Shown: in pieces, positions 1 through 64,000 of the stretch | Layout: every line of letters begins with the position of its first letter | Position numbering within the stretch: the first letter of the stretch is position 1 | Assembly (NCBI GenBank): GCA_944325005.1 | Contig: CALUYO010000001.1 | Span: forward strand, 248,001 to 312,000 | Direction: 5' to 3' | Length of the DNA: 64,000 nt | From: Candidatus Gastranaerophilales bacterium | GTDB lineage: Bacteria; Cyanobacteriota; Vampirovibrionia; Gastranaerophilales; Gastranaerophilaceae | Made by a program: the position numbers and the translations under genes | The notes under the pieces: generated by a model | What the model saw: the letters and a program-made list of their open reading frames with translations, nothing else | Told to the model about the DNA's origin: nothing | Databases searched by the model: none

Positions 1-1
1 T

Positions 2-877
2 GTTAAAGAGGTTAAAATAATAAGAGAACCTTTCAGACTCGCTTCACGTGATAGAAAACAGGAAGACACTGTAATAGAATTTGCCAACGGAGTTAAAATA
101 GGCGGAAATAACAAACCTGTTTCTATGGTTGGACCCTGCTCAGTAGAAGAAGATTATGACGGACTTATAAAAGTTGCGCTGGCCGCAAAAGAAATGGGAT
201 GCGAATTCCTACGTGGCGGAGCTTTTAAGCCGCGAACTTCTCCTTATGATTTTCAAGGGTACGGTGAAAAAGCATTAAAGTATTTGAAAAGAGCAAGCGA
301 AGAAACCGGCCTGTTGACTGTTTCAGAAGTTATGGATGCAGCTGATTTAGATATGATGTGTGAATACATTGATGTGCTTCAGATAGGTGCAAGAAATGTT
401 CAAAATTTTAAACTCCTTCATGCAGTCGGAAGATGCCGAAAACCGGTAATCTTAAAACGCGGTCTGGCAAGCACTATAAGAGAATTTTTGCTTGCTGCGG
501 AACATATTATGTATAACGGTAACCCAAATGTAATTCTTTGTGAGCGTGGCATAAGAAGTTTTGACAGCGCATTTACGCGTAACGTTATGGATATAGCATC
601 AATTCCTGTTATCAAAAAATATTCTCATCTTCCGATTATTGTTGACCCGAGCCACGGTACAGGCCAGAGATATTTAATTGAACCTATGGCAAAAGCAGGG
701 CTTGTTGTTGGGGCTGACGGTATAATGATTGAGGTTCACCACGACCCTGAAAATGCTCTGTCTGATGGTAAACAGAGCTTGCCAATTCCTATGTTTAAGG
801 AAGTTATGGGAAGAATTAATCAGTTTAATAACAGATTACATTACGAAAAAAACTGTTTGTCGGTCAATGTTGAATAG
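2..877 (+). CDS. aroF: 3-deoxy-7-phosphoheptulonate (DAHP) synthase, 5' truncated by window edge
   Basis: Catalyses the first step of the shikimate pathway, condensing phosphoenolpyruvate with erythrose 4-phosphate in the cytosol. The frame is open from base 2, and the residues before the first Met ([12 protein letters not shown], then FANGVKIGG) match the N-terminal linker of this family, so the true start lies outside the window. Visible family motifs are [22 protein letters not shown], the LKRG loop and DPSHGTG near the C-terminus. The layout fits the single-barrel type I-beta class of about 340 residues. It ends with TAG at 877, just before a hairpin terminator and the next gene's promoter. 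The family call is firm; the symbol could equally be aroG in other nomenclatures. Confidence 0.9.
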
Positions 878-884
878 TGCAATC

Positions 885-913
885 TTGAAAAAGAAAAAAC
901 TATCTGTTATAAT
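885..913 (+). promoter_or_regulatory. Promoter of pilin-like gene at 952
   Basis: TTGAAA at 885-890, a 17-bp spacer, TATAAT at 908-913. An AAAGGAG ribosome-binding site follows before ATG 952. Confidence 0.75.
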
Positions 914-935
914 TATTATAACAGATAGTTTTTTT
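898..935 (+). terminator. Intrinsic terminator after aroF
   Basis: A 14-bp perfect stem (898-911 with 917-930), a 5-nt loop and a T run. Its 5' half contains the -10 box of the next gene's promoter, so terminator and promoter share the same DNA. Confidence 0.75.
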
Positions 936-951
936 ATGAAAGGAGCGCTGT

Positions 952-1691
952 ATGAAAGATTTATTTAGGAATTCCGGGGGGGGGGCAGTTTAGCAGCTCC
1001 TAAAACAGGTTTTACACTTGCAGAGGTTCTGCTTACTCTTGGTATAATCGGAATAGTTTCCGCATTAACAATGCCGGTATTAATAGGAAATTACCAGAAG
1101 AGACAAACCGTAACGCAGTTGAAAAAAGTCTACTCTGAATTATCTCAAGCCGCTGCTATGGCTACTTTAACTTATGGAGATATGGAAAACTGGGACTATT
1201 CAATGGCAGGGCTGGATTTTTTTAACAAATATTTTACCTCCTTTATGAACATATCTCAAACTACAGTTGGAGATGTAAAAGATACAGGTATTACTTATCT
1301 TCAAGTATCAGGTAAGCCGGAAACAGGTTTAAAATTGATGAAAGATTCCGGTAATATAATAACTTTACCCTCCGGCTCACAAATTTTTGTTACTCCCGAA
1401 ATTAGCAGCACTAATATTGTCACATATAAAGCTTTTGGTGTTGATTTGAATGGCTTTAAAAAACCAAATAAATTTGGACGAGATTTATTTTTATTTTCGA
1501 TATCTAAAAAAGGAGTATTACCATATCATATGGATGATGGTGAGTCAACAGAAGTTGAGCGTGATAGAGACGAGCTTTTGAATGGACCGAGTGATCATAG
1601 TTATCAATGTAACAGAAGCGGACGCGGAATGTGGTGTGCCGCAGTAATAATGATGGATGGCTGGGAAATTAAAGATGATTATCCATGGTAA
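952..1691 (+). CDS. Pilin-like protein with G10 leader tract (frame OFF as assembled)
   Basis: A prepilin-type protein probably exported and processed by a PilD-type peptidase, then assembled in a type IV pilus or pseudopilus. The ATG at 952 has a good AAAGGAG site, but the G10 run at 976-985 sends the frame into TAG at 991. With 11 (or 8) G the frame runs through KTG|FTLAEVLLTLGIIGIVSA, the usual cleavage site and hydrophobic helix, to TAA at 1691. The mature part carries the VDLNGFKKPNKFGRDLF signature and ends in RSGRGMWCAAV...DDYPW. It is closely related in patches to the gene at 9400-10131. It ends directly against the convergent mutL stop. Status: phase-variable gene or misassembled tract; not a decayed gene, since the rest is intact. 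Confidence 0.8.
974..1001 (+). repeat. Poly-G leader element 1 (G10)
   Basis: Ten G at 976-985 followed by CAGTTTAGCAGCTCCT, which fits the family consensus CRNNYTANNAGCTCCT. The pilin gene is on the same (+) strand. Needs one more G to be in frame. Confidence 0.9.
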
Positions 1692-3467
1692 TTATGCATT
1701 TCTCTGGAAAAATCCTGCAATTTCCTTATGCGGGAAAAATTTTACAATCGGACGTCCATGAGGACAGGTGTAAGGCATTTCTGTTGTTCGCCATTTTTTT
1801 ACAATTTCCTGCATCTGCCATGTTGAAAGCTTTTGTCCTGCTTTAACAGATGCTTTGCAGGCTGTTGTTATGAGAATTTTTTCTTCAAGCCGGTCAATAT
1901 TACCGTCGATATTTTCTAAAATGTCAGCAAGAATTTCTTTTGGATTTACTTTTGCTATCATCTGCGGAACTTTCCTGAATATCAGTTCATTGTCTTTCAA
2001 AAATTCTATACCGAAACCGAATTTTTCAAACTTATCAATATTTTCTTTAATAAGTTCGGCCTCTGTACTTGAAACGGGTACAACATCTGATACGAAAAGC
2101 ATTTGCGAAACAATATTTTTTTCGGACATTAATTTTTCATAAATATAGCGTTCTTCTGCTATATGCTGATCAATAATTTCCATACCGTCGTCTTTTTCTA
2201 CAATAATATAAGTATTTTTGTACTGCCCTACAATGTTTTCTTCCGGTTCCGCCTCCTTTTCAACAGGCACAAAAAACTGTTTCTGTTCGTTATTTTCTTC
2301 CTTAGACCGGACAATTTCCCTCTTTTCCATAATTTTGTCCGAAACATAGACTGTGTCATTTTGTTTATCAAAGAAAATTTCTCCAGTGCTTTCAAGTTTT
2401 GGCTGGACAAAGTCAATTACATTTGTTGTTACCGGTTCAGCTGACATAACAGGTTCTTTCATTATTGTTTGACTTTCAACGTAATTTGAAAGACCGGCCT
2501 GAATTGAAGTATAAATAAAGTTAAATACCTGATTTGTATTTTTGTAACGTACTTCTTTTTTAGTCGGATGAACATTTACGTCCACATCGGACGGCAAAAT
2601 TTCTAAATTCAGCACTACAAAAGGATATTTACCGCTTGCAATAAGGCTTTTGTAAGCAGTGTCAATAGCTTTTTGGAATACAGGACATTTAACTGTCCTT
2701 GAATTTATATAAATATGGTAGCTTTTTTTACTGGAACGGGTGTAATCCGGTGTGCTTACATAACCGCTGATTTTTAATCCGGAGAGTTTATCTGTTTTTA
2801 ACACTTCTTTAAGGTTTGATATAACATCTGAAGAATAAACTTCTTTTATAGTTTGGAGAAGATTATTCTGTCCGGACGTTTTAAGCATTGTTTTCCCGTT
2901 TTTCTTTAATTCAAAAGAGCATTCAGGATGTGCAAGAGAAATTGATTGAACAAGCTCCTGTATGTATGAAAATTCGGTGTTCGGACTTTTTAAAAACTTT
3001 AGACGCGCAGGGATATTGTAGAATAAATCTTTAATATCCATAATTGTACCGATGGCACAGCCTGTTTCGGTATATTTAACTTCTGAATTTTCACATTTGA
3101 CTTTTGTTCCTGTCTCAAAATCTGCAGTTCGTGTTGTACAGGTTAATTTTGATATTGAAATTATGCTGGAAAGAGCTTCCCCTCTGAAGCCAAGCGTATG
3201 AATATCAAATAAATCTTCATCATTTGCAATTTTGCTTGTGGCGTGTTTTGAGAATGCAAGCATAATATCATCTGGATGAATTCCGCACCCGTTATCCGCA
3301 ACTCTTATATCACGACAGTCATTTGTAATTTCAACACTTATTTTGGTTGCGCCTGCATCAACAGAGTTTTCAACAAGTTCTTTAACAACCGATGCCGGAC
3401 GCTCAATAACTTCCCCTGCAGCAATTTGATTTATAAGATGTTTTGATAGTTGTTTAATTCTTGCCAT
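1692..3467 (-). CDS. mutL: DNA mismatch repair protein MutL
   Basis: ATPase and matchmaker of methyl-independent mismatch repair, acting with MutS. The N-terminal GHKL ATPase shows ELVENSVDAG, DNGCGI and TLGFRGEAL. The C-terminal half carries DQHIAEERYIYE (metal-dependent endonuclease motif), ACKASVKAG and CPHGRP, so this is the nicking type found in bacteria without MutH. I place the start at Met 3467 (MARIKQLS) behind AGGGAG rather than nine codons upstream. About 591 residues, normal for the family. Its stop abuts the stop of the convergent pilin-like gene with no spacer. Mismatch repair normally restrains homopolymer slippage, so this gene bears on the G tracts nearby. Confidence 0.95.
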   Translation of the reverse strand: MARIKQLSKHLINQIAAGEVIERPASVVKELVENSVDAGATKISVEITNDCRDIRVADNGCGIHPDDIMLAFSKHATSKIANDEDLFDIHTLGFRGEALSSIISISKLTCTTRTADFETGTKVKCENSEVKYTETGCAIGTIMDIKDLFYNIPARLKFLKSPNTEFSYIQELVQSISLAHPECSFELKKNGKTMLKTSGQNNLLQTIKEVYSSDVISNLKEVLKTDKLSGLKISGYVSTPDYTRSSKKSYHIYINSRTVKCPVFQKAIDTAYKSLIASGKYPFVVLNLEILPSDVDVNVHPTKKEVRYKNTNQVFNFIYTSIQAGLSNYVESQTIMKEPVMSAEPVTTNVIDFVQPKLESTGEIFFDKQNDTVYVSDKIMEKREIVRSKEENNEQKQFFVPVEKEAEPEENIVGQYKNTYIIVEKDDGMEIIDQHIAEERYIYEKLMSEKNIVSQMLFVSDVVPVSSTEAELIKENIDKFEKFGFGIEFLKDNELIFRKVPQMIAKVNPKEILADILENIDGNIDRLEEKILITTACKASVKAGQKLSTWQMQEIVKKWRTTEMPYTCPHGRPIVKFFPHKEIAGFFQRNA

Positions 3468-3591
3468 ACCTTGCTCCCTCAATCTTTCTCTCAATCTACA
3501 TCAAACACAAATTCATCTAAATGTTTGATTACAAATTTGAAACATTTCTATAAGATACAATAAAGATAATTTTTTATAGGGAGAGAAAGAC

Positions 3592-4461
3592 TTGGTAAGA
3601 GCTAGAATTAACACAAAAGTAAAACCTTCAAAAGCTGATTTGCAGGTTGTTAAACCTGTTAAAACCACAAAATACAGTGATATTGATTTAAATAATTGGA
3701 AAGCGTATGATCATGTTAAAACTGATACGTTGTGGGAATTCCCGACACGTTTAAGGGAAGGTGGACATTCAAACGAATACCACGGGAATTATATTCCGCA
3801 GATTGCACAGCAGCTTTATGAGCGGTTCACCAAGAAAAATGATGTTGTTCTTGATCTTTTTTTCGGTTCCGGAACTTCCGGTATTGAAGCTATAAATATG
3901 GGCAGGCGCTGTATTGGAGTAGAGCTTAAAGAAGAGCTTGCTGAAAGTGTATCCGAAAAATTTACTCCAAAGCAGCTTGTAACAGATGTTAGAATTATTT
4001 GCGCTGACTCGGCTTCAGAAACTGTTAAAGAAAAAGTTCAGGCAAGCCTTGATATTATGCGGGAAGAAAAGGCTCAATTCTTAATCCTTCATCCGCCTTA
4101 TGACGATATTATCAAGTTCTCAGATAAAAAAGAAGATTTGTCTAATTGTGATACAACAGAAGAATTTTATGACCTGTTTGAAAAAGTTGCTAAAAACGGC
4201 TACGATATGCTTGAAAAAGGTCGTTTTGCCGCATTGATTATCGGTGACAGCTATAAAAATTCCGAAGTTCAGCCATTAGGCTTTGAATGTATGGCAAGAA
4301 TGATGAAATTCGGTTTCAGACTTAAAGGTATAATTGTAAAGGATATTCAGGGTAACGAACGTGCCAAAGGCAAAACCGCAAATCTATGGCGTTACAGGGC
4401 GCTTGCAGGCGGATTCTTTATATTTAAACATGAATATGTAATGATCTTTCAAAAAGTGTAA
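3592..4461 (+). CDS. Orphan DNA methyltransferase (N4-cytosine/N6-adenine class)
   Basis: A Rossmann-type SAM-dependent DNA methylase of about 289 residues. The SAM-binding motif DLFFGSGTSG is clear around residue 89, and the catalytic motif IV is LHPPYDD, a variant of the usual (D/N/S)PPY with His in the first place. TTG start at 3592 behind GGGAGAGAAAG; no better Met in frame. No restriction endonuclease or specificity subunit lies beside it, so it is an orphan that could act in regulation or strand marking. It is transcribed divergently from mutL. The recognition sequence cannot be read from the protein. Confidence 0.75.
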   Translation: MVRARINTKVKPSKADLQVVKPVKTTKYSDIDLNNWKAYDHVKTDTLWEFPTRLREGGHSNEYHGNYIPQIAQQLYERFTKKNDVVLDLFFGSGTSGIEAINMGRRCIGVELKEELAESVSEKFTPKQLVTDVRIICADSASETVKEKVQASLDIMREEKAQFLILHPPYDDIIKFSDKKEDLSNCDTTEEFYDLFEKVAKNGYDMLEKGRFAALIIGDSYKNSEVQPLGFECMARMMKFGFRLKGIIVKDIQGNERAKGKTANLWRYRALAGGFFIFKHEYVMIFQKV

Positions 4462-4465
4462 GTCA

Positions 4466-5392
4466 TCATATTATAGTTATTCTGAAAATATTTTTTCCGA
4501 CAGTGGCTTTTGAGAGATTTTTTACAAATTTTGTAAAATCTTTTGCGTATTTCCCGTCTAAAATATTAATTCTTATAACTTTATCTTTATTCTCTTTTAT
4601 GAAATTCAGAGTACCGCCGATTATATCGTCATGAGGAATTTTATGTCCCCATTCAAGAGTTGATGATATTTTATTTCTTAAAAGATAAGTGTAAAGATAC
4701 TCTTTTTTATTAGTCAGTTTCTTTCTTAAAATCGACTGTGACAATTCTTTTTCACTCGGGCTGACAGACTGTTTGTCTAAAAATTTATTTTCTTCTATAT
4801 ACTTCAGAATTCCATATCTTTTTATAATTTCTTTTTCGCTTATGCCGAACAAAGTAGGTTGTTTTAAAAATGCATTTAGGATATCCGAAGTCGAAATATT
4901 TAATTTATTTGAAATTGTATAAACTTTTCTCTTTATTGTTTCAGGTTTTGTAGTAAAAATAGATGCATTATCTAATGCACAATGTAAATATTTCTCTGCG
5001 GAAAGCCCATAATTTTCAAACAATTTTACAGTAGACCTGATATTTTTTTCTATTGTATCCGGGGAACATGAAAATAAGTTCGGGTAATGTAATGCGGATT
5101 TGAGATATTGTTCTGTTGTAAGACCTTCTTTTTTGAATCTTTTTGCAGCTTCCCGAATGTTATATTCCATTGTGTCTGGTTTTTGTACCAGAAGAAAAGG
5201 ATGCTGTTTTGAGAGTTCAAGGCATTTTGTATAATCAAGGCCTTCTTCTGCAAATCTGTCAGCAAGGCCTTGAATATTGGCTATATTTACTTCTGTCAGT
5301 CTGCCTGCATCTATACGTTTTGAGTAATCTTTTCTGAATTTTGCAGTGTTTCCGCTAAATGTAATATTGTTTGTGAATAAAGTTACTTGCAT
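4466..5392 (-). CDS. Helical-repeat protein with mTERF-like repeats
   Basis: Function unknown. 308 residues with at least four degenerate repeats of about 36-39 residues, each of the form P-x-L-F/L, then P-x-T-I/M, then N-I, then G-L-(S/T). Examples are HPFLLVQKPDTM, YPNLFSCSPDTIEKNI and QPTLFGISEKEI. The spacing and the Pro/Leu-Phe pattern recall mTERF solenoid repeats, which are mainly known from eukaryotic organelle nucleic-acid-binding proteins. The N-terminus carries NNITFSGN, a short motif shared with other unknown proteins here. No clear ribosome-binding site precedes the ATG; TACACT lies only 4 nt upstream, so the mRNA may be leaderless. The C-terminal third has no repeats. Confidence 0.6.
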   Translation of the reverse strand: MQVTLFTNNITFSGNTAKFRKDYSKRIDAGRLTEVNIANIQGLADRFAEEGLDYTKCLELSKQHPFLLVQKPDTMEYNIREAAKRFKKEGLTTEQYLKSALHYPNLFSCSPDTIEKNIRSTVKLFENYGLSAEKYLHCALDNASIFTTKPETIKRKVYTISNKLNISTSDILNAFLKQPTLFGISEKEIIKRYGILKYIEENKFLDKQSVSPSEKELSQSILRKKLTNKKEYLYTYLLRNKISSTLEWGHKIPHDDIIGGTLNFIKENKDKVIRINILDGKYAKDFTKFVKNLSKATVGKNIFRITII

Positions 5393-5424
5393 ATAGAGTG
5401 TAAAACAGGTAAAAAATTTTTTTG

Positions 5425-6891
5425 CTATATTTTTAAATTTTTTACAACACGCTGCATAAGGTCGTTCCAGCTTTCTTTTTTCCCGAGCCTGAAAAGTTTA
5501 ACACTGTCATACCAGTCACAGTGGGTTAAGTCCATGTGCCATCGCCAATTGTAGTTATAGGGTAAAAGTACAATGCAAGGTTTTCCCATAGCTCCTGCAA
5601 GATGAGCGAGTGATGTATCACTGCATATTACAAGATCAATATTCGCAAGAGCTCCTGCAGTGTATGAAAAATCCTTAAAACTCTCACTTAAATCCGTGAT
5701 GTCATATTTGGATGCCAGTTTTTGAAATTCTTCAGAACCCTCAAATGTTTGAGCAGAATATATTTTTACATTGTCAAGGTCAAAAAGCGGTGCAAATGCT
5801 TCTACATTAATTACTCTGTCTGTTTCGTAGTATGTATTCCCCTGCCATTTGATTGCAATTTTAAATTTGTCGTTGTCAAAAAATTTATCTTTAAAATATT
5901 TGATTTTTTCAGGCGTTGCTTTTAAGTATTTGTCGTGATGAATGAATATATCTTCATTACTAAGCCCGAGCACGTAAGGCAGGCTTAAAAAAGGAATATG
6001 ATAGTCAAAATCCATTTTATCTTCTTCATAGAACAAGTTCATTATTTCAAGTTCGGGGAAGTTATCTTTAAACAGTTGAACTAGGGCTTTTTGAGGTTTT
6101 AAGATTATTTTTTTGCAACGTTTTTGCAATTCCGGAATATATCTTGCAAACATTAGCATATCCCCGAAGCCGGCTTCATAATATGTATACAGAGTTTTAT
6201 CGGAGATATCTTCGCCTTTCCATAGTTGTTTTTGTTTCATTAAGTTCGGGTATGTTACTTCCTGTGAGGTTATTGCTGTTCCGCGGCAGAGACGGTTTTC
6301 AAAGTACTTTGTTCCGGTTTCGTAATCCTTAATTCTGAAATAAGCAAGCGAGAGAAAATAAAGTACTTCCTGATCATCAGGTTTAATTTCAAGGCATTTT
6401 TTGAAATATTCAATTGCTTTTTCGGGTTTGTTAAGAAAAAGATATAAGCTGGCAAGATTATAGCAAGCTTTTTCAGAATGTGGATTAATTTCAAGAGCTT
6501 TCAGGTAAGCCAGTTCAGATTTTTCATATTCTATATTATTCTTATAAGCAAGCGCCAGCAGAAAGTATATTTCAAATCCGCAGTTGAGAGTTGAGCAGGC
6601 CTCTTCAAGGGTTTTAATTTCGGTCTTGTAATCTTTTTTGGCTTCATATACTCTTGCAAGATTTTCATAAAAATAAGCGTCTTTGTTACATGAAATCGCT
6701 TTTTTTATATAATCTTCCGCTAATTTAGTATTCCCTTTTGTAAGGTATATAATACCCAGAAGATTCATAATTTCCGCATTATCGGGCTCTGCTTTCAAAA
6801 TTATTTTATAAGCTTTTTCGGCCTCATCAAGCTGTCCGATTCTGTGCAGTTTAAAAGCAATATTAAAATTTTCTCTATTTGTGTCGTTCAC
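5425..6891 (-). CDS. TPR protein with C-terminal glycosyltransferase-like domain
   Basis: The N-terminal half (about residues 1-210) is built of tetratricopeptide repeats (for example NPHSEKACYNLASLYLFLNK). The C-terminal half resembles the GT9/heptosyltransferase-like domain found in TPR-glycosyltransferases, with DLVICSDTSLAHLAGAMGKP, then LLPYNYNWRWHMD and a WYDSVKLFR block. A role in transferring sugar to protein or glycan is likely, but donor and acceptor are unknown. 488 residues, no signal peptide seen. It lies upstream of the helical-repeat gene in the same direction with a 32-bp gap. Confidence 0.75.
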   Translation of the reverse strand: MNDTNRENFNIAFKLHRIGQLDEAEKAYKIILKAEPDNAEIMNLLGIIYLTKGNTKLAEDYIKKAISCNKDAYFYENLARVYEAKKDYKTEIKTLEEACSTLNCGFEIYFLLALAYKNNIEYEKSELAYLKALEINPHSEKACYNLASLYLFLNKPEKAIEYFKKCLEIKPDDQEVLYFLSLAYFRIKDYETGTKYFENRLCRGTAITSQEVTYPNLMKQKQLWKGEDISDKTLYTYYEAGFGDMLMFARYIPELQKRCKKIILKPQKALVQLFKDNFPELEIMNLFYEEDKMDFDYHIPFLSLPYVLGLSNEDIFIHHDKYLKATPEKIKYFKDKFFDNDKFKIAIKWQGNTYYETDRVINVEAFAPLFDLDNVKIYSAQTFEGSEEFQKLASKYDITDLSESFKDFSYTAGALANIDLVICSDTSLAHLAGAMGKPCIVLLPYNYNWRWHMDLTHCDWYDSVKLFRLGKKESWNDLMQRVVKNLKI

Positions 6892-7215
6892 AAGCTAATT
6901 ATACTTGATAAGTCCCAAAAAGCAAAAAATCTCATGCATTTAAAGGATAAAATATTCTAAAATGTAGTTTATCCTGATAATATACATCAAGACCATGCCT
7001 AAAACATCTAAAGGCATGGCGTAAAAGAGACAATATTACAAAATATTAACCAAACTTGAAGAAATGTTAAATGCGCTGAAATCATGATGAAATCATGGTT
7101 TCAGGGAAAAAATGAAAGCGGAGGAAAGGTTGAAAATAAAAAAGTTGTCCCCGTCTGATGTATAGAGTACAATTAATAATATATTCAACTTCTTGTAGAG
7201 GTAGGATGATTATTT
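6892..7215. other. Intergenic spacer with two hairpins and yggS promoter
   Basis: A gene-free stretch of 324 bp between divergent genes. It holds an 8-bp stem CCATGCCT/AGGCATGG (6993-7019), a second 9-bp stem with one wobble pair (7078-7102), and TTGTCC-17-TACAAT (7145-7173) before yggS. The hairpins have no T run, so I read them as possible leader structures, not terminators. No open frame of note. Confidence 0.5.
7145..7173 (+). promoter_or_regulatory. Promoter of yggS-sepF
   Basis: TTGTCC, 17-bp spacer, TACAAT, then a TAGAGGTAGG ribosome-binding region ahead of ATG 7216. Confidence 0.55.
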
Positions 7216-7881
7216 ATGCAAGATACGGTAAAAAACAATCTTTTACAAATACAGGAAGATATTGCACCTTATAAACCGAATATTATTGCAGTTACAAAGT
7301 ATTTTGACGAAAGTGCTATAATTGAAGCTTATAATGCAGGCTTAAGGGACTTCGCAGAATCAAGAGTAATTGAGGCAGTTAAGAAGATTAACAATCTTCC
7401 GGCGGATGTAAAAAGTAATTCAAAATTTCATTTTATAGGCCACCTTCAAACTAATAAGGTTAAAAAGGCTATAGGAACTTTTGATTACATACATTCCGTG
7501 GATTCATATAAACTTGCAAAAGTTATATCGGATGAAGCTTCTAATGCGGGAAAAATCCAAAACATTCTTCTTCAAGTTAATAATGCTGAAGAGGAACAAA
7601 AGTTCGGTTTTTCCAAAAGTGAAATTTTCGACGTTTTTATCTCAATAAAATCGCTTCCTGGTATAAATATTTCTGGTTTGATGAATATGGCTCCCCTTGG
7701 GGCTTCAGAGGATGAGTTAAACAGACTGTTTGAAGAGATTGCACTTATAAAAAACAGACTGGAAAATAAGTTTAACTATCCGTTAGAGGAGTTGTCTATG
7801 GGAATGAGTCAGGATTATAAAATTGCGGTAAAATACGGTGCAACTATGTTAAGAATAGGTAGAAAATTATTTATAAAGTAA
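7216..7881 (+). CDS. yggS: Pyridoxal phosphate homeostasis protein, YggS family
   Basis: A PLP-binding TIM-barrel protein thought to buffer free PLP in the cytosol. 221 residues, as usual. Motifs include the PLP-lysine segment IIAVTKYF near residue 27, FHFIGHLQTNK, ISGLMNMAPLG and the ending LSMGMSQDYKIAVKYGATMLRIGR, all family hallmarks. It precedes sepF by 19 bp in one operon, an arrangement common in Cyanobacteria and Firmicutes division clusters. Confidence 0.95.
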   Translation: MQDTVKNNLLQIQEDIAPYKPNIIAVTKYFDESAIIEAYNAGLRDFAESRVIEAVKKINNLPADVKSNSKFHFIGHLQTNKVKKAIGTFDYIHSVDSYKLAKVISDEASNAGKIQNILLQVNNAEEEQKFGFSKSEIFDVFISIKSLPGINISGLMNMAPLGASEDELNRLFEEIALIKNRLENKFNYPLEELSMGMSQDYKIAVKYGATMLRIGRKLFIK

Positions 7882-7900
7882 GATAAACGGAGGAAAAACG

Positions 7901-8401
7901 GTGGCAGTAGTAACAGACAAAATTAAATCAGTAGTAGATTTTTTGGTAAAAGGATTTGAACCAAGAGAGACAATTTTTGATGAAATGGCTCAGGAAATTG
8001 ATGAAGATTATCCGGTTCAGGACAATCTTGCAATTGATCCTGCTTATTCATATCAATCTCAGGCAGATAAACCAAGTGAATTGAAAGTTGTTAACCATCC
8101 TAATTTTAAGGGTTATGAAGTAAAAGTTATGGAGCCCCGCTCTTTTGAAGATGCTGCTACTATTGTTCAACATCTTAGAAATCGCAAAACAATCGTTTTA
8201 AACCTTCATCTTTTAGATAAAGAGCAATCTCAAAGAACTATTGACTTTGTTTGCGGTGCTGCTCATGCTCTTGACGGTAAACCGCAAAAAGTCGGTGATC
8301 TTGTATTTGTCTTCACTCCGAGCAACGTTACTTTGTCTGTTGACGTTAATGCTAACCAGAATAAATTTAATGACTCATTGTGGAGAGCTCCTTTACAGTA
8401 G
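7901..8401 (+). CDS. sepF: Cell division protein SepF
   Basis: Membrane-associated partner of FtsZ that bundles protofilaments at the division site. GTG start at 7901 behind GGAGGAAAAACG. The N-terminus MAVVTDKIKSVVDFLVKGF is an amphipathic membrane anchor; an acidic linker follows, then the conserved SepF core (KVMEPRSFEDAATIVQHLRNRKTIVLNL, VCGAAHALDGKPQKVG, VFVFTPSNV). 166 residues. ftsZ lies about 3.5 kb downstream on the same strand, separated by pilin-like genes. Confidence 0.93.
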   Translation: MAVVTDKIKSVVDFLVKGFEPRETIFDEMAQEIDEDYPVQDNLAIDPAYSYQSQADKPSELKVVNHPNFKGYEVKVMEPRSFEDAATIVQHLRNRKTIVLNLHLLDKEQSQRTIDFVCGAAHALDGKPQKVGDLVFVFTPSNVTLSVDVNANQNKFNDSLWRAPLQ

Positions 8402-8439
8402 TCAAAATTAATATGAGAAAGAGAGAGATAGTTGAATAG

Positions 8440-8464
8440 GAGGCATTTATTGCCTCTTTTTTTT
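8440..8464 (+). terminator. Intrinsic terminator after sepF
   Basis: GAGGCA/TGCCTC stem, 5-nt loop, then eight T. Confidence 0.85.
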
Positions 8465-8466
8465 AG

Positions 8467-8495
8467 TTGAAAAAAACAAAAAAAAGTGTTATACT
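8467..8495 (+). promoter_or_regulatory. Promoter of pilin-like gene at 8531
   Basis: TTGAAA, 17-bp spacer, TATACT, then AAAGGAG before ATG 8531. Confidence 0.7.
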
Positions 8496-8530
8496 TATAA
8501 AGTAGCTGGAAGTAATATAAAGGAGCAAAT

Positions 8531-9216
8531 ATGAAACAATTATTGAGATTTGAGAGTCGGGGGGGGGGCGAAATTTAAGCTCCTGTAATGCTTTTACCCT
8601 TGCAGAGGTTTTGGTGACACTGGGTATAATCGGTATTGTTGCTGCAATAACAATTCCTGGACTGATAGCTAATTATCAGAAAAAAGTTTTGATAAGTCAA
8701 TTCAAAAAAAGCTACTCAAATTTATCAAATGCACTCAATTTGGTGCAAGCAGAGAACGGTATTGTGTATGAATGTTATAATACAGGTTTTGGAAATTATC
8801 ATCTTGAAGAATGTAACATGTTTTTTGAGGATTATTTAAAAAAAATAAATATTATAAAAGAATGTACCGGCTGGAAAAATAATTGCCATCCGAAATATAA
8901 AACAAAATCAGAAGTTTTGGCTGCAGGCGGAGAAGTGAATAATTCTGCATGTTCATTTGATATTGATTCTTATACTACTTATTATACATTATCCGACGGC
9001 TCATTATTAGTTTTACAAAATAATACTAACATTCAGCATATGGTATTTCCGTTAGTTGACGTTAACGGGATGAAAGGTCCTAATAAATGGGGGTATGATC
9101 TTTATATGCTGACTTTTCACCGTAATAATGAAGAACAGAATGTTATATTATCTAATAATGTTTGTGCAATGAAAGAAAAAGGAGGAATGTATATTAAAGA
9201 CGTTTTAGCAGAGTAA
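8531..9216 (+). CDS. Pilin-like protein with G10 leader tract (frame OFF as assembled)
   Basis: Prepilin-type protein. ATG 8531 follows AAAGGAG, but ten G at 8559-8568 lead into TAA at 8576. With 11 or 8 G the leader reads on through LSSCNA|FTLAEVLVTLGIIGIVAAI and the gene is open to 9216. The mature protein has Cys residues that could form disulfides (VYECYNTG, KECTGWKNNC) and the signature VDVNGMKGPNKWGYDLY. Diverged from the other paralogues over the C-terminal half. No terminator follows; the next promoter begins 11 bp after the stop. Confidence 0.8.
8557..8584 (+). repeat. Poly-G leader element 2 (G10)
   Basis: Ten G at 8559-8568, flank CGAAATTTAAGCTCCT. Gene on the + strand; one G short of frame. 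Confidence 0.9.
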
Positions 9217-9227
9217 AAGCTAAGTTG

Positions 9228-9256
9228 TTGAAAAGCTGACAACATTTTGTTATAAT
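9228..9256 (+). promoter_or_regulatory. Upstream promoter P1 of pilin-like gene at 9293/9400
   Basis: TTGAAA, 17-bp spacer, TATAAT, then AAAAGGAG before ATG 9293. Confidence 0.75.
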
Positions 9257-9292
9257 AAAAATGTTATATTAATTAGATAAAAGGAGTTATTT

Positions 9293-9345
9293 ATGAAAAG
9301 GATTGTACCAAGCTCAATTTTCGGGGGGGGGGCGCTTTAAAGCTA
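9293..9345 (+). repeat. Poly-G leader element 3 with its short reading frame (G10)
   Basis: ATG 9293, ten G at 9323-9332, flank CGCTTTAAAGCT. As assembled the frame is a short peptide MKRIVPSSIFGGGAL ending at TAA 9338-9340. With 11 G it would continue through 9361 into the pilin domain without a stop. Confidence 0.85.
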
Positions 9346-9365
9346 TTAATAGGGCTTCTCTTGGG

Positions 9366-9402
9366 TTGCAAAAAAAATAAAATTTGTTATAATGGTGATA
9401 TG
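9366..9402 (+). promoter_or_regulatory. Second promoter P2 with leaderless ATG
   Basis: TTGCAA at 9366-9371, 16-bp spacer, TATAAT at 9388-9393 preceded by TGT (extended -10). The ATG at 9400 lies 6 nt after the -10 box, where transcription should begin. Hairpin GTGAT/ATCAC (9395-9411) places the ATG at the start of its loop. Confidence 0.6.
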
Positions 9403-10131
9403 ATACATCACTATTATGGTTCAAATAAAACAGGTTTTACCCTTGCAGAGGTTCTGATTACTCTTGGCATAATCGGAATAGTTTCCGCATTAACAATGCC
9501 GGTATTAATAGGAAATTACCAGAAGAGACAAACCGTAACGCAGTTGAAAAAAGCCTATTCTGAATTATCTCAAGCCGCTGCTATGGCTACTTTAACTTAT
9601 GGAGATATGGAAAATTGGGATTTTAGTAGCGGTACTGGTTTGGATTTTTTTAACAAATATTTTACCTCCTTTATGAATATATCTCAGACAACAGTTGCAG
9701 ACGTAAAAAATGCAGGTATTACATATATTGGGACGTCCGGTAATTCTGAGGCTTCTCTTACAAATATGCGTGATGAGGGCAATATAATAACTTTACCTTC
9801 CGGAGCACAAATTTTTGCCTCCAATAGTTCAAATGTGGTTTCAGTCAATCCGGATCAAGATCGTAGAGCTTATGTAGTGGATTTAAATGGTTATAAGCGT
9901 CCTAATAAATTCGGACGTGATTTATTTATGTTTGCGGTTACTAAAAAGCATGGTGTTACTCCATTTTCATATGATGATACCGAAAATTCTGAAGTTGAAC
10001 GTGACAGAGATGAGCTTTTGAATGGACCGAGTGCTGAAAATTATCAATGTAGCAGAAGCGGACGCGGAATGTGGTGTGCCGCAGTAATAATGATGGATGG
10101 CTGGGAAATTAGAGATGATTATCCATGGTAG
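9400..10131 (+). CDS. Pilin-like protein, downstream of a G10 element
   Basis: Prepilin-type protein with leader MIHHYYGSNKTG|FTLAEVLITLGIIGIVSALTM. I choose ATG 9400 because it gives a normal leader and has its own extended -10 promoter (leaderless mRNA). The alternative is ATG 9293, which would be in frame only if the G10 tract had 11 or 8 G. The mature part has VDLNGYKRPNKFGRDLF and ends RSGRGMWCAAV...RDDYPW. Blocks of about 84 and 52 bp are identical to the gene at 952-1691, with diverged segments between. The next pilin-like gene starts 57 bp downstream with its own promoter. Confidence 0.85.
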   Translation: MIHHYYGSNKTGFTLAEVLITLGIIGIVSALTMPVLIGNYQKRQTVTQLKKAYSELSQAAAMATLTYGDMENWDFSSGTGLDFFNKYFTSFMNISQTTVADVKNAGITYIGTSGNSEASLTNMRDEGNIITLPSGAQIFASNSSNVVSVNPDQDRRAYVVDLNGYKRPNKFGRDLFMFAVTKKHGVTPFSYDDTENSEVERDRDELLNGPSAENYQCSRSGRGMWCAAVIMMDGWEIRDDYPW

Positions 10132-10160
10132 TTGCATTAGAATATAAAAATGTATATAAT
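10132..10160 (+). promoter_or_regulatory. Promoter of pilin-like gene at 10188
   Basis: TTGCAT at 10132-10137, 17-bp spacer, TATAAT at 10155-10160, then TGGAGG before ATG 10188. No G tract here. Confidence 0.6.
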
Positions 10161-10187
10161 AAATTATATAATATTGGAGGTCTTAAT

Positions 10188-10820
10188 ATGAAAAAAGCTT
10201 TCACGCTGGCAGAAGTCCTTGTAACTTTAGGTATTATTGGTGTTGTATCAGCTATGACTGTGCCGACATTAATGCAGAATTATCAACGACAAAGTTATGT
10301 TACACAACTGCATAAGGTTTATAATGAAATTTCACAGGCTGTTGTCAGTTATCAGACTGAAAGAAATGCCGTAAACTTAACTGAAGCCGGATTGAGCAGC
10401 ACTGCTGCTGTCCAAAACTGGCTTAAAACTTATATGAGAACTGTATCTGAATGTGACAACACAGGAGTTCCTTGTTTTGCGGAAAGCTATAAAACTATGG
10501 CAGGTGTAACTGTTACGGAAAGTTATATGGACTTTACTCCGAAAAGTTATGTTCTGCCAAGCGGTGCGGCAATAAGACCTTTATATTCTAAAGACGGTAA
10601 TAAACTAATAAATGTCTGTATAGATATAAACGGACAACAGGGACCTAATATTTTAGGAAGAGATTTGTTCTTTATGGCTATATATAATAATGGTACTATT
10701 GATACGTATGTTGCATCTTCAACTGATACACCTTTATCAGAAGAGGTAAGAGATAAGGCTTCAGTTATGTGGAAACCTTTCGCTGATATATTGAATGATA
10801 ATTGGGAAATGACTTATTAA
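10188..10820 (+). CDS. Pilin-like protein without G tract
   Basis: A prepilin-type protein of 210 residues with a compact leader MKKA|FTLAEVLVTLGIIGVVSA. ATG 10188 follows GGAGG; an in-frame upstream Met at 10125 overlaps the previous gene and is unlikely. The signature is IDINGQQGPNILGRDLF, and the protein ends in ILNDNWEMTY. It shares the N-terminal third and this ending with the broken gene at 45213-45896, so the two form a subfamily. The paired Cys in SECDNTGVPC may form a disulfide. Being free of a G tract, it looks constitutively translated. Confidence 0.88.
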   Translation: MKKAFTLAEVLVTLGIIGVVSAMTVPTLMQNYQRQSYVTQLHKVYNEISQAVVSYQTERNAVNLTEAGLSSTAAVQNWLKTYMRTVSECDNTGVPCFAESYKTMAGVTVTESYMDFTPKSYVLPSGAAIRPLYSKDGNKLINVCIDINGQQGPNILGRDLFFMAIYNNGTIDTYVASSTDTPLSEEVRDKASVMWKPFADILNDNWEMTY

Positions 10821-10850
10821 AAAAAGAGCCCTGACAAGGCTCTTTTTTTA
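10821..10850 (+). terminator. Intrinsic terminator after pilin-like gene
   Basis: AAAAAGAGCC / GGCTCTTTTT stem with a 7-nt loop and T run. Confidence 0.85.
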
Positions 10851-10851
10851 T

Positions 10852-10880
10852 TTGCTTAAATTTTAAAATCGTGTTATATT
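10852..10880 (+). promoter_or_regulatory. Promoter of nadK
   Basis: TTGCTT, 17-bp spacer, TATATT at 10875-10880. The first ATG is only 9 nt downstream and there is no ribosome-binding site, which suggests a leaderless or near-leaderless mRNA. Confidence 0.5.
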
Positions 10881-10889
10881 TTCTTCGTT

Positions 10890-11690
10890 ATGCTTATGAA
10901 GAATTTTGCAATCTGCTATAATCAGGAAATTTTACATTCTATAGAAATAAAAGATAAACTCGCCAAAATCCTTTTAAATAAAGGGGTTACAGCAGAAGTT
11001 TTAAATATTGACTGCTTAAAAGAAGGTTTTGACTTTGTTTTTGTAATAGGAGGCGATGGAACAATCTTAAAAACTGCAAGGTTTTATGCAAAGTACAAAA
11101 CTCCTATTTTTGGTATTAATCTTGGACGTCTCGGCTTCCTTTCTCAATCATCAAGAGAAGATATTGAAAAATCCGTTGATGAAATTCTAAGCGGTAAATT
11201 TATTGTGCAGGATAGGATAATGCTCCAATATAATAAGTTTACTGCTTTAAATGACTTTGTTATAAAAGGTTGTGATTTAGGCAGAACATCAAGGTTTTCT
11301 GTAAAAATTAATGACAAATTTGTATGTGACTATCTGGCTGACGGCATAATAGTTTCTACACCTACAGGCTCAACTGCTTATGGGCTTTCCGCGGGCGGTC
11401 CTGTTGTTGCTCCTTCATTGAAAGCCTTTGTTATAATTCCTATTTGCCCGCATACACTTACTGCAAGGCCTATTGTTGTTCCGGATTGCGAAAAAATTAC
11501 GGTATGTGTCGATGAAAAGACCGGATATATACTTTCAACAGACGGACAGGAACTGTATGAATGCAGTGAGGATATTGAGATTGTAAAGTCAGATTATACC
11601 GCAAAGCTGGCTTTGCTTGAAAATACAGAATTTTATTCAATATTGAGAAATAAACTTCACTGGGCAGTTCCGCCGGCGTATGTAAAATAG
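10890..11690 (+). CDS. nadK: NAD kinase
   Basis: Phosphorylates NAD to NADP in the cytosol. 266 residues. Family motifs are GGDGT (about residue 55), FGINLGRLGFL, and the nucleotide-binding STPTGSTAYGLSAGGP. Two possible starts lie two codons apart (10890 and 10896) and neither has a Shine-Dalgarno; the second gives MKNFAICYN, a typical N-terminus. Stands alone between a terminator and the ftsZ promoter region. Confidence 0.93.
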   Translation: MLMKNFAICYNQEILHSIEIKDKLAKILLNKGVTAEVLNIDCLKEGFDFVFVIGGDGTILKTARFYAKYKTPIFGINLGRLGFLSQSSREDIEKSVDEILSGKFIVQDRIMLQYNKFTALNDFVIKGCDLGRTSRFSVKINDKFVCDYLADGIIVSTPTGSTAYGLSAGGPVVAPSLKAFVIIPICPHTLTARPIVVPDCEKITVCVDEKTGYILSTDGQELYECSEDIEIVKSDYTAKLALLENTEFYSILRNKLHWAVPPAYVK

Positions 11691-11853
11691 CCAAAGTATG
11701 TTCTTTTTCTTATTATCACTGTTTGCTGGAGATTTATATTAAAATTTGTTCATAATTTCCGGTAAATTATTGTACTTTTTTTCTATTTAAAATAGTATGT
11801 TATTATACTATTGTAGATAGATAACTATACAATTACATAAAAGAGGTAAAAAA

Positions 11854-13041
11854 GTGGAAAATTTCGTATCAGATATCTTTGCTAAAAAAGATGAAACAAC
11901 AAGCAACGAGCAAACCCAAAGGTCTCCAATAAACCCTACTAACATTAAAGTTATCGGTGTCGGCGGCGGCGGCGGTAATGCTGTTAACAGAATGATTAAG
12001 GCAGGACTTTCTGGTGTAGAGTTCTGGTTAATGAATACAGATTTACAAGTTCTGGAATACGGACAGACTAAAAATAGAATTCAATTAGGTGCTAAATCTA
12101 CTAACGGTCTTGGTGCAGGCGGTGATCCTTCTGTCGGAGAAAAGGCTGCCGAAGAAGCCCAGCAGGAAATAACAGAAGCTTTAGACGGCGCTGATATGGT
12201 ATTTATTACTGCAGGTATGGGCGGCGGTACCGGTACCGGTGCAGCCCCTGTTGTTGCTAAAATCGCTAAGGAATTAGGAATTTTAACTATTGCTGTTGTT
12301 ACAAAACCTTTTACTTGGGAAGGACGTAAGAGACAGAATCAGGCTAATCAAGGTTTGGAAAAATTAAGAGAAGCTGTTGATGCTGTTATTGTTGTTCCTA
12401 ATGACAAACTGCTTCAGGTTGTTGATAGACAGGTTTCTTTAACAGAATCATTTATTATTGTTGATGAAGTTCTTTTAAGAGGTGTTCAAGGTATTTCTGA
12501 TATTATTACGGTTCCGGGGCTTATTAACGTTGACTTTGCAGATGTTAAATGCGTTATGCAAGCTTCCGGCTCAGCTCTTATGGGTATTGGCCGTGGTCAG
12601 GGTGAAGGCAGAGCTATTAAGGCTGCAGAAATTGCTATTAATTCACAACTTCTTGAATCTTCAATTAATGGTGCAACTGGTGTAATTGTTAATATTACAG
12701 GCGGACCTGATATGACGCTTCATGAAATTTCTGACGCTGCGAATATTATTCACGATGCAGTTAATGATGATGCTACTGTTATTATCGGTACAGCTGTTAA
12801 CGAAAATATTCAGGGTGAAATTCAGATTACTGTTATTGCAACAGGTTTTGAAATGAAAAATACAAAACCTGAAGAAAAAACAGAGGTTAAGCAGTTGAGT
12901 GCTTCTGACTTCTTTGCAGGAACATTTAACTCAAATTCTAATTTAACCTCTCAGTCACAGCAGACTGCAAGAAGAACTTCAATGCCGGAAGTTTCTCCAA
13001 GTTTTACAAACATTGAAATTCCGGACTTTTTGAAAAAGTAA
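11854..13041 (+). CDS. ftsZ: Cell division protein FtsZ
   Basis: Tubulin-like GTPase forming the division ring. GTG start at 11854 behind AAGAGGTAAAAAA. Motifs are [18 protein letters not shown] (nucleotide binding), the tubulin signature [11 protein letters not shown] and the T7-loop region. The C-terminal tail after a variable linker ends in IEIPDFLKK, the conserved peptide that binds FtsA, SepF or ZipA type partners. 395 residues. It stands apart from any dcw cluster here. SepF and MinCDE, encoded in the same window, are its likely partners. Confidence 0.97.
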
Positions 13042-13080
13042 AAATCACACTAACTACGTTGGAATATGAAAAAGATGAAA

Positions 13081-13111
13081 AGAGAATTGATACAACATCA
13101 GTTCTCTTTTT
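13081..13111 (+). terminator. Intrinsic terminator after ftsZ
   Basis: An 11-bp stem with one G-T wobble (13081-13091 with 13097-13107), then T residues. Confidence 0.8.
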
Positions 13112-13133
13112 ATTTGATATTATTAAATAAAAT

Positions 13134-13165
13134 AAAAAAGACCGTTTTATAAAAACGGCCTTTTA
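13134..13165 (-). terminator. Intrinsic terminator after fba
   Basis: On the minus strand GGCCGTTTT pairs with AAAACGGTC and is followed by six T. Confidence 0.8.
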
Positions 13166-13191
13166 GTTGTATATTACTAATATATTTTGAA

Positions 13192-14151
13192 TTAGTCTTT
13201 AGCATGTCCTGCTGTTCCAAGAACGTCACGCATTTTGTGCATAACCATTTCTTTAACAGCAGTTCTTCCCGGTCCCATATATTCTCTCGGGTCGAATTTT
13301 TCTGGATGTTCAACAAAGAATTCTCTGATTGTTGAAGTCATAGCTAATCTCAAGTCTGTATCAATGTTGATTTTTGCAACACCGTGTTTAGAAGCATAGT
13401 TTAACATATCTTCAGGAACACCCTGAGCATCAGGTAACTGACCGCCATATTTATTGCATTTAGCAACAAATTCAGCGGGTACTGATGATGAGCCGTGTAA
13501 TACAAGCGGGTAATCATATCCGACAGCTTCATTAACAGCTTTTTTAATTTCAGCAAGTCTTTCAAAGTCTAATTTAGCTTCGCCTTTAAATTTATAAGCG
13601 CCATGAGATGTTCCGATAGCAACAGCCAGAGAATCGCAGCCTGTTTCTTTAACAAATCTTGCAGCTTCCTGTGGATCTGTGTATGTAGAATCTTTAGCGT
13701 GAACTTTAACATCGTCTTCAACACCGGCAAGTTTTCCTAATTCAGCTTCAACAGAAACTCCGCGCGGATGAGCGTAATCAACAACCTGTTTAGTTAATTT
13801 GATATTTTCTTCTAACGGGAATCTTGAACCGTCAATCATAACAGAAGAGAAACCGCCGTCAATACAAGCTTTACAAATTTCAAAATCAGCACCGTGATCC
13901 AAGTGTAAAGCGATAGGTACTGTAGTTGTAGCTAGTGCAGCTTCAACTAATTTAAGCAGGTAAGTTTGATTAGCATATTTTCTTGCACCTGCTGAAACCT
14001 GTAAGATAATAGGTGATTGTGTTTCTTCTGCAGCTTCTGCAATACCCTGCAGGATTTCCATGTTGTTAACGTTGTAAGCACCAATGGCATATCCGCCAGC
14101 GAGTGCTTTTTTGAACATTTCTCCAGTTCCAACTAATTTTCTTTCACTCAT
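13192..14151 (-). CDS. fba: Class II fructose-bisphosphate aldolase
   Basis: Zinc-dependent glycolytic aldolase interconverting fructose 1,6-bisphosphate with two triose phosphates. Motifs are IALHLDHGADFEICKACIDGG (zinc His and catalytic Asp), VEAELGKLAG, GTSHGAYKF, LVLHGSSSVP and KINIDTDLR. I take Met 14151 (MSERKLVG), 8 nt after AAGGAG; an upstream in-frame Met at 14187 gives an atypical basic extension. 319 residues. Convergent with ftsZ. Confidence 0.95.
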   Translation of the reverse strand: MSERKLVGTGEMFKKALAGGYAIGAYNVNNMEILQGIAEAAEETQSPIILQVSAGARKYANQTYLLKLVEAALATTTVPIALHLDHGADFEICKACIDGGFSSVMIDGSRFPLEENIKLTKQVVDYAHPRGVSVEAELGKLAGVEDDVKVHAKDSTYTDPQEAARFVKETGCDSLAVAIGTSHGAYKFKGEAKLDFERLAEIKKAVNEAVGYDYPLVLHGSSSVPAEFVAKCNKYGGQLPDAQGVPEDMLNYASKHGVAKINIDTDLRLAMTSTIREFFVEHPEKFDPREYMGPGRTAVKEMVMHKMRDVLGTAGHAKD

Positions 14152-14285
14152 TTGAGTTCTCCTTCTTTTTATACATATTCGCGACAACCGTCGACATTAT
14201 TTTATTGTAAAAACTCACACAAGAAGCGTACAACAAACAAAAAAACGGTGCAAGTGTAACAAAATGTTAATATCGTATATACTAT

Positions 14286-14315
14286 TTTACAAATCCTTAA
14301 ATGACTTGCTATAAT
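14286..14315 (+). promoter_or_regulatory. Promoter of unknown gene at 14424
   Basis: TTTACA, 18-bp spacer, TATAAT. About 110 nt of untranslated leader follow before the ATG. Confidence 0.45.
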
Positions 14316-14423
14316 CGGATTATAGGGAATTAATGAATAAATTAACGGGCAAAAAAATTTTTGTACCTGCCTTATCTTAATGAAATTAAAATGGTGAAAA
14401 TTAAATAATGTGGAGTTAAAACT

Positions 14424-15536
14424 ATGACAATCAGACCTGTAACCTCAATTTCAACGGCGAATGCTTATAATGCAGTAAATTTTGAGGGAAAAAAGAAAAA
14501 ACATTCCGGTAAAAGTGAGTATATAATTAATCCCGGGGCTCAAAAATTGGCGATTCCTCTTGCAGCAGCAATTACAATGGCTCCATTAAATGTTATTGAT
14601 GCAAAAGGACTGCATAAAAATAATTCAGATATTGATAATAGAAAAATTGAGTACGTTGATGATATAAGTTCTATTAATACAATATCAAATGAAGGCGGAA
14701 CAATAATTGAATCTAAAAATTTTGTATCTGACAAATATGGCCCTTATAAGGTAAACCTGATTAGTACTGACGGTAATAATAAAACTTTTGAAAAGATTGC
14801 ATTTGAAGCGTATAATGAGTTAGTTAAAAAGAACCTTTCAAATGATGTTAAACAACTTGCCGTATATAATTATCAGGTAGTTTCAGATGATGGCAGTAAG
14901 AGTACTTCTTTTACGCTTAAAAATGTACTTGTTGATTCAGGAATGCAATCTACTCCTTTTACATATAATCAAGATAATATTGTAAATTATATTGAAAAAC
15001 TTATTGATGATCCCAGAAATAATAAGGCTATTGATAAGGTTGTTTATAATAGAACTATAAGACCAAGTGCAGATGGTAATTTTCAAAATGTCGGCGGTAA
15101 AGACATTTTGAAAGATGCTGAACCTTTTAAACCTAACGGTAAGTTAATAGATTCTGATGATATAACAATGGAAAATAAAGTTTTAGGAAAATTGCGCTAT
15201 TATTCATTGAATGGTAATGATAATGATATAGAATTGGTTACTTACCAGAAGAATGGTTATCCGGAGCTGCGTATTTTTAATTTATATACTAATAAACATG
15301 TATTTGAACCTTATTCAGAAGTTCCTTCATCATTTGTAACAGGTATTATGGAATTGTCTGACGGTAATCGAAAGCATTACTATCTGGAAGAACCTGCACT
15401 TGTGTTTGCACTGGCAGATTTAAAGGCTGAAAATCCTGAAAAATTCAAGTACGGTATAATGGGAGAATCAAATACTATAAATTATTTAATAACTCCCAAA
15501 GGTGCAATAATGCCTGTTGCTTCTGAAGAAGAATAA
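14424..15536 (+). CDS. Unknown 370-residue protein with N-terminal VNFEGKKKK motif
   Basis: I do not recognise this protein. ATG 14424 follows TGGAG. The N-terminus has a Ser/Thr/Asn-rich stretch, then VNFEGKKKKHSGK, similar in type to short [IV]-x-F-x-G motifs in other unknown proteins of the window. A weakly hydrophobic segment at about residues 42-60 (KLAIPLAAAITMAPLNVI) could be a membrane or export segment. The rest is mixed polar and acidic without known domain signatures. It lies 109 bp upstream of the large 904-residue unknown in the same direction, so the two may act together. Confidence 0.55.
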   Translation: MTIRPVTSISTANAYNAVNFEGKKKKHSGKSEYIINPGAQKLAIPLAAAITMAPLNVIDAKGLHKNNSDIDNRKIEYVDDISSINTISNEGGTIIESKNFVSDKYGPYKVNLISTDGNNKTFEKIAFEAYNELVKKNLSNDVKQLAVYNYQVVSDDGSKSTSFTLKNVLVDSGMQSTPFTYNQDNIVNYIEKLIDDPRNNKAIDKVVYNRTIRPSADGNFQNVGGKDILKDAEPFKPNGKLIDSDDITMENKVLGKLRYYSLNGNDNDIELVTYQKNGYPELRIFNLYTNKHVFEPYSEVPSSFVTGIMELSDGNRKHYYLEEPALVFALADLKAENPEKFKYGIMGESNTINYLITPKGAIMPVASEEE

Positions 15537-15565
15537 TCATAATAATTATATTTGTAAATATTTGT

Positions 15566-15618
15566 AAACATGTAAAAACATGATGAAATCTCTGGATTTT
15601 GCATGTTTTTACATGTTT
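15566..15618 (+). promoter_or_regulatory. Perfect 17-bp inverted repeat in leader of 904-aa gene
   Basis: AAACATGTAAAAACATG at 15566-15582 pairs exactly with 15602-15618, with a 19-nt loop. It lies 28 bp before ATG 15646. It has only short T runs, so it may be a terminator for the upstream gene, an attenuator or a protein-binding site. Confidence 0.6.
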
Positions 15619-15645
15619 ATAGTACTTAAAAGCAGAGAGCTTATT

Positions 15646-18360
15646 ATGGAATTAAAAATAGACAAAAATAACATTAGAATAGAGCAGATAAGAGAAGCTC
15701 AAGCAGGCAGTGCTGGTAATGCAAATTTATCACAACCGGGGAATGTTAGCCTTTTTCAGAATAAGGATGACGCAATTAAGCAATTATGTGCTCAATTACA
15801 AATAAGTGAAGAACAGCTAAAAGTATTAATAGACAAGTACCCTGATTTTTACAGTTTAGATCCTGTAAAACAAGCAGAGCTTGTTAAAAATAGTTTTGTT
15901 TCAGATGCTGTAGATAGTAAACCCGGTACAGATAATACAAATGTATCAGAGACTGTGTCTGTTTCTAAAAATAATGTTCCAAATAGCGAAACTGCAGATA
16001 GTACCAAAGCTACAGCGGAAACTGTATTTAATCATAAAGAATTTTCTAAAATGTCGGTTCAGGATAAAGTTAATGTTTATGCTTTAGAACTGGCAAAAAA
16101 TAAATTTTTATATCCTCAAAATGGCTCTGAAAAGTCCATAGATGATTGGAATTCTTTATCAGAAGAACAAAGAAACAGTCTTGTAAAAAATGAGTTAAAT
16201 GCATTAATAAAAGATAATTCTAAAAAACTATATGATAAAAAAGATATTAACACTTATTTTGACAATAAGATGTTAAAACTTCAGACTGCAAATTATCTGG
16301 AGCAAAATATAGATGCTTTTGATAAACAAGATGGTAAATATATTGCAACTTCAATACATGATTATTTATTCAATCTTGATAGTGAAAATTTATCTAAAGG
16401 GCAAAATGATTATCTTAAAAATCAGTATATTTTGTCAAAAGCAGTTGTACAGGCATGTAAAGATAAAGGTGATACAACCTATCTTGATGATGTTGAGTAT
16501 AATTTAGCAGAAGATGAAATTGCTGAAAAGTTTGATAAAAATGGTATTCTTAATGGAACTACAAGAGTTGAAGTGCAAATGAAATATTTGCAGGATAAAA
16601 TTGATAAAGGTATAGAACTTGATGCTACTGAAAAAGCTGTATACAATCGTCTGAATAAGTTGGTTAATTCTGATGAAGGCCGTGCTTTTTTAGATGCCGT
16701 AAAATATAAATCTACACACCCTGATGAACAGGTAAATTACGGTCGTTTAGATGCATTGAAAAATTCCGAATTTGGAGAAGATTTTGAAGCGGCTGTTAAT
16801 AAAGAGGACAAAGCATTTGTTGTTCAGGCCTATTTAAAAAAGGCATCAGCTAATCTCTCCTCAGAAGAAAAAGCAAGATTAATTAATGAATTAACAATTG
16901 AATTAATGTACGACGCAGATAATGCGGATGTGATTGCTGATGTACATTCTGATGCTGTTAAAAATTCTGATGATAAAACCCAAACAGTTTTAGCACAGAG
17001 TACGGAATCGGGTCTTGCTGAATTAAGTGCAATGAATTCAGATGATTATAATGAAGCTGGATTATCAGCCTTAGCAAATACTCATGAGAAGATGATTGAG
17101 GAAGATGCTGAACGTGCTGAAATGTTGGCTTCTGGTACAATGAATAATTTAGGAAACAGAAAGTTAGAAATTGTATCAGGAGTTTATTCTGCATCAAAAT
17201 CCGAAAAAATTCAGCGCAAACATGCTGAAATTGCTTTAGGTTTAGAAATTGAAAGTGACGAAGATGTTAATACACAAAGAGTTTTGTTAGAAAATGTCAA
17301 TAAAAATTCTAATCTGGAAATCCGTAAAGATACAGGTAAAAGATTAGATGAGGCACATAAAGATAACCAGCTTCCATTAACAGAGCAATTTATTAAGGAT
17401 AAAGAAGTTGCTAAAGCGATGAACGCTGACGGAACATTTACCCGTTATGATAAAGATAATAAAACTGATGCGTTCCGTATGTTCAGGACTCGTTTTGAAC
17501 AGAATGACTTTTCAAAAGATGAAGCCGTAAATCAGTTGAACTTGTTATCAGATAATATTAAGAATGTCAAAGAAGCTGATATTCAATTAGAAATGCATAA
17601 GGATATTATGCAGTCTAAATATTCTGAAGTACAGGAGCATGCCGCCGCAAATATTAAAGATTATGACCCGACAGTTCAAGGTAAAGCTTTAGAAACTGTT
17701 TATGAAACAGGAAATGCAAAAGCTATTGATACGGCAGTTGAAAGTATTGTAAATACCAGATCTGATTCTGTTATTGAACAGAATTTTCAAAAGGTGGCAG
17801 CTGCAGCCATTGTTAATACACTTGATACTAATACGGGAATTCTTGATACAATTGAAATGGTATCAGACGGCACTGTTTCTCTGCAAGAAAAGGTTGCATC
17901 AGGTGCAAAATTAACAATTCAGGAATATGCATCCCTAACGCCTTTACAGAAAAAAAAATATATTGAAAACTTATTTAAATCTTTATCACCGGATGAAAAA
18001 ATTAAACTTTTAAAGAGTATTTCTAATTCATCTCAAAAAAGAAGTATTTATAAGATGATTGCACGTACAAATTCAGATTTACTGAACAGGCTTATTACGG
18101 ATGCAAATATTGCTAAAACAATAAGAGATATGAATGTTTCCGGAGCTGTTAATAATAAAATTGATGCTCTGGCAGAAAGAAAACAGTATTCTGAAATCCA
18201 GTGGGCAAACTTTGTCGCAGATGAAAATAAGAAAGACAGTAATTTTGATTATCCGCCAAGAACTGCTAACACTGTCGGATTTTCTTCGATACCCCAAAAT
18301 CTGCAAAATATAGAACAAAGCTTCTTACGAAAGGGTAAACAATTTGAATTTAATGCTTAG
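15646..18360 (+). CDS. Large unknown helical protein, 904 residues
   Basis: I do not recognise a family. The start at 15646 (MELKIDKNN) is preferred, since the longer frame from 15580 would translate the inverted repeat. No signal peptide or membrane segment is seen. The sequence is rich in Lys, Glu, Asp, Asn and Ala and mostly predicted helical; a segment LQISEEQLKVLIDKYPDFYSL near residue 45 has a short helix-turn pattern. A HEAT-like periodicity is possible in residues 500-760 (VQEHAAANIKDYDPTVQGKAL and similar), but I cannot confirm it. It ends before a strong terminator. The Asn/Lys-rich composition resembles its upstream neighbour. Confidence 0.55.
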   Translation: MELKIDKNNIRIEQIREAQAGSAGNANLSQPGNVSLFQNKDDAIKQLCAQLQISEEQLKVLIDKYPDFYSLDPVKQAELVKNSFVSDAVDSKPGTDNTNVSETVSVSKNNVPNSETADSTKATAETVFNHKEFSKMSVQDKVNVYALELAKNKFLYPQNGSEKSIDDWNSLSEEQRNSLVKNELNALIKDNSKKLYDKKDINTYFDNKMLKLQTANYLEQNIDAFDKQDGKYIATSIHDYLFNLDSENLSKGQNDYLKNQYILSKAVVQACKDKGDTTYLDDVEYNLAEDEIAEKFDKNGILNGTTRVEVQMKYLQDKIDKGIELDATEKAVYNRLNKLVNSDEGRAFLDAVKYKSTHPDEQVNYGRLDALKNSEFGEDFEAAVNKEDKAFVVQAYLKKASANLSSEEKARLINELTIELMYDADNADVIADVHSDAVKNSDDKTQTVLAQSTESGLAELSAMNSDDYNEAGLSALANTHEKMIEEDAERAEMLASGTMNNLGNRKLEIVSGVYSASKSEKIQRKHAEIALGLEIESDEDVNTQRVLLENVNKNSNLEIRKDTGKRLDEAHKDNQLPLTEQFIKDKEVAKAMNADGTFTRYDKDNKTDAFRMFRTRFEQNDFSKDEAVNQLNLLSDNIKNVKEADIQLEMHKDIMQSKYSEVQEHAAANIKDYDPTVQGKALETVYETGNAKAIDTAVESIVNTRSDSVIEQNFQKVAAAAIVNTLDTNTGILDTIEMVSDGTVSLQEKVASGAKLTIQEYASLTPLQKKKYIENLFKSLSPDEKIKLLKSISNSSQKRSIYKMIARTNSDLLNRLITDANIAKTIRDMNVSGAVNNKIDALAERKQYSEIQWANFVADENKKDSNFDYPPRTANTVGFSSIPQNLQNIEQSFLRKGKQFEFNA

Positions 18361-18389
18361 GTAAGAAATTTGCGGGTGTGAAAAACTGA

Positions 18390-18416
18390 AAGCCCCTTGA
18401 AAAGGGGGCTTTTTTG
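18390..18416 (+). terminator. Intrinsic terminator
   Basis: AAGCCCC pairs with GGGGCTT across a loop and is followed by six T. Confidence 0.85.
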
Positions 18417-18502
18417 TACTTGATTTTTTATGTTTTTTATATTTTAATATTTATACAGCGATTGAAAAATCGCGAGTTCTATAGAAAGAAGACAATTTTA
18501 AA

Positions 18503-19372
18503 TTGCCGAAAGATATTCAATTAGCTAAATATGCGGGTTTTTGTTACGGAGTTAAAAGAGCCGTTGAGACCGTTAAAAAGTTAAAATATGAAAATCCGGA
18601 CAAAAATGTTTTTGTTTTAGGTGAACTTATTCATAATACGCAGGTAATTGATGAGCTTGAAAAACTTGGGATTAAGACTTTAACTGAAATTCCGGAACAC
18701 GGCGAAGGGATTTGTGTTATACGAAGCCATGGAGAAAGTCCGCAGGTGATTGAAAAGATTAAACAGGCAGGTTTTGAACCTGTTGATTTAACCTGTCCCG
18801 ATGTTAAAAAAGTACAGCAGAAAGCGATTGAACTTGCAAAAGAAGATTATTTTGTTGTAATAGTCGGTAAGTCAGAACATCCGGAAGTTATTGCAATCAG
18901 AGCAAATGCAGAACTCTGGAGTGATAATGTTGTAGTTGCGGCGTCTGTCGACCAACTTAAAGAATTTGAAGCTGATATTAAAAATCATAAACGTGTCGGG
19001 GTTGTTGTCCAAACAACTCAAAGAATTTCTACACTGAATTCAATTGTTGAGTATTTGACATCAATTGCAAAAGAAATTCATATTGCAAATACTATTTGTC
19101 AGAGTACCTCCATGAGACAAAAAGAAGCTAGAGAACTTGCCGGAGAAAGTGATCTTGTTATAGTCGCAGGATCTAAAAAAAGTGCAAATACAACTCATCT
19201 TGCAGAAATTTTAAAAGATATAACACAAACGATTCATATTGAAAAGGATGATGAATTGGATAATTATAGAGATTTGATTGCAAAAGCTGAAAGAATATCT
19301 GTTACGGCCGGAGCGTCTACTCCTCAGAATATAATAGAAAATGTTATTAAAAAACTTAGAAAGGAAATATAA
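18503..19372 (+). CDS. ispH: 4-hydroxy-3-methylbut-2-enyl diphosphate reductase
   Basis: Last enzyme of the MEP isoprenoid pathway, an iron-sulfur protein yielding IPP and DMAPP. TTG start at 18503. Conserved cluster cysteines are in AGFCYGVKRAVE, VDLTCPDVKKV and ANTICQSTSMRQ. Also visible are IHNTQVIDEL, IRSHGESP, VGKSEHPEV and the C-terminal VTAGASTPQNII. 289 residues. The next gene, an S1 protein, starts 5 bp after its stop; ispH-rpsA pairing or fusion is known in clostridia. Confidence 0.96.
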   Translation: MPKDIQLAKYAGFCYGVKRAVETVKKLKYENPDKNVFVLGELIHNTQVIDELEKLGIKTLTEIPEHGEGICVIRSHGESPQVIEKIKQAGFEPVDLTCPDVKKVQQKAIELAKEDYFVVIVGKSEHPEVIAIRANAELWSDNVVVAASVDQLKEFEADIKNHKRVGVVVQTTQRISTLNSIVEYLTSIAKEIHIANTICQSTSMRQKEARELAGESDLVIVAGSKKSANTTHLAEILKDITQTIHIEKDDELDNYRDLIAKAERISVTAGASTPQNIIENVIKKLRKEI

Positions 19373-19377
19373 AAAAT

Positions 19378-20454
19378 ATGACAACAACATTAGAAAAAAC
19401 AAACTTAGATGAATTTGAAAGATTGTTGGAAGAATCTTTCACAAAATCCTGCTCTGTGGCTGATATTGTCGAAGGTACAGTTGTAAAAAAAGAAAGCGAC
19501 GGATATTTAATTAGCGTAAAAGGTGCTAAAACAGAAGCTTTCTTGCCGAATAAAGAAATACCTTCTTCAGAAGGTACTACCGATCTGGAAATCGGTGAAG
19601 AAAAAGAATTTTATGTTCTTAAAGAAGAAAATGATGAAGACGGTATGCTTCTGTCACTTAAGAGACTTGCTTTTGCTCAAGCCTGGGCTCAGCTCAATGA
19701 TGCTAAAATTCAGGGTGATACAATTCTTGCAAAGGTTGTATCAATTGTAAAAGGCGGAGTACTTGTTGATGTGGCTGATTTAAAAGGTTTTATTCCTTCT
19801 TCACAATTAAGAACCGGCACTCCTTTTGACGGGCTTGTTGATACAAAAATTGAAGTTAAAGTATTAGAAGCAGATCCTAAGAAAAATAAACTTATCTTAT
19901 CACAGAGACAAGCTGTTGCCGAACAACGCGATCAGGTTGTTGATAATATCCTCTCAGAACTTGAAGAAGGACAGGTTGTAAAAGGCGAAGTAGTTAGAAT
20001 TGCTGACTTTGGTGCATTTGTTGATATTAACGGTATTGACGGACTTCTTCCGATTTCTGAAATTTCATGGTCAAGAATTAAACATCCTTCTGACGTAATT
20101 TCTTTAGGTGAAACTATTGAAGTTAAAATTATAAAAATTGATAATGAATTAAAGAGAATTTCATTATCTTTAAAGAGAATGGGTGAAGATCCATGGCAGC
20201 AGATTGAAGGCCAGTTTGAAGAAGGGCAGATTATAACAGGAACTGTTAATAAAGTTACCGGTTTTGGTGCATTTATTAACATATTCCCCGGTGTTGAAGC
20301 ATTATTGCCTGTTTCGGAGATGGCAGAAGAAAATGTTAATCCTTTTAATACTTTCAAAGTAGGTGACAGTGTAGAAGTTCTTATTAAGAAATTTACACCT
20401 CAAGAACACCGAATTGCATTGAGCATCAAAGACATTAACAAAGATGCTGAATAG
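19378..20454 (+). CDS. rpsA: Ribosomal protein S1-like, four S1 domains
   Basis: RNA-binding protein that helps mRNA docking on the 30S subunit. 358 residues with four S1/OB repeats at about residues 24-100, 115-185, 200-270 and 285-358; the third (VVKGEVVRIADFGAFVDI) and fourth (ITGTVNKVTGFGAFINI) are the most canonical. This is shorter than the six-domain proteobacterial S1 and fits the shorter forms of Cyanobacteria and Firmicutes. Co-transcribed with ispH. Confidence 0.9.
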   Translation: MTTTLEKTNLDEFERLLEESFTKSCSVADIVEGTVVKKESDGYLISVKGAKTEAFLPNKEIPSSEGTTDLEIGEEKEFYVLKEENDEDGMLLSLKRLAFAQAWAQLNDAKIQGDTILAKVVSIVKGGVLVDVADLKGFIPSSQLRTGTPFDGLVDTKIEVKVLEADPKKNKLILSQRQAVAEQRDQVVDNILSELEEGQVVKGEVVRIADFGAFVDINGIDGLLPISEISWSRIKHPSDVISLGETIEVKIIKIDNELKRISLSLKRMGEDPWQQIEGQFEEGQIITGTVNKVTGFGAFINIFPGVEALLPVSEMAEENVNPFNTFKVGDSVEVLIKKFTPQEHRIALSIKDINKDAE

Positions 20455-20474
20455 TTGATATTAATATTATTAAT

Positions 20475-20505
20475 AGGACTGAACTTTTTAAGTTCAGTCC
20501 TATTT
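20475..20505 (+). terminator. Intrinsic terminator after rpsA
   Basis: AGGACTGAAC pairs with GTTCAGTCCT across a 7-nt loop. Confidence 0.8.
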
Positions 20506-20531
20506 GTTATAATAGTGAATAATAACTTATT

Positions 20532-20561
20532 AAAAAAGGAGATGTTACAATCTCCTTTTTT
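20532..20561. terminator. Bidirectional hairpin between rpsA and sigma factor gene
   Basis: AAAAAAGGAGAT / ATCTCCTTTTTT with a 6-nt loop. Serves the minus-strand sigma factor gene and can also stop the plus strand. Confidence 0.75.
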
Positions 20562-21558
20562 ATTCTCCAAAATAATTTTTTAAACCGACTGCAAGTTTCT
20601 TATTTTTACAAAGTTTTTTAAGTTTTGAAATTGCTCTGTTTTCGATTTGCCTTATGCGTTCTCTTGAAACTCCATACTGTGAGCCGATTTCATCAAGTGT
20701 TTTTTTATTTCCGTTACTATCAAGGCCATACCGCAAAATCAAAACATCACGTTCTTTAGGGCTTAATTGATTAAGCATTTTTCTTATATCTTCAAATAAA
20801 TTTTCCTGTGATACTCGGCTGTCAGGAGCAATAGAATCTTCATCCACTATAAAATCAGCAATTTTTGAAGAATCTTCAGAAGAGCTTGCCGGTGTTTCCA
20901 TACTTATTGTTGATTGTGCTGATTTTATTATCTGTGTAAGTTTGTTAACCGGCACACCCAGTCGATAGGCGATTTCCTGTTTAGTCGGAGTATGACCGAG
21001 TTCTGTTGTAAGATCAATTGTTGCACGGCGGATTTTGCCCAGAGATTCTATCATGTGGATAGGAAGTCTGATAATTCTTGCTTTATCGGCAATTGCGCGT
21101 GTAATTGACTGTTGAATCCACCATGTTGCATAAGTAGAAAATTTGTAGCCTTTTGTATAGTCAAATCTGCCAGCAGCTTTCATAAGTCCCATATTACCTT
21201 CCTGAATTAAATCAAGAAATGATAAGCCACGGCCTATATATTTTTTAGCAATACTTACAACGAGTCTCAGGTTTGCATTAACAAGCAGGTTTTTTGAAAA
21301 ATCATCGTGTTCATCATAGATTTTTTTTGCTAGTTCCAACTCCTGTTCTGATGATAGGAGAGGTATTTTCCCAATTTGTTGAAGATATATTCTGACGCTG
21401 TCATCAGAGTTTACTGTTGACAGGTTTTCCTGAACTTTAGGATCTTCAACGGTTTCAAGTACATCTTCTTCTTCAGGTAGCTCAAGTTCATGAAAATTTA
21501 CATCTTCATCAGAAATATCATCAGTTAATATTCCGTATTTTTCTAGTTCTTTCTTCAT
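20560..21558 (-). CDS. rpoD: RNA polymerase sigma factor, RpoD/SigA type
   Basis: Sigma-70 family factor recognising -35/-10 promoters. 332 residues. Region 1.2 is [16 protein letters not shown], region 2 includes [27 protein letters not shown] and [13 protein letters not shown], region 3 follows, and region 4.2 is [15 protein letters not shown]. The short acidic N-terminus lacks a long region 1.1, as in many cyanobacterial group 1 and group 2 factors, so it may be primary or a close group 2 paralogue. The many TTGAAA-17-TATAAT promoters here fit this class. Confidence 0.88.
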
Positions 21559-21617
21559 CTCTCTCTCCTAAGCGCAGTATAATTAAATACACAGACTTAT
21601 TTTATTATTTATTATAA

Positions 21618-22355
21618 TCAATTTTTCATTTTTTGTCTAACTGTTTCAAAAATTATTGCACTAAGCGCATTTGAAACGTTAAGTGAATTAAACTCTTTTA
21701 ACATAGGTATTTTTACTATGAAATCGGCGGCTTTAAGAAGAGATTTTGATACACCTGCATGTTCAGCCCCCATAATAAGAGCAAAATTCATATCTTTATA
21801 ATTAATATCATAATAATTATCTTTTGCTCCTGCGTCTGCCGCAACTACCCACCAGTCGGAATTTTTTAATTTTTGAACAGCATTGACAAGGCTGTTTACT
21901 TTTATAATCGGTATATGATTAACAGCTCCTGCGCTTGTCTTTTCTACTGTTGCATTGACTTGTACATTACGTCTTGAAGGTATAATTATTCCGGCTACTC
22001 CGGCACATACACAAGTTCTTATTATTGCTCCGAGGTTATGTGCATCTTCAACCCCGTCAAGTATTACAACAGAAGCATTATCGTGTTTTTCATCAAGAAA
22101 ATCATCTAAATCTTTATATTTTATCGGGGAAATTTGAGCAATTACTCCCTGATGATTAAATTCTGCATACGGGAGAAATTTTTCTTTTGCCGCAAACTGA
22201 AATACTATACCGTTTTCTCTGGCAAGGTCCTTTATTTTGTTAAGCTTTGAATCCCCGTGAATATTTTTTGAAATAATTATTTTATTTATTTCTCTGTCAC
22301 CGGCTATCAGAGCTTCCAGTACGGAATTTTTTCCGAAGATTATATCATTTTGCAT
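21618..22355 (-). CDS. rlmB: 23S rRNA (guanosine-2'-O)-methyltransferase RlmB / TrmH family
   Basis: SpoU-class trefoil-knot 2'-O-methyltransferase. Begins MQNDIIFGKNSVLEALIAGDREI, the substrate-binding domain. The knot domain shows VVILDGVEDAHNLGAIIRTC (motif 1), ALIMGAEHAGVSKSLL (motif 2) and IPMLKEFNSLNVSNALSAIIFE (motif 3). 245 residues. Its start overlaps the end of nadA by 11 bp, suggesting translational coupling. Confidence 0.92.
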   Translation of the reverse strand: MQNDIIFGKNSVLEALIAGDREINKIIISKNIHGDSKLNKIKDLARENGIVFQFAAKEKFLPYAEFNHQGVIAQISPIKYKDLDDFLDEKHDNASVVILDGVEDAHNLGAIIRTCVCAGVAGIIIPSRRNVQVNATVEKTSAGAVNHIPIIKVNSLVNAVQKLKNSDWWVVAADAGAKDNYYDINYKDMNFALIMGAEHAGVSKSLLKAADFIVKIPMLKEFNSLNVSNALSAIIFETVRQKMKN

Positions 22356-23271
22356 TATTTACTCCTGCAGACACTTCAAGCATTCTGTCGATGCATTTCA
22401 GTGCTTTTGCCGCAATTTCATTATCTACCGTAATTTCATGTTCCTCTTTTTCAAGAGCATTGTATATATCAATTAAATTATGCCATTTCATATTCGGACA
22501 AATAATATTTTCCTTAATCAGGATAAATTCTTTATCCGGATAATCACGTGTAAGCCTGTCAACGACGCCTTTTTCTGTTGCGATTATAAAGCGTTTTTCA
22601 TTACTTTCTGCTGCATATTTCATTATACCTGTGGTTGAGCCTACATAATCTGCAAGCTGAGTAACTGATTGATGACATTCCGGGTGTGCAAGAACAGGTG
22701 CATCAGGGTATTTTTCACGCGCATTTTTAATATCTTCTGGTCTGATTTGTAAATGTGTGGGACAAAAACCTGGATATGTTATAACACTAATATTTCCCAG
22801 TTGTGCTTCTACCCATTTCCCCAAATATGTATCAGGCAAAAATAATATTTTATCTGTATTAAGACTGCCTACAATTTTAACTGCATTTGAACTGGTACAA
22901 CATATATCACACTCTGATTTTACTTCAGCAGTTGAGTTTATATAGCAAACAACAGGTATATCCGGATACTTGCTTTTAAACTCTCTGAGCTGATTTAATG
23001 AAATCATATCTGCCATACGACATCCGGATTCTAAACGCGGAAGGAGAACTTTTTTATTGGGGCATAAAATTTTTGCGGTTTGAGCCATAAAGTATACTCC
23101 CGCAAAAAGTATTATATCCGCATTTGTTTTTGCTGCCATCTGGCTTAAATATAAAGAATCTCCGACGTAATCCGCAACATTATCAATCTCTTCATTTTGA
23201 TAACAGTGTGCAAGAATAACCGCATTTTTATCCTTTTTTAATCTTTTAATTTTATCAATCAGCTCTTTCAT
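22345..23271 (-). CDS. nadA: Quinolinate synthase A
   Basis: Iron-sulfur enzyme of de novo NAD synthesis, joining iminoaspartate with dihydroxyacetone phosphate. 308 residues. Motifs are LAHCYQNEEIDNVADYVGDSL, FMAQTAKIL, GCRMADM (cluster Cys), CDICCTSSNA (Cys), LPDTYLGKW, HPECH (Cys) and GTTGIMKYA. It ends in TGA, which shows TGA is read as stop in this genome. nadB and nadC are not in the window. Divergent from the pilMN gene. Confidence 0.96.
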   Translation of the reverse strand: MKELIDKIKRLKKDKNAVILAHCYQNEEIDNVADYVGDSLYLSQMAAKTNADIILFAGVYFMAQTAKILCPNKKVLLPRLESGCRMADMISLNQLREFKSKYPDIPVVCYINSTAEVKSECDICCTSSNAVKIVGSLNTDKILFLPDTYLGKWVEAQLGNISVITYPGFCPTHLQIRPEDIKNAREKYPDAPVLAHPECHQSVTQLADYVGSTTGIMKYAAESNEKRFIIATEKGVVDRLTRDYPDKEFILIKENIICPNMKWHNLIDIYNALEKEEHEITVDNEIAAKALKCIDRMLEVSAGVNNAK

Positions 23272-23384
23272 TCGGGTAAATTCTCCTACATTTAGTGTAA
23301 ATTTATGTTAAATTTGCAAACTTTATAAAATATATTGTATAATAAAAATATAAGTGAGTAAATAAGTAGTAAGAAAAAGATATT

Positions 23385-25097
23385 ATGGATTTAAACAGTA
23401 TTTTATCACAATTAGGCGTGGGAAGTAAGGATACAGTATATTTATCTGTAACGCCCGGTGTAGGATTAGAGCTTATTCAACTTGATGTTGCTAATAAAAC
23501 AGTAAAGAATTATGCCTTTAGGCCTTTAGAATATAATGAATCTTTAAGAGAGCTCTCTGATATTGAGGCATTCAAGAATGCTGTAACAGAACTTTTTTCG
23601 GAGTTAAAAATTAATATTAAAAGCAATGTTGTATTAAACCTCCCTATGGTTCTTTTCGGAAGTAAAGAATTACCTTTGCTTTTAGCGGACGATGCGGTAT
23701 CTGAGGCTTTGACGTCGGAAGTTGAGCAGTCTTATATATTTAAAAGGTATGAACCGGTAATCAGCTGGGCGGATGCAAACAATTCTCAGTCCGGTGATAT
23801 GAGAAAACTTTTTTATTCTGCAATACAAAAAAATGTCGTTGATGATCTAAAAAGTGCATTGACGGAACTTGGAGCAAATCTCGTCGGTATTGAAATGTCA
23901 TTGACATCAATATTGAAGGCTCTTGCATTCAGCGGCCTTGCTCAGGAACAGATGAAAGATAATGTTTCCTGGAACCTTATGCTGATTAAACAGAGCGGTT
24001 ATTCAATTTGTTCCATGATAGGTAAAAGTATTGTTGATTATTATGAAGAGCCTCTGGCAATAAAATCTTTTGAAGGTGAAGAAATATATAATGCAATTAA
24101 TGCTTCTGCTCAAATTACCTTGATGAGTTATCCGGCAAATTATCTTTATATAGTTTCTGAAACTGATCTGGTAAGTGCTGAACTTTTATCAAAAAGGCTA
24201 CAGGCTGATGGTATTATAAATTTCTGGGAAAATAACAGCTTTAAAAAACAGGATGCACTTCCTGTAAGTTTGGAAGTTTTAGAAGAAACTGCACGTAAAA
24301 TTTCATTAGAAGCAATAGGTATTGCAGTTGGCTCGGCTGTTAATATGCCTATAAAGTTTAATTTTATTACGGGTTCTTCCGGAGAAGGTGTTATCGACGA
24401 TCCTAACGAACCTGTTCATATAGTGCTCGGTTCATCAGAATTTGATATTTCTCCTAATGCTGCAAGAAATATTGCGGCTTTATGTGCAGTTGTTCTTGTT
24501 GTTCCGGCATTAGCGGCTTTTTTAGTTGTACCTATGATTTCAAAACAAAAACAGGCACAGCTGGATGATATTAATTCAAAACTCCAGCAAACTGATGCAG
24601 AAATTAAGAGGTTACAGGAAGAACAGAATAAACAAAATGACTTTGATGTAAATGCCGAAATTAAGAAAGTTACAGGTAATAACAGGTCTAAGCTTATGGC
24701 CTATACTGCTCTTGGAGAATCTGTTCCGAAAAAACTATGGGTAACATACTTTGTTGCTAAAGATGACGGAAAATTTGATATTAAAGGAAATTCTTCAAAT
24801 GTAGAAGATATTTATCTGTTCTACCGTAATATGAAAGATTCTTTAATAAGTACAAAACTTAGACTTCATAAACTGGAGATGAAAACTGAGTCTGTTGATG
24901 AGGCTGTAACAATAGATCCTAATGCACCTGCTGATTATGAATTTGAAATAACAAATATGACAAACTCTGAACTTAATCCGCCGCCCCCGCAGGATCCTAA
25001 TGCACAGCAGGCACAGCAGCAGGCTGCACAAGAAGAAGCAAAAAGCGGAGGTTTGTTGAGCAAACCATTGTTAAATTTCGGAAAATCTAATAACTAG
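23385..25097 (+). CDS. PilM-PilN-like fusion, type IV pilus alignment complex
   Basis: 570 residues. Residues 1-350 resemble an actin-fold PilM (for example VYLSVTPGVGLELIQLD and SLEAIGIAVGSAV). A single membrane segment spans about residues 361-385 (NIAALCAVVLVVPALAAFLVV), then a coiled coil (KQKQAQLDDINSKLQQ) and a PilN-like periplasmic ferredoxin-fold domain (KKLWVTYFVAKDDGKF). A Pro/Gln/Ala-rich tail follows. In most bacteria PilM and PilN are separate proteins whose contact joins cytoplasmic and membrane parts. Fusion is my inference from topology and from PilO next door. Likely serves assembly of the pilin-like proteins of this window. Confidence 0.7.
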   Translation: MDLNSILSQLGVGSKDTVYLSVTPGVGLELIQLDVANKTVKNYAFRPLEYNESLRELSDIEAFKNAVTELFSELKINIKSNVVLNLPMVLFGSKELPLLLADDAVSEALTSEVEQSYIFKRYEPVISWADANNSQSGDMRKLFYSAIQKNVVDDLKSALTELGANLVGIEMSLTSILKALAFSGLAQEQMKDNVSWNLMLIKQSGYSICSMIGKSIVDYYEEPLAIKSFEGEEIYNAINASAQITLMSYPANYLYIVSETDLVSAELLSKRLQADGIINFWENNSFKKQDALPVSLEVLEETARKISLEAIGIAVGSAVNMPIKFNFITGSSGEGVIDDPNEPVHIVLGSSEFDISPNAARNIAALCAVVLVVPALAAFLVVPMISKQKQAQLDDINSKLQQTDAEIKRLQEEQNKQNDFDVNAEIKKVTGNNRSKLMAYTALGESVPKKLWVTYFVAKDDGKFDIKGNSSNVEDIYLFYRNMKDSLISTKLRLHKLEMKTESVDEAVTIDPNAPADYEFEITNMTNSELNPPPPQDPNAQQAQQQAAQEEAKSGGLLSKPLLNFGKSNN

Positions 25098-25108
25098 AGG
25101 TAGTTGAC

Positions 25109-25849
25109 GTGGAAAAATACAGTATATATTTTAAAAAATTCAAGATTGCAATAATAATATTAGTTGCGGCTCTTGCACTGTTTATATTTTTTGTTACTAA
25201 AATTGTGCCTGAAGTTCAAAAAATTATGCAAATCCAGAATGATTATAAAACACAGTCTTCTGCTCTTGCAGATTCCGAAAGAAAGCTGCAGGATCTGCGT
25301 GATACCGCTGCCAAAAAAGAGGCTGAAGGCGAAGATATTGCAAAAATGTTTTTCAAGCCGATTAGCGAGGGCTTGGATACCGAAGCAGCTATTTCTGATG
25401 AATTTGGTGAAATATTGCAGTTGATTAGAGAAAATAAAATAAAAACACGCTCGGTTAAATATGATTATGATCCTCAGGATGATAATTTTGTTAAAAATGC
25501 TGCAAACAGATATCATGTATGCCGTATAACAGCTGAAATGATTGCAAGCTATTCGAATTTCGCAAATTTTATGCGAGAATTATATAAACATGAACATTTC
25601 CTTGAAATTTCAAAAGTTGAAATTGTTCCGTACGAAAAGAATAAGAGAATATTGCTCGTAAGTTTGCAGGTAAAATTATATGCACAGAAAGATGCTGCAA
25701 CTGCAGCGGCAGAGGCAGCTGAAGCAGCTGCGGCGGCCAAGGCTGCTGCTCCTGCAGATGGTCAATCGGCAGGAACAGATGCATCTGCAGTTCCTTCTCC
25801 ACAACCTGCGTCTGCTGATGGAGGAGTTTCTCCCGAAGCCTCTTTCTAG
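25109..25849 (+). CDS. pilO: PilO-like inner-membrane pilus alignment protein
   Basis: 246 residues with the PilO plan: a short cytoplasmic N-terminus, one membrane helix (about residues 12-33, IAIIILVAALALFIFFVTKIV), a coiled coil (IQNDYKTQSSALADSERKL), then an alpha/beta periplasmic domain with IASYSNFANFMREL. The tail is low complexity Ala-rich and Pro/Ser-rich. It starts 11 bp after the PilM-PilN-like gene in the same operon, which strongly supports both calls. GTG start at 25109 behind AGAGGTAG. Confidence 0.75.
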   Translation: MEKYSIYFKKFKIAIIILVAALALFIFFVTKIVPEVQKIMQIQNDYKTQSSALADSERKLQDLRDTAAKKEAEGEDIAKMFFKPISEGLDTEAAISDEFGEILQLIRENKIKTRSVKYDYDPQDDNFVKNAANRYHVCRITAEMIASYSNFANFMRELYKHEHFLEISKVEIVPYEKNKRILLVSLQVKLYAQKDAATAAAEAAEAAAAAKAAAPADGQSAGTDASAVPSPQPASADGGVSPEASF

Positions 25850-25855
25850 CCTGAG

Positions 25856-26713
25856 CTAACTGAATAAAGTGTAATCTATTCCGAAAAGCCTCTTTTTGTT
25901 ATTAATGCATGTTATACAAAAAGGGGTTTCTAATGTGTTATGTCTTGCAAAATCTTTGAACCCTGAGCCACACCTGCCACGATGATCATTTGCTAAAAAT
26001 GGGCAGCTGTAAACTCCTTTTGCTGTAAGAATTCTTCCATATTCGCAATCAAGGCTTTCCCAGTTCCAGTCAGGGATTTCTTCTAGCTTACTTGTTTTAT
26101 CATGGTATATATTTATTGTGAAGTTGTTGTCCCCGGCTTCAAAACCTGCTTTAAGACAAATTTGTTTAAATTCATTTAAAAGTATATTTTTGTCTTCCTT
26201 ATAAAAATTAGTTACACTCAATATCGGATTAAAACCGTATTTTACCAGACTTTTTATTGCATGAATAGTTTGTCTGTAAGCTCCTCTCCCTCTTATATCG
26301 TCATTTTTAACTTCATCATAGTGATCGATGCTTAATTTGAAGATAATTTCAAAAGAACTTTCTTCTTCCACACGTTTTAAAAATCTGACTTTTTTTTCAT
26401 TAATAAAGGTTCCGTTAGTAAAAATACATACATTCGAACGTTTCAGGCAGGCTCTTAAAATAGAGTTAAAATCAGGATGCGTCATTGGTTCGGCACCTGT
26501 GAGATAAATACATTCAATGTTTTCTTTTTTTGTGTCTGCAAGAGCTTCTTTTACAGAATCCAAAGAAATAAAATCTTTTACACTTTTGCTGAGAGGAAAG
26601 TCAATATAACAATGTCTGCAATGCTGGTTACAATTTTTTTCTGTTAGTTCAATAAATAAATTGTTCAACTCTTTTAATTGGCACACAGGTGTTTGGAAAA
26701 TAGTATTTTTCAT
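25856..26713 (-). CDS. Radical SAM protein with C-terminal Cys-rich (SPASM-like) region
   Basis: 285 residues. The radical SAM cluster motif is CNQHCRHC (CxxxCxxC) near residue 28, followed by YLTGAEPMTHPDF and an FTNG motif. The C-terminal CPFLANDHRGRCGSG...CITC resembles a SPASM or twitch auxiliary cluster region. Such proteins modify peptides or cofactors, but there is no obvious precursor peptide or partner beside it. ATG 26713 follows AAGGAG. Convergent with pilO, 6 bp apart. Confidence 0.7.
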   Translation of the reverse strand: MKNTIFQTPVCQLKELNNLFIELTEKNCNQHCRHCYIDFPLSKSVKDFISLDSVKEALADTKKENIECIYLTGAEPMTHPDFNSILRACLKRSNVCIFTNGTFINEKKVRFLKRVEEESSFEIIFKLSIDHYDEVKNDDIRGRGAYRQTIHAIKSLVKYGFNPILSVTNFYKEDKNILLNEFKQICLKAGFEAGDNNFTINIYHDKTSKLEEIPDWNWESLDCEYGRILTAKGVYSCPFLANDHRGRCGSGFKDFARHNTLETPFCITCINNKKRLFGIDYTLFS

Positions 26714-26799
26714 ATAATTTTAACTCCTTTTTAATTTATAAATATTTTATGAACCTAAATATTAAAAAGAAATTCACCTGTAGGGTAATATATTTTGTA

Positions 26800-26831
26800 A
26801 AAAAGAACCTTTTTAGGGTTCTTTTCTTTTT
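26800..26831 (-). terminator. Intrinsic terminator after comF operon
   Basis: On the minus strand AAGAACC pairs with GGTTCTT and is followed by T residues; the stop codon of the 109-residue gene lies in the loop. Confidence 0.75.
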
Positions 26832-27142
26832 TTGTTAAAATCGTGCGGTTTTTTATTCTCAAGCCATTTGCTCATTATATAATGTTCATAACTTAATGCA
26901 TAGTTATACAGTGCTTTTACAAGTATTCTGCCGCTGTCAGATTTCCCGATAATAAGAAAGTCTCCTGATTTATTTTCAGCAAGCATAATTTCACGGTGAA
27001 CGATTTTATCAACATGATTTTTAGGGTTTTTGTTTATTACAATTTTTATCCAATCGCAAAGTATTCCTGTACCGGTAGAGGAGCCGGATGTTATATCATC
27101 ATTTCTTGATTGCAGGTATTTTGAAAATTCATTTAGTATCAT
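26813..27142 (-). CDS. Unknown 109-residue protein downstream of comF
   Basis: I do not recognise it. Starts within comF by an ATGA overlap (27139-27142), so translation is coupled. Contains SGSSTGTGILCDWIKIVI and a basic C-terminus NKKRKEP. No membrane segment or signal. Coupling with comF hints at a role in competence or DNA handling, but that is only context. Confidence 0.6.
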   Translation of the reverse strand: MILNEFSKYLQSRNDDITSGSSTGTGILCDWIKIVINKNPKNHVDKIVHREIMLAENKSGDFLIIGKSDSGRILVKALYNYALSYEHYIMSKWLENKKPHDFNKKRKEP

Positions 27143-27792
27143 TTTATATCTTCAAACGGGGTTGTTGCCGCAAAGCAGATAATATCATTTATTCCATTTT
27201 TTTTCAACTCTTTAATCATTTCTTCAAAAGTAGAACCTGTTGTACATATATCATCAATAATAAGAATTGTTTTCCCGTGATAATTTGTTTTGTCAGCTTT
27301 AAACGCGTTGGAAAGGTTTTTAACACGTTCATCTCTTTTTAACTTATATTGAGGTCTGGTATCTTTAACTCTTTTTATTAATCCGGTGTTAAGTGTGGCA
27401 GATGTAATTCTGCAGAACTCTTCGCCTGTCAGAACCATGTGATTGTATTTTCGCTTTCTCTCCCGTTTATGATAGATTGGCACTGGTACGACTTCAAAAT
27501 CTTTTTTGTCCGTAATTTTTGAGAAATATTCAGCCATAAATTTTGCAAGGTAATATGCTAAATCCCGCTGATTATGATATTTTAAACCTCTAATGAGTTT
27601 CTGGAGATTTTTTGAATATACACCGGCACAATATATTTTTTTGCCATCAATTATACGGTTAACTCTAACAGGCAAAAATTCCATTTGTTCATAGCATTTG
27701 GAACACATTTTAACGGCTTCTTTTGAATTTTTGCAAAAGTAGCACTTTTTTTTATATATCCAATCCAGCAGGCTTAACAAATTTTGAAGCAT
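27139..27792 (-). CDS. comF: ComF family protein (competence-associated phosphoribosyltransferase fold)
   Basis: 217 residues. N-terminal zinc finger with CYFC...CSKC, then a phosphoribosyltransferase domain with VPVPIYHKRERKRKYNH and the PRPP loop ILIIDDICTTGSTFEEM. ComF is needed for single-strand DNA handling during natural transformation. With pilMNO and many pseudopilins in the window, competence is plausible but not proven. Overlaps the next gene by 4 bp. Confidence 0.88.
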   Translation of the reverse strand: MLQNLLSLLDWIYKKKCYFCKNSKEAVKMCSKCYEQMEFLPVRVNRIIDGKKIYCAGVYSKNLQKLIRGLKYHNQRDLAYYLAKFMAEYFSKITDKKDFEVVPVPIYHKRERKRKYNHMVLTGEEFCRITSATLNTGLIKRVKDTRPQYKLKRDERVKNLSNAFKADKTNYHGKTILIIDDICTTGSTFEEMIKELKKNGINDIICFAATTPFEDIK

Positions 27793-27814
27793 AATAAAAT
27801 AATTATACTACAAA

Positions 27815-28729
27815 TTATTTACATTTGTTTTTCCCGTCCCATGTAAGGTCATTACAGTGAAGGTAATCCATATTTTCGTTAAATATTACCCAGGCTGTAC
27901 AGCCATAACCGTTTATAATATTTGGAATTGAAGGGTTACATTTTTCCTCAAATGTAAACTGTGTCTCTTCTGCAGTACCTACAGGTATGACACCATATTT
28001 TGTATAATAAAACATGAATACGTCTTTCCCTGTTGTATTGGGTGGGGTTTTACCATTCAGGTCAACAAATAATTCTCCGCAAACGTTTTGCAGTGGTACA
28101 GAGTTCCCAAAATTGCTTTTACATTGTGGCGATAGTATTGTAACTCCAAGGATATTAGTCCCGTCAGCTAAAGTAATATATGGTGAAAAAGTCCCAAATT
28201 CTGTTCCGTCTAATGAATATCTTTTCCATTTCTCAACTTTATTTTTGCATGAATCTCCATATGGACAATATTGGATAGTTTTAAGATATTTCTGTAGTTT
28301 TTCTCCGAAGAGATTTCGCGAAATATCTGCCTGAGCTAGTTCCTCATCGCTCATACCATCATTAGACGAGTATCGTGTAAGCCCCCAATCTTCAATAGGT
28401 CCCTCTTCACTTATTGCCATTAACATTGCCTGACTCATAAGGCTGTTAAATTTTTTAAGTTTAGTTGTATATTCTTTTTCCTTTTGATTTTGAATTAATG
28501 ACGGCATCGTCATTGCGGCAACAACGCCTATAATTCCAAGTGTAATTAAAACTTCCGCAAGAGTGAATGCAAATTTGTGATTTTTTAAATGGTGATGCAT
28601 AATATCACTATAACCTATTTTACAATTATTGTAAAGTGCAGAATTACATAAAATTTTGAAATGTTTAATCCCCTTATTTACCGTATGTCTCGCGGGGGGG
28701 GGGGCGACCCTAGATGCTCTTATATTCAT
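27815..28729 (-). CDS. Pilin-like protein with C11 leader tract (frame ON as assembled)
   Basis: The only open member of the tract-bearing set. From ATG 28729 the coding strand has eleven C (28704-28694), and the frame continues through HKFA|FTLAEVLITLGIIGVVAAMTM to 27815. With ten C it would stop within a few codons. An internal ATG at 28600 with its own promoter (TTTACA-17-TATAGT) gives the normal leader MHHHLKNHKFA, so translation may not depend on the tract. Mature signature VDLNGKTPPNTTGKDVF, several Cys pairs. It lies 62 bp downstream of a histidine kinase gene of the same direction. Confidence 0.88.
   Translation of the reverse strand: MNIRASRVAPPPARHTVNKGIKHFKILCNSALYNNCKIGYSDIMHHHLKNHKFAFTLAEVLITLGIIGVVAAMTMPSLIQNQKEKEYTTKLKKFNSLMSQAMLMAISEEGPIEDWGLTRYSSNDGMSDEELAQADISRNLFGEKLQKYLKTIQYCPYGDSCKNKVEKWKRYSLDGTEFGTFSPYITLADGTNILGVTILSPQCKSNFGNSVPLQNVCGELFVDLNGKTPPNTTGKDVFMFYYTKYGVIPVGTAEETQFTFEEKCNPSIPNIINGYGCTAWVIFNENMDYLHCNDLTWDGKNKCK
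28592..28635 (-). promoter_or_regulatory. Internal promoter with leaderless ATG and start-codon hairpin
   Basis: TTTACA (28635-28630), 17-bp spacer, TATAGT (28612-28607), ATG 28600 six nt later. GTGAT/ATCAC stem (28608-28592) holds the ATG in its loop, as at 9395-9411. Confidence 0.55.
28689..28720 (+). repeat. Poly-G leader element 4 (G11)
   Basis: Eleven G at 28694-28704 on the + strand, flank CGACCCTAGATGCTCT (a divergent copy of the consensus). The pilin gene is on the minus strand, so the coding strand reads C11 and encodes Pro. Confidence 0.9.
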
Positions 28730-28753
28730 TGCTTCAGCCTCCTATATAACTTT

Positions 28754-28782
28754 ATTATGTATTATTTTGTTGGAATTGTCAA
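28754..28782 (-). promoter_or_regulatory. Promoter of pilin-like gene at 28729
   Basis: TTGACA (28782-28777), 17-bp spacer, CATAAT (28759-28754), then AGGAGG before ATG 28729. Confidence 0.7.
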
Positions 28783-28791
28783 TATCTTAAG

Positions 28792-30063
28792 CTACATAGG
28801 CAGTTTTATGCAAAACTCCGTTTTTACATTTTCTTCACTGGTAACAGTGATTTCTCCTCCATGGGATTTAACAATCTGCTGGGAAAGATATAAGCCAAGG
28901 CCGGTACCTATTTTTCGGAATTTTTTTGCTGCGGAATAATATTTATTGAATATAAGTTTTAATTCATTTGATGGTATTCCCTGCCCGTAATCTATTACGG
29001 AAATTGTTATAAAGCCAGGGATTTCGCCGGTTGTTATATCAATTCTGTCTTTAGTATTACTGTGTGAGATGGCATTGGATATCAGGTTTTTAATAACTCT
29101 TTCCAGCTGCATTGAATCTGCTGTTACTTTAATATCTCTTGACGGTGTGAAATAGATTGTTATACCTGAGTTGTTTGCAATCGGTTGTGTACTTTCTACA
29201 ATATCCGATATAAATTTATTGAGCATAATATTTTCTTTCAGCAGTTTAATACCTGTTTCTTTAATTTTATATGTTTCAAGAATAATTTGCACAAGGTCAA
29301 CAAGTTCTTCATTTGATTTTTTCATGTTTAAAAGTGCAACCTGTTGTTTTTCTGTTATTTCTCCGAATGTTCCATTCAAAAGAAAGTTTATTATATTGGA
29401 TTCAGCAACAATCGGCACTTTTAAGTCATGTGTTAGAGTTGCAACAAAATCCTCTTTTAGGGTTTCAATTTCTCTCTCTTTGGTTACATCTTTTATAAGA
29501 ATTACGTATCTTTTTTTATCATCGTCTAACGATAATTTTATGGAATGCATTATAAAGTTATTAGTAGGTGTATGTTTTACAAATATATCTTTGCCTTTTA
29601 ATCTTTCTATAGGGGTATCATCACTGATTTGAATATAGTCAAAGATATTTGTGCCGATAATTTCCTGTCCTTTTGCTCCGAACCATTCACTTACCTGAGG
29701 GGTTACGCGTAGAATATTATGTTTATCATTAATAATCAAAATCCCGTCTGAAAGCGAATTAATCACTGATTCCAACAGTTTATTCTGGCGCATGAGTTCC
29801 GCCTGATATTCCACAATCATTTTTTCTCTGTCATTCAGTGTTTCTACCATTCTGTTAATACTGTCTGTTACATTCTGGTAGGTGGGATGATTAATCTCAT
29901 CAATTTTTGTGGATAAGTTTCCGTATCTTACCGAGTTTACGGTATTTGTGACCATGCCTAAATAGTCGTTAATCTTTGACCAGCGTTTGTTTGTCTGACG
30001 TGTGATTAAGAATAATATGATAAATACAAATATAATACAGAAATTTAACAGGTACCAGAGCAT
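28792..30063 (-). CDS. PAS-domain sensor histidine kinase
   Basis: 423 residues. One N-terminal membrane segment (about residues 5-22), a HAMP-like linker with coiled coil, a PAS domain (SVINSLSDGILIINDKHNILRVTP), a HisKA domain with the phospho-acceptor His in LTHDLKVP (about residue 211), and an HATPase domain with N box NLISNAISH, YGQGIP and GTGLGLYLSQQIV. No response regulator gene adjoins it. The signal is unknown. Only 9 bp separate its stop from the -35 box of the pilin-like gene promoter. Confidence 0.9.
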   Translation of the reverse strand: MLWYLLNFCIIFVFIILFLITRQTNKRWSKINDYLGMVTNTVNSVRYGNLSTKIDEINHPTYQNVTDSINRMVETLNDREKMIVEYQAELMRQNKLLESVINSLSDGILIINDKHNILRVTPQVSEWFGAKGQEIIGTNIFDYIQISDDTPIERLKGKDIFVKHTPTNNFIMHSIKLSLDDDKKRYVILIKDVTKEREIETLKEDFVATLTHDLKVPIVAESNIINFLLNGTFGEITEKQQVALLNMKKSNEELVDLVQIILETYKIKETGIKLLKENIMLNKFISDIVESTQPIANNSGITIYFTPSRDIKVTADSMQLERVIKNLISNAISHSNTKDRIDITTGEIPGFITISVIDYGQGIPSNELKLIFNKYYSAAKKFRKIGTGLGLYLSQQIVKSHGGEITVTSEENVKTEFCIKLPM

Positions 30064-30117
30064 TTGTTTTTCCCTCTCTTTATGTTAAAATTATACCAGA
30101 TAAGGGATATTTTGTAT

Positions 30118-30600
30118 ATGGGAAAGTTAAAATTACCTGAAACTATTAAAATGGTTATAACGGATTTTGATGGTGTTGTTACTGATAACTGTGTGTATAT
30201 CAGCGATGGTGGAACAGCTGCAAGAAAATTAAACTTTAAAGATATAATGGCTTTTTCGATGTTAAGAAAAAATAATTATATGATAGGAATTATTTCGGGA
30301 GAAAAAAATTCTGCAATTGAAATGCTTGCCGAAAAATTCCGGATAGAGGAAGTTCATCAAAATGTAAGAATTAAAATAGATGTTTTGAAAAATATTGTTT
30401 CTAGATATAACCTGTCAAAAGACGAATTTGTCTATATTGGAGATGATATTAATGACATTGAATGTCTTAATTTTTCTAAATATAAAATCACTGTGCCGCA
30501 TTCGGTTCAAAAAGTTAAAGAAGTTGATGGTATTCAGATTACTGAAAATAATGCAGGTGACGGAGCGTTTCGTGAGGTAGCGGATTGTTTGATTGGTTAA
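30118..30600 (+). CDS. HAD phosphatase, KdsC-like
   Basis: 160 residues from ATG 30118 (MGKLKLPETIK); an upstream Met at 30064 overlaps the divergent kinase start. C0-type HAD with ITDFDGVVTDN (nucleophile Asp), IISGEK, and YIGDDINDIECL (acidic motif). Closest in plan to 3-deoxy-manno-octulosonate 8-phosphate phosphatase (KdsC) or the related nonulosonate phosphatase domain, hence a role in lipopolysaccharide or capsule sugars. No kdsA/kdsB neighbours, so the substrate is open. Overlaps the TPR gene by 16 bp. Confidence 0.75.
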   Translation: MGKLKLPETIKMVITDFDGVVTDNCVYISDGGTAARKLNFKDIMAFSMLRKNNYMIGIISGEKNSAIEMLAEKFRIEEVHQNVRIKIDVLKNIVSRYNLSKDEFVYIGDDINDIECLNFSKYKITVPHSVQKVKEVDGIQITENNAGDGAFREVADCLIG

Positions 30601-32078
30601 AAAATATTATTACTAAAGTGAGGAGTTTAAGCAGCTCCGTAGATAAGTTTAAAAAAGAAACAGTAATACAATCTTTGCCTTCTTATACTTATGTTAACAG
30701 GGCGAAGTTGCTTATTGAGCAAAATAAATATGAGGAAGCCCGTAATATTCTGCTTGAAGCTCTTGAATTGCCGCAGAAAGATGCGCTGGTTTATAAATAT
30801 CTCGGCAGTGCTTATGAAAAACTCGGGGAATTTGATAAAGCTGTTGACTCTTACCAGACATCAGCCGATTTGAACCCGCAGGATAGGATTATATGGCAGC
30901 GGCTCGGGTTTGCTCTGATATCAGTTAAAAAGTATGAAAATGCTGTTAAATCATTTGAAAATGCAACAAGAATTCAGCCAAATAATTCGGATACATATAC
31001 CGGCTGGGGCATGGCATTAATGAGACTTCAAAAATTTTCGGAGGCCCATGATAAATTTCTTGAAGCTGTGAAACATTATAAATATAATTTTACCGCTGTG
31101 TTCCTTTGTGCTGTTATGGAAATTAAACTTGAAATGTTCGATAAGGCGGAAGCAAAACTTACTTTTCTTGCCAATGTCTGCCCGAATGCAAATAATACTT
31201 TTGAATTTGCCAGACTCAAATATTTAAAACATGATTATGACAGTGCTATTCATTATGCAAAAAAATCTATTGATTTTAATTCAAAAATGCTGCCTTCATA
31301 TCTTCTTCTCGGCGAGCTGTATGCAATGAAGTTTGACTGTGAAAACTCTCAGAAATATTTTTCTGAAGCAGAAGAAAAAGATCTGAAAAATTCTGCACTT
31401 TACCTTGAATGGGGAAAAGCTTTAGAAAAATTTGAACGGTATGATGAAGCTAAAATAAAACTTCTAAAGGCTCTTGAACTCGAACCTGACAATCTTGAAA
31501 TAACTTCATATCTGGGTTTATGTTGTGTTTCAAAAAAAGAACTTGAAGAAGCAAAACCCTTACTGGAAAAGGTGCTTGAAAAAGAATCTGAAAATAAAAT
31601 TGTAAAGCAGGCACTCGGTATTATAGCTTTTGAAGAAGATGATATTGATAAAGCTATTGAATTGCTGAGGATTGACGATGAAGATGCAGTGAATTGTTAT
31701 TATCTTGCAAAATGTTACGAAAAATTGAATAAAGATACAAAAGTTAAAGATTATTACGAAGCATCAATACGACTTAATCCAAAGTATATTACCGCTTTTA
31801 CCGATTACTCAAAATACCTTGTTTCCAGAAAAGACTATGCAGACGCTCAGAGAAAATTGCGAAAAGCATTAAAAGCAGATGATAACAATGTTGTACTGTT
31901 AAATTTAATGTTTTATGCAAGTTACATGCTTGTCAAAGAAAACCTTTGCGAATATAATGTTAAAGAAACAATTTCTATAGCGGATAAGATTGAAAATATT
32001 GACAGGAATTTGTTTGAATACCCTGAGCAAAAAGCTGAATTAACGGCAATTTTGCAAAAAAATGCGGAAAGAGATTAA
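30585..32078 (+). CDS. Tetratricopeptide repeat protein
   Basis: 497 residues, TTG start at 30585 within the previous gene behind GAGG. Almost entirely TPR units of 34 residues (such as ALVYKYLGSAYEKLGEFDKA and LYLEWGKALEKFERYDEA), at least eleven by eye. No signal or membrane segment. A scaffold for protein complexes is the general role; the partner is unknown. Tightly linked to the KdsC-like gene and lysC. Confidence 0.8.
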   Translation: MFDWLKNIITKVRSLSSSVDKFKKETVIQSLPSYTYVNRAKLLIEQNKYEEARNILLEALELPQKDALVYKYLGSAYEKLGEFDKAVDSYQTSADLNPQDRIIWQRLGFALISVKKYENAVKSFENATRIQPNNSDTYTGWGMALMRLQKFSEAHDKFLEAVKHYKYNFTAVFLCAVMEIKLEMFDKAEAKLTFLANVCPNANNTFEFARLKYLKHDYDSAIHYAKKSIDFNSKMLPSYLLLGELYAMKFDCENSQKYFSEAEEKDLKNSALYLEWGKALEKFERYDEAKIKLLKALELEPDNLEITSYLGLCCVSKKELEEAKPLLEKVLEKESENKIVKQALGIIAFEEDDIDKAIELLRIDDEDAVNCYYLAKCYEKLNKDTKVKDYYEASIRLNPKYITAFTDYSKYLVSRKDYADAQRKLRKALKADDNNVVLLNLMFYASYMLVKENLCEYNVKETISIADKIENIDRNLFEYPEQKAELTAILQKNAERD

Positions 32079-32079
32079 A

Positions 32080-33348
32080 TTGAGAAAAATTATTGTTCAA
32101 AAATTCGGCGGAACCTCGGTAGCTGATACAGATAAGATTAAAAATGTTGCAAAGACTGTAATTAGGGAAAAAGAAAACGGAAATGATGTAGTAGTTGTAG
32201 TTTCTGCGATGGGGCACACTACTGATTATCTTGTTAAAATGGCAAGAGATTTGAGTTCTAATCCCTCTGAACGTGAGATGGATATGTTGTTATCTACAGG
32301 GGAAGGGGTTTCTATTGCTCTTCTTGCAATGGCTATTCAGGCACAGGGTTATGATGCTGTAAGTTTTAATGCTATGCAGATTGGTATTATGACAGAAAAT
32401 ATTCATTCAAAGGCAAGAATTATTGATATCAAAACCGATAAATTAAAAGAGAATTTAAAACAAGGAAAAATTATAGTAGTGGCGGGCTTTCAGGGAGTTA
32501 CAGAGGACGGCGAAATTACAACACTCGGAAGAGGCGGTTCTGATACATCAGCTGTTGCCCTTGCGGCTGCATTAAATGCGGAAAGATGTGATATTTATAC
32601 AGATGTTGAGGGGGTTTATACTACAGATCCTCGCGTTGTTCCAAATGCTTCCCGTCTCGACGAGGTTTCTTATGAAGAAATGCTTGAGCTTGCTCATGCA
32701 GGTGCAAATGTACTCCATCCGAGAAGTGTAGAAACTGCAAAACAGTTTAACGTTCCCCTCAGAGTGAGAAGCAGTTTTAAATTAGATAATTTGGGTACTT
32801 TAATATTAGGAGTTGATAAAATGGAAATTTATAAACCTGTGACAGGTGTTGCTGCTGATTTATCTCAGGCAAGAATTGTTGTCTGCGATGTTCCCGATAA
32901 GCCGGGTGTTGCAGCAAAATTATTCAGTAAGCTGGCAAAAGAAAATATCTCTGTAGATATGATTATTCAATCTTATGCAAGAAAGGTTTCTAATACAAAT
33001 GATATTGCATTTACGGTTGAAGCTTCTGATCTTCCTAAAACAGTGAAAGCTTTAGAGGCCTTAAAATCTGAAATAGGTGCAACAGGTGAGATTCAGGTTG
33101 ACGAAAATATTGCTAAGGTTTCAATTGTCGGGGCGGGTATGATTGACCGGCCGGGTGTTGCTTCCGCAATGTTTGAAACACTTGCAGAACAAGGAGTTAA
33201 TATTAGAATGATATCTACCAGTGAGATTAAGATTAGTTGTCTTGTTGATAAGGCAGATGCAGATCGGGCAGTAAAAGCTCTGCATAAAGCTTTTGATTTA
33301 GAGTGCTCTGAAATCGCTGAAGTTAAGGGCGATTTGCCAGATGTATAA
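32080..33348 (+). CDS. lysC: Aspartate kinase
   Basis: First step of the aspartate pathway to lysine, threonine and methionine. I choose TTG 32080 (MRKIIVQKFGGTSV) directly after the TPR stop with GGAAAGAG upstream; ATG 32062 would overlap. Motifs are KFGGTSV, GRGGSDTSAVALAAAL, and two C-terminal ACT domains (VPDKPGVAAKLFSKLA and GAGMIDRPGVASAMFETLA), which bind feedback inhibitors. About 422 residues, standard for a monofunctional aspartokinase. Confidence 0.95.
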   Translation: MRKIIVQKFGGTSVADTDKIKNVAKTVIREKENGNDVVVVVSAMGHTTDYLVKMARDLSSNPSEREMDMLLSTGEGVSIALLAMAIQAQGYDAVSFNAMQIGIMTENIHSKARIIDIKTDKLKENLKQGKIIVVAGFQGVTEDGEITTLGRGGSDTSAVALAAALNAERCDIYTDVEGVYTTDPRVVPNASRLDEVSYEEMLELAHAGANVLHPRSVETAKQFNVPLRVRSSFKLDNLGTLILGVDKMEIYKPVTGVAADLSQARIVVCDVPDKPGVAAKLFSKLAKENISVDMIIQSYARKVSNTNDIAFTVEASDLPKTVKALEALKSEIGATGEIQVDENIAKVSIVGAGMIDRPGVASAMFETLAEQGVNIRMISTSEIKISCLVDKADADRAVKALHKAFDLECSEIAEVKGDLPDV

Positions 33349-33380
33349 AAATTAAAAAGATATTAATAAATGATTATTGA

Positions 33381-33404
33381 AAGCGGTTTATACCGCTTTT
33401 TTAT
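33381..33404 (+). terminator. Intrinsic terminator after lysC
   Basis: AAGCGGT pairs with ACCGCTT across TTAT and is followed by T residues. A second hairpin GGAGCC/GGCTCC follows about 20 bp later. Confidence 0.85.
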
Positions 33405-33695
33405 ATAAAAGAAAAGGAGCCTTACGGCTCCCGTTGGAATTAAGAATAGCTGGAAGTATGAAAAAGATTTAATGATTATATTTAACAGAATAAGTGTTAT
33501 TTATACAATTACCCGTTCGGGTAATAAAAAAATCCTACCGGCTAATAATAAAAATATAAATATTACCCATGCTTCTATATTTATTATAAGAGTGAAAAAA
33601 CATTCTTGCTTGAATAAGTGTAAGTTCGCCACTTTATGCTGTAATTCACTGGCATCAATGTTTTTATTTCTCTTAATAAAACTTTATACCAGGGG

Positions 33696-33724
33696 TTGAC
33701 AAATAATTTTTTATGGTTTATATT
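33696..33724 (+). promoter_or_regulatory. Promoter of small protein gene 33798
   Basis: TTGACA, 17-bp spacer, TATATT: a near-consensus promoter directly followed by the repeat cluster at 33727. Confidence 0.65.
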
Positions 33725-33726
33725 AA

Positions 33727-33770
33727 AAGTGTTAAATGAAGTGTTAATTAAACACTTAATTAGACACTTA
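33727..33770. promoter_or_regulatory. Candidate operator: repeated AGTGTTAA motifs
   Basis: AAGTGTT/AACACTT inverted repeat (33739-33757) flanked by a direct copy (AAGTGTTAAA) upstream and an inverted copy (GACACTTAAT) downstream. Its place just after the -10 box suits a repressor site. Confidence 0.45.
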
Positions 33771-33797
33771 ATAATAAGCCTCAGAGAGGAGGAAATT

Positions 33798-34085
33798 ATG
33801 ATAACTGTTAATCCCGTAAAATTTAATACTGTAAAACCGATTTCTTTCGGTGAAGGTAATCTTAATAATATAACCCCGAGTGTAGCGATTTTGTCGTTAC
33901 AAAACCCAAATGCGAAAATTAATTTCGAAAATGACCTTAACCGCACTCAGAGAGCGGATATGGTTCAAAATCCGAATATGCTGAACGCTTTAGGCGCTAA
34001 GCTTCGCAAGACTTATAATATACTATTTTCACCTGATTACGACAGAGCAAGCAAAAGTCCTAAACATATTTCATTTTTAGGTTAG
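33798..34085 (+). CDS. Unknown 95-residue protein with ISFGEG motif
   Basis: Not recognised. ATG 33798 follows a strong GAGGAGG. The N-terminus MITVNPVKFNTVKPISFGEGN has the [IV]-x-F-x-G type motif seen in other unknown proteins here. The C-terminal half is basic. It has its own near-consensus promoter and a possible operator, so its expression is probably controlled. No transmembrane helix. Confidence 0.6.
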   Translation: MITVNPVKFNTVKPISFGEGNLNNITPSVAILSLQNPNAKINFENDLNRTQRADMVQNPNMLNALGAKLRKTYNILFSPDYDRASKSPKHISFLG

Positions 34086-34183
34086 TAATCATAATGCTTA
34101 TTCTGCCGTAAGTTTACCCCACCCTAAAAACTTGCTTCATCGATTATAACCATGTTGCTAAGTAATTTTTTTATAGATTGCTT

Positions 34184-34213
34184 TATCCTTTCTGTAGTAA
34201 TACAGAAAGGATA
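34184..34213 (+). promoter_or_regulatory. Hairpin sequestering the ribosome-binding site of the rhodanese gene
   Basis: TATCCTTTCTGTA pairs perfectly (13 bp) with TACAGAAAGGATA across a 4-nt loop. The AAAGGA that would bind 16S rRNA lies in the 3' arm, 9 nt before ATG 34221. Confidence 0.6.
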
Positions 34214-34220
34214 TTCAATT

Positions 34221-34607
34221 ATGAATGAAAAAATCAGAGAAATCAGGTTTAATACAGAAAAAGCAAGATGCTATTTTTCAAAAATGCTGGCTTTTACGCT
34301 CGGTCCAATAGAATTGAAAAATCTTCTTGATGAAAACAATGTTAAAGTTGTTGATGTAAGGCTTGCTGCGGACTATCAAATTGCTCATATTCCCGGTGCT
34401 ATTTCTATCCCTGCAGAAGAAATTGCTGATAATACAGGCAAACTTTCAAAAAATGAAATTACTGTTATTTATTGTTACAATCAACAATGTCATCTGGGAG
34501 CGGAAGCCTGCTTAATTCTTGCAGAATATGGCTATCCGGTTATGCTTTTAGAAGGCGGCTTCAAAACTTGGGCCGAAGATTTCCGTTTTGCTACTACATC
34601 AAATTAG
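34221..34607 (+). CDS. Rhodanese-like domain protein
   Basis: 128 residues from ATG 34221. Rhodanese fold with KVVDVRLAADYQIAHIPGAISIPAEEI, the active-site loop IYCYNQQCHLGAEAC and GYPVMLLEGGFKTWAE. The loop Cys is present, with a further Cys that could relay sulfur or form a disulfide. Role: sulfur transfer or thiol chemistry, substrate unknown. An upstream in-frame ATG at 34152 would translate the hairpin and is less likely. Confidence 0.82.
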   Translation: MNEKIREIRFNTEKARCYFSKMLAFTLGPIELKNLLDENNVKVVDVRLAADYQIAHIPGAISIPAEEIADNTGKLSKNEITVIYCYNQQCHLGAEACLILAEYGYPVMLLEGGFKTWAEDFRFATTSN

Positions 34608-34614
34608 ATTTTTG

Positions 34615-34652
34615 AGAGAGTACATGATAATAGAATACAGGTACTCTCTTTA
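34615..34652 (+). terminator. Terminator-like hairpin after rhodanese gene
   Basis: AGAGAGTAC pairs with GTACTCTCT, with a 17-nt loop and T residues. The 3' end runs into the next promoter's -35 box. Confidence 0.65.
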
Positions 34653-34677
34653 CAACTAATTAAAAATATATTATTAT
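34649..34677 (+). promoter_or_regulatory. Promoter of pilin-like gene at 34700
   Basis: TTTACA, 17-bp spacer, TATTAT, then AAAGGAG before ATG 34700. Confidence 0.65.
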
Positions 34678-34699
34678 TTTCATGAGAAAGGAGTGGATT

Positions 34700-35415
34700 A
34701 TGAAAATGAAAAGATTTTGTAATGTCGGGGGGGGGGCGAACTAGAAGCTCCTGTTCCGGCTTTTACACTTGCAGAAGTATTGATTACTCTTGGAATTATA
34801 GGAGTTATTGCATCTATTACTATTCCTAATGTTGTTGCAAAATATCGTGCTTCTGTTTTAAGAACGCAGTTTAAAAAATCATACAGTATTTTATCTCAGG
34901 CACTAAGTTTGACAGCAGAAGAACTTGGAGGTAATCTTCATGAAATGTTTAAAGATGAACCTCCAGGGTTTGACGGGGCTGTATTATTTCGTGAAACTTT
35001 TAATAATTATCTGATATCAACTTTAGAATTAAAAAAATCATCCCAATTGTTCGCATTTGCACCTTATAATAAAAATTTAGAAAGCGATGATACTACAATG
35101 GGGCTCGGTACATATCCTGGATATATTATATTAGGTGATGGTACTGCTGTTTCTGTATTGAAAAATAATGATAGATTGAATGTACTGGTTGATATAAATG
35201 GGCTTAAACGTCCAAATCGTGCCGGTTATGATACTTTTTTGTTTGTAGTGGATACAAAACAGGATATTTTAACAAGCTGGTCTCAGGATGCTCAGAAATA
35301 TTGTTCCAAAACATCTTCACATTCCTATAACGGACGTGCATGCACATATTATGCAATGATTGATAGGAGTCCAGACGATAGTTCAAAGGGATATTGGGAA
35401 GCTTTAGATTTTTAA
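34700..35415 (+). CDS. Pilin-like protein with G10 leader tract (frame OFF as assembled)
   Basis: Prepilin-type protein. From ATG 34700 (MKMKRFCNV) the ten G at 34727-34736 lead into TAG at 34742. One more G gives GGGGELEAPVPA|FTLAEVLITLGIIGVIASITI and an open frame to 35415. The mature region has VDINGLKRPNRAGYDTF. It ends 8 bp before the stop of the convergent gene at 35424. No second promoter or internal Met precedes the pilin helix, so this copy depends fully on the tract. Confidence 0.8.
34725..34752 (+). repeat. Poly-G leader element 5 (G10)
   Basis: Ten G at 34727-34736, flank CGAACTAGAAGCTCCT, gene on the + strand. Confidence 0.9.
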
Positions 35416-35423
35416 GTAATTTG

Positions 35424-36125
35424 TTATATATTTGCCCCGCCGTTGTTTTTAATTTTATCAAGAACCCTTTTAGAGCCTTCTTTTGCTTTAGCAATTTCAA
35501 GGGCAAAAGAAGTTGCTTCTTTGTCTCGTGCAACAGCTTCTTTCAATCCTGTTATTTCGTCGAGATTAAGATTAGAAAGCATTGACACATCGGAGTTTAA
35601 CGAAATTTTGAATATCTTTTGTGACATAAAATCAAACCCCGGAAGCCCCATATAAAGAGCATACCATTTGTAAAACTGATGATCCATATAATAAGGATCT
35701 ATTTCACCGTTTCGCATTATGAACATTGGTTTTGACTTAAATGATATGCCTGAATTTGTTATTATATTAATGTATAGGGCTTCTATTCCTTCAAGAGCTG
35801 TGATAAGTCCCTCTTCTTCTTTAATTGCCGATAAAATTTTGTCTGCATTGTCAAGTTTGACAACTTTAGTTCCTTTACTTTCAATGTAGGCTAAAAGTTT
35901 TGTTGGATCGTTATTGCAGCCTTTAACTATATCTGTGACATTTTGTTTTACAAGTTCCTTATTTTTTTCTGTTTCTGCATTCAAAGTCATAGTTACACCC
36001 TTTGAAAGCACTGTTTTTGAAGTGGAATTACTGCTCGAGACCTTTAAATGTTTATTAAGTCTTTTGGTTAAAGCTTTTTCCTGCTGCTCTAAAAAGAAAT
36101 AAATAATTTTCTGAAAAGTATTCAT
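35424..36125 (-). CDS. Unknown 233-residue protein
   Basis: Not recognised. Soluble, Lys/Glu-rich and mostly helical. A central MFIMRNGEIDPYYMDHQFYKWYALYMGLPGFD holds many aromatic residues and may be the functional core. It ends in KNNGGANI. Convergent with the pilin-like gene and divergent from adhE. Confidence 0.5.
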   Translation of the reverse strand: MNTFQKIIYFFLEQQEKALTKRLNKHLKVSSSNSTSKTVLSKGVTMTLNAETEKNKELVKQNVTDIVKGCNNDPTKLLAYIESKGTKVVKLDNADKILSAIKEEEGLITALEGIEALYINIITNSGISFKSKPMFIMRNGEIDPYYMDHQFYKWYALYMGLPGFDFMSQKIFKISLNSDVSMLSNLNLDEITGLKEAVARDKEATSFALEIAKAKEGSKRVLDKIKNNGGANI

Positions 36126-36286
36126 AATAGGAAGTATAACCCATTTTTATTACAATAGTTTCATCTATATAAATGAAATATTAAGTTTGTATAAAGATTG
36201 TAAAAAATACACTTGCTTTTATAAGTTATTTATTCTATAATGTAATTGTGAAATAAATCACAATTAATAAAAGGAGATATAGATTT

Positions 36287-38962
36287 ATGACAACAAAAAG
36301 CAAAAAGACGGTTGAAAATCTTGAAAAGGCTTTAAAAAGCGATTCAAGCAAAGTTGAAACCGCTGAACAATTGGAATTGTTAATTGAAAGAGTTAAGAAA
36401 GCTCAGAAAATTTATTCAAATTACACTCAGGAACAGGTTGATGCGATTTTTAAAGCTGCTGCAACTGCTGCAGATAAAGCTCGTATCCCTCTTGCAAGAA
36501 TGGCTGTTGAAGAAACAGGAATGGGCGTATTAGAAGATAAAATTATTAAAAATCACTTCGCTTCTGAATACATTTATAACAAACATAAACACGCAAAAAC
36601 TTGTGGTATAATTAAAGAAGACAAAATGAACGGTATTAAAGTTGTTGCAGAACCTTTAGGCGTAATTGCAGGTATCGTTCCTACAACTAACCCGACTTCT
36701 ACTGCAATTTTCAAATCTTTAATTGCTTTAAAAACAAGAAACGCAATAATCTTTTCACCACACCCGAGAGCAAAAGAATGTACAATTGCTGCTGCAAAAT
36801 TAGTTCTTGAAGCTGCAGTTAAAGCAGGTGCTCCGGAAGATATTATCGGCTGGATTGATGTTCCGTCTATCGAATTATCTAACCAGTTAATGAAACATGA
36901 ATCTATTTCATGTATCTTAGCAACAGGCGGTCCGGGAATGGTTAAAGCAGCTTATTCATCTGGAAACCCTGCATTAGGTGTAGGCCCCGGTAACGCTGCT
37001 GCAGTTATTGATGAAACTGCTGATATCAAAATGGCTGTTTCTTCAATTATTATGTCAAAAACATTTGATAACGGTATGATTTGTGCATCAGAACAATCAG
37101 TTATCGTTGTTGATGAAATATACGAAGAAGTTAAGAAAGAGTTTATCTACAGAGGCGCTCATCTTTTAACTCCTTCAGATGAAAAGAAATTGATAGATCT
37201 TCCGTTTATCGACCCGAAACGCGGAACTGCACACCCTGACATCGTTGGGCAAAGCGCACACAGAATTGCAGAACTTGCAGGTTTTAAAGTTCCATCAACT
37301 GCAAAACTTTTACTTGCTGAAAGACCTTCTGTAGATTGGGAAGACCCGTTCTCAAGAGAAAAATTATCTCCGATTTTAACTATGTATAGAGCAAAAGACT
37401 TTGATGAAGCTACAGAAATGACTTATGAGCTTGTATCAAAGGGCGGAGCAGGACACTCTGCAGACCTTTATACAGATACACGCCGTCAGGAAAGAGTAGA
37501 CAAATTCGCTGAAAAAATGCCGGCTTGCCGTGTATTAATCAACTCACCATCTGCACAGGGCGGTATCGGTGATTTATATAACTTTAAACTTGAACCGTCA
37601 CTTTCACTTGGATGCGGTTCATGGGGTAAAAACGCCGTTTCTGGTAACATCGGTGTTGAAAACTTATTGAACTACAAAACAGTTGCTGAAAGGAGAGAAA
37701 ATATGCTCTGGTTCAAAGTTCCGCCAAAAGTTTACTTCAAAAGAGGTGCAGTTGATCTTGCCCTTCGTGAACTTGAAGGTAAAAAACGTGCATTTATCGT
37801 TACAGACAGATTCTTATTCAATTCTGGAGCTGTTGACAGTATTATAAATGTTTTAGACGAAGTAGGTATCGATCACCAAATCTTCTTTGATGTTAAACCG
37901 GATCCGACATTGTCTACAATTAATCAGGCAATGGAAATTATCAGACCTTACGAACCTGATGTTATCATATCACTGGGCGGAGGTTCTCCGATGGATGCTG
38001 CTAAAATTATGTGGTTGTTATATGAACAACCTGATACAGTATTCGAAGATATTGCTATGAGATTTATGGATATCAGAAAGAGAATCTGCCGTATTCCTGA
38101 ATTGGGCAAAAAAGCTACAATGGTTGCTATCCCGACAACTTCAGGTACAGGTTCAGAAGTTACTCCGTTTGCAATTATTACTGATGACGAAACTCACGTT
38201 AAATATGCAATCGCTGATTATGCATTGACACCAAACATGGCAATCATTGACCCGAACTTTGTAGACGGTATGCCTAAAGGTTTGACTGCAGCATCAGGTA
38301 TTGATGCTTTAGTTCACGCTACTGAAGCTTATGTATCTTCTATGGCTACAAACTTTACAAATTCAAATGCATTGGAAGCAACAAAACTTGTATTCAGATA
38401 TTTGGAAAGATCATGGAAAGAAGGCGCAAATGACCCTGTTGCAAGAGAAAAAATGCACTATGCGGCAACAATTGCAGGTATGGCATTTGCTAACTCATTC
38501 TTAGGATTATGCCACTCTATGGCTCACAAACTTGGTGCAATGTTTAACGTACCTCACGGTGTTGCAAACGCCTTGTTAATCAGACAGGTAATCAAATACA
38601 ACGCTGTTGATTGTCCGAAAAAACAATGTATCTTCCCGCAATACAAGTTCCCGAATGCAAAAGCTAAATATGCTCAGATTGCAGATGAATTAGGATTAGG
38701 CGGTAAAAATGATGATGAAAAAGTTGAATTGTTAATTGATGCAATTGACAAATTAATGAAAGCAATCAACCTGCCAAATTCTATCAAGGATTTCGGTGTA
38801 ACAGAAGCAGACTTCAATGCTAAGTTAGATGAAATGGTAGAACTTGCATTCGACGATCAATGTACAGGTGCAAACCCTGCATATCCGTTGATGGAAGATA
38901 TCAAAGCAATCTACAAAGATGCTTATGAAGGTATCGTAAGAGATTATTACGAAACTAAATAA
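36287..38962 (+). CDS. adhE: Bifunctional acetaldehyde-CoA/alcohol dehydrogenase AdhE
   Basis: Fermentative enzyme converting acetyl-CoA to ethanol and recycling NADH; forms spirosomes. 891 residues with two domains. The N-terminal aldehyde dehydrogenase has VPTTNPTSTAIFKSL and the catalytic Cys in FDNGMICASEQS (about residue 266). The C-terminal iron alcohol dehydrogenase starts around residue 460 with LGGGSPMDAAKIMW, TTSGTGSEVTPFA and the iron His residues in HATEAY, CHSMAHKLG and VPHGVAN. Strong AAAGGAG site. It points to an anaerobic, fermentative life. Codon use is more biased (many CTT/AAC/ATC) than in neighbours, in line with high expression. Confidence 0.98.
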   Translation: MTTKSKKTVENLEKALKSDSSKVETAEQLELLIERVKKAQKIYSNYTQEQVDAIFKAAATAADKARIPLARMAVEETGMGVLEDKIIKNHFASEYIYNKHKHAKTCGIIKEDKMNGIKVVAEPLGVIAGIVPTTNPTSTAIFKSLIALKTRNAIIFSPHPRAKECTIAAAKLVLEAAVKAGAPEDIIGWIDVPSIELSNQLMKHESISCILATGGPGMVKAAYSSGNPALGVGPGNAAAVIDETADIKMAVSSIIMSKTFDNGMICASEQSVIVVDEIYEEVKKEFIYRGAHLLTPSDEKKLIDLPFIDPKRGTAHPDIVGQSAHRIAELAGFKVPSTAKLLLAERPSVDWEDPFSREKLSPILTMYRAKDFDEATEMTYELVSKGGAGHSADLYTDTRRQERVDKFAEKMPACRVLINSPSAQGGIGDLYNFKLEPSLSLGCGSWGKNAVSGNIGVENLLNYKTVAERRENMLWFKVPPKVYFKRGAVDLALRELEGKKRAFIVTDRFLFNSGAVDSIINVLDEVGIDHQIFFDVKPDPTLSTINQAMEIIRPYEPDVIISLGGGSPMDAAKIMWLLYEQPDTVFEDIAMRFMDIRKRICRIPELGKKATMVAIPTTSGTGSEVTPFAIITDDETHVKYAIADYALTPNMAIIDPNFVDGMPKGLTAASGIDALVHATEAYVSSMATNFTNSNALEATKLVFRYLERSWKEGANDPVAREKMHYAATIAGMAFANSFLGLCHSMAHKLGAMFNVPHGVANALLIRQVIKYNAVDCPKKQCIFPQYKFPNAKAKYAQIADELGLGGKNDDEKVELLIDAIDKLMKAINLPNSIKDFGVTEADFNAKLDEMVELAFDDQCTGANPAYPLMEDIKAIYKDAYEGIVRDYYETK

Positions 38963-38982
38963 AGTGTATTATTTATGATAAG

Positions 38983-39014
38983 AAAAGAGCTGCCTTTTAA
39001 GGCAGCTCTTTTTT
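38983..39014. terminator. Bidirectional terminator between adhE and pilin-like gene
   Basis: AAAAGAGCTGCC pairs with GGCAGCTCTTTT across a 6-nt loop. Confidence 0.88.
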
Positions 39015-39803
39015 ATTCTTCTGAACCTATTTTATAGTCTTCATAAGAAAAATTTTCATTTCCGGATAAAATATTTTCCAGACTGGTGCGTCCTAAATAA
39101 GGTTGTACACCTGGTCGCAAAAAATTTTTCTCAATCTGTACATAATATGCGTCTTGTCCAAATCTGTTCGGCAGTTTAGGACCATTCACATCAAAGTAAA
39201 TGTATGCACATACTGTATTTAGTGATGTTGCTGTAACCGGTTTACCATCTGCATCCAGTATAGGTCTTCCATTTTCATCATGTTTTTCATACGTTTCCTC
39301 ACCGTAACAGTCAGGAATATGGCTTTGATTAACATATAATATGGCTCCATTAGTAAGAATAATAGCAGGCATATATGTTACCAGCCATTCAACTCCGGCA
39401 TCTCCGCCGTCAGTGTAAAATTTAGAGTATTTAATCCCGTAATAAAATTGAGAACAGTTATCCTGAGACATATTTTCGCATAGTTTTGCCCCGTTAAAAT
39501 ACTTTACAAACTGCTGTGCTGTTTCAAAATGTGTGTTATTCGGATTAAAAAATATTGAATTATCATTCAGACTTCCACCTTCCATACGGCTTAAACTTAC
39601 CGCGTTACTTATGTCTGAATAAGTTTTTTTTACTCTTGTAATAAGCTCTTTATCTTTATGTTTGCTTATTAGTGACGGTAAAGTCAACGAGGCAACAACC
39701 CCGATAATTCCCAGAGTAATTAAAACTTCTGCAAGTGTGAAACCACTGTGCAGGTCTGTATTTTGCGGGGGGGGGGCACTCTAAAAGCTTCTTGTATAAA
39801 CAT
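39013..39803 (-). CDS. Pilin-like protein with C10 leader tract (frame OFF as assembled)
   Basis: Prepilin-type protein on the minus strand. ATG 39803 follows GGAGG. The leader begins MFIQEAFRVPPP; with the ten C seen, the frame slips off, while eleven give PPPPQNTDLHSG|FTLAEVLITLGIIGVVASLTL and an open frame to TAA 39013. The leader start MFxQxAxR resembles that of the gene at 59232 even though the mature parts differ. The signature is FDVNGPKLPNRFGQDAY. Cys residues at KLCENMSQDNC and NTVCAYI may pair. Confidence 0.8.
39764..39792 (+). repeat. Poly-G leader element 6 (G10)
   Basis: Ten G at 39767-39776 on the + strand, flank CACTCTAAAAGCTTCT. Gene on the minus strand. Confidence 0.9.
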
Positions 39804-39829
39804 TTTCAGACCTCCTTCTATTTTCTTTC

Positions 39830-39858
39830 ATTATTTATTATTTTTTGAAATTTGTCAA
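39830..39858 (-). promoter_or_regulatory. Promoter of pilin-like gene at 39803
   Basis: TTGACA (39858-39853), 17-bp spacer, AATAAT (39835-39830). Confidence 0.65.
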
Positions 39859-39909
39859 TACTTACCTTGACTTTTTATTATGTCTTTTTTATTATAAAGA
39901 AACGGATAA

Positions 39910-39981
39910 GGCGACATGGCCAAGTGGTAAGGCAGGAGCCTGCAAAGCTCTTATCCCCCAGTTCGAATCTGGGTGTCGCCT
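39910..39981 (+). tRNA. tRNA-Cys (anticodon GCA)
   Basis: Acceptor GGCGACA pairs with TGTCGCC, D arm GCC...GGC, anticodon stem GGAGC/GCTCT with loop CTGCAAA, T arm CCCAG TTCGAAT CTGGG, discriminator T. CCA is not encoded. A T run follows. Confidence 0.95.
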
Positions 39982-40013
39982 TTTTTAGTTTTTACATTTA
40001 TGAGAGTTATGTT

Positions 40014-40253
40014 ATGGGAAAAATTTTTGGTATTTCTAATAATCCGGTATCAACTATTGAATCATCTTTACGTCCTTTGAGCTTGGAACCTCCCGCACAA
40101 CAGGCGAGAATCATACGCCCAAAAGAAAATATTTTTAAATCGGAGGTGCTCGCAAACAGGAGTAACGAGGCTAATTATTTTGTAAAAATGCGTAATGGTT
40201 TTGGAAAGCTTATGTCTCATTTTAGCCATCCAAATAAAATGGTAAAAAAATAG
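40014..40253 (+). CDS. Unknown 79-residue small protein
   Basis: Not recognised. Starts MGKIFGISNNPVSTIESSL and is basic toward the C-terminus (SHFSHPNKMVKK). It begins 33 bp after tRNA-Cys; a longer frame through the tRNA is spurious. No clear Shine-Dalgarno. Coding status is moderate, resting on sensible amino acid composition. Confidence 0.45.
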   Translation: MGKIFGISNNPVSTIESSLRPLSLEPPAQQARIIRPKENIFKSEVLANRSNEANYFVKMRNGFGKLMSHFSHPNKMVKK

Positions 40254-40303
40254 ATTATCTATAAAATATTGACAATTTATATAATTAGTGCTAGTATCTT
40301 GAT

Positions 40304-40996
40304 ATGTTTAAAAGGTGCTGGTTATTAATTGTTGGTCTTTTGATTTTTGGCAGCTTGTCTGCAAATGCTATAACTTTGAAATTTAATGGTTTTATTGCTG
40401 ATGAAGCGGAACTGCTATCTGAGCAGGTTGAAAATGATTTGAATATTACTCTATGGGATTTGCAGAAGAAATCAGGAGCGGATCTTGTTGTTGTTACTTT
40501 GCCTTCGTTAAATGGCAGAACCGTTGAAGAAGTTGCTCTTGAGATTGGGCGATCCTACAAACTCGGAGCTGTCGGGAAAAATAACGGTATGGTGTTTTTG
40601 ACTGCACCGCAAGAAAGAAAAATGCGTATAGAACAGGGCTTGGGCCTTGAAGATAAAATAGCGGTAAGTACTCTCGAAAATATAATGAATGATGATATTC
40701 TGCCCTATTATAAACAGAATGACTATGAATCGGGTATAAGAAGAGGTACTTATGTGTTAGCCAGGACAGTTGCACAGGCGGAAGGTGTTAAATTTACAAA
40801 ACAGGGTGTTTGCCCGCCTGCACCTGTATCTTCCGGGCAATCTTCCCGAAAAGAAAGTATACCATGGTGGGCTTGGCCTATTGTTATATTGGGAGCTTTA
40901 TTTTCTCCACGTCGCAGAAGATTTAGCTCTGGAAGTTTTGGCGGTTTTGGCGGCGGTGGCGGCTTCGGTGGTTCTGGATGTTCCGGAAGCTGGTAA
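40304..40996 (+). CDS. TPM-domain membrane protein (YgcG family)
   Basis: 230 residues. Signal peptide (MFKRCWLLIVGLLIFGSLSANA), TPM domain (FIADEAELLSEQVENDLNITL, DLVVVTLPSLNGRTVEEVA, NNGMVFLTAPQERKMRIEQG), then a membrane segment IPWWAWPIVILGALF and a Gly-rich tail with FGGGGGFGGSGCSGSW. The TPM fold is linked to photosystem repair (Psb32) in phototrophs; in other bacteria it is an uncharacterised envelope protein. Exported and anchored with the TPM domain outside the cytoplasm. Confidence 0.85.
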   Translation: MFKRCWLLIVGLLIFGSLSANAITLKFNGFIADEAELLSEQVENDLNITLWDLQKKSGADLVVVTLPSLNGRTVEEVALEIGRSYKLGAVGKNNGMVFLTAPQERKMRIEQGLGLEDKIAVSTLENIMNDDILPYYKQNDYESGIRRGTYVLARTVAQAEGVKFTKQGVCPPAPVSSGQSSRKESIPWWAWPIVILGALFSPRRRRFSSGSFGGFGGGGGFGGSGCSGSW

Positions 40997-41054
40997 AAAT
41001 ATATGAGAGCAATGTAAAAAAGTTAAATTAATGTTTTTGAAAGGATTGAAAATA

Positions 41055-41756
41055 ATGAAAAATTTAGATAATTTTGTTGAAGAATTAAAATCTAAACTTG
41101 GTGATAATCTTGTATCAATATTTGCTTTTGGCTCTCAGGCAAATGTTGAAGATGCAAAAAACAATCTTAATTTGATGATTGTTACAAATACCTTGAATGC
41201 AGAAAATTTATATGAAATTTCAAAACCGGTTCAAAAATGGGTTAAGGCTAAAAATCCTGTCCCTGTTATTATGTGCCGGGAAGAATGGTATTCTTCATTT
41301 GACGTTTATGCTATTGAGTATTCTGATATTAAAGGAAATTATCGTATAATTTATGGTGAAGATCTGGTTCCTTCTATTCCACTTAACAAGTATTTCTTGA
41401 GATTGCAGTGTGAGTCTGAATTAAAAAGCCTTTTACTAAAATACAAAAATAATTTCCTTATGAATATAAAATCTGACAGGGAAATGAAAAAAATTCTTGA
41501 TCATGTTATCAAAACACTGCTTGTAATTTTTAGAGCTGTATTAAGACTTCATGACAGACCGGTTCCGTATAGAGCCGTAGATATTATTGACTTTACTGCG
41601 GATTATTTATCTTTTAACAAGATAGTTCTGTCAAAACTTGCTAAGGTAAAATATGAAAATGATGATTACACTAAACAGGAATTGACTTTTATTGAGGCAG
41701 AATTATTGAAAGATATCCAGTCTATGTTGAAACAAGTTGATGCTATGCATTTTTAA
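41055..41756 (+). CDS. Nucleotidyltransferase-like protein, catalytic Asp replaced
   Basis: 233 residues from ATG 41055 behind AAAGG. The N-terminus resembles minimal nucleotidyltransferases: VSIFAFGSQANVEDAKNNLNLMIV has the GS motif, but the expected D-x-D is N-x-N, so it is probably inactive as a transferase. A helical C-terminal region (RAVDIIDFTADY) follows. Role unknown. Lies between tRNA-Cys and tRNA-Val. Confidence 0.6.
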   Translation: MKNLDNFVEELKSKLGDNLVSIFAFGSQANVEDAKNNLNLMIVTNTLNAENLYEISKPVQKWVKAKNPVPVIMCREEWYSSFDVYAIEYSDIKGNYRIIYGEDLVPSIPLNKYFLRLQCESELKSLLLKYKNNFLMNIKSDREMKKILDHVIKTLLVIFRAVLRLHDRPVPYRAVDIIDFTADYLSFNKIVLSKLAKVKYENDDYTKQELTFIEAELLKDIQSMLKQVDAMHF

Positions 41757-41780
41757 ATGTTTGTGCTAAAGTTATTATAC

Positions 41781-41853
41781 GGGCGATTAGCGCAGTTGGT
41801 AGCGCATCACATTGACGTTGTGAGGGTCACGTGTTCGAGTCACGTATCGCCCA
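41781..41853 (+). tRNA. tRNA-Val (anticodon GAC)
   Basis: Acceptor GGGCGAT pairs with ATCGCCC, D arm GCGC...GCGC, anticodon stem TCACA/TGTGA with loop TTGACGT, T arm CACGTGTTCGAGTCACGT, discriminator A. CCA not encoded. Confidence 0.96.
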
Positions 41854-41887
41854 GTTTTTATTTAAATATATGAAGTAGGACATAACT

Positions 41888-42232
41888 ATGCAGAATGCTA
41901 TTTTTACGGAGTTAGAGAATAATTTATCTTTTAGGGCAGATATAGATAATCCACCGGAAGTAAGACAGAGCTTTACAACTGTTTATGTCGATGAAAGGGA
42001 AGTTAAACGTCCTACTGTTGATCTGGTAAACGGTGAAATAAACGTTAAACTCTCAAATGTGGATGATAAAATTTCAAATTTTATAAAAAAATGGTTTAGC
42101 TCAAGAAAAAGAATAAATTTAATGATTGAAACAAGCGAACATATGTATCTTCTCAAGGGATGTTCAATTAAGAAATTTGAAAATCCTGATAAAGTTTTTA
42201 CTATTTTTTATAATACGTTTAAGGAAGCTTAA
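41888..42232 (+). CDS. Unknown 114-residue protein
   Basis: Not recognised. Starts MQNAIFTELENNLSFRADI, mixed alpha/beta, no signal or membrane helix. Its TAA (42230-42232) overlaps the stop of the convergent gcvPA by 3 bp. Confidence 0.55.
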   Translation: MQNAIFTELENNLSFRADIDNPPEVRQSFTTVYVDEREVKRPTVDLVNGEINVKLSNVDDKISNFIKKWFSSRKRINLMIETSEHMYLLKGCSIKKFENPDKVFTIFYNTFKEA

Positions 42233-43467
42233 ATATTCTTTATATAGTTTTCAATGTCTTTTTCTGTATTTATTTCAGTTGCAGCAATAAGAATTTTGTT
42301 GTCATCAAGTTTTAGACCGCCTATTATTCCGTTTTCTTTTAGTTTCAAAAGCATTTTTTCTGCATTTTCAACTTCGATTACAAACTCGTTATAAAATTGT
42401 TTGTTTAATGTTTTGATCCCTTTTTTTGTGAGCTTATCCGACAATAGATGCGCCATTTTTGCAGATAAGTAAGATGCTTGCCTGAAACCGTTTTCTCCCA
42501 TAACAGTTAAATATAAAGTAGCACAAAGACCAATTAATGCTTGGTTTGAGCAAATATTGCTTGTTGCTTTTTCTCGTTTAATGTGCTGTTCTCTTGTTTG
42601 TATTGTAAGGCAGTAAGCAGGTTTTCCGTCTGCATCTATAGTTCTGCCTGCCAGACGTCCGGGGATTTGCCGCATAAATTTTTCTTTACAAGCAATAAAA
42701 CCGGCATGTGGTCCCCCGAAGCTCATAGGAATTCCAAGCGGTTGAATATCTCCGACTACAATATCGGCATCAGAAGGCGGCTTTAGAATTCCCAAAGATG
42801 ATATATCAACGCATACAACAAGCAAACAATCCGGCTTTTTTAATTCTCTTATTTCCCCGTAGAAATCAGGATTTTGGACCAGTACACAGGCGTAATCAGA
42901 AGTTTGCTCCGGTAGTTTATCAAAAATTTTTAATTCAATCTCATTTGCATGACAGTATGTCTTAATTACATCAATATATTCAGGGTTTAATTTATCAGAA
43001 ACAAGTACCCTGTCTTTTTTAGAAATTCTGACAGCCATTAATATTGCTTCTGCACAAGCGCTTGCTCCATCATACATTGTGGCATTTGATATATCCATTC
43101 CTGTAAGCCTGCAGATCATTGTCTGAAATTCATACATAACCTGAAGTGTGCCTTGAGAAATTTCCGGCTGATAAGGGGTATACGCTGTTAAAAATTCGAA
43201 TCTATTGGCAACTTGCGAAATGCAGGCCGGGATAAATTTGTTATAAGTTCCGGCGCCCAGAAAAGTTATATAATCTGTATTATTCTTTTTTGCAAGAGAT
43301 TTTATACGTTTTTGAACTTCCATTTCACTTAAAGGATTTTCAAAGCCGAGTTTTCCCATACGTGCTTTTTGAGGTATTTGTTTGAATAAGTCCTCAATAT
43401 CTGTTGCGTTAATGCTTTCAAGCATTTTCAGCTTCACTTCATCTGTATGTACTAAAAAATTTTTCAT
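42229..43467 (-). CDS. gcvPA: Glycine dehydrogenase (decarboxylating) subunit 1
   Basis: PLP-enzyme half of the P protein in the glycine cleavage system. 412 residues. Family motifs are FLGAGTYNKFIPACI, TPYQPEISQGTLQVMYEFQTMICRLTGMDISNAT, YDGASACAEA and GGPHAGFIACK. The PLP lysine lies on subunit 2 (GcvPB), which is not next to it: the genes downstream belong to the other strand. Follows gcvT and gcvH in one operon. Confidence 0.95.
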   Translation of the reverse strand: MKNFLVHTDEVKLKMLESINATDIEDLFKQIPQKARMGKLGFENPLSEMEVQKRIKSLAKKNNTDYITFLGAGTYNKFIPACISQVANRFEFLTAYTPYQPEISQGTLQVMYEFQTMICRLTGMDISNATMYDGASACAEAILMAVRISKKDRVLVSDKLNPEYIDVIKTYCHANEIELKIFDKLPEQTSDYACVLVQNPDFYGEIRELKKPDCLLVVCVDISSLGILKPPSDADIVVGDIQPLGIPMSFGGPHAGFIACKEKFMRQIPGRLAGRTIDADGKPAYCLTIQTREQHIKREKATSNICSNQALIGLCATLYLTVMGENGFRQASYLSAKMAHLLSDKLTKKGIKTLNKQFYNEFVIEVENAEKMLLKLKENGIIGGLKLDDNKILIAATEINTEKDIENYIKNI

Positions 43468-43470
43468 ATT

Positions 43471-43857
43471 TTATTCCAATTCTTCTTTGTAGTCTTCATA
43501 TTCCAGAAGGTCATTTTGCTCTGCAGCAGCGTCACCTGTTGCTTCAATCTTTACAAGCCAGCCTTTTTCATAGCTGTCTTCATTTAAAATTTCCGGAGAA
43601 TTTACAGCATCTTCATTTATTTCCAAAATTTTACCGCTGACAGGCATATATATTTCAGATGCAGCTTTTACAGATTCTACAGTTGCAAAAGTTTCTCCTT
43701 TTTTAAAGTCTGTACCGACCTCCGGCAACTCCAGAAAAACAATATCACCAAGTTGTTCTACTGCATAATCTGTTAAACCTATTGTAAATGTGTTATCTCC
43801 ATTATCTAACAAGAATTCGTGAGATTTAGAACATAAAATTTTTTCTGTAATACTCAT
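43471..43857 (-). CDS. gcvH: Glycine cleavage system H protein
   Basis: Lipoyl carrier that shuttles the aminomethyl intermediate. 128 residues. The lipoyl lysine lies in ETFATVESVKAASEIYMPVSG, typical of the family. It starts 22 bp after gcvT and ends 3 bp before gcvPA. Confidence 0.95.
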   Translation of the reverse strand: MSITEKILCSKSHEFLLDNGDNTFTIGLTDYAVEQLGDIVFLELPEVGTDFKKGETFATVESVKAASEIYMPVSGKILEINEDAVNSPEILNEDSYEKGWLVKIEATGDAAAEQNDLLEYEDYKEELE

Positions 43858-43879
43858 TATTTCTCCTTTTTGCTATGTA

Positions 43880-44983
43880 TTATAATTTTATTTTATTTCT
43901 TTTTTCAACAAACGGTCTTTTTACAATTTCGGCATCATGTAATTTTTCTCTTATCATAACTTGAACAATGGAACCTGTGCAAATTTCTTTATCATTTTTT
44001 ACATAAGCTAGGGCAATATTTACTCCTAACATTGGAGATGGCCCCCCGCTGGTTATAACACCAATGTTTTTGCCGTTTTTATAAACTTCATATTCATGTC
44101 TTGCAATTGCTTTATCAAGCATTTTTAAACCTACAAGTTTTTTTGATGTTCCGTTTTTAATTTGTTCCATTATAACTTCTTTACCGTTATAATCTTCTTC
44201 TTTATCCTTTGGAACAGACCAGCCTAAACCTGCTTCAATAGGGGTTGTATTTTCATCAAGATCATTACCATAGAGGTGCAGAGCCGCTTCGAGTCTCAGT
44301 GTATCACGTGCCCCGAGACCTATTGGTTTTATGCCGAAGTTTTTACCTTCTTCAAGTATTTTATCCCATAAATATTCTGAATTTCTGTTTTCTACAAGAA
44401 TTTCGTATCCGTCCTCGCCTGTGTAGCCTGTTCTTGATATAAGCACTTTAATCCCTGCGATTGTCGCAGGTTTAATTGTAAAGGAATCCTGTTGTGTTGT
44501 TAATCCCATGTTACGCATTAATGTATCTGCAAGAGGACCCTGGACAGCTAACAATGAAAATTCATGAGAACGGTTATCTATTTTAACGTCAAAATTTTTG
44601 CTGTTTCTAACCATCCAGTTTAGATCTTCATCAATTCTTGATGCGTTGCAAATTATGAGATATTCTAAAATTCCAAGCTTATATATAATTAAATCGTCAA
44701 TCAGGCCTCCTAGTTTATTTGGAAGCTGGCAGTAAACAGCTTTTTCATAATTAAGTTTTGAAATATCCTGGGGAACAATTCTATTTAGAAATGCCATTGC
44801 ATCTTTACCCGAAACAAAAACTTCTCCCATGTGTGAAACATCAAATAAACCAACTTTTTCCCTAACTGTTTTATGTTCTTCAATAATTGATGTGTATTGA
44901 ACGGGCATATGCCAACCGGCAAAATCCACCATTTTTGCACCAAGCTTAACGTGTTTTTCATGTAGAAAAGTTTCTTTAGTCAT
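43880..44983 (-). CDS. gcvT: Aminomethyltransferase (glycine cleavage T protein)
   Basis: Transfers the methylene group to tetrahydrofolate. 367 residues. Motifs are MVDFAGWHMPVQY, FDVSHMGEV, ISRTGYTGEDGYEI, LGARDTLRLEAALHLYG and TSGGPSPMLGVNIALAYV. First gene of the gcvT-gcvH-gcvPA operon. I saw no glycine riboswitch in the short leader. Confidence 0.96.
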   Translation of the reverse strand: MTKETFLHEKHVKLGAKMVDFAGWHMPVQYTSIIEEHKTVREKVGLFDVSHMGEVFVSGKDAMAFLNRIVPQDISKLNYEKAVYCQLPNKLGGLIDDLIIYKLGILEYLIICNASRIDEDLNWMVRNSKNFDVKIDNRSHEFSLLAVQGPLADTLMRNMGLTTQQDSFTIKPATIAGIKVLISRTGYTGEDGYEILVENRNSEYLWDKILEEGKNFGIKPIGLGARDTLRLEAALHLYGNDLDENTTPIEAGLGWSVPKDKEEDYNGKEVIMEQIKNGTSKKLVGLKMLDKAIARHEYEVYKNGKNIGVITSGGPSPMLGVNIALAYVKNDKEICTGSIVQVMIREKLHDAEIVKRPFVEKRNKIKL

Positions 44984-45051
44984 AGAAAATATCCCCCATA
45001 GGTTATATTTTCTGTTTAAACATATATATTGTCAATGGTTTATTGAGTTTA

Positions 45052-45080
45052 TTGAAGTTTGTCTAAAAATATGGTATAAT
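45052..45080 (+). promoter_or_regulatory. Upstream promoter P1 of broken pilin-like gene
   Basis: TTGAAG, 17-bp spacer, TATAAT, then AAAGGAG before ATG 45106. Confidence 0.7.
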
Positions 45081-45105
45081 AAATAAAGAAATGAAAGGAG
45101 CATAT

Positions 45106-45158
45106 ATGAAAAAGATTGTATTGTTTGAGGCCTGCGGGGGGGGGGCGCTTTAAGGCTA
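45106..45158 (+). repeat. Poly-G leader element 7 with short reading frame (G10)
   Basis: ATG 45106, ten G at 45136-45145, flank CGCTTTAAGGCT. As assembled it encodes MKKIVLFEACGGGAL and stops at 45151-45153. With 11 G the frame reaches the pilin domain. Most like element 3. Confidence 0.85.
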
Positions 45159-45178
45159 TTTAAAAGCATTTTATCCTA

Positions 45179-45215
45179 TTGGAAAATTTTTAAAATATGT
45201 TATAATAGTGACATG
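45179..45215 (+). promoter_or_regulatory. Second promoter P2 with leaderless ATG 45213
   Basis: TTGGAA, 16-bp spacer, TATAAT (45201-45206) preceded by TGT, ATG 6 nt later: the same layout as at 9366-9402. Confidence 0.6.
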
Positions 45216-45896
45216 AAACTTCATAAATATGATATTTATAAAAATGGTTTTACCCTTGCCGAGGTTCTGGTTACTTTAGGAATTATCGGAGTTGTTTCGG
45301 CTATGACAGTTCCGACTTTAATGCAAAATCATCAGCGAAAGACTTATGTAGTTCAATTGCATAAGGTTTATAATGATTTTTCGCAGGCAGCTTTACGTTA
45401 TATGACTGACAGAAATGCATTAAACCTTACTGAAGCTGGTCTGACTGATATTAACAGTGCAGATAGTTTTATAAAAACTTATTTTAAAATTGTTAAAGAT
45501 TGAGGCTCTGATGCTTCTGATTGTGTTGCATCGGAGTATAAAAAACTTGATGGCACAGCTCTTGTGCCCTTTCCGGATGGAAATGAAAGACATACTTATA
45601 TCCTTACAAGTGGAGCCGCTGTTCATGTATTTATGGCTCCAAACGTGGTAAATGCTTTGCAGATACACGTTGATGTAAACGGAACTAAAGGTCCTAATAT
45701 TATAGGAAGAGATGTTTTTGCTTTAATGCTTTATAGGAACGGAGTTATTGACGACTATGCAAATGGTGTAACACAGCCTCCCTTGACAGAAGAACAGAGA
45801 GAAACAAGTTATACAACATGGTGTAATAGTTCTACTGTAACTTTCTGGGGGTGTTTCGGTAAACTTTTAAATGATAACTGGGAGATGACATATTAA
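45213..45896 (+). pseudogene. Pilin-like gene interrupted by an in-frame TGA
   Basis: Leader MKLHKYDIYKNG|FTLAEVLVTLGIIGVVSAMTV, then an intact frame broken only by TGA at 45501-45503; the same frame resumes and ends in LLNDNWEMTY at 45896. The paralogue at 10188 has Cys (TGT) at the matching place (RTVSECDN versus KIVKD-stop), so a single base change explains it. nadA and comF use TGA as stop, so it is not a genome-wide recoding. A 9-bp stem with one wobble follows the TGA (45506-45536), which keeps selenocysteine open as an unlikely alternative. The signature VDVNGTKGPNIIGRDVF is kept. Confidence 0.75.
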
Positions 45897-45923
45897 AAAA
45901 GAAGGCTTATAGCCTTCTTTTTT
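45895..45923. terminator. Bidirectional terminator
   Basis: AAAAAAGAAGGC pairs with GCCTTCTTTTTT across TTATA, between the pilin-like gene and dnaJ. Confidence 0.88.
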
Positions 45924-46962
45924 ATAACTCTGCAATTTTTTTGTAAAGTTCAATTTGTTTATCAGACAGATTTTTAGGAATTACAATTTTAATTTTTGCG
46001 TTAAGATTTCCGTAGCCTCCGCCTTTTTTCGGTAATCCCAGTTCTTTTAACCTTAAAGATTGTCCGGATGATGTTTTTGGAGGTATTTTTATACTTATTT
46101 TCCCGTGAAGAGTTTCTATTTCTTTCTTTGTCCCGAGAACCGCTTCCGGAGGAGTAATTTCTATTTCTTTAGTTAAATCAGAACCGTTAACTTCATATTC
46201 TTTGTCTTTTATATTAACAATAAGGTATAAGTCACCCTTTCTTCCGTAAGAATCCGATTTTCCCTCGCCTTTAATTCTTACCTTCTGACCTTCTGTGATG
46301 TTCGGTGGCAGTTTAACCTTAATTGACTTAGGTTCTGATTTAAATCCTGTTCCGCCGCATTCACTACAGTACCCGCCGTTACCTGAACATTTTGTACAGC
46401 GTTCCATATTATTGAATTTTACGTTAATAGGCTTTTGATCAAAAATATCCTTTATTGTTACATGTAAAGTCATTGTAATATCAAGATCTTCGGATTTTGG
46501 AGCCGATTGTGCTCTTCTGCGAGATGCACGCTCCTGCTGGGCTCCGCCAAAGTCAAAGCCGTCAAAATTCATACTGCGGGTTCTTGCGCCTCCTCCCATC
46601 ATATCGCCAAATAGCGAACTGAAGAAATCTGAAAATCCGCCTAAGTCTTGTCCGTTAAAATTGAAGCTTTGATATGCTCCGCCCTGACCACCGCCAAATC
46701 CGAATTGTTCAAATCCCGGAGGCGGAGTGTAGCTTTGACCGCCCTGCCAGTTAGATCCAAGACTGTCATATCTCTGTCTTTTTTGTTTATCGCCTAAAAC
46801 TTCATATGCTTCATTAATATCTTTAAATTTGCTTTCAGCTTCTTTTGTTTTATTAACATCAGGGTGATATTTACGAGCAAGTTTCCTGTATGCCGATTTA
46901 ATTTCGGCTTCCGTTGCATCACGTTTTACACCCAATATATCGTAGTAATCTTTATATTCCAT
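45922..46962 (-). CDS. dnaJ: DnaJ-type co-chaperone with reduced zinc finger
   Basis: Stimulates DnaK ATPase and delivers unfolded clients. 346 residues: J domain with HPD (residues 1-70, [11 protein letters not shown]), a Gly/Phe-rich linker ([13 protein letters not shown]), then C-terminal beta domains. The zinc region has only CTKCSGNGG and CSECGGTG, half the usual four motifs. Such short forms are known among cyanobacterial DnaJ paralogues. No grpE or dnaK adjoins it. An alternative name is cbpA-like. Confidence 0.85.
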
Positions 46963-47040
46963 ATTCAGTATCTCCTACTATATATGATAATATAAAAAAT
47001 CTGAAAACCTGAAATAATTAATTATTTTTTAAGTATTAAA

Positions 47041-47070
47041 AAAGACAGAACGTCTGTTCTGTCTTTTTTA
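47041..47070. terminator. Strong terminator ending the ribosomal operon
   Basis: GACAGAAC pairs with GTTCTGTC across GTCT, flanked by A and T runs, active on both strands. It lies just after rplR. Confidence 0.88.
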
Positions 47071-47094
47071 TTATATTATATAGCAAGCAGCTTC

Positions 47095-47463
47095 TTAGAA
47101 TTGAAGTCCTGCTTCTCTTGCAGCGTCTGCTAATGCTGCAACACGGCCGTGGTATAAGAAACCTCCGCGGTCAAATACAACACATTCAATTCCGGCTTTT
47201 TTAGCTTTTTGAGCAATAGCTTGGCCAACAACTTTTGCAGCTTCAATATTTCCGCCATGAGCTAATTTTTCTTTTAACTCTTTGTCGTTTGAAGATGCTG
47301 CAGCCAGTGTTACATGGTTAACATCATCAATCAATTGAGCATAAATGTGTTTTGTACTTCTAAAAACTGCCAGTCTTGGAAATTCTGCAGTTCCAGACAA
47401 TTTAACTCTTATAGACCTATGTCTTTTTTGTATTCTTGGTTTTCTGCTTTCTTGTTTAATCAT
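47095..47463 (-). CDS. rplR: 50S ribosomal protein L18
   Basis: 5S rRNA-binding protein, 122 residues. [35 protein letters not shown] and the ending [26 protein letters not shown] are diagnostic. Last gene of the cluster; the usual next genes rpsE, rpmD, rplO and secY are missing here. Confidence 0.97.
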
Positions 47464-47546
47464 TTTTATTTTCCTTTCATTACTTGCTTTAGCGGGCTAC
47501 TTATATTTTTACCCTTCACAATGCAATTTATTTTTACTGTTAGACC

Positions 47547-48086
47547 TTATTTCTTACCAGCTTTACCAGCTTTACGTCTGATGTGTTCACCTTCATATCT
47601 TACACCTTTTCCTTTGTAAACTTCAGGTGGACGTTTAGATCTGATGAACGCTGCAACATCGCCAACAGTTTGTTTATTAGTACCTTTTACAGTAATTTTA
47701 GTGTTAGCTTCAACAGAAATTGTAATTCCTTCAGGCGGAACAACAACAACAGGATGAGAATAACCTAAAGCTAAGTTTAAGTTTTTTCCTTCCATGTTAG
47801 CACGGTAACCAACACCCTGGATTTCCAATTTCTTTTCAAATAATTCTTTAACACCGTGAACAGCGTTAGCAACTAAAGTTCTTGATAAACCGTATAAAGC
47901 ATCGGTTTCTCTTGATTCGCCAATTTTAGAAAGTACGATGTGATTATCTTCAACTTTCACTTCAATTTCAGGACGAACTTCTACAACTTCAGTCCCATGA
48001 GGTCCTTTAACAGTAACTGTATGACCTTCTATTTTAACTTCAACCCCTTGAGGGATTTCAATAGGTTTTTTACCAATACGTGACAT
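47547..48086 (-). CDS. rplF: 50S ribosomal protein L6
   Basis: 179 residues. MSRIGKKPIEIPQGVEV, GVGYRANMEGKNLNLALGYSHPV and the C-terminal RPPEVYKGKGVRYEGEHIRRKAGK identify L6, which binds 23S rRNA near the factor-binding site. Confidence 0.97.
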   Translation of the reverse strand: MSRIGKKPIEIPQGVEVKIEGHTVTVKGPHGTEVVEVRPEIEVKVEDNHIVLSKIGESRETDALYGLSRTLVANAVHGVKELFEKKLEIQGVGYRANMEGKNLNLALGYSHPVVVVPPEGITISVEANTKITVKGTNKQTVGDVAAFIRSKRPPEVYKGKGVRYEGEHIRRKAGKAGKK

Positions 48087-48172
48087 TTTAATTTTCTCCT
48101 TTGGTATATGTTGTACAATGTTTAAGCTTTTCTACCAATTGAACTTAAACTTAAAAGATGCCTGATGGCAGG

Positions 48173-48256
48173 TTGAGCGGTTACGTTCCCTTCTTTAGCC
48201 ATAATCTCAAAGATTTATGCAAAATCTGAGTGTCGGCTGGAACGGCTACGTTCCTA
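48173..48256 (-). repeat. Hairpin repeat, two units, between rplF and rpsH
   Basis: Two copies of the GGAACGTAGCCGTTCC-type hairpin 65 bp apart (minus strand), the upstream one abutting the rpsH stop. The 3' copy has a compensatory G-T change. Same family as at 48891-49098. Confidence 0.7.
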
Positions 48257-48652
48257 GTAGACGTAGCAGAGAACTTCTCCGCCAAGATTTTCTTTTCTGG
48301 CTTTTCTGTCAGTTAAAAGCCCTTTGCTTGTAGAAACGATAGCAATACCCATACCTCCCAAAACTTTCGGAAGATTTTTAGCTTTGCTGTAGTTTCTCAA
48401 ACCAGGTTTAGAAATTCTTTCTAATTTAGTGATAATAGGTTTGTTGTGTGCATCATATTTTAGAGTAATTTCTAAAACTTTGAATTTGCCTTCTGTTTTT
48501 TCACTGTAGTCAGTAATATAACCTTCTTCTTTTAAAAGTTTAGCTAATTGAACTTTCAATTTAGAAGATGGCATAGAAACTGACGGGTGTGAAACCATGT
48601 TAGCGTTTCTGATTCTTGTTAGCATATCTGCTATAGGATCTGTCATTGACAT
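48254..48652 (-). CDS. rpsH: 30S ribosomal protein S8
   Basis: 132 residues. [21 protein letters not shown] at the start and SRPGLR-like [38 protein letters not shown] identify S8, a primary 16S rRNA binder. The stop is directly followed by a repeat hairpin. Confidence 0.97.
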
Positions 48653-49097
48653 TTTAAAATTCCTCCGGACTTACCTCCAGTTAAAGGCAGTATCCTTATT
48701 AACTATTACACCACTTACTGAATTAATTTTGCTTCATATTGAAACTTGTTTCAGCAGTCTGGAACTGTATCATTAATTTAGCATGAAAACATCAAATTTA
48801 CAACATTAGTTGTAATTTTTATTTACAAAAAACCAAAAAAGACCGCATCCCTCGGTCCTTTGGTTTTTATTTATAAATTTAAGTGCTGGTGGAATTGCTA
48901 CGCTCCTTCTTTAGTTTAGAAGATTTGACAAGTTTGTACAAAAACTGTTGCATTGGATGGAACGGCTACGTTCCTTCTTTAGTTTAAATTTTACCAGTTT
49001 GTACAAAACTTGTGCGTTGGCTAGAACGGCTACGTTCCCTCTTTAGTTTAGGTTTTACAAGTTTATGCAAAATCTGTCGGATGGAACGGCTACGTTC
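48653..49097 (-). other. 445-bp spacer inside the ribosomal operon
   Basis: Holds four hairpin-repeat units (48891-49098), then on the transcribed strand a long terminator-like hairpin with T run (about 48828-48872), then about 170 bp with no evident feature ahead of rpsH. Such a spacer is unusual between rpsN and rpsH, which are normally adjacent. Confidence 0.6.
48828..48872 (-). terminator. Terminator-like hairpin between rpsN and rpsH
   Basis: Minus strand: AAACCAAAGGACCG...CGGTC, then TTTTTTGGTTT. It could attenuate transcription into rpsH-rplF-rplR. Confidence 0.55.
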
Positions 49098-49098
49098 C
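48891..49098 (-). repeat. Hairpin repeat array, four units of 60-68 bp
   Basis: The hairpin GGAACG-TAGC-CGTTCC (minus strand) recurs at 48891, 48959, 49023 and 49083. Between copies is a second weaker stem around TTTTGTACAAA or TTTTGCATAAA and a common AAACTAAAGAAGG. The first unit overlaps the rpsN stop by one base. Confidence 0.75.
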
Positions 49099-49304
49099 TA
49101 CCAGCTTGCTTTTGTAACGCCCGGAAGTAAACCTTCGTGAGCCATTTTTCTTAAACAAATTCTGCAAAGACCGAAATCTCTGTGATAACCATGAGGTCTG
49201 CCGCAGATACTGCATCTGTTATGAAGTCTTACTGCAGGGTATTTACCTGCTGCAACAAGTTTTTCGCGTCTTAGTTCTTTGTTTATCATCGCTTTTTTAG
49301 CCAT
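49098..49304 (-). CDS. rpsN: 30S ribosomal protein S14, zinc type
   Basis: 68 residues with CSIC...CRIC zinc ligands ([24 protein letters not shown]), so this is the zinc-binding S14 form. Ends KASW, then TAG inside a repeat hairpin. Confidence 0.96.
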
Positions 49305-49337
49305 GAATTTCTCCTTTTATGTTTAATTTATTGGTAT

Positions 49338-49895
49338 CTATTTTAGTCCTTTGAAAGGCATTCCGAGTAATTTCAATAATTCGCGAGCTTCATCATCAGT
49401 TTCAGCAGTTGTAATTATTGATACGTTCATACCTTTAACCAAATCAACTTCTTCGTAAGTAATTTCAGGGAACAATGCTTGTTCTTTCAAACCTAAAGTA
49501 TAGTTTCCGCGACCGTCAAAACTTTTCGGAGAAATACCTCTGAAGTCACGGATACGTGGAAGTACTACACAAATAAGTTTTTGTAAGAAGTCATACATTC
49601 TTTCACCGCGCAATGTAACCATTGCACCAACAGGCATACCTTCTCTTAACTTATAAGAAGCGATTGATTTTTTCGCTTTAGTAACTACACATTTTTGACC
49701 TGCAATTTTAGTCAGCTGGGCTTCGATTGCTTCAGCAATTTTAGAGTTGTGAGAAGCTTCTCCTACACCCATATTCAAAACAATTTTATGAAGTTTCGGA
49801 ATCTGGTTAATATTTTTATATCCGAATTTTTCCTTTAATGCAGGAATTACTTCTTCTTGATATTTTGCTTTTAAATTTTTGGTTTTAGTTGTCAT
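49338..49895 (-). CDS. rplE: 50S ribosomal protein L5
   Basis: 185 residues. [60 protein letters not shown] and [10 protein letters not shown] are typical of L5, which contacts 5S rRNA and P-site tRNA. Confidence 0.97.
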
Positions 49896-49940
49896 TTTCG
49901 TATTTCCTTAATTCTGTGGATACTAAAATTATAACATGAA

Positions 49941-50276
49941 TTATAATTTAGCATCCAATTGTTCACCACATTTTTTACAAACACGAACTTTTTTGCCGTC
50001 AACGACTTCGTGCTTGATCCTTGTCGGTTTTTCGCAAGCCGGGCAAATAACCATTACATTAGAAGCATCTACCGGAGCTTCTATTTTGATTAAACCGCCC
50101 TGGATTCCTGCCATCGGTTGAGGTTTTTGGGCTTTAGTAACCATATTTAAACCTTCAACAGTAACAGTTCCGTCAGCAACGTTAACTTTTTTAATGTTAC
50201 CGTCTTTGCCTTTATCTTTGCCTGCAATAATCATTACTCTGTCAGTATTTTTTACATGCAATTTTTTCTTAGTCAT
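49941..50276 (-). CDS. rplX: 50S ribosomal protein L24
   Basis: 111 residues. KOW motif in DRVMIIAGKDKGKDGNIKKV, then a C-terminal CPACEKPTRI...CKKCGEQ, a CxxC pair set that may bind zinc. Assembly initiator of the large subunit. Confidence 0.96.
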   Translation of the reverse strand: MTKKKLHVKNTDRVMIIAGKDKGKDGNIKKVNVADGTVTVEGLNMVTKAQKPQPMAGIQGGLIKIEAPVDASNVMVICPACEKPTRIKHEVVDGKKVRVCKKCGEQLDAKL

Positions 50277-50335
50277 TTTATTATTCCTTTTGTTTTTATT
50301 TAAGCTATGAGAATTTTACTTCTTGCTTGCTCGCG

Positions 50336-50704
50336 CTAAATAACTTCCGGAGCCAAAGAAACTATTTTCATATATCCTTTGTCTCTTAATTCACGGGCAA
50401 CAGGTCCGAAAACACGGGTTCCGCGCGGGTTGCCATCTTTGTTAATTATTACTGCTGCGTTTTCATCAAATCTGATAACAGAACCGTCTGCACGTTTAAT
50501 ATCAGCTTTAGTTCTTACAACAACAGCTCTAACAACTTCAGATTTTTTTACAGGCATATTAGGGTTTGCGTCTTTTACTGCTGCAACGATTTCATCGCCT
50601 ACTGCAGCAAACTTTTTATTTGAACTTCCCATTACACGAATGCATAAAAGTTCTTTTGCACCTGTATTATCTGCTACTTCTAGTCTAGTTTCTTGTTGTA
50701 TCAT
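50336..50704 (-). CDS. rplN: 50S ribosomal protein L14
   Basis: 122 residues, [26 protein letters not shown] and the ending [24 protein letters not shown] are diagnostic. Confidence 0.97.
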
Positions 50705-50787
50705 TTTTCTTTTCCTTTATGTTTAAAGAATGTTTTACTTTTTAGTCCTCTCATTACGCTGCGGTAATGTTGACTTGTAAGATATCA

Positions 50788-51033
50788 CTATCTTGCTTTT
50801 TCAACTACTTCAGCAAGAGTCCAGCGTTTGCTGCCTGAAATAGGTCTTGATTCAACGATTCTTACGATATCGCCTTCATTGCAAATATTGCCTTCATCAT
50901 GTGCTTTATAGTTTTTATTTGATTCAATAATTTTTTTGTATTTTGGATGTGGTTCATAATCAGCAACTTTAACAACAATTGTTTTGTCCATTTTATTACT
51001 TATTACAACACCTTGTTTTTCTTTTTTAGGCAT
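50788..51033 (-). CDS. rpsQ: 30S ribosomal protein S17
   Basis: 81 residues from ATG 51033 ([10 protein letters not shown]) behind AAGGAG; an in-frame Met ten codons earlier lies inside rpm[38 protein letters not shown] identify S17. Confidence 0.96.
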
Positions 51034-51043
51034 GTTTTTCTCC

Positions 51044-51235
51044 TTATGCGTTAGCCTTTTCATTAATAATTGTTTTTGCCTGAGCTATAAGTTTTTTTGT
51101 TTTAGAAATCAACGCTGTGTTTTCTAATTTATGAGTGGAAAGTTGTAATTTGTAGTTAAACAAATCTTTTTTCCAATCAATTATTGCACTTTGCAGCTCT
51201 TCAACTGATTTTTCGCGCATTTCATTTAGTTTCAT
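51044..51235 (-). CDS. rpmC: 50S ribosomal protein L29
   Basis: 63 residues. [30 protein letters not shown] is the L29 helical hairpin. Lies between rplP and rpsQ as usual. Confidence 0.95.
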
Positions 51236-51263
51236 CTTTTTATTTCCTTATAGTTGTAAGCGC

Positions 51264-51683
51264 TTACGCTTCTAACTTAGCTTTTTCTACTACTTTAACT
51301 TTAATAGGCAGTTTTTGTGCAGCCAATTCTAATGCGTGAACTGCAACATTTCTATCGAAATAGTCAAGTTCAAATAGAATTCTGTTTGGCTTAACAACTG
51401 CTACCCAGTATTCCAAATTACCTTTACCTGATCCCATACGAGTTTCAGCAGGTTTTGCTGTAATCGGTTTATCCGGGAATATTTTAATCCAAACGTTACC
51501 GCCACGTTTGATTTCACGAGTCATTGCACGACGTGCAGCCTCGATTTGTCTGCTGGTAATCCAGCCGGGTTCAACAGCTTGAAGGGCGTATGCACCAAAT
51601 TCTAATTTTGTTCCTCTGGTTTCAGTACCTTTCATTCTGCCTTTCATCATTTTGCGGTATTTAGTTTTTTTAGGCTGTAACAT
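51264..51683 (-). CDS. rplP: 50S ribosomal protein L16
   Basis: 139 residues. [19 protein letters not shown], the [24 protein letters not shown] block and [17 protein letters not shown] are typical. Important for A-site tRNA binding. Confidence 0.97.
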
Positions 51684-51716
51684 TTTATTTTTACTCCATT
51701 TAGTTATTTTCTTTTA

Positions 51717-52442
51717 CTATTCAGCTTCGATTGCTCTGCGTCTTGGGCGTCTGCCGCCTTTTTCAGAGTTTTCTTTTCCGCTTTTTGCTTTGATGTTCTG
51801 GTCTGCTTTTTCACCAGGCATTAAGTTGCCTTTGAAAATCCAAACTTTAACACCGATTTTACCCATAATAGTATCAGCTTCTGTAAAGCCGTAATCTACA
51901 TCGGCTCTAAGAGTTTGAAGAGGAATTCTTCCTTCTTTAGCCCATTCAGAACGTGCAATTTCTGCACCGCCTAAACGACCTGATACCATAACTTTAATAC
52001 CCTGAGCACCAGCTCTCATTGTACGTTGCATTGCTTGTTTCATTGCACGTCTGAACGCAACACGTTTTTCTAATTGCTGTGCAATTGCTTCTGCTACAAG
52101 CTGTGCATCTGCATCAATTCTTGCAACTTCTACAACGTTAATGATTACCGGTTTACCGATGTATTTTGAAACTTCTTTTTTCAAATCATCGATACCCTGA
52201 CCGCCGCGTCCTACAACGATACCGGGTTTTGCTGTAACAACTGTTACTGTTGTATTTTGGGCTTTTCTAGCGATTAAAATCTTAGAAACACCTGCAGCAT
52301 AAAGTTTTTTCTTAATAAATTTTCTGATTTTAGCATCTTCTGCAACGAATGCGCCATAATCTTTAACCTTAGCAAACCATGTGCTTACCCAGGGTTGAAT
52401 TATACCGATTCTAAATCCTTTTGGATGTGTTTTTTGTCCCAT
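51717..52442 (-). CDS. rpsC: 30S ribosomal protein S3
   Basis: 241 residues. [20 protein letters not shown] domain with [15 protein letters not shown], and the C-terminal [23 protein letters not shown]. Basic tail [13 protein letters not shown]. Part of the mRNA entry helicase site. Confidence 0.97.
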
Positions 52443-52466
52443 TTTATTTACCTTTTGTTATTACTA

Positions 52467-52811
52467 CTACTTTTTAACAGTGATATCGCTCACTTTTAAT
52501 GTTAAATGAGAAGTGCGTTTTAGTCTTTTGTACATACGACCTTGCGCTCTTGTTCTCGCTCTTTTATATGTAACGCTTTCATCTGCAAAGATTTCAGAAA
52601 CCTTTAAAGATTCAGCACCTATGCCGTATTTTTCCTGAGCATTTGCAACAGCAGCTTTCAAATTCTTTTCAACTACTCTTGCCGCAAAATAAGGCATGAA
52701 ACGCAACATATCTTGAGCTTCAATGACAGATTTTCCTCTAACTTCGTTGATTACTCTGCGAAGTTTTCTGGCTGTCATTTTAATATCTGTTTGTCTTGCT
52801 TTAGCTTCCAT
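52467..52811 (-). CDS. rplV: 50S ribosomal protein L22
   Basis: 114 residues. KMTARKLRRVINEVRGKSV and RARGRM-like ARTRAQGRMYKRLKRTSHL mark L22, which lines the exit tunnel. Confidence 0.96.
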   Translation of the reverse strand: MEAKARQTDIKMTARKLRRVINEVRGKSVIEAQDMLRFMPYFAARVVEKNLKAAVANAQEKYGIGAESLKVSEIFADESVTYKRARTRAQGRMYKRLKRTSHLTLKVSDITVKK

Positions 52812-52840
52812 TTTTTTATTTCCTTATTCTTTTAATTGCG

Positions 52841-53122
52841 TTACTTACGTTTAGCAGTCTTATCAGAGCCTGCGTGTCCTTTGAATAATCTTGTCGGTGC
52901 AAACTCACCTAATTTGTGTCCGATCATTTGTTCTGTTACATAAACCGGTACATGAGTTTTTCCGTTGTGAACCGCGATTGTATGTCCTAACATATCAGGT
53001 ACAATCATGGATGCTCTTGACCAAGTTTTTATAACTTTCTTTTCAGAGTTTGCATTCATTTTTGCGATTTTGTTTTGTAGAGCTTCTTCTACGTATGGAC
53101 CTTTTTTTAATGAACGTGCCAT
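52841..53122 (-). CDS. rpsS: 30S ribosomal protein S19
   Basis: 93 residues. [42 protein letters not shown] and [13 protein letters not shown] are diagnostic. A GC-rich hairpin (about 53154-53172) lies in the spacer upstream toward rplB. Confidence 0.97.
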
Positions 53123-53193
53123 TAATATTTTCTCCTTATTGGTTCAAAGGCTTGCGGGGGCATTAGCCCCGTTGCCTATTTATTAGTTATTTC

Positions 53194-54021
53194 TTATTTT
53201 TTTCTTCTTCTAACAATTAATTTATCAGAAGCTTTTCCTATTTTTCTTGTCTTATGACCAAGAGCCGGTTTACCCCAAGGTGTTTTCGGGTGTCCGCCCG
53301 GACCTGTTTTACCTTCTCCACCGCCGTGTGGGTGATCGCATGGGTTCATTGTAACACCACGTACTGTAGGTCTGATACCTAAGTAACGTTTTCTTCCGGC
53401 TTTACCGATAGAAAGGTTTTTAAATTCTGCGTTACCTAATGTACCGATTGTTGCCATACATTCTTTTCTTACCATTCTCATTTCTGAAGATGGAAGTTTA
53501 ATTGTTACATAGTTGCCTTCTTTAGCCATTACCTGAGCAGCATTACCTGCAGCTCTTACCATAACGCCGCCACGACCAGGTGTAAGTTCAATGTTATGAA
53601 CTATTGTACCTAACGGAATTAATTCAAGCGGAAGTGCATTACCTGTCTGAACAGGTGCTTCTGGACCGCTTACAATTACGTCGCCTACATTTAAGCCTTC
53701 AGGTGTTAAGATATATCTTTTTTCACCATCTGCGTAGTAGACTAAAGAAATTCTAACGTTTCTGTTCGGATCGTATTCAATAGTTTTAACTGTTGCAGGT
53801 ACGCCGAATTTTTCACGTTTGAAGTCTATGATACGGTATGCTCTTTTCACACCGCCTCCTTTGTGGCGGCATGTAATTCTACCTGTATTATTTCTTCCTG
53901 CTGTTTTTTTCAATGATTTTAACAATGATTTTTCAGGAGTTGTGCAAGTGATTTCCTGGTAATCACTTTTTATCATCCCTCTTTGTCCTGGAGATGTTGG
54001 ATTTATTTTTCTTGTTGCCAT
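53194..54021 (-). CDS. rplB: 50S ribosomal protein L2
   Basis: 275 residues. [19 protein letters not shown] near the start and [19 protein letters not shown]...TPWGKPALG near the end identify L2, needed for peptidyl transfer and subunit joining. Confidence 0.98.
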
Positions 54022-54131
54022 TTTTATTTTTCTCCTTTAGTTGGCTTTGTACTGTTACGGGACTTGTGCCTTGCGTGCTCGCTTTTAAAAGTACGTTTTC
54101 TGCTTGCCCGCGCCGCCCCTTAGTTTTGGAA

Positions 54132-54440
54132 TTAAGCTCCGATTAATTCTTCAATCGGATCGCCTTCGATTGTTACGATGGCTTTTTTAGAAGAGTCAGT
54201 TCTTCCGAATTTATATCCCATTCTTTTTTCGTGAGAAGGCATATAAACTGTTCTTACTTTTTTAACCTTTCTTCCTGGAAAAGCTAATTCTACAGCTTGA
54301 GCAATTTCAACTTTTGTTGCGTCTTTTACAACTTCAAAAGTGTATTGACCGAGAGTTGTAGCACCTACAGACTTTTCAGTTATGATAGGTTTTTTGATTA
54401 CATCATATAATTTTTCCGTATTTGTTTTTGCTTTACTCAT
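54132..54440 (-). CDS. rplW: 50S ribosomal protein L23
   Basis: 102 residues. IKKPIITEKSVGATTLGQYTFEV and KVKKVRTVYMPSHEKRMGYKFGRT identify L23, docking site for trigger factor and SRP at the exit tunnel. Start touches the rplD stop by one base. Confidence 0.96.
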   Translation of the reverse strand: MSKAKTNTEKLYDVIKKPIITEKSVGATTLGQYTFEVVKDATKVEIAQAVELAFPGRKVKKVRTVYMPSHEKRMGYKFGRTDSSKKAIVTIEGDPIEELIGA

Positions 54441-55066
54441 TATTGCAGCCTTTCTGTTATATCGTTAACAGCAGATTCGGTAATTACAACAGAATCAGCT
54501 TCCAGTAAATCTTTCACATTAAGGTTTGAAGGTAAAATAATTTTTACGCTCGGGATGTTTCTTGCAGCTAATTCTAAGTTTTTATTTTCTTCAGCTTTTA
54601 CATCTGCAACGATTAAGATTTTACCTGTTACGTTTAATGATTTTAATGCACTAACCATCAATTTTGTTTTTGGTTCAGTGATAGCAGAGAAGTCTTTTAC
54701 AACAATCATTTGTTCGCTTCTTGCTGACAATGCTGATTTGATAGCTAATTGTCTTGCTTTTTGAGGCATATTGAAAGCGTAGCTTCTTGGTTTTGGCCCG
54801 AAGATTACGCCGCCGCCTGCGAACAATGGTGAACGTAAAGAACCAGCTCTTGCTCTACCTGTACCTTTTTGTTTCCAAGGTTTTTTACCGCCGCCAGAAA
54901 CTTCTGCTCTTGTTTTAGCGCATGCAGAACCCTGACGAGCATTGTTCAATTGTCTTCTTAATGCTAAGTGCATTACGTGTAAATTAGGTTCAACACCGAA
55001 TACATTTTCATTCAATGTAATTTCGCCTAATTTTTCTCCATTTGTACTTAATATTTCTTTTGACAT
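54440..55066 (-). CDS. rplD: 50S ribosomal protein L4
   Basis: 208 residues. RQGSACAKTRAEVSGGGKKPWKQKGTGRARAGS is the L4 tunnel loop. Overlaps rplW by one base. L4 often represses its own operon; no leader structure was identified here. Confidence 0.97.
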   Translation of the reverse strand: MSKEILSTNGEKLGEITLNENVFGVEPNLHVMHLALRRQLNNARQGSACAKTRAEVSGGGKKPWKQKGTGRARAGSLRSPLFAGGGVIFGPKPRSYAFNMPQKARQLAIKSALSARSEQMIVVKDFSAITEPKTKLMVSALKSLNVTGKILIVADVKAEENKNLELAARNIPSVKIILPSNLNVKDLLEADSVVITESAVNDITERLQ

Positions 55067-55171
55067 TTTTGTTTTCCTTTATTAATTACCGTTTACCTCT
55101 TTCGATTGTTAATCGTTTTATATGGCAACTCGGGGAGTGTGTGTTTACTCTTTTCAAAATTTAATTCGCGA

Positions 55172-55807
55172 CTAGTTCCATTTAGTTCTTGTAGGAACGA
55201 TAGTTACTAATCTGCCTTCGCATCCTGGTACTGAACCTTTTACTAATACTAAGCTGTTAGCTGTATCAACTTTAACTAATTTCAATTTAGTAATAGTAAC
55301 TCTTTCATTTCCCATGTTACCAGCCATTCTTTTACCTTTGATAACACGTGAAGGGGTTGTACCTGCACCGATAGAACCAGGTTCTCTGTGGTTTTTAGAA
55401 CCGTGACCCATAGGTCCTCTTGAGAAGTTCCATCTTTTTACTGTACCCTGGAAGCCTTTACCTATTGATTTTCCTGTTACGTCAACTTTTTCAACGTTGT
55501 CAAGAACTGATAATTCAATTTTGTCACCTACTTTGTAATCAGACGGGTTATCAACTCTGAATTCTTGCAGGTGTCTGAAGTTTTCAAGGTTATTTTTCTT
55601 AAAGTGACCTATTTCAGCTTTTGTTAAATGTTTTTCTTTAGCTGCGATTGTGCCTACCTGAATAGCGTTATAACCGTCTGTTTCAACAGTTTTTACCTGA
55701 GTAACAACAATCGGGTCTACTTTGATTACAGTTACGGGAATTGCCAAACCTTGTTCATCAAAGATTTGAGTCATTCCAAGTTTTTTACCTATTACACCTA
55801 GTGTCAT
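55172..55807 (-). CDS. rplC: 50S ribosomal protein L3
   Basis: 211 residues. MTLGVIGKKLGMTQIFDEQG and FQGTVKRWNFSRGPMGHGSKNHREPGSIG are diagnostic. A 225-bp spacer with no feature I can name separates it from rpsJ, longer than usual. Confidence 0.97.
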   Translation of the reverse strand: MTLGVIGKKLGMTQIFDEQGLAIPVTVIKVDPIVVTQVKTVETDGYNAIQVGTIAAKEKHLTKAEIGHFKKNNLENFRHLQEFRVDNPSDYKVGDKIELSVLDNVEKVDVTGKSIGKGFQGTVKRWNFSRGPMGHGSKNHREPGSIGAGTTPSRVIKGKRMAGNMGNERVTITKLKLVKVDTANSLVLVKGSVPGCEGRLVTIVPTRTKWN

Positions 55808-56032
55808 ATTCTACCTTTCTTGCTCGCCCTACTTGGTGCAGACATTAATCTGCCCCTGTTTCGGGTTTGCATTTTCTCTTGCGAGCGCTACGTCTTGCTA
55901 ATTCTTTACCTAATTGAGGGCTTTCACCTCTACAACCTTTTGGCTGTCCCGTTTGAAGCAATTTAATTCACTTCAATCCGGCCGCAGTTCACATTACAAT
56001 GCATAATGCTTATTAAGTTGTCAAAAAGTTAA

Positions 56033-56350
56033 TTAAAGTTTAACTTCAATATCTACGCCAGCCGGCAGGTCTAATCTGCCTAATTCTTCAACTGTTTGTT
56101 GAGTTGGTTCGTATATATCAATAATACGTTTATGTGTTCTCATTTCAAAATGTTCACGGGATTTTTTATCAACGTGGGGTGAACGCAAAACGCAATATAT
56201 ACGTCTTTTTGTAGGTAAAGGAATAGGTCCGGCTACTTTAGCGTCTGTTCTTTTTGCTGTTTCTACGATTTTGTCTGAAGATACGTCAATTAATTTATGA
56301 TCGTATGCTTTTAAACAAACTCTGATTCTTTGTCTAGTTGTAGTTGCCAT
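56033..56350 (-). CDS. rpsJ: 30S ribosomal protein S10
   Basis: 105 residues from ATG 56350 ([22 protein letters not shown]), 6 nt after AAAGGA; the ATG two codons earlier is too close to that site. [35 protein letters not shown] is typical. First gene of the S10 operon in this window. Confidence 0.97.
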
Positions 56351-56376
56351 TTGCATTCCTTTTTCTTTTTTATATT

Positions 56377-56405
56377 GTATTACACTGCTTGAAACTGCTA
56401 TTCAA
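56377..56405 (-). promoter_or_regulatory. Promoter of the S10/spc ribosomal operon
   Basis: TTGAAT (56405-56400), 17-bp spacer, TAATAC (56382-56377), 27 bp before rpsJ. Confidence 0.5.
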
Positions 56406-56591
56406 CAAATATTTCGGATATTAGTAAATACATTAATTCCAAGCATATCAATGGTAAAACAAACAAATCCCGCTGTCAACAAGACAAAGTTTAAAATGTA
56501 TATTAATGTTACGAAATATTTCTGAAATTATTTTTTTTTCTTTATTTTTTTACATTTTGTAATAAGCTTGATGTTAGATATAGGGGTTTTT

Positions 56592-57926
56592 ATGAGAATT
56601 AAAAGTGTTTTGGCAAGTAACGCCGGTGTTCAAACTTTTACTGCTGGGAAAGTAAATGTATATTCTGATTTTGACGGGACATATTTCCCTTCGAGTCATT
56701 CTCGTATTAATAATCTGCAATACGGACATGCTAAATGGCTGAATGAATATTTCTATGATTTCGGAAATTTTTTAAATAATTCAAAGGATGATATCAATTT
56801 TAAAATTACTACAGGCAGAACGTTCGGAGAATTTAAGACAATTGCAAAACTATTGAAATCAAAAGGTTTTTCTATGCCTTTACCGGATGCACTTATTACA
56901 AAAAACGGCTCTGATGAATATTTAAAAGTTAATAGTGATGAAAACTTTTATAAATCGTGCACTTTCCCATTTGATTACAAAAAAGCAAATTTAAAAAAGC
57001 AGGAGGCTATAAAGGACTTAACCGGCTGGAATGGACAAGCTTTGAGGCCTAAAATATATGAAGCATTACGAAAGTTTAATTTTAAAGTTGTAGAATTTGA
57101 TTCGGAACATGGGGTTAATGATTACGGTCGTAAATCTTTGTTTTCTCATACGGGTTATGACAATTTTATGCTTTATGGAGATAATATGCCTCCCAAAAGC
57201 CATTGGCTGGCAGGCTTGAGAAAAGATGGAAGTTTGAAATATTATCTCAGTTTTCCCTATGATATGCTGAATGTTTCAGAGCGTCGCGGAGCTTATGGGG
57301 ATATAAGATATAATATTTCAAAGTATTTAAAAAATTCCGGAGTGAAATTTGTAATGGAAGAATTTTGTGATAAAGACGGTGGTAACCGTCCGGTTATCGT
57401 AATTTCTCCTAAAATTGACGGTAAACCGCTTGATAAACTTTATGATACTAAAGAAGCTGTACGCAAAGCAGTTATTAATAATGATTTTGTAATTGCTGCC
57501 GGTGACGGAAGTAATGATTTTGAGATGCTTAATCCTTTAAATTATATTGATAAGTCAGATTTACATCCGGATTTGCAAAAACAACTGGCCGGCCTTACAG
57601 ATGAAAATATAGATAAAGTTGTTGAAAATCCGCTTATTGTAAGAAAATTAAGAAAACTGCCTTTTATCGGGATAGTTATAAAAGATGATAATAACGGCTT
57701 AGATAAATTATATAAATTATTTGGTAAATACGGAAAAGTAATAGAGGTTGAGCGTGGAAATCTGCCGGCTGGAATTAAAAATGCTATAAAAATGTATTCA
57801 ATGAGCAAACCTGAATTTTTGTCATCGATGAGCCAAAACTTAAAAGTTGCTGTTGGTATTATGCAGGATGAAATATGGAAATATGCAATAAAGCTTTTGC
57901 AGTGGAATAGTATTACAAAATTTTAG
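56592..57926 (+). CDS. HAD-superfamily hydrolase (Cof/sucrose-phosphatase-like)
   Basis: 444 residues from ATG 56592 behind AGGGG. HAD motifs are YSDFDGTYFP (about residue 30), ITTGRTFGE (motif II) and IAAGDGSNDFEML (motif IV), with a large cap between. This is the plan of subfamily IIB phosphatases acting on sugar phosphates; substrate unknown. The N-terminal 25 residues before the fold are extra and include FTAGKVN. No neighbours point to a pathway. Confidence 0.72.
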   Translation: MRIKSVLASNAGVQTFTAGKVNVYSDFDGTYFPSSHSRINNLQYGHAKWLNEYFYDFGNFLNNSKDDINFKITTGRTFGEFKTIAKLLKSKGFSMPLPDALITKNGSDEYLKVNSDENFYKSCTFPFDYKKANLKKQEAIKDLTGWNGQALRPKIYEALRKFNFKVVEFDSEHGVNDYGRKSLFSHTGYDNFMLYGDNMPPKSHWLAGLRKDGSLKYYLSFPYDMLNVSERRGAYGDIRYNISKYLKNSGVKFVMEEFCDKDGGNRPVIVISPKIDGKPLDKLYDTKEAVRKAVINNDFVIAAGDGSNDFEMLNPLNYIDKSDLHPDLQKQLAGLTDENIDKVVENPLIVRKLRKLPFIGIVIKDDNNGLDKLYKLFGKYGKVIEVERGNLPAGIKNAIKMYSMSKPEFLSSMSQNLKVAVGIMQDEIWKYAIKLLQWNSITKF

Positions 57927-57932
57927 TGATTC

Positions 57933-58250
57933 CTATTTTGGAAGCCTTTTAAAATAGTCTTGTTCTGAGAGTGCTTTTGCAGTATTGAGATATTTCATTA
58001 AGATTCCTTTTAATTCTTGACGCATTATAGATGAAGTTACAGGATATCCGTTTTCCTGCTCGTACATTTTAAGGGCCTGAGCTAATGTCGAATATCCTTT
58101 TTTTAAACCTGTTTCAAGTTCTTTATTTTTTGTTGTTGAAACAATTGCGGGAAGCGTTAATGCAGCAACTACCCCGATAATTCCCAGAGTAATTAAAACT
58201 TCAGCAAGTGTAAATGTTTTATTACTGCAAGGTTTAATTTTTGTGAACAT
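57933..58250 (-). CDS. Short pilin-like protein, C-terminally truncated
   Basis: 105 residues: leader MFTKIKPCSNKT|FTLAEVLITLGIIGVVAALTL, then only the helix and the first part of the head. Its paralogues run to 200-250 residues and carry a DxNG signature, missing here, so it is probably a remnant or a minor pseudopilin. No G tract. No clear Shine-Dalgarno; TATAATG overlaps the start codon. Confidence 0.6.
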   Translation of the reverse strand: MFTKIKPCSNKTFTLAEVLITLGIIGVVAALTLPAIVSTTKNKELETGLKKGYSTLAQALKMYEQENGYPVTSSIMRQELKGILMKYLNTAKALSEQDYFKRLPK

Positions 58251-58253
58251 TAT

Positions 58254-58436
58254 ATGGAAGATGTTATTGATCTCAACACATGCAGAAAAACTAAAGCTTT
58301 TAGGACAGCAAATAAAAAACTGAGAAAATCACGTGGATTTTCTCAGTTAAATCTTTCTGTAAAATTGGGTATAACACGTGAACATTTATCAAAAATTGAA
58401 CGCGGAGTTACTTTTAAAGATATTTCAAATTTCTAA
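58254..58436 (+). CDS. XRE-type helix-turn-helix fragment
   Basis: 60 residues. LRKSRGFSQLNLSVKLGITREHLSKIERGVTF is a good HTH_3 core, but the protein stops soon after at KDISNF, short of the last helices. It is divergent from the truncated pilin-like gene, only 3 bp apart. Probably a remnant regulator; a tiny functional repressor is possible. Confidence 0.5.
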   Translation: MEDVIDLNTCRKTKAFRTANKKLRKSRGFSQLNLSVKLGITREHLSKIERGVTFKDISNF

Positions 58437-58453
58437 AGTAAACTGGTAATACT

Positions 58454-59232
58454 TTACCAGGGATAGTTATCAGGGATTTTCCATCCGTTTACTTCAATTA
58501 ATCGTCCGCAATAAAAGTTTCTATACTTCTGATTGTTGGTTTTATAGCATCCATATCCATGTGGTGACGCTGTCGTTAGAATATCATTATCTTGGTATAA
58601 AGCACCCCAAAACTTAATTTTATAGCCTATGCCATAAAAGTTGTATGCGTCAAACACAAAGACATCTCTTCCCATTTTATTTAAGCCTTTCTGTCCGTTG
58701 ATGTCAGCCAATAACCATATATATCCGTTTGGGATATTTGCAAAAAATGCCAGTATGACTCCATTGTTTAATAAAAGATAAAGCTTTATACCTGCAAAAA
58801 GTTGACTGCCATCCTCATTTAATAGCATTTTGTAATCAGGCATATCAGATGATTTAACAATTTTTGCTCCTTGAAAATATGGTAAATAATACTGCTCAAC
58901 AAAGGGGGCGATACAATCATACTCATAGCATTCTTTTTCCGGATAAGTCCAATCTGGCATAGGACCATTGTCGATTTCTGATAATTTTACTGCATTATTC
59001 AAATCAGAATAAACTTTTCTAAGCTGAACTACAGTTTGATGTTTCTGGTAATTTGTAATTAATGCCGGCATGGTCAAAGCAGCAATGATGCCTATAATCC
59101 CGAGAGTGATTAACACTTCTGCCAAAGTAAAAGCAAATAAATAATTACTTAAATTTTTAAAAGTCCTGATATGGCACGTTAAATGGCATGTTTGCGGGGG
59201 GGGGGCAATCTCAAAGCTCCTTGTTTAAACAT
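58454..59232 (-). CDS. Pilin-like protein with C10 leader tract (frame OFF as assembled)
   Basis: Minus-strand prepilin-type gene. ATG 59232 follows AGGAGG; leader MFKQGALRLPPP, then with ten C the frame hits TAA after a few codons. Eleven C give an unusually long leader of about 34 residues ending NYLFA|FTLAEVLITLGIIGIIAAL, open to 58454. Head signature ADINGQKGLNKMGRDVF (Leu in place of the usual Pro) and ending GWKIPDNYPW, shared with the genes at 952 and 9400. Cys-rich (KECYEYDC, YGCYKTN, FYCGR). Confidence 0.8.
59193..59221 (+). repeat. Poly-G leader element 8 (G10)
   Basis: Ten G at 59196-59205 on the + strand, flank CAATCTCAAAGCTCCT. Gene on the minus strand. Confidence 0.9.
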
Positions 59233-59263
59233 TTTTCAGCCTCCTATGCTTATACTTATATGT

Positions 59264-59292
59264 ATTATAAACTCTTTTCCCTTGTTTTTCAA
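59264..59292 (-). promoter_or_regulatory. Promoter of pilin-like gene at 59232
   Basis: TTGAAA (59292-59287), 17-bp spacer, TATAAT (59269-59264). Confidence 0.7.
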
Positions 59293-59307
59293 GTCCTAAG
59301 GTGATTT

Positions 59308-59799
59308 TTATTTTTCTTTTTTTTCGTTTTCTGTTACTTTTTCTTTTTCAGAGGTTTCAGGTTCTTCTTCAGAAACATAATCTTCATCGTCATCATCATT
59401 ATTTTCATCTTCAGTTTCTTCAAAATCCCCTTCATCGTCAAGGTCTTCATCTTCTGCGTATTCAACATCCGAGCTATCTTCGGACGCTTCAAGAGCTGCT
59501 TTAATTTCTTCTTCGTCTTTAGCCCTTATAACAGGAATTGAAAGCATTAGGGCAACCTGATCTCCGTCTTGTTCAAGATTAAGTTCAAGAGCATCTTTGT
59601 CCATTTCAACATATTTGGAAAGAAGTTCTACTAATTCTTTACGCATACGTTCCATAAGCTCCGGAGTAAGATTTGTCCTATCCTGCATCAGTACGACTCT
59701 TAATCTGTTGCAGGCTGTTTCTTTTGCAGTTTCTGTCTCCTGTGTCTCTGTCTGGCGGAAAAATCCAATGACTTTATTGTATAAATTTGCGAGTATCAT
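59308..59799 (-). CDS. minE: Cell division topological specificity factor MinE with acidic tail
   Basis: 163 residues, almost twice the usual 85-100. The N-terminal half is a normal MinE: membrane-binding and anti-MinCD region (ACNRLRVVLMQDRTNLTPELMERMRKELVELLSKYVEMD), then the dimerisation strand region. After about residue 92 comes a tail made almost only of Glu, Asp, Ser and Lys (EDEDLDDEGDFEETEDENND). Third gene of minCDE, with its ribosome-binding site in minD. Confidence 0.88.
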   Translation of the reverse strand: MILANLYNKVIGFFRQTETQETETAKETACNRLRVVLMQDRTNLTPELMERMRKELVELLSKYVEMDKDALELNLEQDGDQVALMLSIPVIRAKDEEEIKAALEASEDSSDVEYAEDEDLDDEGDFEETEDENNDDDDEDYVSEEEPETSEKEKVTENEKKEK

Positions 59800-59800
59800 A

Positions 59801-60619
59801 TTATGATTTCTCCTTTCCCATCAAACCTGAAAAGAATTTTTTCATTTTTGCCATTACCCCTTGGGGTTCTTCAAGATTTAAAAACGGAACATCCTCTCCA
59901 ATAATTCTTCTCGCTACATTGTTGTAAGCTTTTCCTGCTAGTGATTTTTCGTCATTTACAATAGGTTCGCCCTTATTTGTTGAAGTTATAATCCCCGTAT
60001 CTTCTGGAATTATACCTATTAGATCGGCAGAAAGGATTTCAACAACATCTTCTACGCTCATCATATCATTTGATTTTATGAGATTTGGTCTTACCCTGTT
60101 TAACAGTAACTTGTAAGATTTAATTTCTTCTTTAGCTTCTAATAGTCCGATAATTCTGTCTGCATCTCTGACTGCTGACATTTCAGGGGTTGTGACTACT
60201 ATCGCTTCTGATGCACCGGCTACAGCATTCTGGAAACCCTGTTCAATTCCTGCAGGACAGTCAACAAGAATAAAATCAAAATCTTTTTTTAACTGATCGC
60301 ATATATCTTTTAATTGTTCTTCTGTTACAGCCGATTTATCACGTGTTTGAGCTGCTGCCAGAAGGCAAAGATTTGGATTTCTTTTATCTTTTACAAGAGC
60401 TTGTTTAAGTTTACAGCGTTCTTCAACAACATCTACTATTGTATAAACTATTCTGTTTTCCAGACCTAGCAATAAATCTAAATTTCTTAATCCCAAGTCG
60501 GTGTCAATCATTACAACCTTCTTGCCTGCTTTGGCAAGAGCTGTTCCGATATTGGCATTTGTTGTAGTTTTACCTACACCGCCCTTTCCGGATGTTATTA
60601 CGATAACTCTACCGCTCAT
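59801..60619 (-). CDS. minD: Septum site-determining ATPase MinD
   Basis: Membrane ATPase that positions the Z ring with MinC and MinE. 272 residues. Deviant Walker A SGKGGVGKTTTNANIG, VMIDTDLGLRNLDLLLGLENR, and DFILVDCPAGIEQGFQNA. The C-terminal amphipathic membrane helix is VMAKMKKFFSGLMGKEKS. Confidence 0.97.
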   Translation of the reverse strand: MSGRVIVITSGKGGVGKTTTNANIGTALAKAGKKVVMIDTDLGLRNLDLLLGLENRIVYTIVDVVEERCKLKQALVKDKRNPNLCLLAAAQTRDKSAVTEEQLKDICDQLKKDFDFILVDCPAGIEQGFQNAVAGASEAIVVTTPEMSAVRDADRIIGLLEAKEEIKSYKLLLNRVRPNLIKSNDMMSVEDVVEILSADLIGIIPEDTGIITSTNKGEPIVNDEKSLAGKAYNNVARRIIGEDVPFLNLEEPQGVMAKMKKFFSGLMGKEKS

Positions 60620-60632
60620 TATTTCTCCTTTT

Positions 60633-61700
60633 TTATGATTCGTGTATTTTGCGTATAATTATTTGTTTTTTGTATATACAGGCTTCTTCGGGGATAAATG
60701 TATCTGTTTTTTGGATATAAGGAATATTAATGTTATCCGGACGTCTTGCAAATGTATCAGCTATTCTTAATTGAATTGCATTCATTTTCAATGCACGGAT
60801 ACGTGCATACTGATTTCCTGCCGAACCTGCATGGGCTATTCCGCCCAAAATTCCCCATACTGTAATATCACCTTTAGCAATAATTTCAGATCCCGGATTT
60901 GCATCGCCGATTATAACAATGTTACCGTCGGAAGTTATGCTTTGACCGGAACGCAACGTCCTTTGAATATACAAGGTCGGAAGTTTTTCTGTTTCTCTCA
61001 ATGATTTTCGCAGATCATCAAGGTTATAGTCAATATCCTCAATATCTTCCCCGTTGATTTTGTTTGCATTTTCGAGTTCTTTGTTAAAATCTTTAAGTTC
61101 TTCTGCAGGATTGAAATCCTGAGTTTCTATTGGGGCAGAACTTTTTAAAACAGTTTCTACCTTATTAAGTACGGGAGTTTCTTTCATCTGCTCAAATTCT
61201 GCTTTATCAATAGTTTCCATCTGTGTTTCGGATTTTATTTCATTAAGAGGTTCAACGGGGGCAGCAGGAGCATCTTCCTGTAATTTTTTCAAATCTTTTT
61301 CCTGTGCAAAAGTTTTTATTTCTGTATTTTCGTCCCCGAATATTTTGTCTAAGGCTTTTTCTAGTTCTTTGTTAACTTTTTCCTGATCAGCATTAAACTC
61401 TGGCATTGGAACTTTATTTTCAAGCTCAGAAACTCTCAAATTAAGTTCTTCTGCGGATTTAACAGTATAATCCGAGTTTGTTGTAATGAATTCTATTTCT
61501 GAATTCATGGATTCAACAAGCGCTTTAATACTTGTAAGTTCAGTAGTTGTTAAGTCAACCGAGCCTAATTTTAAACAAACTTTTTTGCTCTGTGCATCAG
61601 GTAAATCCAGAACTCTGCTTAATTCGTAGATAATTTCAGAGGTCTTGTGAGCATTACTTACATCGACTATAAAACCGTTTTCAATGTATCCCTTATCCAT
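60633..61700 (-). CDS. minC: Septum site-determining protein MinC
   Basis: Inhibitor of FtsZ polymerisation. 355 residues, longer than typical because of a central Glu/Lys-rich linker (about residues 110-230). The C-terminal beta-helix is clear: RSGQSITSDGNIVIIGDANPGSEIIAKGDITVWGILGGIAHAG. The N-terminal domain is diverged. First gene of minCDE, 13 bp before minD. Confidence 0.9.
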   Translation of the reverse strand: MDKGYIENGFIVDVSNAHKTSEIIYELSRVLDLPDAQSKKVCLKLGSVDLTTTELTSIKALVESMNSEIEFITTNSDYTVKSAEELNLRVSELENKVPMPEFNADQEKVNKELEKALDKIFGDENTEIKTFAQEKDLKKLQEDAPAAPVEPLNEIKSETQMETIDKAEFEQMKETPVLNKVETVLKSSAPIETQDFNPAEELKDFNKELENANKINGEDIEDIDYNLDDLRKSLRETEKLPTLYIQRTLRSGQSITSDGNIVIIGDANPGSEIIAKGDITVWGILGGIAHAGSAGNQYARIRALKMNAIQLRIADTFARRPDNINIPYIQKTDTFIPEEACIYKKQIIIRKIHES

Positions 61701-61781
61701 ATTGAACCTTTCCGCAAATCTGTATATATTTCATGAACATACATGAAACATTCGGGAACATCAATGAATTATTTAGTTTAA

Positions 61782-62651
61782 TTAAGCAATTGTATAATTT
61801 TTGTAGTTATTGTAGATTTCGTTTACATATTTTTGAGTTTCTTTAAACGGCGGGATGCCATTGTATTTATCAACATTTCCGGGTCCTGCATTATATGCAG
61901 CAAGTGCAAGTTTTATATCTCCGTTGTATCTTGTAAGCAAAGACTTCATATATCTAACGCCGCCTTCTATATTCTGAACAGGATCAAACGGGTCTTTTAC
62001 TCCAAGATCTTTTGCGGTAGCCGGCATTAACTGCATAAGTCCCTGAGCCCCTGCTTTTGACCTTGCATTAGGGTTGAAGCTTGATTCTTTGTCAATCATT
62101 GCAAGTATAAGTTTTTCATCTATATTGTATTTTTTTGCAATATCACAGGCAATAGATACAAGTTCTGTTTTCTGAAGAATTTTTTTAGAAGCTGTTTTTA
62201 CTTTTACAGGTGTGGAAGTTTTTGTTTTTTCAACCGATTTTTTTGATTTAATTTTCTGTTCAGGTTGAATTTTTATTTCCGGCTCGGATGTCCGCCTTTT
62301 TAAAAGTGTGTTAAATTTGTATTCTTGCAGATTTGAATTTAATTGATTTGTATAGTTATTAAGCACTTCAATTTGTGAAACGAGTGAAGGTATACTGTAA
62401 TTAAATACGGGATTAATATAAGCCGGCATCGCAAAAATATTGTTATATGGATTGAACAACGGCATTGAAAAGGGCCGGTTAAATGAAAATAAATTCATTT
62501 GTGCGGGCATGAAGTTAAACAGCGAATTAAAAATTCCGAATCTGAAACCGGAGTTGAATGCATTACATCCGCATCCTCCCCAGAAAGGCATAGGTGTCGG
62601 CATAAAACTGTTTATATAAAAGTTGTTAAATCCCCAATTATAAATACTCAT
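61782..62651 (-). CDS. Lytic transglycosylase (SLT domain)
   Basis: 289 residues. The C-terminal SLT domain begins near residue 165, with catalytic Glu in [32 protein letters not shown] and [13 protein letters not shown]. The N-terminal 110 residues are rich in Phe, Asn, Met and Pro ([13 protein letters not shown]) without a classical signal peptide, which is odd for a cell wall enzyme; export may use another route. A Lys/Ser/Thr-rich linker separates the parts. Confidence 0.85.
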
Positions 62652-62810
62652 TTTTATCCCTGAAGTTATCCCCTGTATATATAAAGTATTTGTTTGGAAA
62701 GAAATTGATAAATATTTTCATGCATGTTAAAAATTGTTAAAAAATAATAACTATTAACTAATGTAAATTTATATTTTTATTATATTATATATTTTAGGGA
62801 CAGAGAATTT

Positions 62811-63497
62811 ATGATTTTTAACGAAACAAAAACACATGAAATTACGGTAGACGTAGTTATAGTTACAATGAAAAATAATGCCTTACAGGTTTTGCTCGTT
62901 AAACGTCTTAATGAGCCGTTTAAAGATAAATGGGCTATCCCGGGAGGTTATGTAAGATTATCCGAAAACCTTGATCAGGCTGCTTTAAGAGTATTAAAAG
63001 AACGTACGGATATTGATAATGTATATTTGGAACAGTTATATACATTTGGAGATCCTCTCCGTCACCCTAACGCCAGAGTTATAACATGCGCATATTTTGC
63101 CCTTGTCAGGGCGGAAGATATTCAAATCGTTCCGACACCGGAACTTGGATGGCATAAGATTTCTGATTTGCCTCCTCTTGCATTTGACCACAAGGAAATT
63201 ATTGAATATTCTTTGAAAAGAACACGTGAAAGACTGGAATTATGCCCTGTTGCATACCAGCTTTTGAATGAAAAGTTTACACTAACCGAAATGCAGAAAG
63301 CTTACGAGTTGATTATGGGTAAAAAACTTGATAAGCGCAATTTTAGAAAAAAAGCTCTTTCAACTGATGGTTTGATTGAACTTGATGAATTTACAAAATC
63401 TTCGTCAAAAAGACCCGCAAGATTATACACTTTCGAAAATATCAAATTGAATTCAAAAAGAGCCCACTTTATTTCTAAGAAAAAGGAGAAAAAATAA
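62811..63497 (+). CDS. NUDIX-domain protein with C-terminal winged helix, NrtR-like
   Basis: 228 residues. A NUDIX fold at 1-150 with WAIPGGYVRLSENLDQAALRVLKERT, where the usual R-E of the catalytic box reads R-V, so hydrolysis is doubtful. The C-terminal region (FTLTEMQKAYELIMGKKLDKRNFRKKAL) is the winged helix seen in NrtR regulators that sense ADP-ribose and control NAD genes. Expected targets could include nadA, encoded in this window, but no operator was identified. Confidence 0.8.
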   Translation: MIFNETKTHEITVDVVIVTMKNNALQVLLVKRLNEPFKDKWAIPGGYVRLSENLDQAALRVLKERTDIDNVYLEQLYTFGDPLRHPNARVITCAYFALVRAEDIQIVPTPELGWHKISDLPPLAFDHKEIIEYSLKRTRERLELCPVAYQLLNEKFTLTEMQKAYELIMGKKLDKRNFRKKALSTDGLIELDEFTKSSSKRPARLYTFENIKLNSKRAHFISKKKEKK

Positions 63498-63725
63498 ATG
63501 TTATTAAATTTTGTTTGGGCAATACAGATAATTTCAGCTTTATTGTTGATAATTTTGATTCTGTTGCATTCACCGAAAGGTGATGGTATCGCAGGAATCG
63601 GCGGAGCTTCTCATGTTTTTGCTTCTCAAAAGAGTGCGGAAAAGGGATTAAACAAGCTTACAGCAATAGTTTCTGCAATATTTTTAATCTGTACATTCCT
63701 CTTAGGATTTGGTATTATTAAATAA
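63498..63725 (+). CDS. secG: Preprotein translocase subunit SecG
   Basis: 75 residues with two membrane helices (about residues 4-24 and 52-73) and the conserved loop HSPKGDGIAGIGGASHVFAS. Adds efficiency to SecYE-dependent export. Starts directly at the stop of the NUDIX gene. Confidence 0.92.
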   Translation: MLLNFVWAIQIISALLLIILILLHSPKGDGIAGIGGASHVFASQKSAEKGLNKLTAIVSAIFLICTFLLGFGIIK

Positions 63726-63728
63726 ATA

Positions 63729-64000
63729 TGACTGAAATATTTTCAAGGAATAAATTGTTTTGGGGAGAAGATAATCAAAATCTTCTCTCCTCAAAGCATG
63801 TCGCAGTATTCGGACTCGGCGGTGTGGGAGGTTTTTGTGCGGAAGCTCTTGCAAGAGCAGGTGTCGGAGAATTAACAATAATTGATTTCGATACAGTTTC
63901 CCAATCCAATATTAACAGACAGCTTGTGGCATTGCATTCTACTGTCGGTCAAAGCAAGGCAAAGCTTTTTGAAGAAAGATTGAAAGATATTAATCCGGAT
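63729..64000 (+). CDS. tcdA: ThiF/TcdA-family protein, 3' truncated by window edge
   Basis: Starts 3 bp after secG. The visible 90 residues show the adenylating Rossmann motif HVAVFGLGGVGGFCAEALARAG, then ELTIIDFDTV and NINRQL, matching tRNA threonylcarbamoyladenosine dehydratase (TcdA/CsdL). The catalytic Cys region lies beyond the window. MoeB/ThiF relatives cannot be fully excluded, but GVGGFCAEALARAGVG is typical of TcdA. Confidence 0.85.

What the first reader, a model, noticed from the sequence alone, without database searches (positions are those of the whole stretch)
4466..5392. mTERF-like helical repeats in a bacterial protein
Four repeats with P-x-L-F, then P-x-T-I, then G-L-(S/T) spacing resemble mTERF modules, otherwise chiefly organellar and nucleic-acid-binding. 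Either a convergent solenoid or a related fold; in both cases an unusual bacterial protein.
Basis: inference. Interest (0 to 1): 0.5.

Follow-up and report, generated by a model that had tools for sequence, protein, structure and literature searches.

The report
Bacterial mTERF-like helical repeat protein
A gut bacterium carries a protein built from the same helical repeats as the factors that bind DNA and RNA in mitochondria and chloroplasts, and some of its relatives join a longer stack of these repeats to what looks like part of the machinery that starts gene transcription.

Summary
Confirmed. The 308-aa ORF at 4466-5392 (-) holds four tandem helical modules (residues 65, 104, 143, 179; spacing 39, 39, 36). 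Pfam mTERF hits above its curated cut-off. A confident AlphaFold model (pLDDT 89) finds mTERFs and organellar mTERF-fold proteins in its first 19 PDB matches; TAL effectors come next. The organism is a Candidatus Gastranaerophilales. Relatives occur in about 8% of sampled genomes of the phylum, all in one family. The gene is an accessory, fast-evolving neighbour of a conserved DNA methyltransferase gene. Prokaryotic mTERF-like proteins are already published ("pTERF", PMC11417379; two shown to bind DNA), so the kind is known. What I did not find in print: long relatives fuse a degenerate sigma-70-like domain to up to ten repeat units. In six long relatives the repeats differ mainly at a few hypervariable positions, as in TAL effectors. 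Best explanation: a chromosomal, sequence-specific DNA-binding solenoid acting in transcription control. DNA binding by this protein is inferred, not shown.

The parts
4466..5392 (-). mTERF-like repeat protein, 308 aa (whole ORF with stop)
5255..5392 (-). N-terminal region, residues 1-46 (1-11 predicted with low confidence), with an F-x-G-type motif shared by relatives
5351..5365 (-). motif ITFSG, residues 10-14; the loose motif is in the first 75 aa of 34 of 43 family members against 122 of 379 other ORFs; function unknown
4778..5254 (-). mTERF-like solenoid, residues 47-205 (Pfam PF02536 match)
5084..5200 (-). module 1, residues 65-103 (PFLLVQKPDTM...)
4967..5083 (-). module 2, residues 104-142 (PNLFSCSPDTI...)
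4859..4966 (-). module 3, residues 143-178 (ASIFTTKPETI...)
4778..4858 (-). module 4 / cap, residues 179-205 (PTLFGISEKEI...)
4469..4777 (-). C-terminal domain, residues 206-308 (helices, then strand-helix-strand, ending NIFRI); shared by the relatives; the window's last 153 aa have no Pfam hit
3592..4461 (+). convergent neighbour: N6/N4 DNA methyltransferase, present in 33 of 33 genomes of the genus (context, not part of the protein)
5425..6891 (-). upstream neighbour on the same strand, 32 bp away: TPR protein with a glycosyltransferase-9 match; probably co-transcribed (inference)

Best explanation
It is a bacterial mTERF-fold protein of the published pTERF kind: a basic solenoid of four helix-helix-3/10 modules with its own C-terminal domain. 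It most likely binds double-stranded DNA at a short preferred sequence through its concave face, with residues flanking each P-x-L-F turn setting the preference, and thereby represses, blocks or tunes transcription of one or a few chromosomal genes. Shown: the modules, the family, the predicted fold, the accessory syntenic locus, and the fast divergence. Inferred: DNA rather than RNA as ligand, the identity of the contact residues, and the role in transcription. Longer relatives carry a sigma-70-like domain in front of the array, which is the main reason to place the family in transcription.
For: Pfam mTERF 36.2 bits, cut-off 23.1. Model pLDDT 89.2, pTM 0.80; Foldseek ranks 1-19 are all mTERF or organellar proteins of that fold, including DNA-bound MTERF1; VIA Z 9.0-13.2 over 185-246 residues, and the next group is DNA-bound TAL effectors at Z 6.9 or less. 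Overall pI 9.54. Published pTERF1 and pTERF2, with tandem mTERF motifs, bind DNA; pTERF1, from a ruminant gut metagenome, prefers ACTNNNAGTC with Kd 1.87 nM (PMC11417379, section read). N-terminal domains of 17 long relatives: sigma70-ECF model matches 12 of 17 at E<=0.1, best 3.4e-9; hhalign to 11 sigma factors of the same genome 97.3%, E 2.6e-11 over 168 columns, against 4% for the control (the window-protein family). Hypervariable positions on a fixed scaffold in the six long 39-aa arrays examined.
Against: No binding data exist for this protein. Several eukaryotic mTERFs act on RNA or ribosomes (MTERF4, mS93, plant mTERFs), and the sequence profile is nearest to those. The window protein itself has no sigma-like domain. 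Module 3 lacks the proline. Only the mild repeat-region charge is known (24 K+R against 20 D+E); most excess charge lies in the C-terminal domain. The sigma70-ECF score stays below NCBI's cut-off in every full table I saw (31.6 bits at best, cut-off 42.9). The PDB sequence hits also include designed toroids, a warning that idealised helical repeats score against each other.
Confidence: 0.6

Rival explanations
1. It is an RNA- or ribosome-binding mTERF-like protein (as MTERF4 or plant mTERFs), acting on rRNA maturation or mRNA processing rather than on DNA.
For: Sequence-profile hits are mitoribosomal mS93 and MTERF4; many eukaryotic mTERFs work on RNA (recalled; titles of such papers in the listing).
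Against: The published pTERF proteins bind DNA. An accessory gene, full-length in 11 of 33 genomes of the genus, that diverges fast is not expected of a ribosome factor. Relatives carry sigma-like domains.
Confidence: 0.2
2. It is an exported effector: the shared N-terminal F-x-G motif is a sorting signal and the protein acts on nucleic acids of a host or a competing cell, as TAL effectors do.
For: The loose motif is in the first 75 residues of 34 of 43 family members but in the last 75 of only 5, and in 122 of 379 other ORFs. Rapid divergence beside conserved neighbours. TALE-like arrays.
Against: The motif has no known function. It also begins unrelated proteins of these genomes. Sigma-like domains fit an intracellular bacterial role. 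No secretion system was looked for.
Confidence: 0.1
3. Convergence: an idealised helical solenoid that resembles mTERF without common descent and binds something else, for example a protein partner.
For: Designed toroids and designed tandem-repeat proteins also match by sequence.
Against: A curated Pfam cut-off is passed, profiles of separate parts of the family both list mTERFs, and the fold match covers model residues 11-306 with a clear gap to the next group.
Confidence: 0.1

Closest known systems
pTERF (prokaryotic mTERF-like protein; Hu et al. 2024, PMC11417379)
   Same: Bacterial, metagenome-assembled genomes, tandem mTERF motifs, few repeats (3-11 reported; 4 here), three-helix unit.
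   Different: The paper reports that pTERF1 lacks the mTERF proline/heptad features; they are present across this family. Most published ones were assigned to Bacillota, these to Ca. Gastranaerophilales. The word sigma does not occur in the main text. Direct sequence comparison was not possible.
Eukaryotic mTERF family (MTERF1, MTERF3, MTERF4, plant mTERFs; Pfam PF02536)
   Same: Curated profile match, predicted half-doughnut fold over nearly the whole length, P-x-x-hydrophobic spacing.
   Different: Bacterial chromosome gene, regular 36-39 aa tandem units, own C-terminal domain, 8-15% identity in structural superposition with human and mouse mTERFs.
TAL effectors and BurrH
   Same: Second-nearest fold group (Z about 5-7); in long relatives, a fixed scaffold with hypervariable residues per unit.
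   Different: Different repeat length and sequence; no base code known; not the best fold match.
Sigma-70 family factors (for the N-terminal domain of long relatives only)
   Same: Region-2-like and region-4-like segments align to real sigma factors.
   Different: Degenerate, with a gap where much of the part between regions 2 and 4 would be; fused to an mTERF-like array; absent from the window protein.

Membership tests
mTERF (PF02536) | Score above the curated Pfam cut-off | tested here: met
   36.2 against 23.1 bits
mTERF (PF02536) | Half-doughnut solenoid of helix-helix-3/10 modules | tested here: met
   Predicted model only:
mTERF (PF02536) | Proline at position 8 and hydrophobic residues at 11, 18, 25 of each module (definition as quoted in PMC11417379) | tested here: inconclusive
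   Window protein: 1 strict match, as many in 179 of 1000 shuffles; 44 family sequences: 115 against mean 20.8
mTERF (PF02536) | Nucleic-acid binding | not testable with these tools
   No binding assay possible
Organellar mTERF proteins of eukaryotes | Nuclear gene of a eukaryote with an organelle-targeted product | tested here: not met
   Bacterial contig with mutL and sepF neighbours and synteny in 11 genomes
pTERF | Prokaryotic protein with tandem mTERF-like units (3-11) | tested here: met
   Four units at spacing 39, 39, 36
pTERF | Sequence homology to pTERF1/pTERF2 | not testable with these tools
   Their sequences are in supplements or databases not available here
pTERF | Sequence-specific DNA binding | not testable with these tools
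   Reported for pTERF1 and pTERF2; not for this protein
TAL effector-like | Best fold match to TALE repeats and a di-residue code | tested here: inconclusive
   TALEs rank behind the mTERF rows; variable positions examined only in long relatives; no code tested
Sigma-70 (long relatives' N-domain) | Score above the curated NCBIfam or Pfam cut-off | tested here: inconclusive
   L070: Sigma70_r4 29.6 bits over 24.1, but TIGR02937 31.2 under 42.9; hhalign 97.3%

The most novel reading that the evidence does not exclude
Gastranaerophilales own a class of repeat-addressed transcription factors: TALE-like arrays of mTERF modules, re-specified by a few hypervariable residues per unit, joined to a sigma-like domain that brings RNA polymerase to the addressed site. 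The short window protein would be the sigma-less form, a roadblock or repressor. This would be a programmable DNA-addressing system native to bacterial transcription initiation.
Probability: 0.25. Interest if true: 0.85.

Novelty: new variant of a known kind. Interest (0 to 1): 0.6.

Why it matters
mTERF modules were regarded as organellar until pTERF was described in 2024. A whole bacterial family with syntenic short forms and long sigma-fused forms gives a natural series for asking how mTERF modules read DNA, whether they are programmable, and where the organellar factors came from. None of the phylum genomes sampled outside this one bacterial family had a hit, so these searches give no support for a cyanobacterial origin of plastid mTERFs.

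Tried and rejected
Other solenoid families (TPR, PPR and the like) for the window protein: Pfam at E<=10 lists only mTERF. Anti-phage defence protein: no PADLOC match for P0001. Phage or plasmid gene: no tblastn match in 50,697 phage and 72,556 plasmid records for P0001 and for one long relative, L070; no confirmed relative in IMG/VR for A2 or L070; no PHROGs family for P0001; no viral structure at E<=0.001.

Obligate link with the methyltransferase: rejected. The methyltransferase is in 33 of 33 genomes of the genus, with or without the repeat gene. One repeat gene of another genus (L075) also lies beside that methyltransferase, but divergently. Conserved partner gene for the relatives outside the genus: not found; the largest neighbour clusters have three members.

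Known fold for the C-terminal domain alone: the model is only moderate (pLDDT 75.7) and no PDB match reached E<=0.001, so whether its fold is new stays open. Many Pfam and NCBIfam hits inside the repeat arrays (NikA, PAH_ZNF598, ATP synthase and others) were dismissed as artefacts of repetition: most have no stretch that passes on its own. The TALE-inspired repeat screen PMC5472282 was searched for six terms and held none. Three rows were dropped from the phmmer list before counting the family (L111, L113, L114; 164-166 aa; L111 and L113 begin like secreted proteins, L114 was not read); with duplicates removed, 44 distinct sequences were kept, P0001 included. The motif scan also picked up one false unit in L070's N-terminal domain; the identity filter for the codon comparison was meant to leave it out.

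Full report
OBSERVATION. The ORF at 4466-5392 minus is 308 aa. Four modules begin at residues 65, 104, 143 and 179, spacing 39, 39, 36. The loose reader motif appears 3 times and never in 1000 shuffles. Pfam at E<=10 returns a single family, mTERF, 36.2 bits against a cut-off of 23.1, residues 47-205.

FOLD. AlphaFold2 with six orthologues (44-74% identical) gives pLDDT 89.2 and pTM 0.80; the middle modules are each a 10-residue helix, a short P-x-L-F helix and a 15-18-residue helix. Foldseek ranks 1-19 in the PDB are human MTERF3, MTERF1 (also with DNA), human and mouse MTERF4, and organellar ribosome proteins; only rank 1 has E<=0.001. VIA-align puts 20 such rows at Z 9.0-13.2, rmsd 4.4-7.7 over 185-246 residues, then TAL effectors at Z 6.9 and below. 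The tool warns that helical repeats can reach such Z by common arrangement. What speaks for a real relation is that the mTERF rows hold every top place, and that sequence profiles agree: profile A2 finds mS93 (E 3.5e-5) and MTERF4 (E 0.018), but also a designed toroid (E 4.9e-4); the C-terminal-half profile A5 finds mS93 and MTERF1 weakly (E about 0.04).

ORGANISM AND DISTRIBUTION. Six public relatives (45-74% identity) are all Candidatus Gastranaerophilales MAGs. With the Pfam model 29 of 386 sampled genomes of the phylum match and 0 of 14 control genomes; with my C-terminal profile 32 of 386. Every match lies in one family (f1). Within that family the protein search hit 21 of 146 genomes. 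No relative was found in plasmid, phage or viral collections. Other phyla could not be sampled, so restriction to this family is not claimed.

LOCUS. In the genus 12 of 33 genomes match; 11 have the full-length protein (the twelfth, G455, has only partial matches to other relatives). All 11, the window among them, lie on the 3' side of the methyltransferase gene, before the TPR or yggS-like gene. The methyltransferase is in 33 of 33. I fetched the site in 18 of the 22 other genomes. In 11 of these, methyltransferase and yggS-like gene are both visible and the repeat gene is absent: 4 have the TPR gene directly, 3 have neither gene, 3 have a pilin-like ORF, 1 has no ORF of 140 aa or more. In the other 7 the contig ends or the neighbourhood differs. 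Against the window, ten orthologues are 41-74% identical, while the methyltransferase is 92-96%, mutL 83-89% and sepF 87-96% where present. So this is an accessory, fast-diverging gene at a fixed chromosomal place. It starts 32 bp after the TPR/glycosyltransferase-9 gene on the same strand, which suggests co-transcription (inference).

FAMILY ARCHITECTURE. From the loci I kept 44 distinct sequences including P0001 (three dropped, see Tried and rejected). Repeat-model hits per protein run from 1 to 12. Two unit lengths occur, about 39 aa (window type) and about 36 aa (read). In the six proteins with at least five 39-aa units, unit positions fall into a fixed scaffold and a few variable positions: relative to the L of LF, amino-acid changes between unit pairs are most frequent at +2 (0.70), -3 (0.62), +10 (0.57), +3 (0.48) and -1 (0.41), against 0.00 at L and 0.07 at F (entropy view). 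This resembles the logic of TAL effectors; it does not show a code.

SIGMA-LIKE DOMAIN. Seventeen relatives, chosen by eye for a long N-terminal region, share an aligned domain (A3). NCBIfam sigma70-ECF matches 12 of 17 at E<=0.1 (best 3.4e-9); Pfam Sigma70_r4 matches 6 of 17 and passes its cut-off in L070 (29.6 against 24.1). LuxR-type GerE also matches 5 of 17, so region 4 alone is not specific. The A3 profile finds RpoD first in the PDB (E 1.4e-5). hhalign against the 11 sigma factors of the window's own genome gives 97.3%, E 2.6e-11, over 168 columns; the control with A2 gives 4%. The window protein has no such domain.

C-TERMINAL DOMAIN. The last ~100 residues are shared by the relatives (A5). 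For the window's C-terminal 153 aa Pfam reports nothing. Alone it folds with moderate confidence and finds no PDB match at E<=0.001. In G455 (L167, L169) stretches ending in this domain recur several times in one protein.

LITERATURE. Hu et al. 2024 (PMC11417379; abstract, the pTERF section and passages read) describe pTERF: prokaryotic tandem mTERF-like proteins from metagenome-assembled genomes, 3-11 units, two of them shown to bind DNA. Their text says the mTERF proline and heptad features are not seen in pTERF1, and the word sigma was not found in it. Searches for mTERF with Melainabacteria (0 papers), with prokaryotic or bacterial mTERF, with sigma factor and tandem repeat and others gave listings in which I saw no other bacterial mTERF report and no sigma fusion. 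The library lacks most subscription papers and all preprints.

MECHANISM. Steps shown: modules, fold prediction, family, locus, sigma-likeness by profile. Steps inferred: DNA as ligand (from pTERF and MTERF1), contact residues (from variability), transcriptional role (from sigma-fused relatives). I put 0.6 on a DNA-binding transcription-control solenoid. The kind is known; the sigma-fused, hypervariable-array branch makes it a new variant.

Noticed in passing
L070:5819-7894, L076:5334-7523, L099:6905-8977, L080:5684-7639, L087:5598-7436 and twelve more (A3): Sigma-70-like N-terminal domains fused to mTERF-like arrays and a shared C-terminal domain.
   Followed up: yes
window 5351-5365; also ORFs 14424-15536, 33696-34085, 56568-57926 and many loci: An N-terminal motif of the F-x-G/A type opens many otherwise unrelated proteins of these genomes; possibly a sorting signal of unknown kind. 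A crude pattern shows no positional enrichment outside the family (27 of 393 in residues 1-40 against 31 of 393 in 41-80).
   Followed up: partly
window 8593, 9436, 10200, 34762, 45249 (+) and 28529, 39703, 58176, 59093 (-): Nine prepilin-type FTLAEVL(I/V)TLGII signals in 64 kb; one pilin-like ORF matches Pfam DUF6613.
   Followed up: no
L167:3437-6481 (-), L169:1096-3552 (-): Proteins of 1014 and 818 aa in which stretches ending in the family's C-terminal domain recur several times.
   Followed up: partly
own genome; one copy at window 20560-21558 (-): Eleven sigma-70 family genes above the curated cut-off in a 2.0 Mb genome, many for its size (inference).
   Followed up: no
L075:5298-6170 (-) and 6338-7711 (+): In another genus a relative lies divergently beside the same methyltransferase, in a different context.
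   Followed up: no
L182:5115-5855, L183:5320-6075, L173:1698-2513: In three genomes without the repeat gene a pilin-like ORF lies at the site beside the methyltransferase.
   Followed up: partly

Follow-up and report, generated by a model that had tools for sequence, protein, structure and literature searches.

G-tract phase variation is already well known, and several described systems come close to the one considered here. In Neisseria the Opa family and pilC form multigene surface families in which a repeat tract in the leader region of each member shifts the reading frame; in Opa the repeats are CTCTT pentamers, present in about 11 genes, which are not known to have in common an OFF offset linked to a single usual length. 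Neisseria pilE/pilS varies antigenically by another route, gene conversion from silent cassettes at a G-quadruplex. The phasome of Campylobacter consists of poly-G/C contingency loci, with G tracts of ~8-12 in the coding sequence of many loci with surface functions in a low-GC host; 53% of the tracts are 9 long and 26% are 10, and only 5% of ORF tracts have C on the coding strand (PMC6321876). In the gut commensal Bifidobacterium breve a pilus gene is interrupted by a G10/G11 tract, and its two frames become fused through slippage (PMC9187656). GnT mutational hotspots alter the length of a G run through point mutation beside the run and need a 3' T (PMC12344412).

The tracts described here, from a 2.0 Mb draft genome in 27 contigs, share with Campylobacter the length range, the many loci, the surface functions and the low-GC host, with Opa and pilC the multigene surface family with a frame-shifting leader tract, and with pilE/pilS the G-rich DNA beside a type IV pilin gene. 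They differ from the Campylobacter loci in that ~89% are exactly 10, one OFF offset holds nearly throughout and the flank contains a conserved motif. In addition, C stands on the coding strand in 32 of the 85 pilin tracts, since the G strand goes with replication. Where B. breve has one or two sortase-pilus clusters per genome there are ~85 type IV pilins, and in the portion of the B. breve account seen (PMC9187656) neither replication orientation nor a flanking motif forms part of the description. Gene conversion of the pilE/pilS kind was considered and rejected, as it calls for silent copies lacking expression signals, whereas here the G10 run is single, and in most copies a Shine-Dalgarno (SD) site and an ATG precede the tract. 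Unlike at the GnT hotspots, the base after the run is C in nearly all cases. The sole runs in the genome followed by T (L040 and the second run of L064, at 5492) are 11 and 14 long, as the hotspot idea predicts, in two cases.

The window, by which is meant the whole 64-kb stretch of DNA analysed, contains eight such tracts, one of which is 11 long. The features of this locus and its neighbours are as follows.

27139..27792, minus strand: ComF-like phosphoribosyltransferase, which follows the kinase directly where a species lacks the pilin
27815..28729, minus strand: type IV pilin with phase-variable leader (MNIRASRVAPPPARHTV...FA/FTLAEV, the slash marking the predicted cleavage site), open with C11 (ORF and Pfam)
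28598..28635, minus strand: second, inner promoter-like site TTTACA-17-TATAGT, then 6 nt and ATG 28600 (consensus match)
28694..28704, plus strand: in-frame (ON) tract, G11, coding C11 (read from the sequence, frame analysis)
28705..28720, plus strand: 3' flank of the G run on the G strand, CGACCCTAGATGCTCT, a degenerate motif copy with GCT 11 nt past the run
28738..28743, minus strand: Shine-Dalgarno AGGAGG, 5' of ATG 28729 (direct reading)
28754..28782, minus strand: promoter-like site of the switch leader, TTGACA-17-CATAAT (consensus match, 11/12)
28792..30063, minus strand: PAS sensor histidine kinase, conserved upstream neighbour, outside the switch

The initial annotation held that the C11 on the coding (minus) strand joins ATG 28729 to the pilin, and the frame is indeed open from that ATG through the tract for 304 aa in total, so that in the assembled majority sequence the gene would be ON. 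The product carries an N-terminal methylation motif (Pfam PF07963, residues 51-74, score above the cut-off) and a predicted class III leader cleavage site (G/A before F-T-L-A-E), both of which mark it as a type IV pilin. ATG 28600 is a possible leaderless start within the fused frame, giving MHHHLKNHKFA/FTLAEV, and together with the inner promoter-like site, which here as at other loci is a consensus match only, it could permit production of the pilin independently of the tract. Mature-pilin proteomics alone therefore cannot distinguish a tract-dependent from a tract-independent product. The same leaderless-transcript style of arrangement, a TATAAT-like box, 6 nt and then an ATG within the fused frame, is seen at 9323-9436 and 45136-45249 of the window as well as at 28598-28635, and at several further loci.

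The other seven tracts in the window are all exactly 10 and all need 11 or 8 to join the frames.

976..985, plus strand: G10 tract, forward pilin, OFF
8559..8568, plus strand: G10 tract, forward pilin, OFF
9323..9332, plus strand: G10 tract, forward pilin with inner promoter, OFF
34727..34736, plus strand: G10 tract, forward pilin, OFF
39767..39776, plus strand: G10 tract, reverse pilin (coding C10), OFF
45136..45145, plus strand: G10 tract, forward pilin with inner promoter and a short pilin ORF of 84 aa, OFF
59196..59205, plus strand: G10 tract, reverse pilin (coding C10), OFF

The C11 locus is thus the single ON copy of the eight, as had been proposed. Genome-wide it has company, since L034, L064, L067 and L082 likewise have an open frame at 11, and L058 has one at 10, which gives five loci ON by length 11 and one through a different offset (L011 is unsure). 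With ~6% of tracts at 11, one ON locus among eight is unremarkable. Chance or base composition was rejected as a source of the tracts, as the window has 17 G9 matches where 0.01 would be expected. Two tract-free pilin starts also lie in the window, at 10200 and 58214, one with a short SD-ATG leader (MKKA/FTLAEV) and one with a 93-aa reading frame.

In the source genome tract lengths were read from stretches taken around the runs, all lengths, here and in other genomes, being those of assembled majority sequences of draft genomes, and one genome per species was used for comparison between species. The source genome contains 101 runs of at least 9 G/C and 99 distinct runs of at least 8, of which ~90% are exactly 10 and ~85 precede a pilin start. 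The pilin N-terminal motif has 95 matches in the genome, and it follows that most pilins carry the switch. Across 32 genomes of the genus the C-flanked runs, summed from tables, came to about 1404 G10, 89 G11 and 78 G9 (~89% at 10); lengths 9 and 11 were about equal in frequency with no visible excess of ON. In a second species (G007) 64 of 66 tracts were 10. This narrow peak could reflect selection for exactly 10. Repeat number differs between otherwise equal copies both among paralogues, L034 and L035 of this genome being nearly identical with G11 and G10 respectively, and among orthologues, that of the C11 pilin in G004 being C10; the tracts are moreover long enough to slip and lie within or before coding sequence, as is expected of contingency loci. 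A caveat is that homopolymer G runs are prone to error in PCR and Illumina sequencing (PMC9187656), and that the assembly, in 27 contigs, has draft status, so that the lengths might be artefacts of assembly or sequencing and the genes in truth all in frame or all broken. Dozens of species of the genus, each assembled separately, show one and the same length and offset, and 10 and 11 were both called within one assembly between near-identical flanks (L034 and L035), which makes this explanation highly improbable.

A further regularity concerns the reading frame. Among pilin loci with a recognisable SD and start, both called by rule, 79 of 85 in this genome and 49 of 51 in G007 require 11 or 8 for in-frame joining, together 128 of 136 (94%). 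The leaders and the post-tract offsets span all three phases yet sum, in three compensating combinations, to the same need, and frozen ancestry was for that reason rejected as the origin of the offset. In 72 loci with post-tract segments of at least 20 aa (2348 codons) there are only 3 stops in the pilin frame, all at one locus, compared with 198 and 289 in the other frames. A stretch that is free of stops in the pilin frame only implies that the fused protein has been under selection, and the claim that ATG, tract and pilin are meant to share a frame is well supported by these counts; joining is intended and the usual length blocks it. Lengths 11 and 8 leave the frame open while 10 and 9 close it, and by this reading of the frames the usual length of 10 is OFF and one base more is ON.

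An offset so nearly constant, with ~89% of tracts exactly 10, a fused frame under coding constraint and, in G007, not one pilin locus ON by assembled length, would also be expected if the exact 10-run were a site of programmed recoding, at which a -1 shift of the ribosome or a slip of RNA polymerase provided a constant low output of pilin, with 11 a constitutive in-frame mutant. Against this, some genes carry a G run in the mRNA and others a C run, although offset and length peak do not differ between them, and neither ribosome nor RNA polymerase should treat the two alike. Loci of other species at 9 or 11 keep the offset as well (11 of 13 and 9 of 12 respectively), the former closed and the latter open, which shows that length shifts without compensation of the frame. 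As the G strand and the motif also follow the replication fork and not the transcript, we regard recoding as quite unlikely.

The G strand of the element is the leading strand irrespective of gene direction. In the first classification pilin tracts lay in 53 forward and 32 reverse genes, and it is because the G's are always on the leading strand that forward genes read GGG and reverse genes PPP. In the sampled stretches runs of at least 9 G were oriented 80:0 along the direction of replication, while control G4 runs were divided 254:246 and G5 runs were mildly biased (49:26); a general leading-strand excess of G was rejected as the cause on the comparison of G4 with the long runs. In two species with large contigs (G007 and G026) a full circuit of the genome meets just two changes of G strand. 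The contigs of the source genome are uniform with two exceptions: contig 2 contains one switch, and contig 10 has one deviating site 93 bases from its end. The leading strand was assigned by regression of skew instead of by the position of dnaA, which lies inside oriented domains and was rejected as the switch point. With gene direction controlled, tract orientation was associated with GC skew (+0.062, t=10) and AT skew (-0.066, t=-11), which identifies the G strand as the leading strand and as template of the lagging strand. The two leader types are interleaved in the pilin tree, with 19 changes (23.5 if shuffled), at least 5 of them forced by well-supported branches, and the sister of the C11 pilin itself carries the opposite type. 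Leader type therefore tracks the replication fork and not pilin ancestry.

Motif searches run separately on the forward and reverse genes of two species converged on one consensus, TTTAAAGCT or TCTCAAAGCT, located 3' of the run when the G strand is read. The first GC(T/A) is mostly 9-11 nt past the G run in both gene classes, and AGCT is found there in ~53-75% of pilin loci as against 5% of random 14-mers. Since the motif is on the pilin side in forward genes but in the leader in reverse genes, coding does not explain it. Nearly all runs are flanked 3' by C, and the element may be defined as G10 with C on both sides. At the C11 locus the motif copy is degenerate (TAGATGCTC). That the flank of this locus is the most diverged of the eight holds, but barely (mean identity 0.36, the next 0.37), and the suggestion that its divergence stabilises the tract or reflects an older ON state found no support: the sole orthologue (G004, 74% identity) is C10 and OFF. 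There is thus no sign that C11 is old or stable, and the ancestral look belongs to short leaders without a tract.

The histidine kinase at 28792-30063 does lie upstream in the same direction, as had been noted, but a link to the pilin found no support. The kinase is conserved in every genome of the genus searched, but of the 30 orthologous loci read, 11 had a tract in the gap that follows the kinase, mostly before unrelated pilins; as the pilin also has a promoter-like site of its own, the kinase is, on gene order, incidental to the switch. Depending on the species, the gap between kinase and comF is empty or contains the orthologue of the C11 pilin or unrelated pilins (30-36% identity) behind similar leaders. 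At one such locus (L135, G020) 243 stop-free codons in the pilin frame separate tract and pilin start and could represent a fused extra domain.

Such turnover in a single gap would be expected if tract and motif were the signature of an element, mobile or recombining, whose insertion or exchange of leaders has a replication-strand bias, pilin bodies being shuffled and frame switching secondary. In keeping with this, orientation stays fixed relative to the replichore even though pilin bodies switch between leader types, and the element is present in non-pilin genes and in one tandem duplicate (L273). Flanking repeats marking an insertion were not found around the C11 gene, no candidate enzyme came to light, and insertion alone leaves the 94% shared offset through compensating phases unexplained, so that we consider a mobile origin of the pattern very unlikely. 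At L273 (G004:C70:15000-16500) the tandem copies, G10 and G9, are 26 bp apart, each with a flank of its own, and lie in a single pilin leader. The few non-pilin genes with the element resemble, as judged by eye, surface-glycan genes; in the source genome L024, L025, L055, L023, L049 and L070 have G10 or G11 in genes resembling epimerase, glycosyltransferase and acyltransferase, and some of their frames are open on both sides at 10.

The tract system was found in one genus of Gastranaerophilales, and the relatives found by the pattern of the element are Gastranaerophilales, including records labelled 'Fusobacterium sp. CAG:439'. Some species of the genus have large pilin sets (96-128 matches) with almost no tracts, and the sampled pilins of G002 and G030, like those of the sister genus, mostly have short SD-ATG leaders without a tract. 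From this distribution the switch appears to have been added later to pilins already present, with tract-free short leaders ancestral. A phage origin was rejected, weakly, on an exact-pattern scan that found element plus motif on no viral contig. Around the gene inverted repeats were only weak, distant pairs, and an invertible promoter, segment or shufflon was rejected for want of suitable ones. Loss of mismatch repair was likewise rejected as the cause of slippage, MutS domain I being present in 54 of 58 genomes, the source genome included. From stop to stop the MutS frame measures ~903-906 aa in most element-rich species, compared with ~859-866 aa in several of the element-poor species, a difference that may be only phylogeny. 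No description of the system was found in the literature searched for this group, which is weak evidence of absence.

Taken as a whole these observations make it probable, in our judgement, that the pilins are subject to default-OFF phase variation by slippage at a short replication-polar DNA element. This element would comprise G10 bounded by C at either end and, 9-11 nt further 3' on the G strand, a TTTAAAGCT-like motif, and would lie between an SD-ATG leader and the prepilin. At length 10 leader and pilin would be one base off, translation would stop soon past the tract and the pilin would be OFF; gain of one base (11) or loss of two (8) would join the frames and turn it ON. The change in length would probably come about by slippage in replication, which is favoured because offset and length are the same whether the RNA carries G or C and because orientation and motif follow the fork; the locking of the G's to the leading strand likewise would fit a process tied to the fork. 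We infer that slippage is frequent enough to be useful, that how fast or in which direction it proceeds depends on orientation and motif, and that the cell produces just a few of the ~85 pilins at any one time. Ordinary phase variation does not account for the leading-strand lock of the G strand or for the TTTAAAGCT-like motif. The spacing of the motif would permit, as one possibility, a primer end or other replication event to be placed at the run. A more specific proposal, which we put forward tentatively and think unlikely as it stands, is a dedicated fork-polar slippage device in which the motif on the lagging-strand template positions an enzyme (e.g. a primer start, whereby an Okazaki junction would fall in the run), thereby fixing length 10 and a controlled rate of +1 change; the genus would then run some 85-150 pilins, and some glycan genes, default-OFF and rarely ON.

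Some 85 pilins with one default-OFF phase, a leading-strand lock and a motif at fixed spacing suggest a switch rate that is built by replication and not by tract length alone. It thus becomes testable whether bacteria evolve replication-oriented elements to set the rate and direction of mutation at chosen sites. The system further implies, for these uncultured gut relatives of the cyanobacteria, surface variation comparable in extent to that of known pathogens, and such variation is relevant to host contact and to phage resistance.
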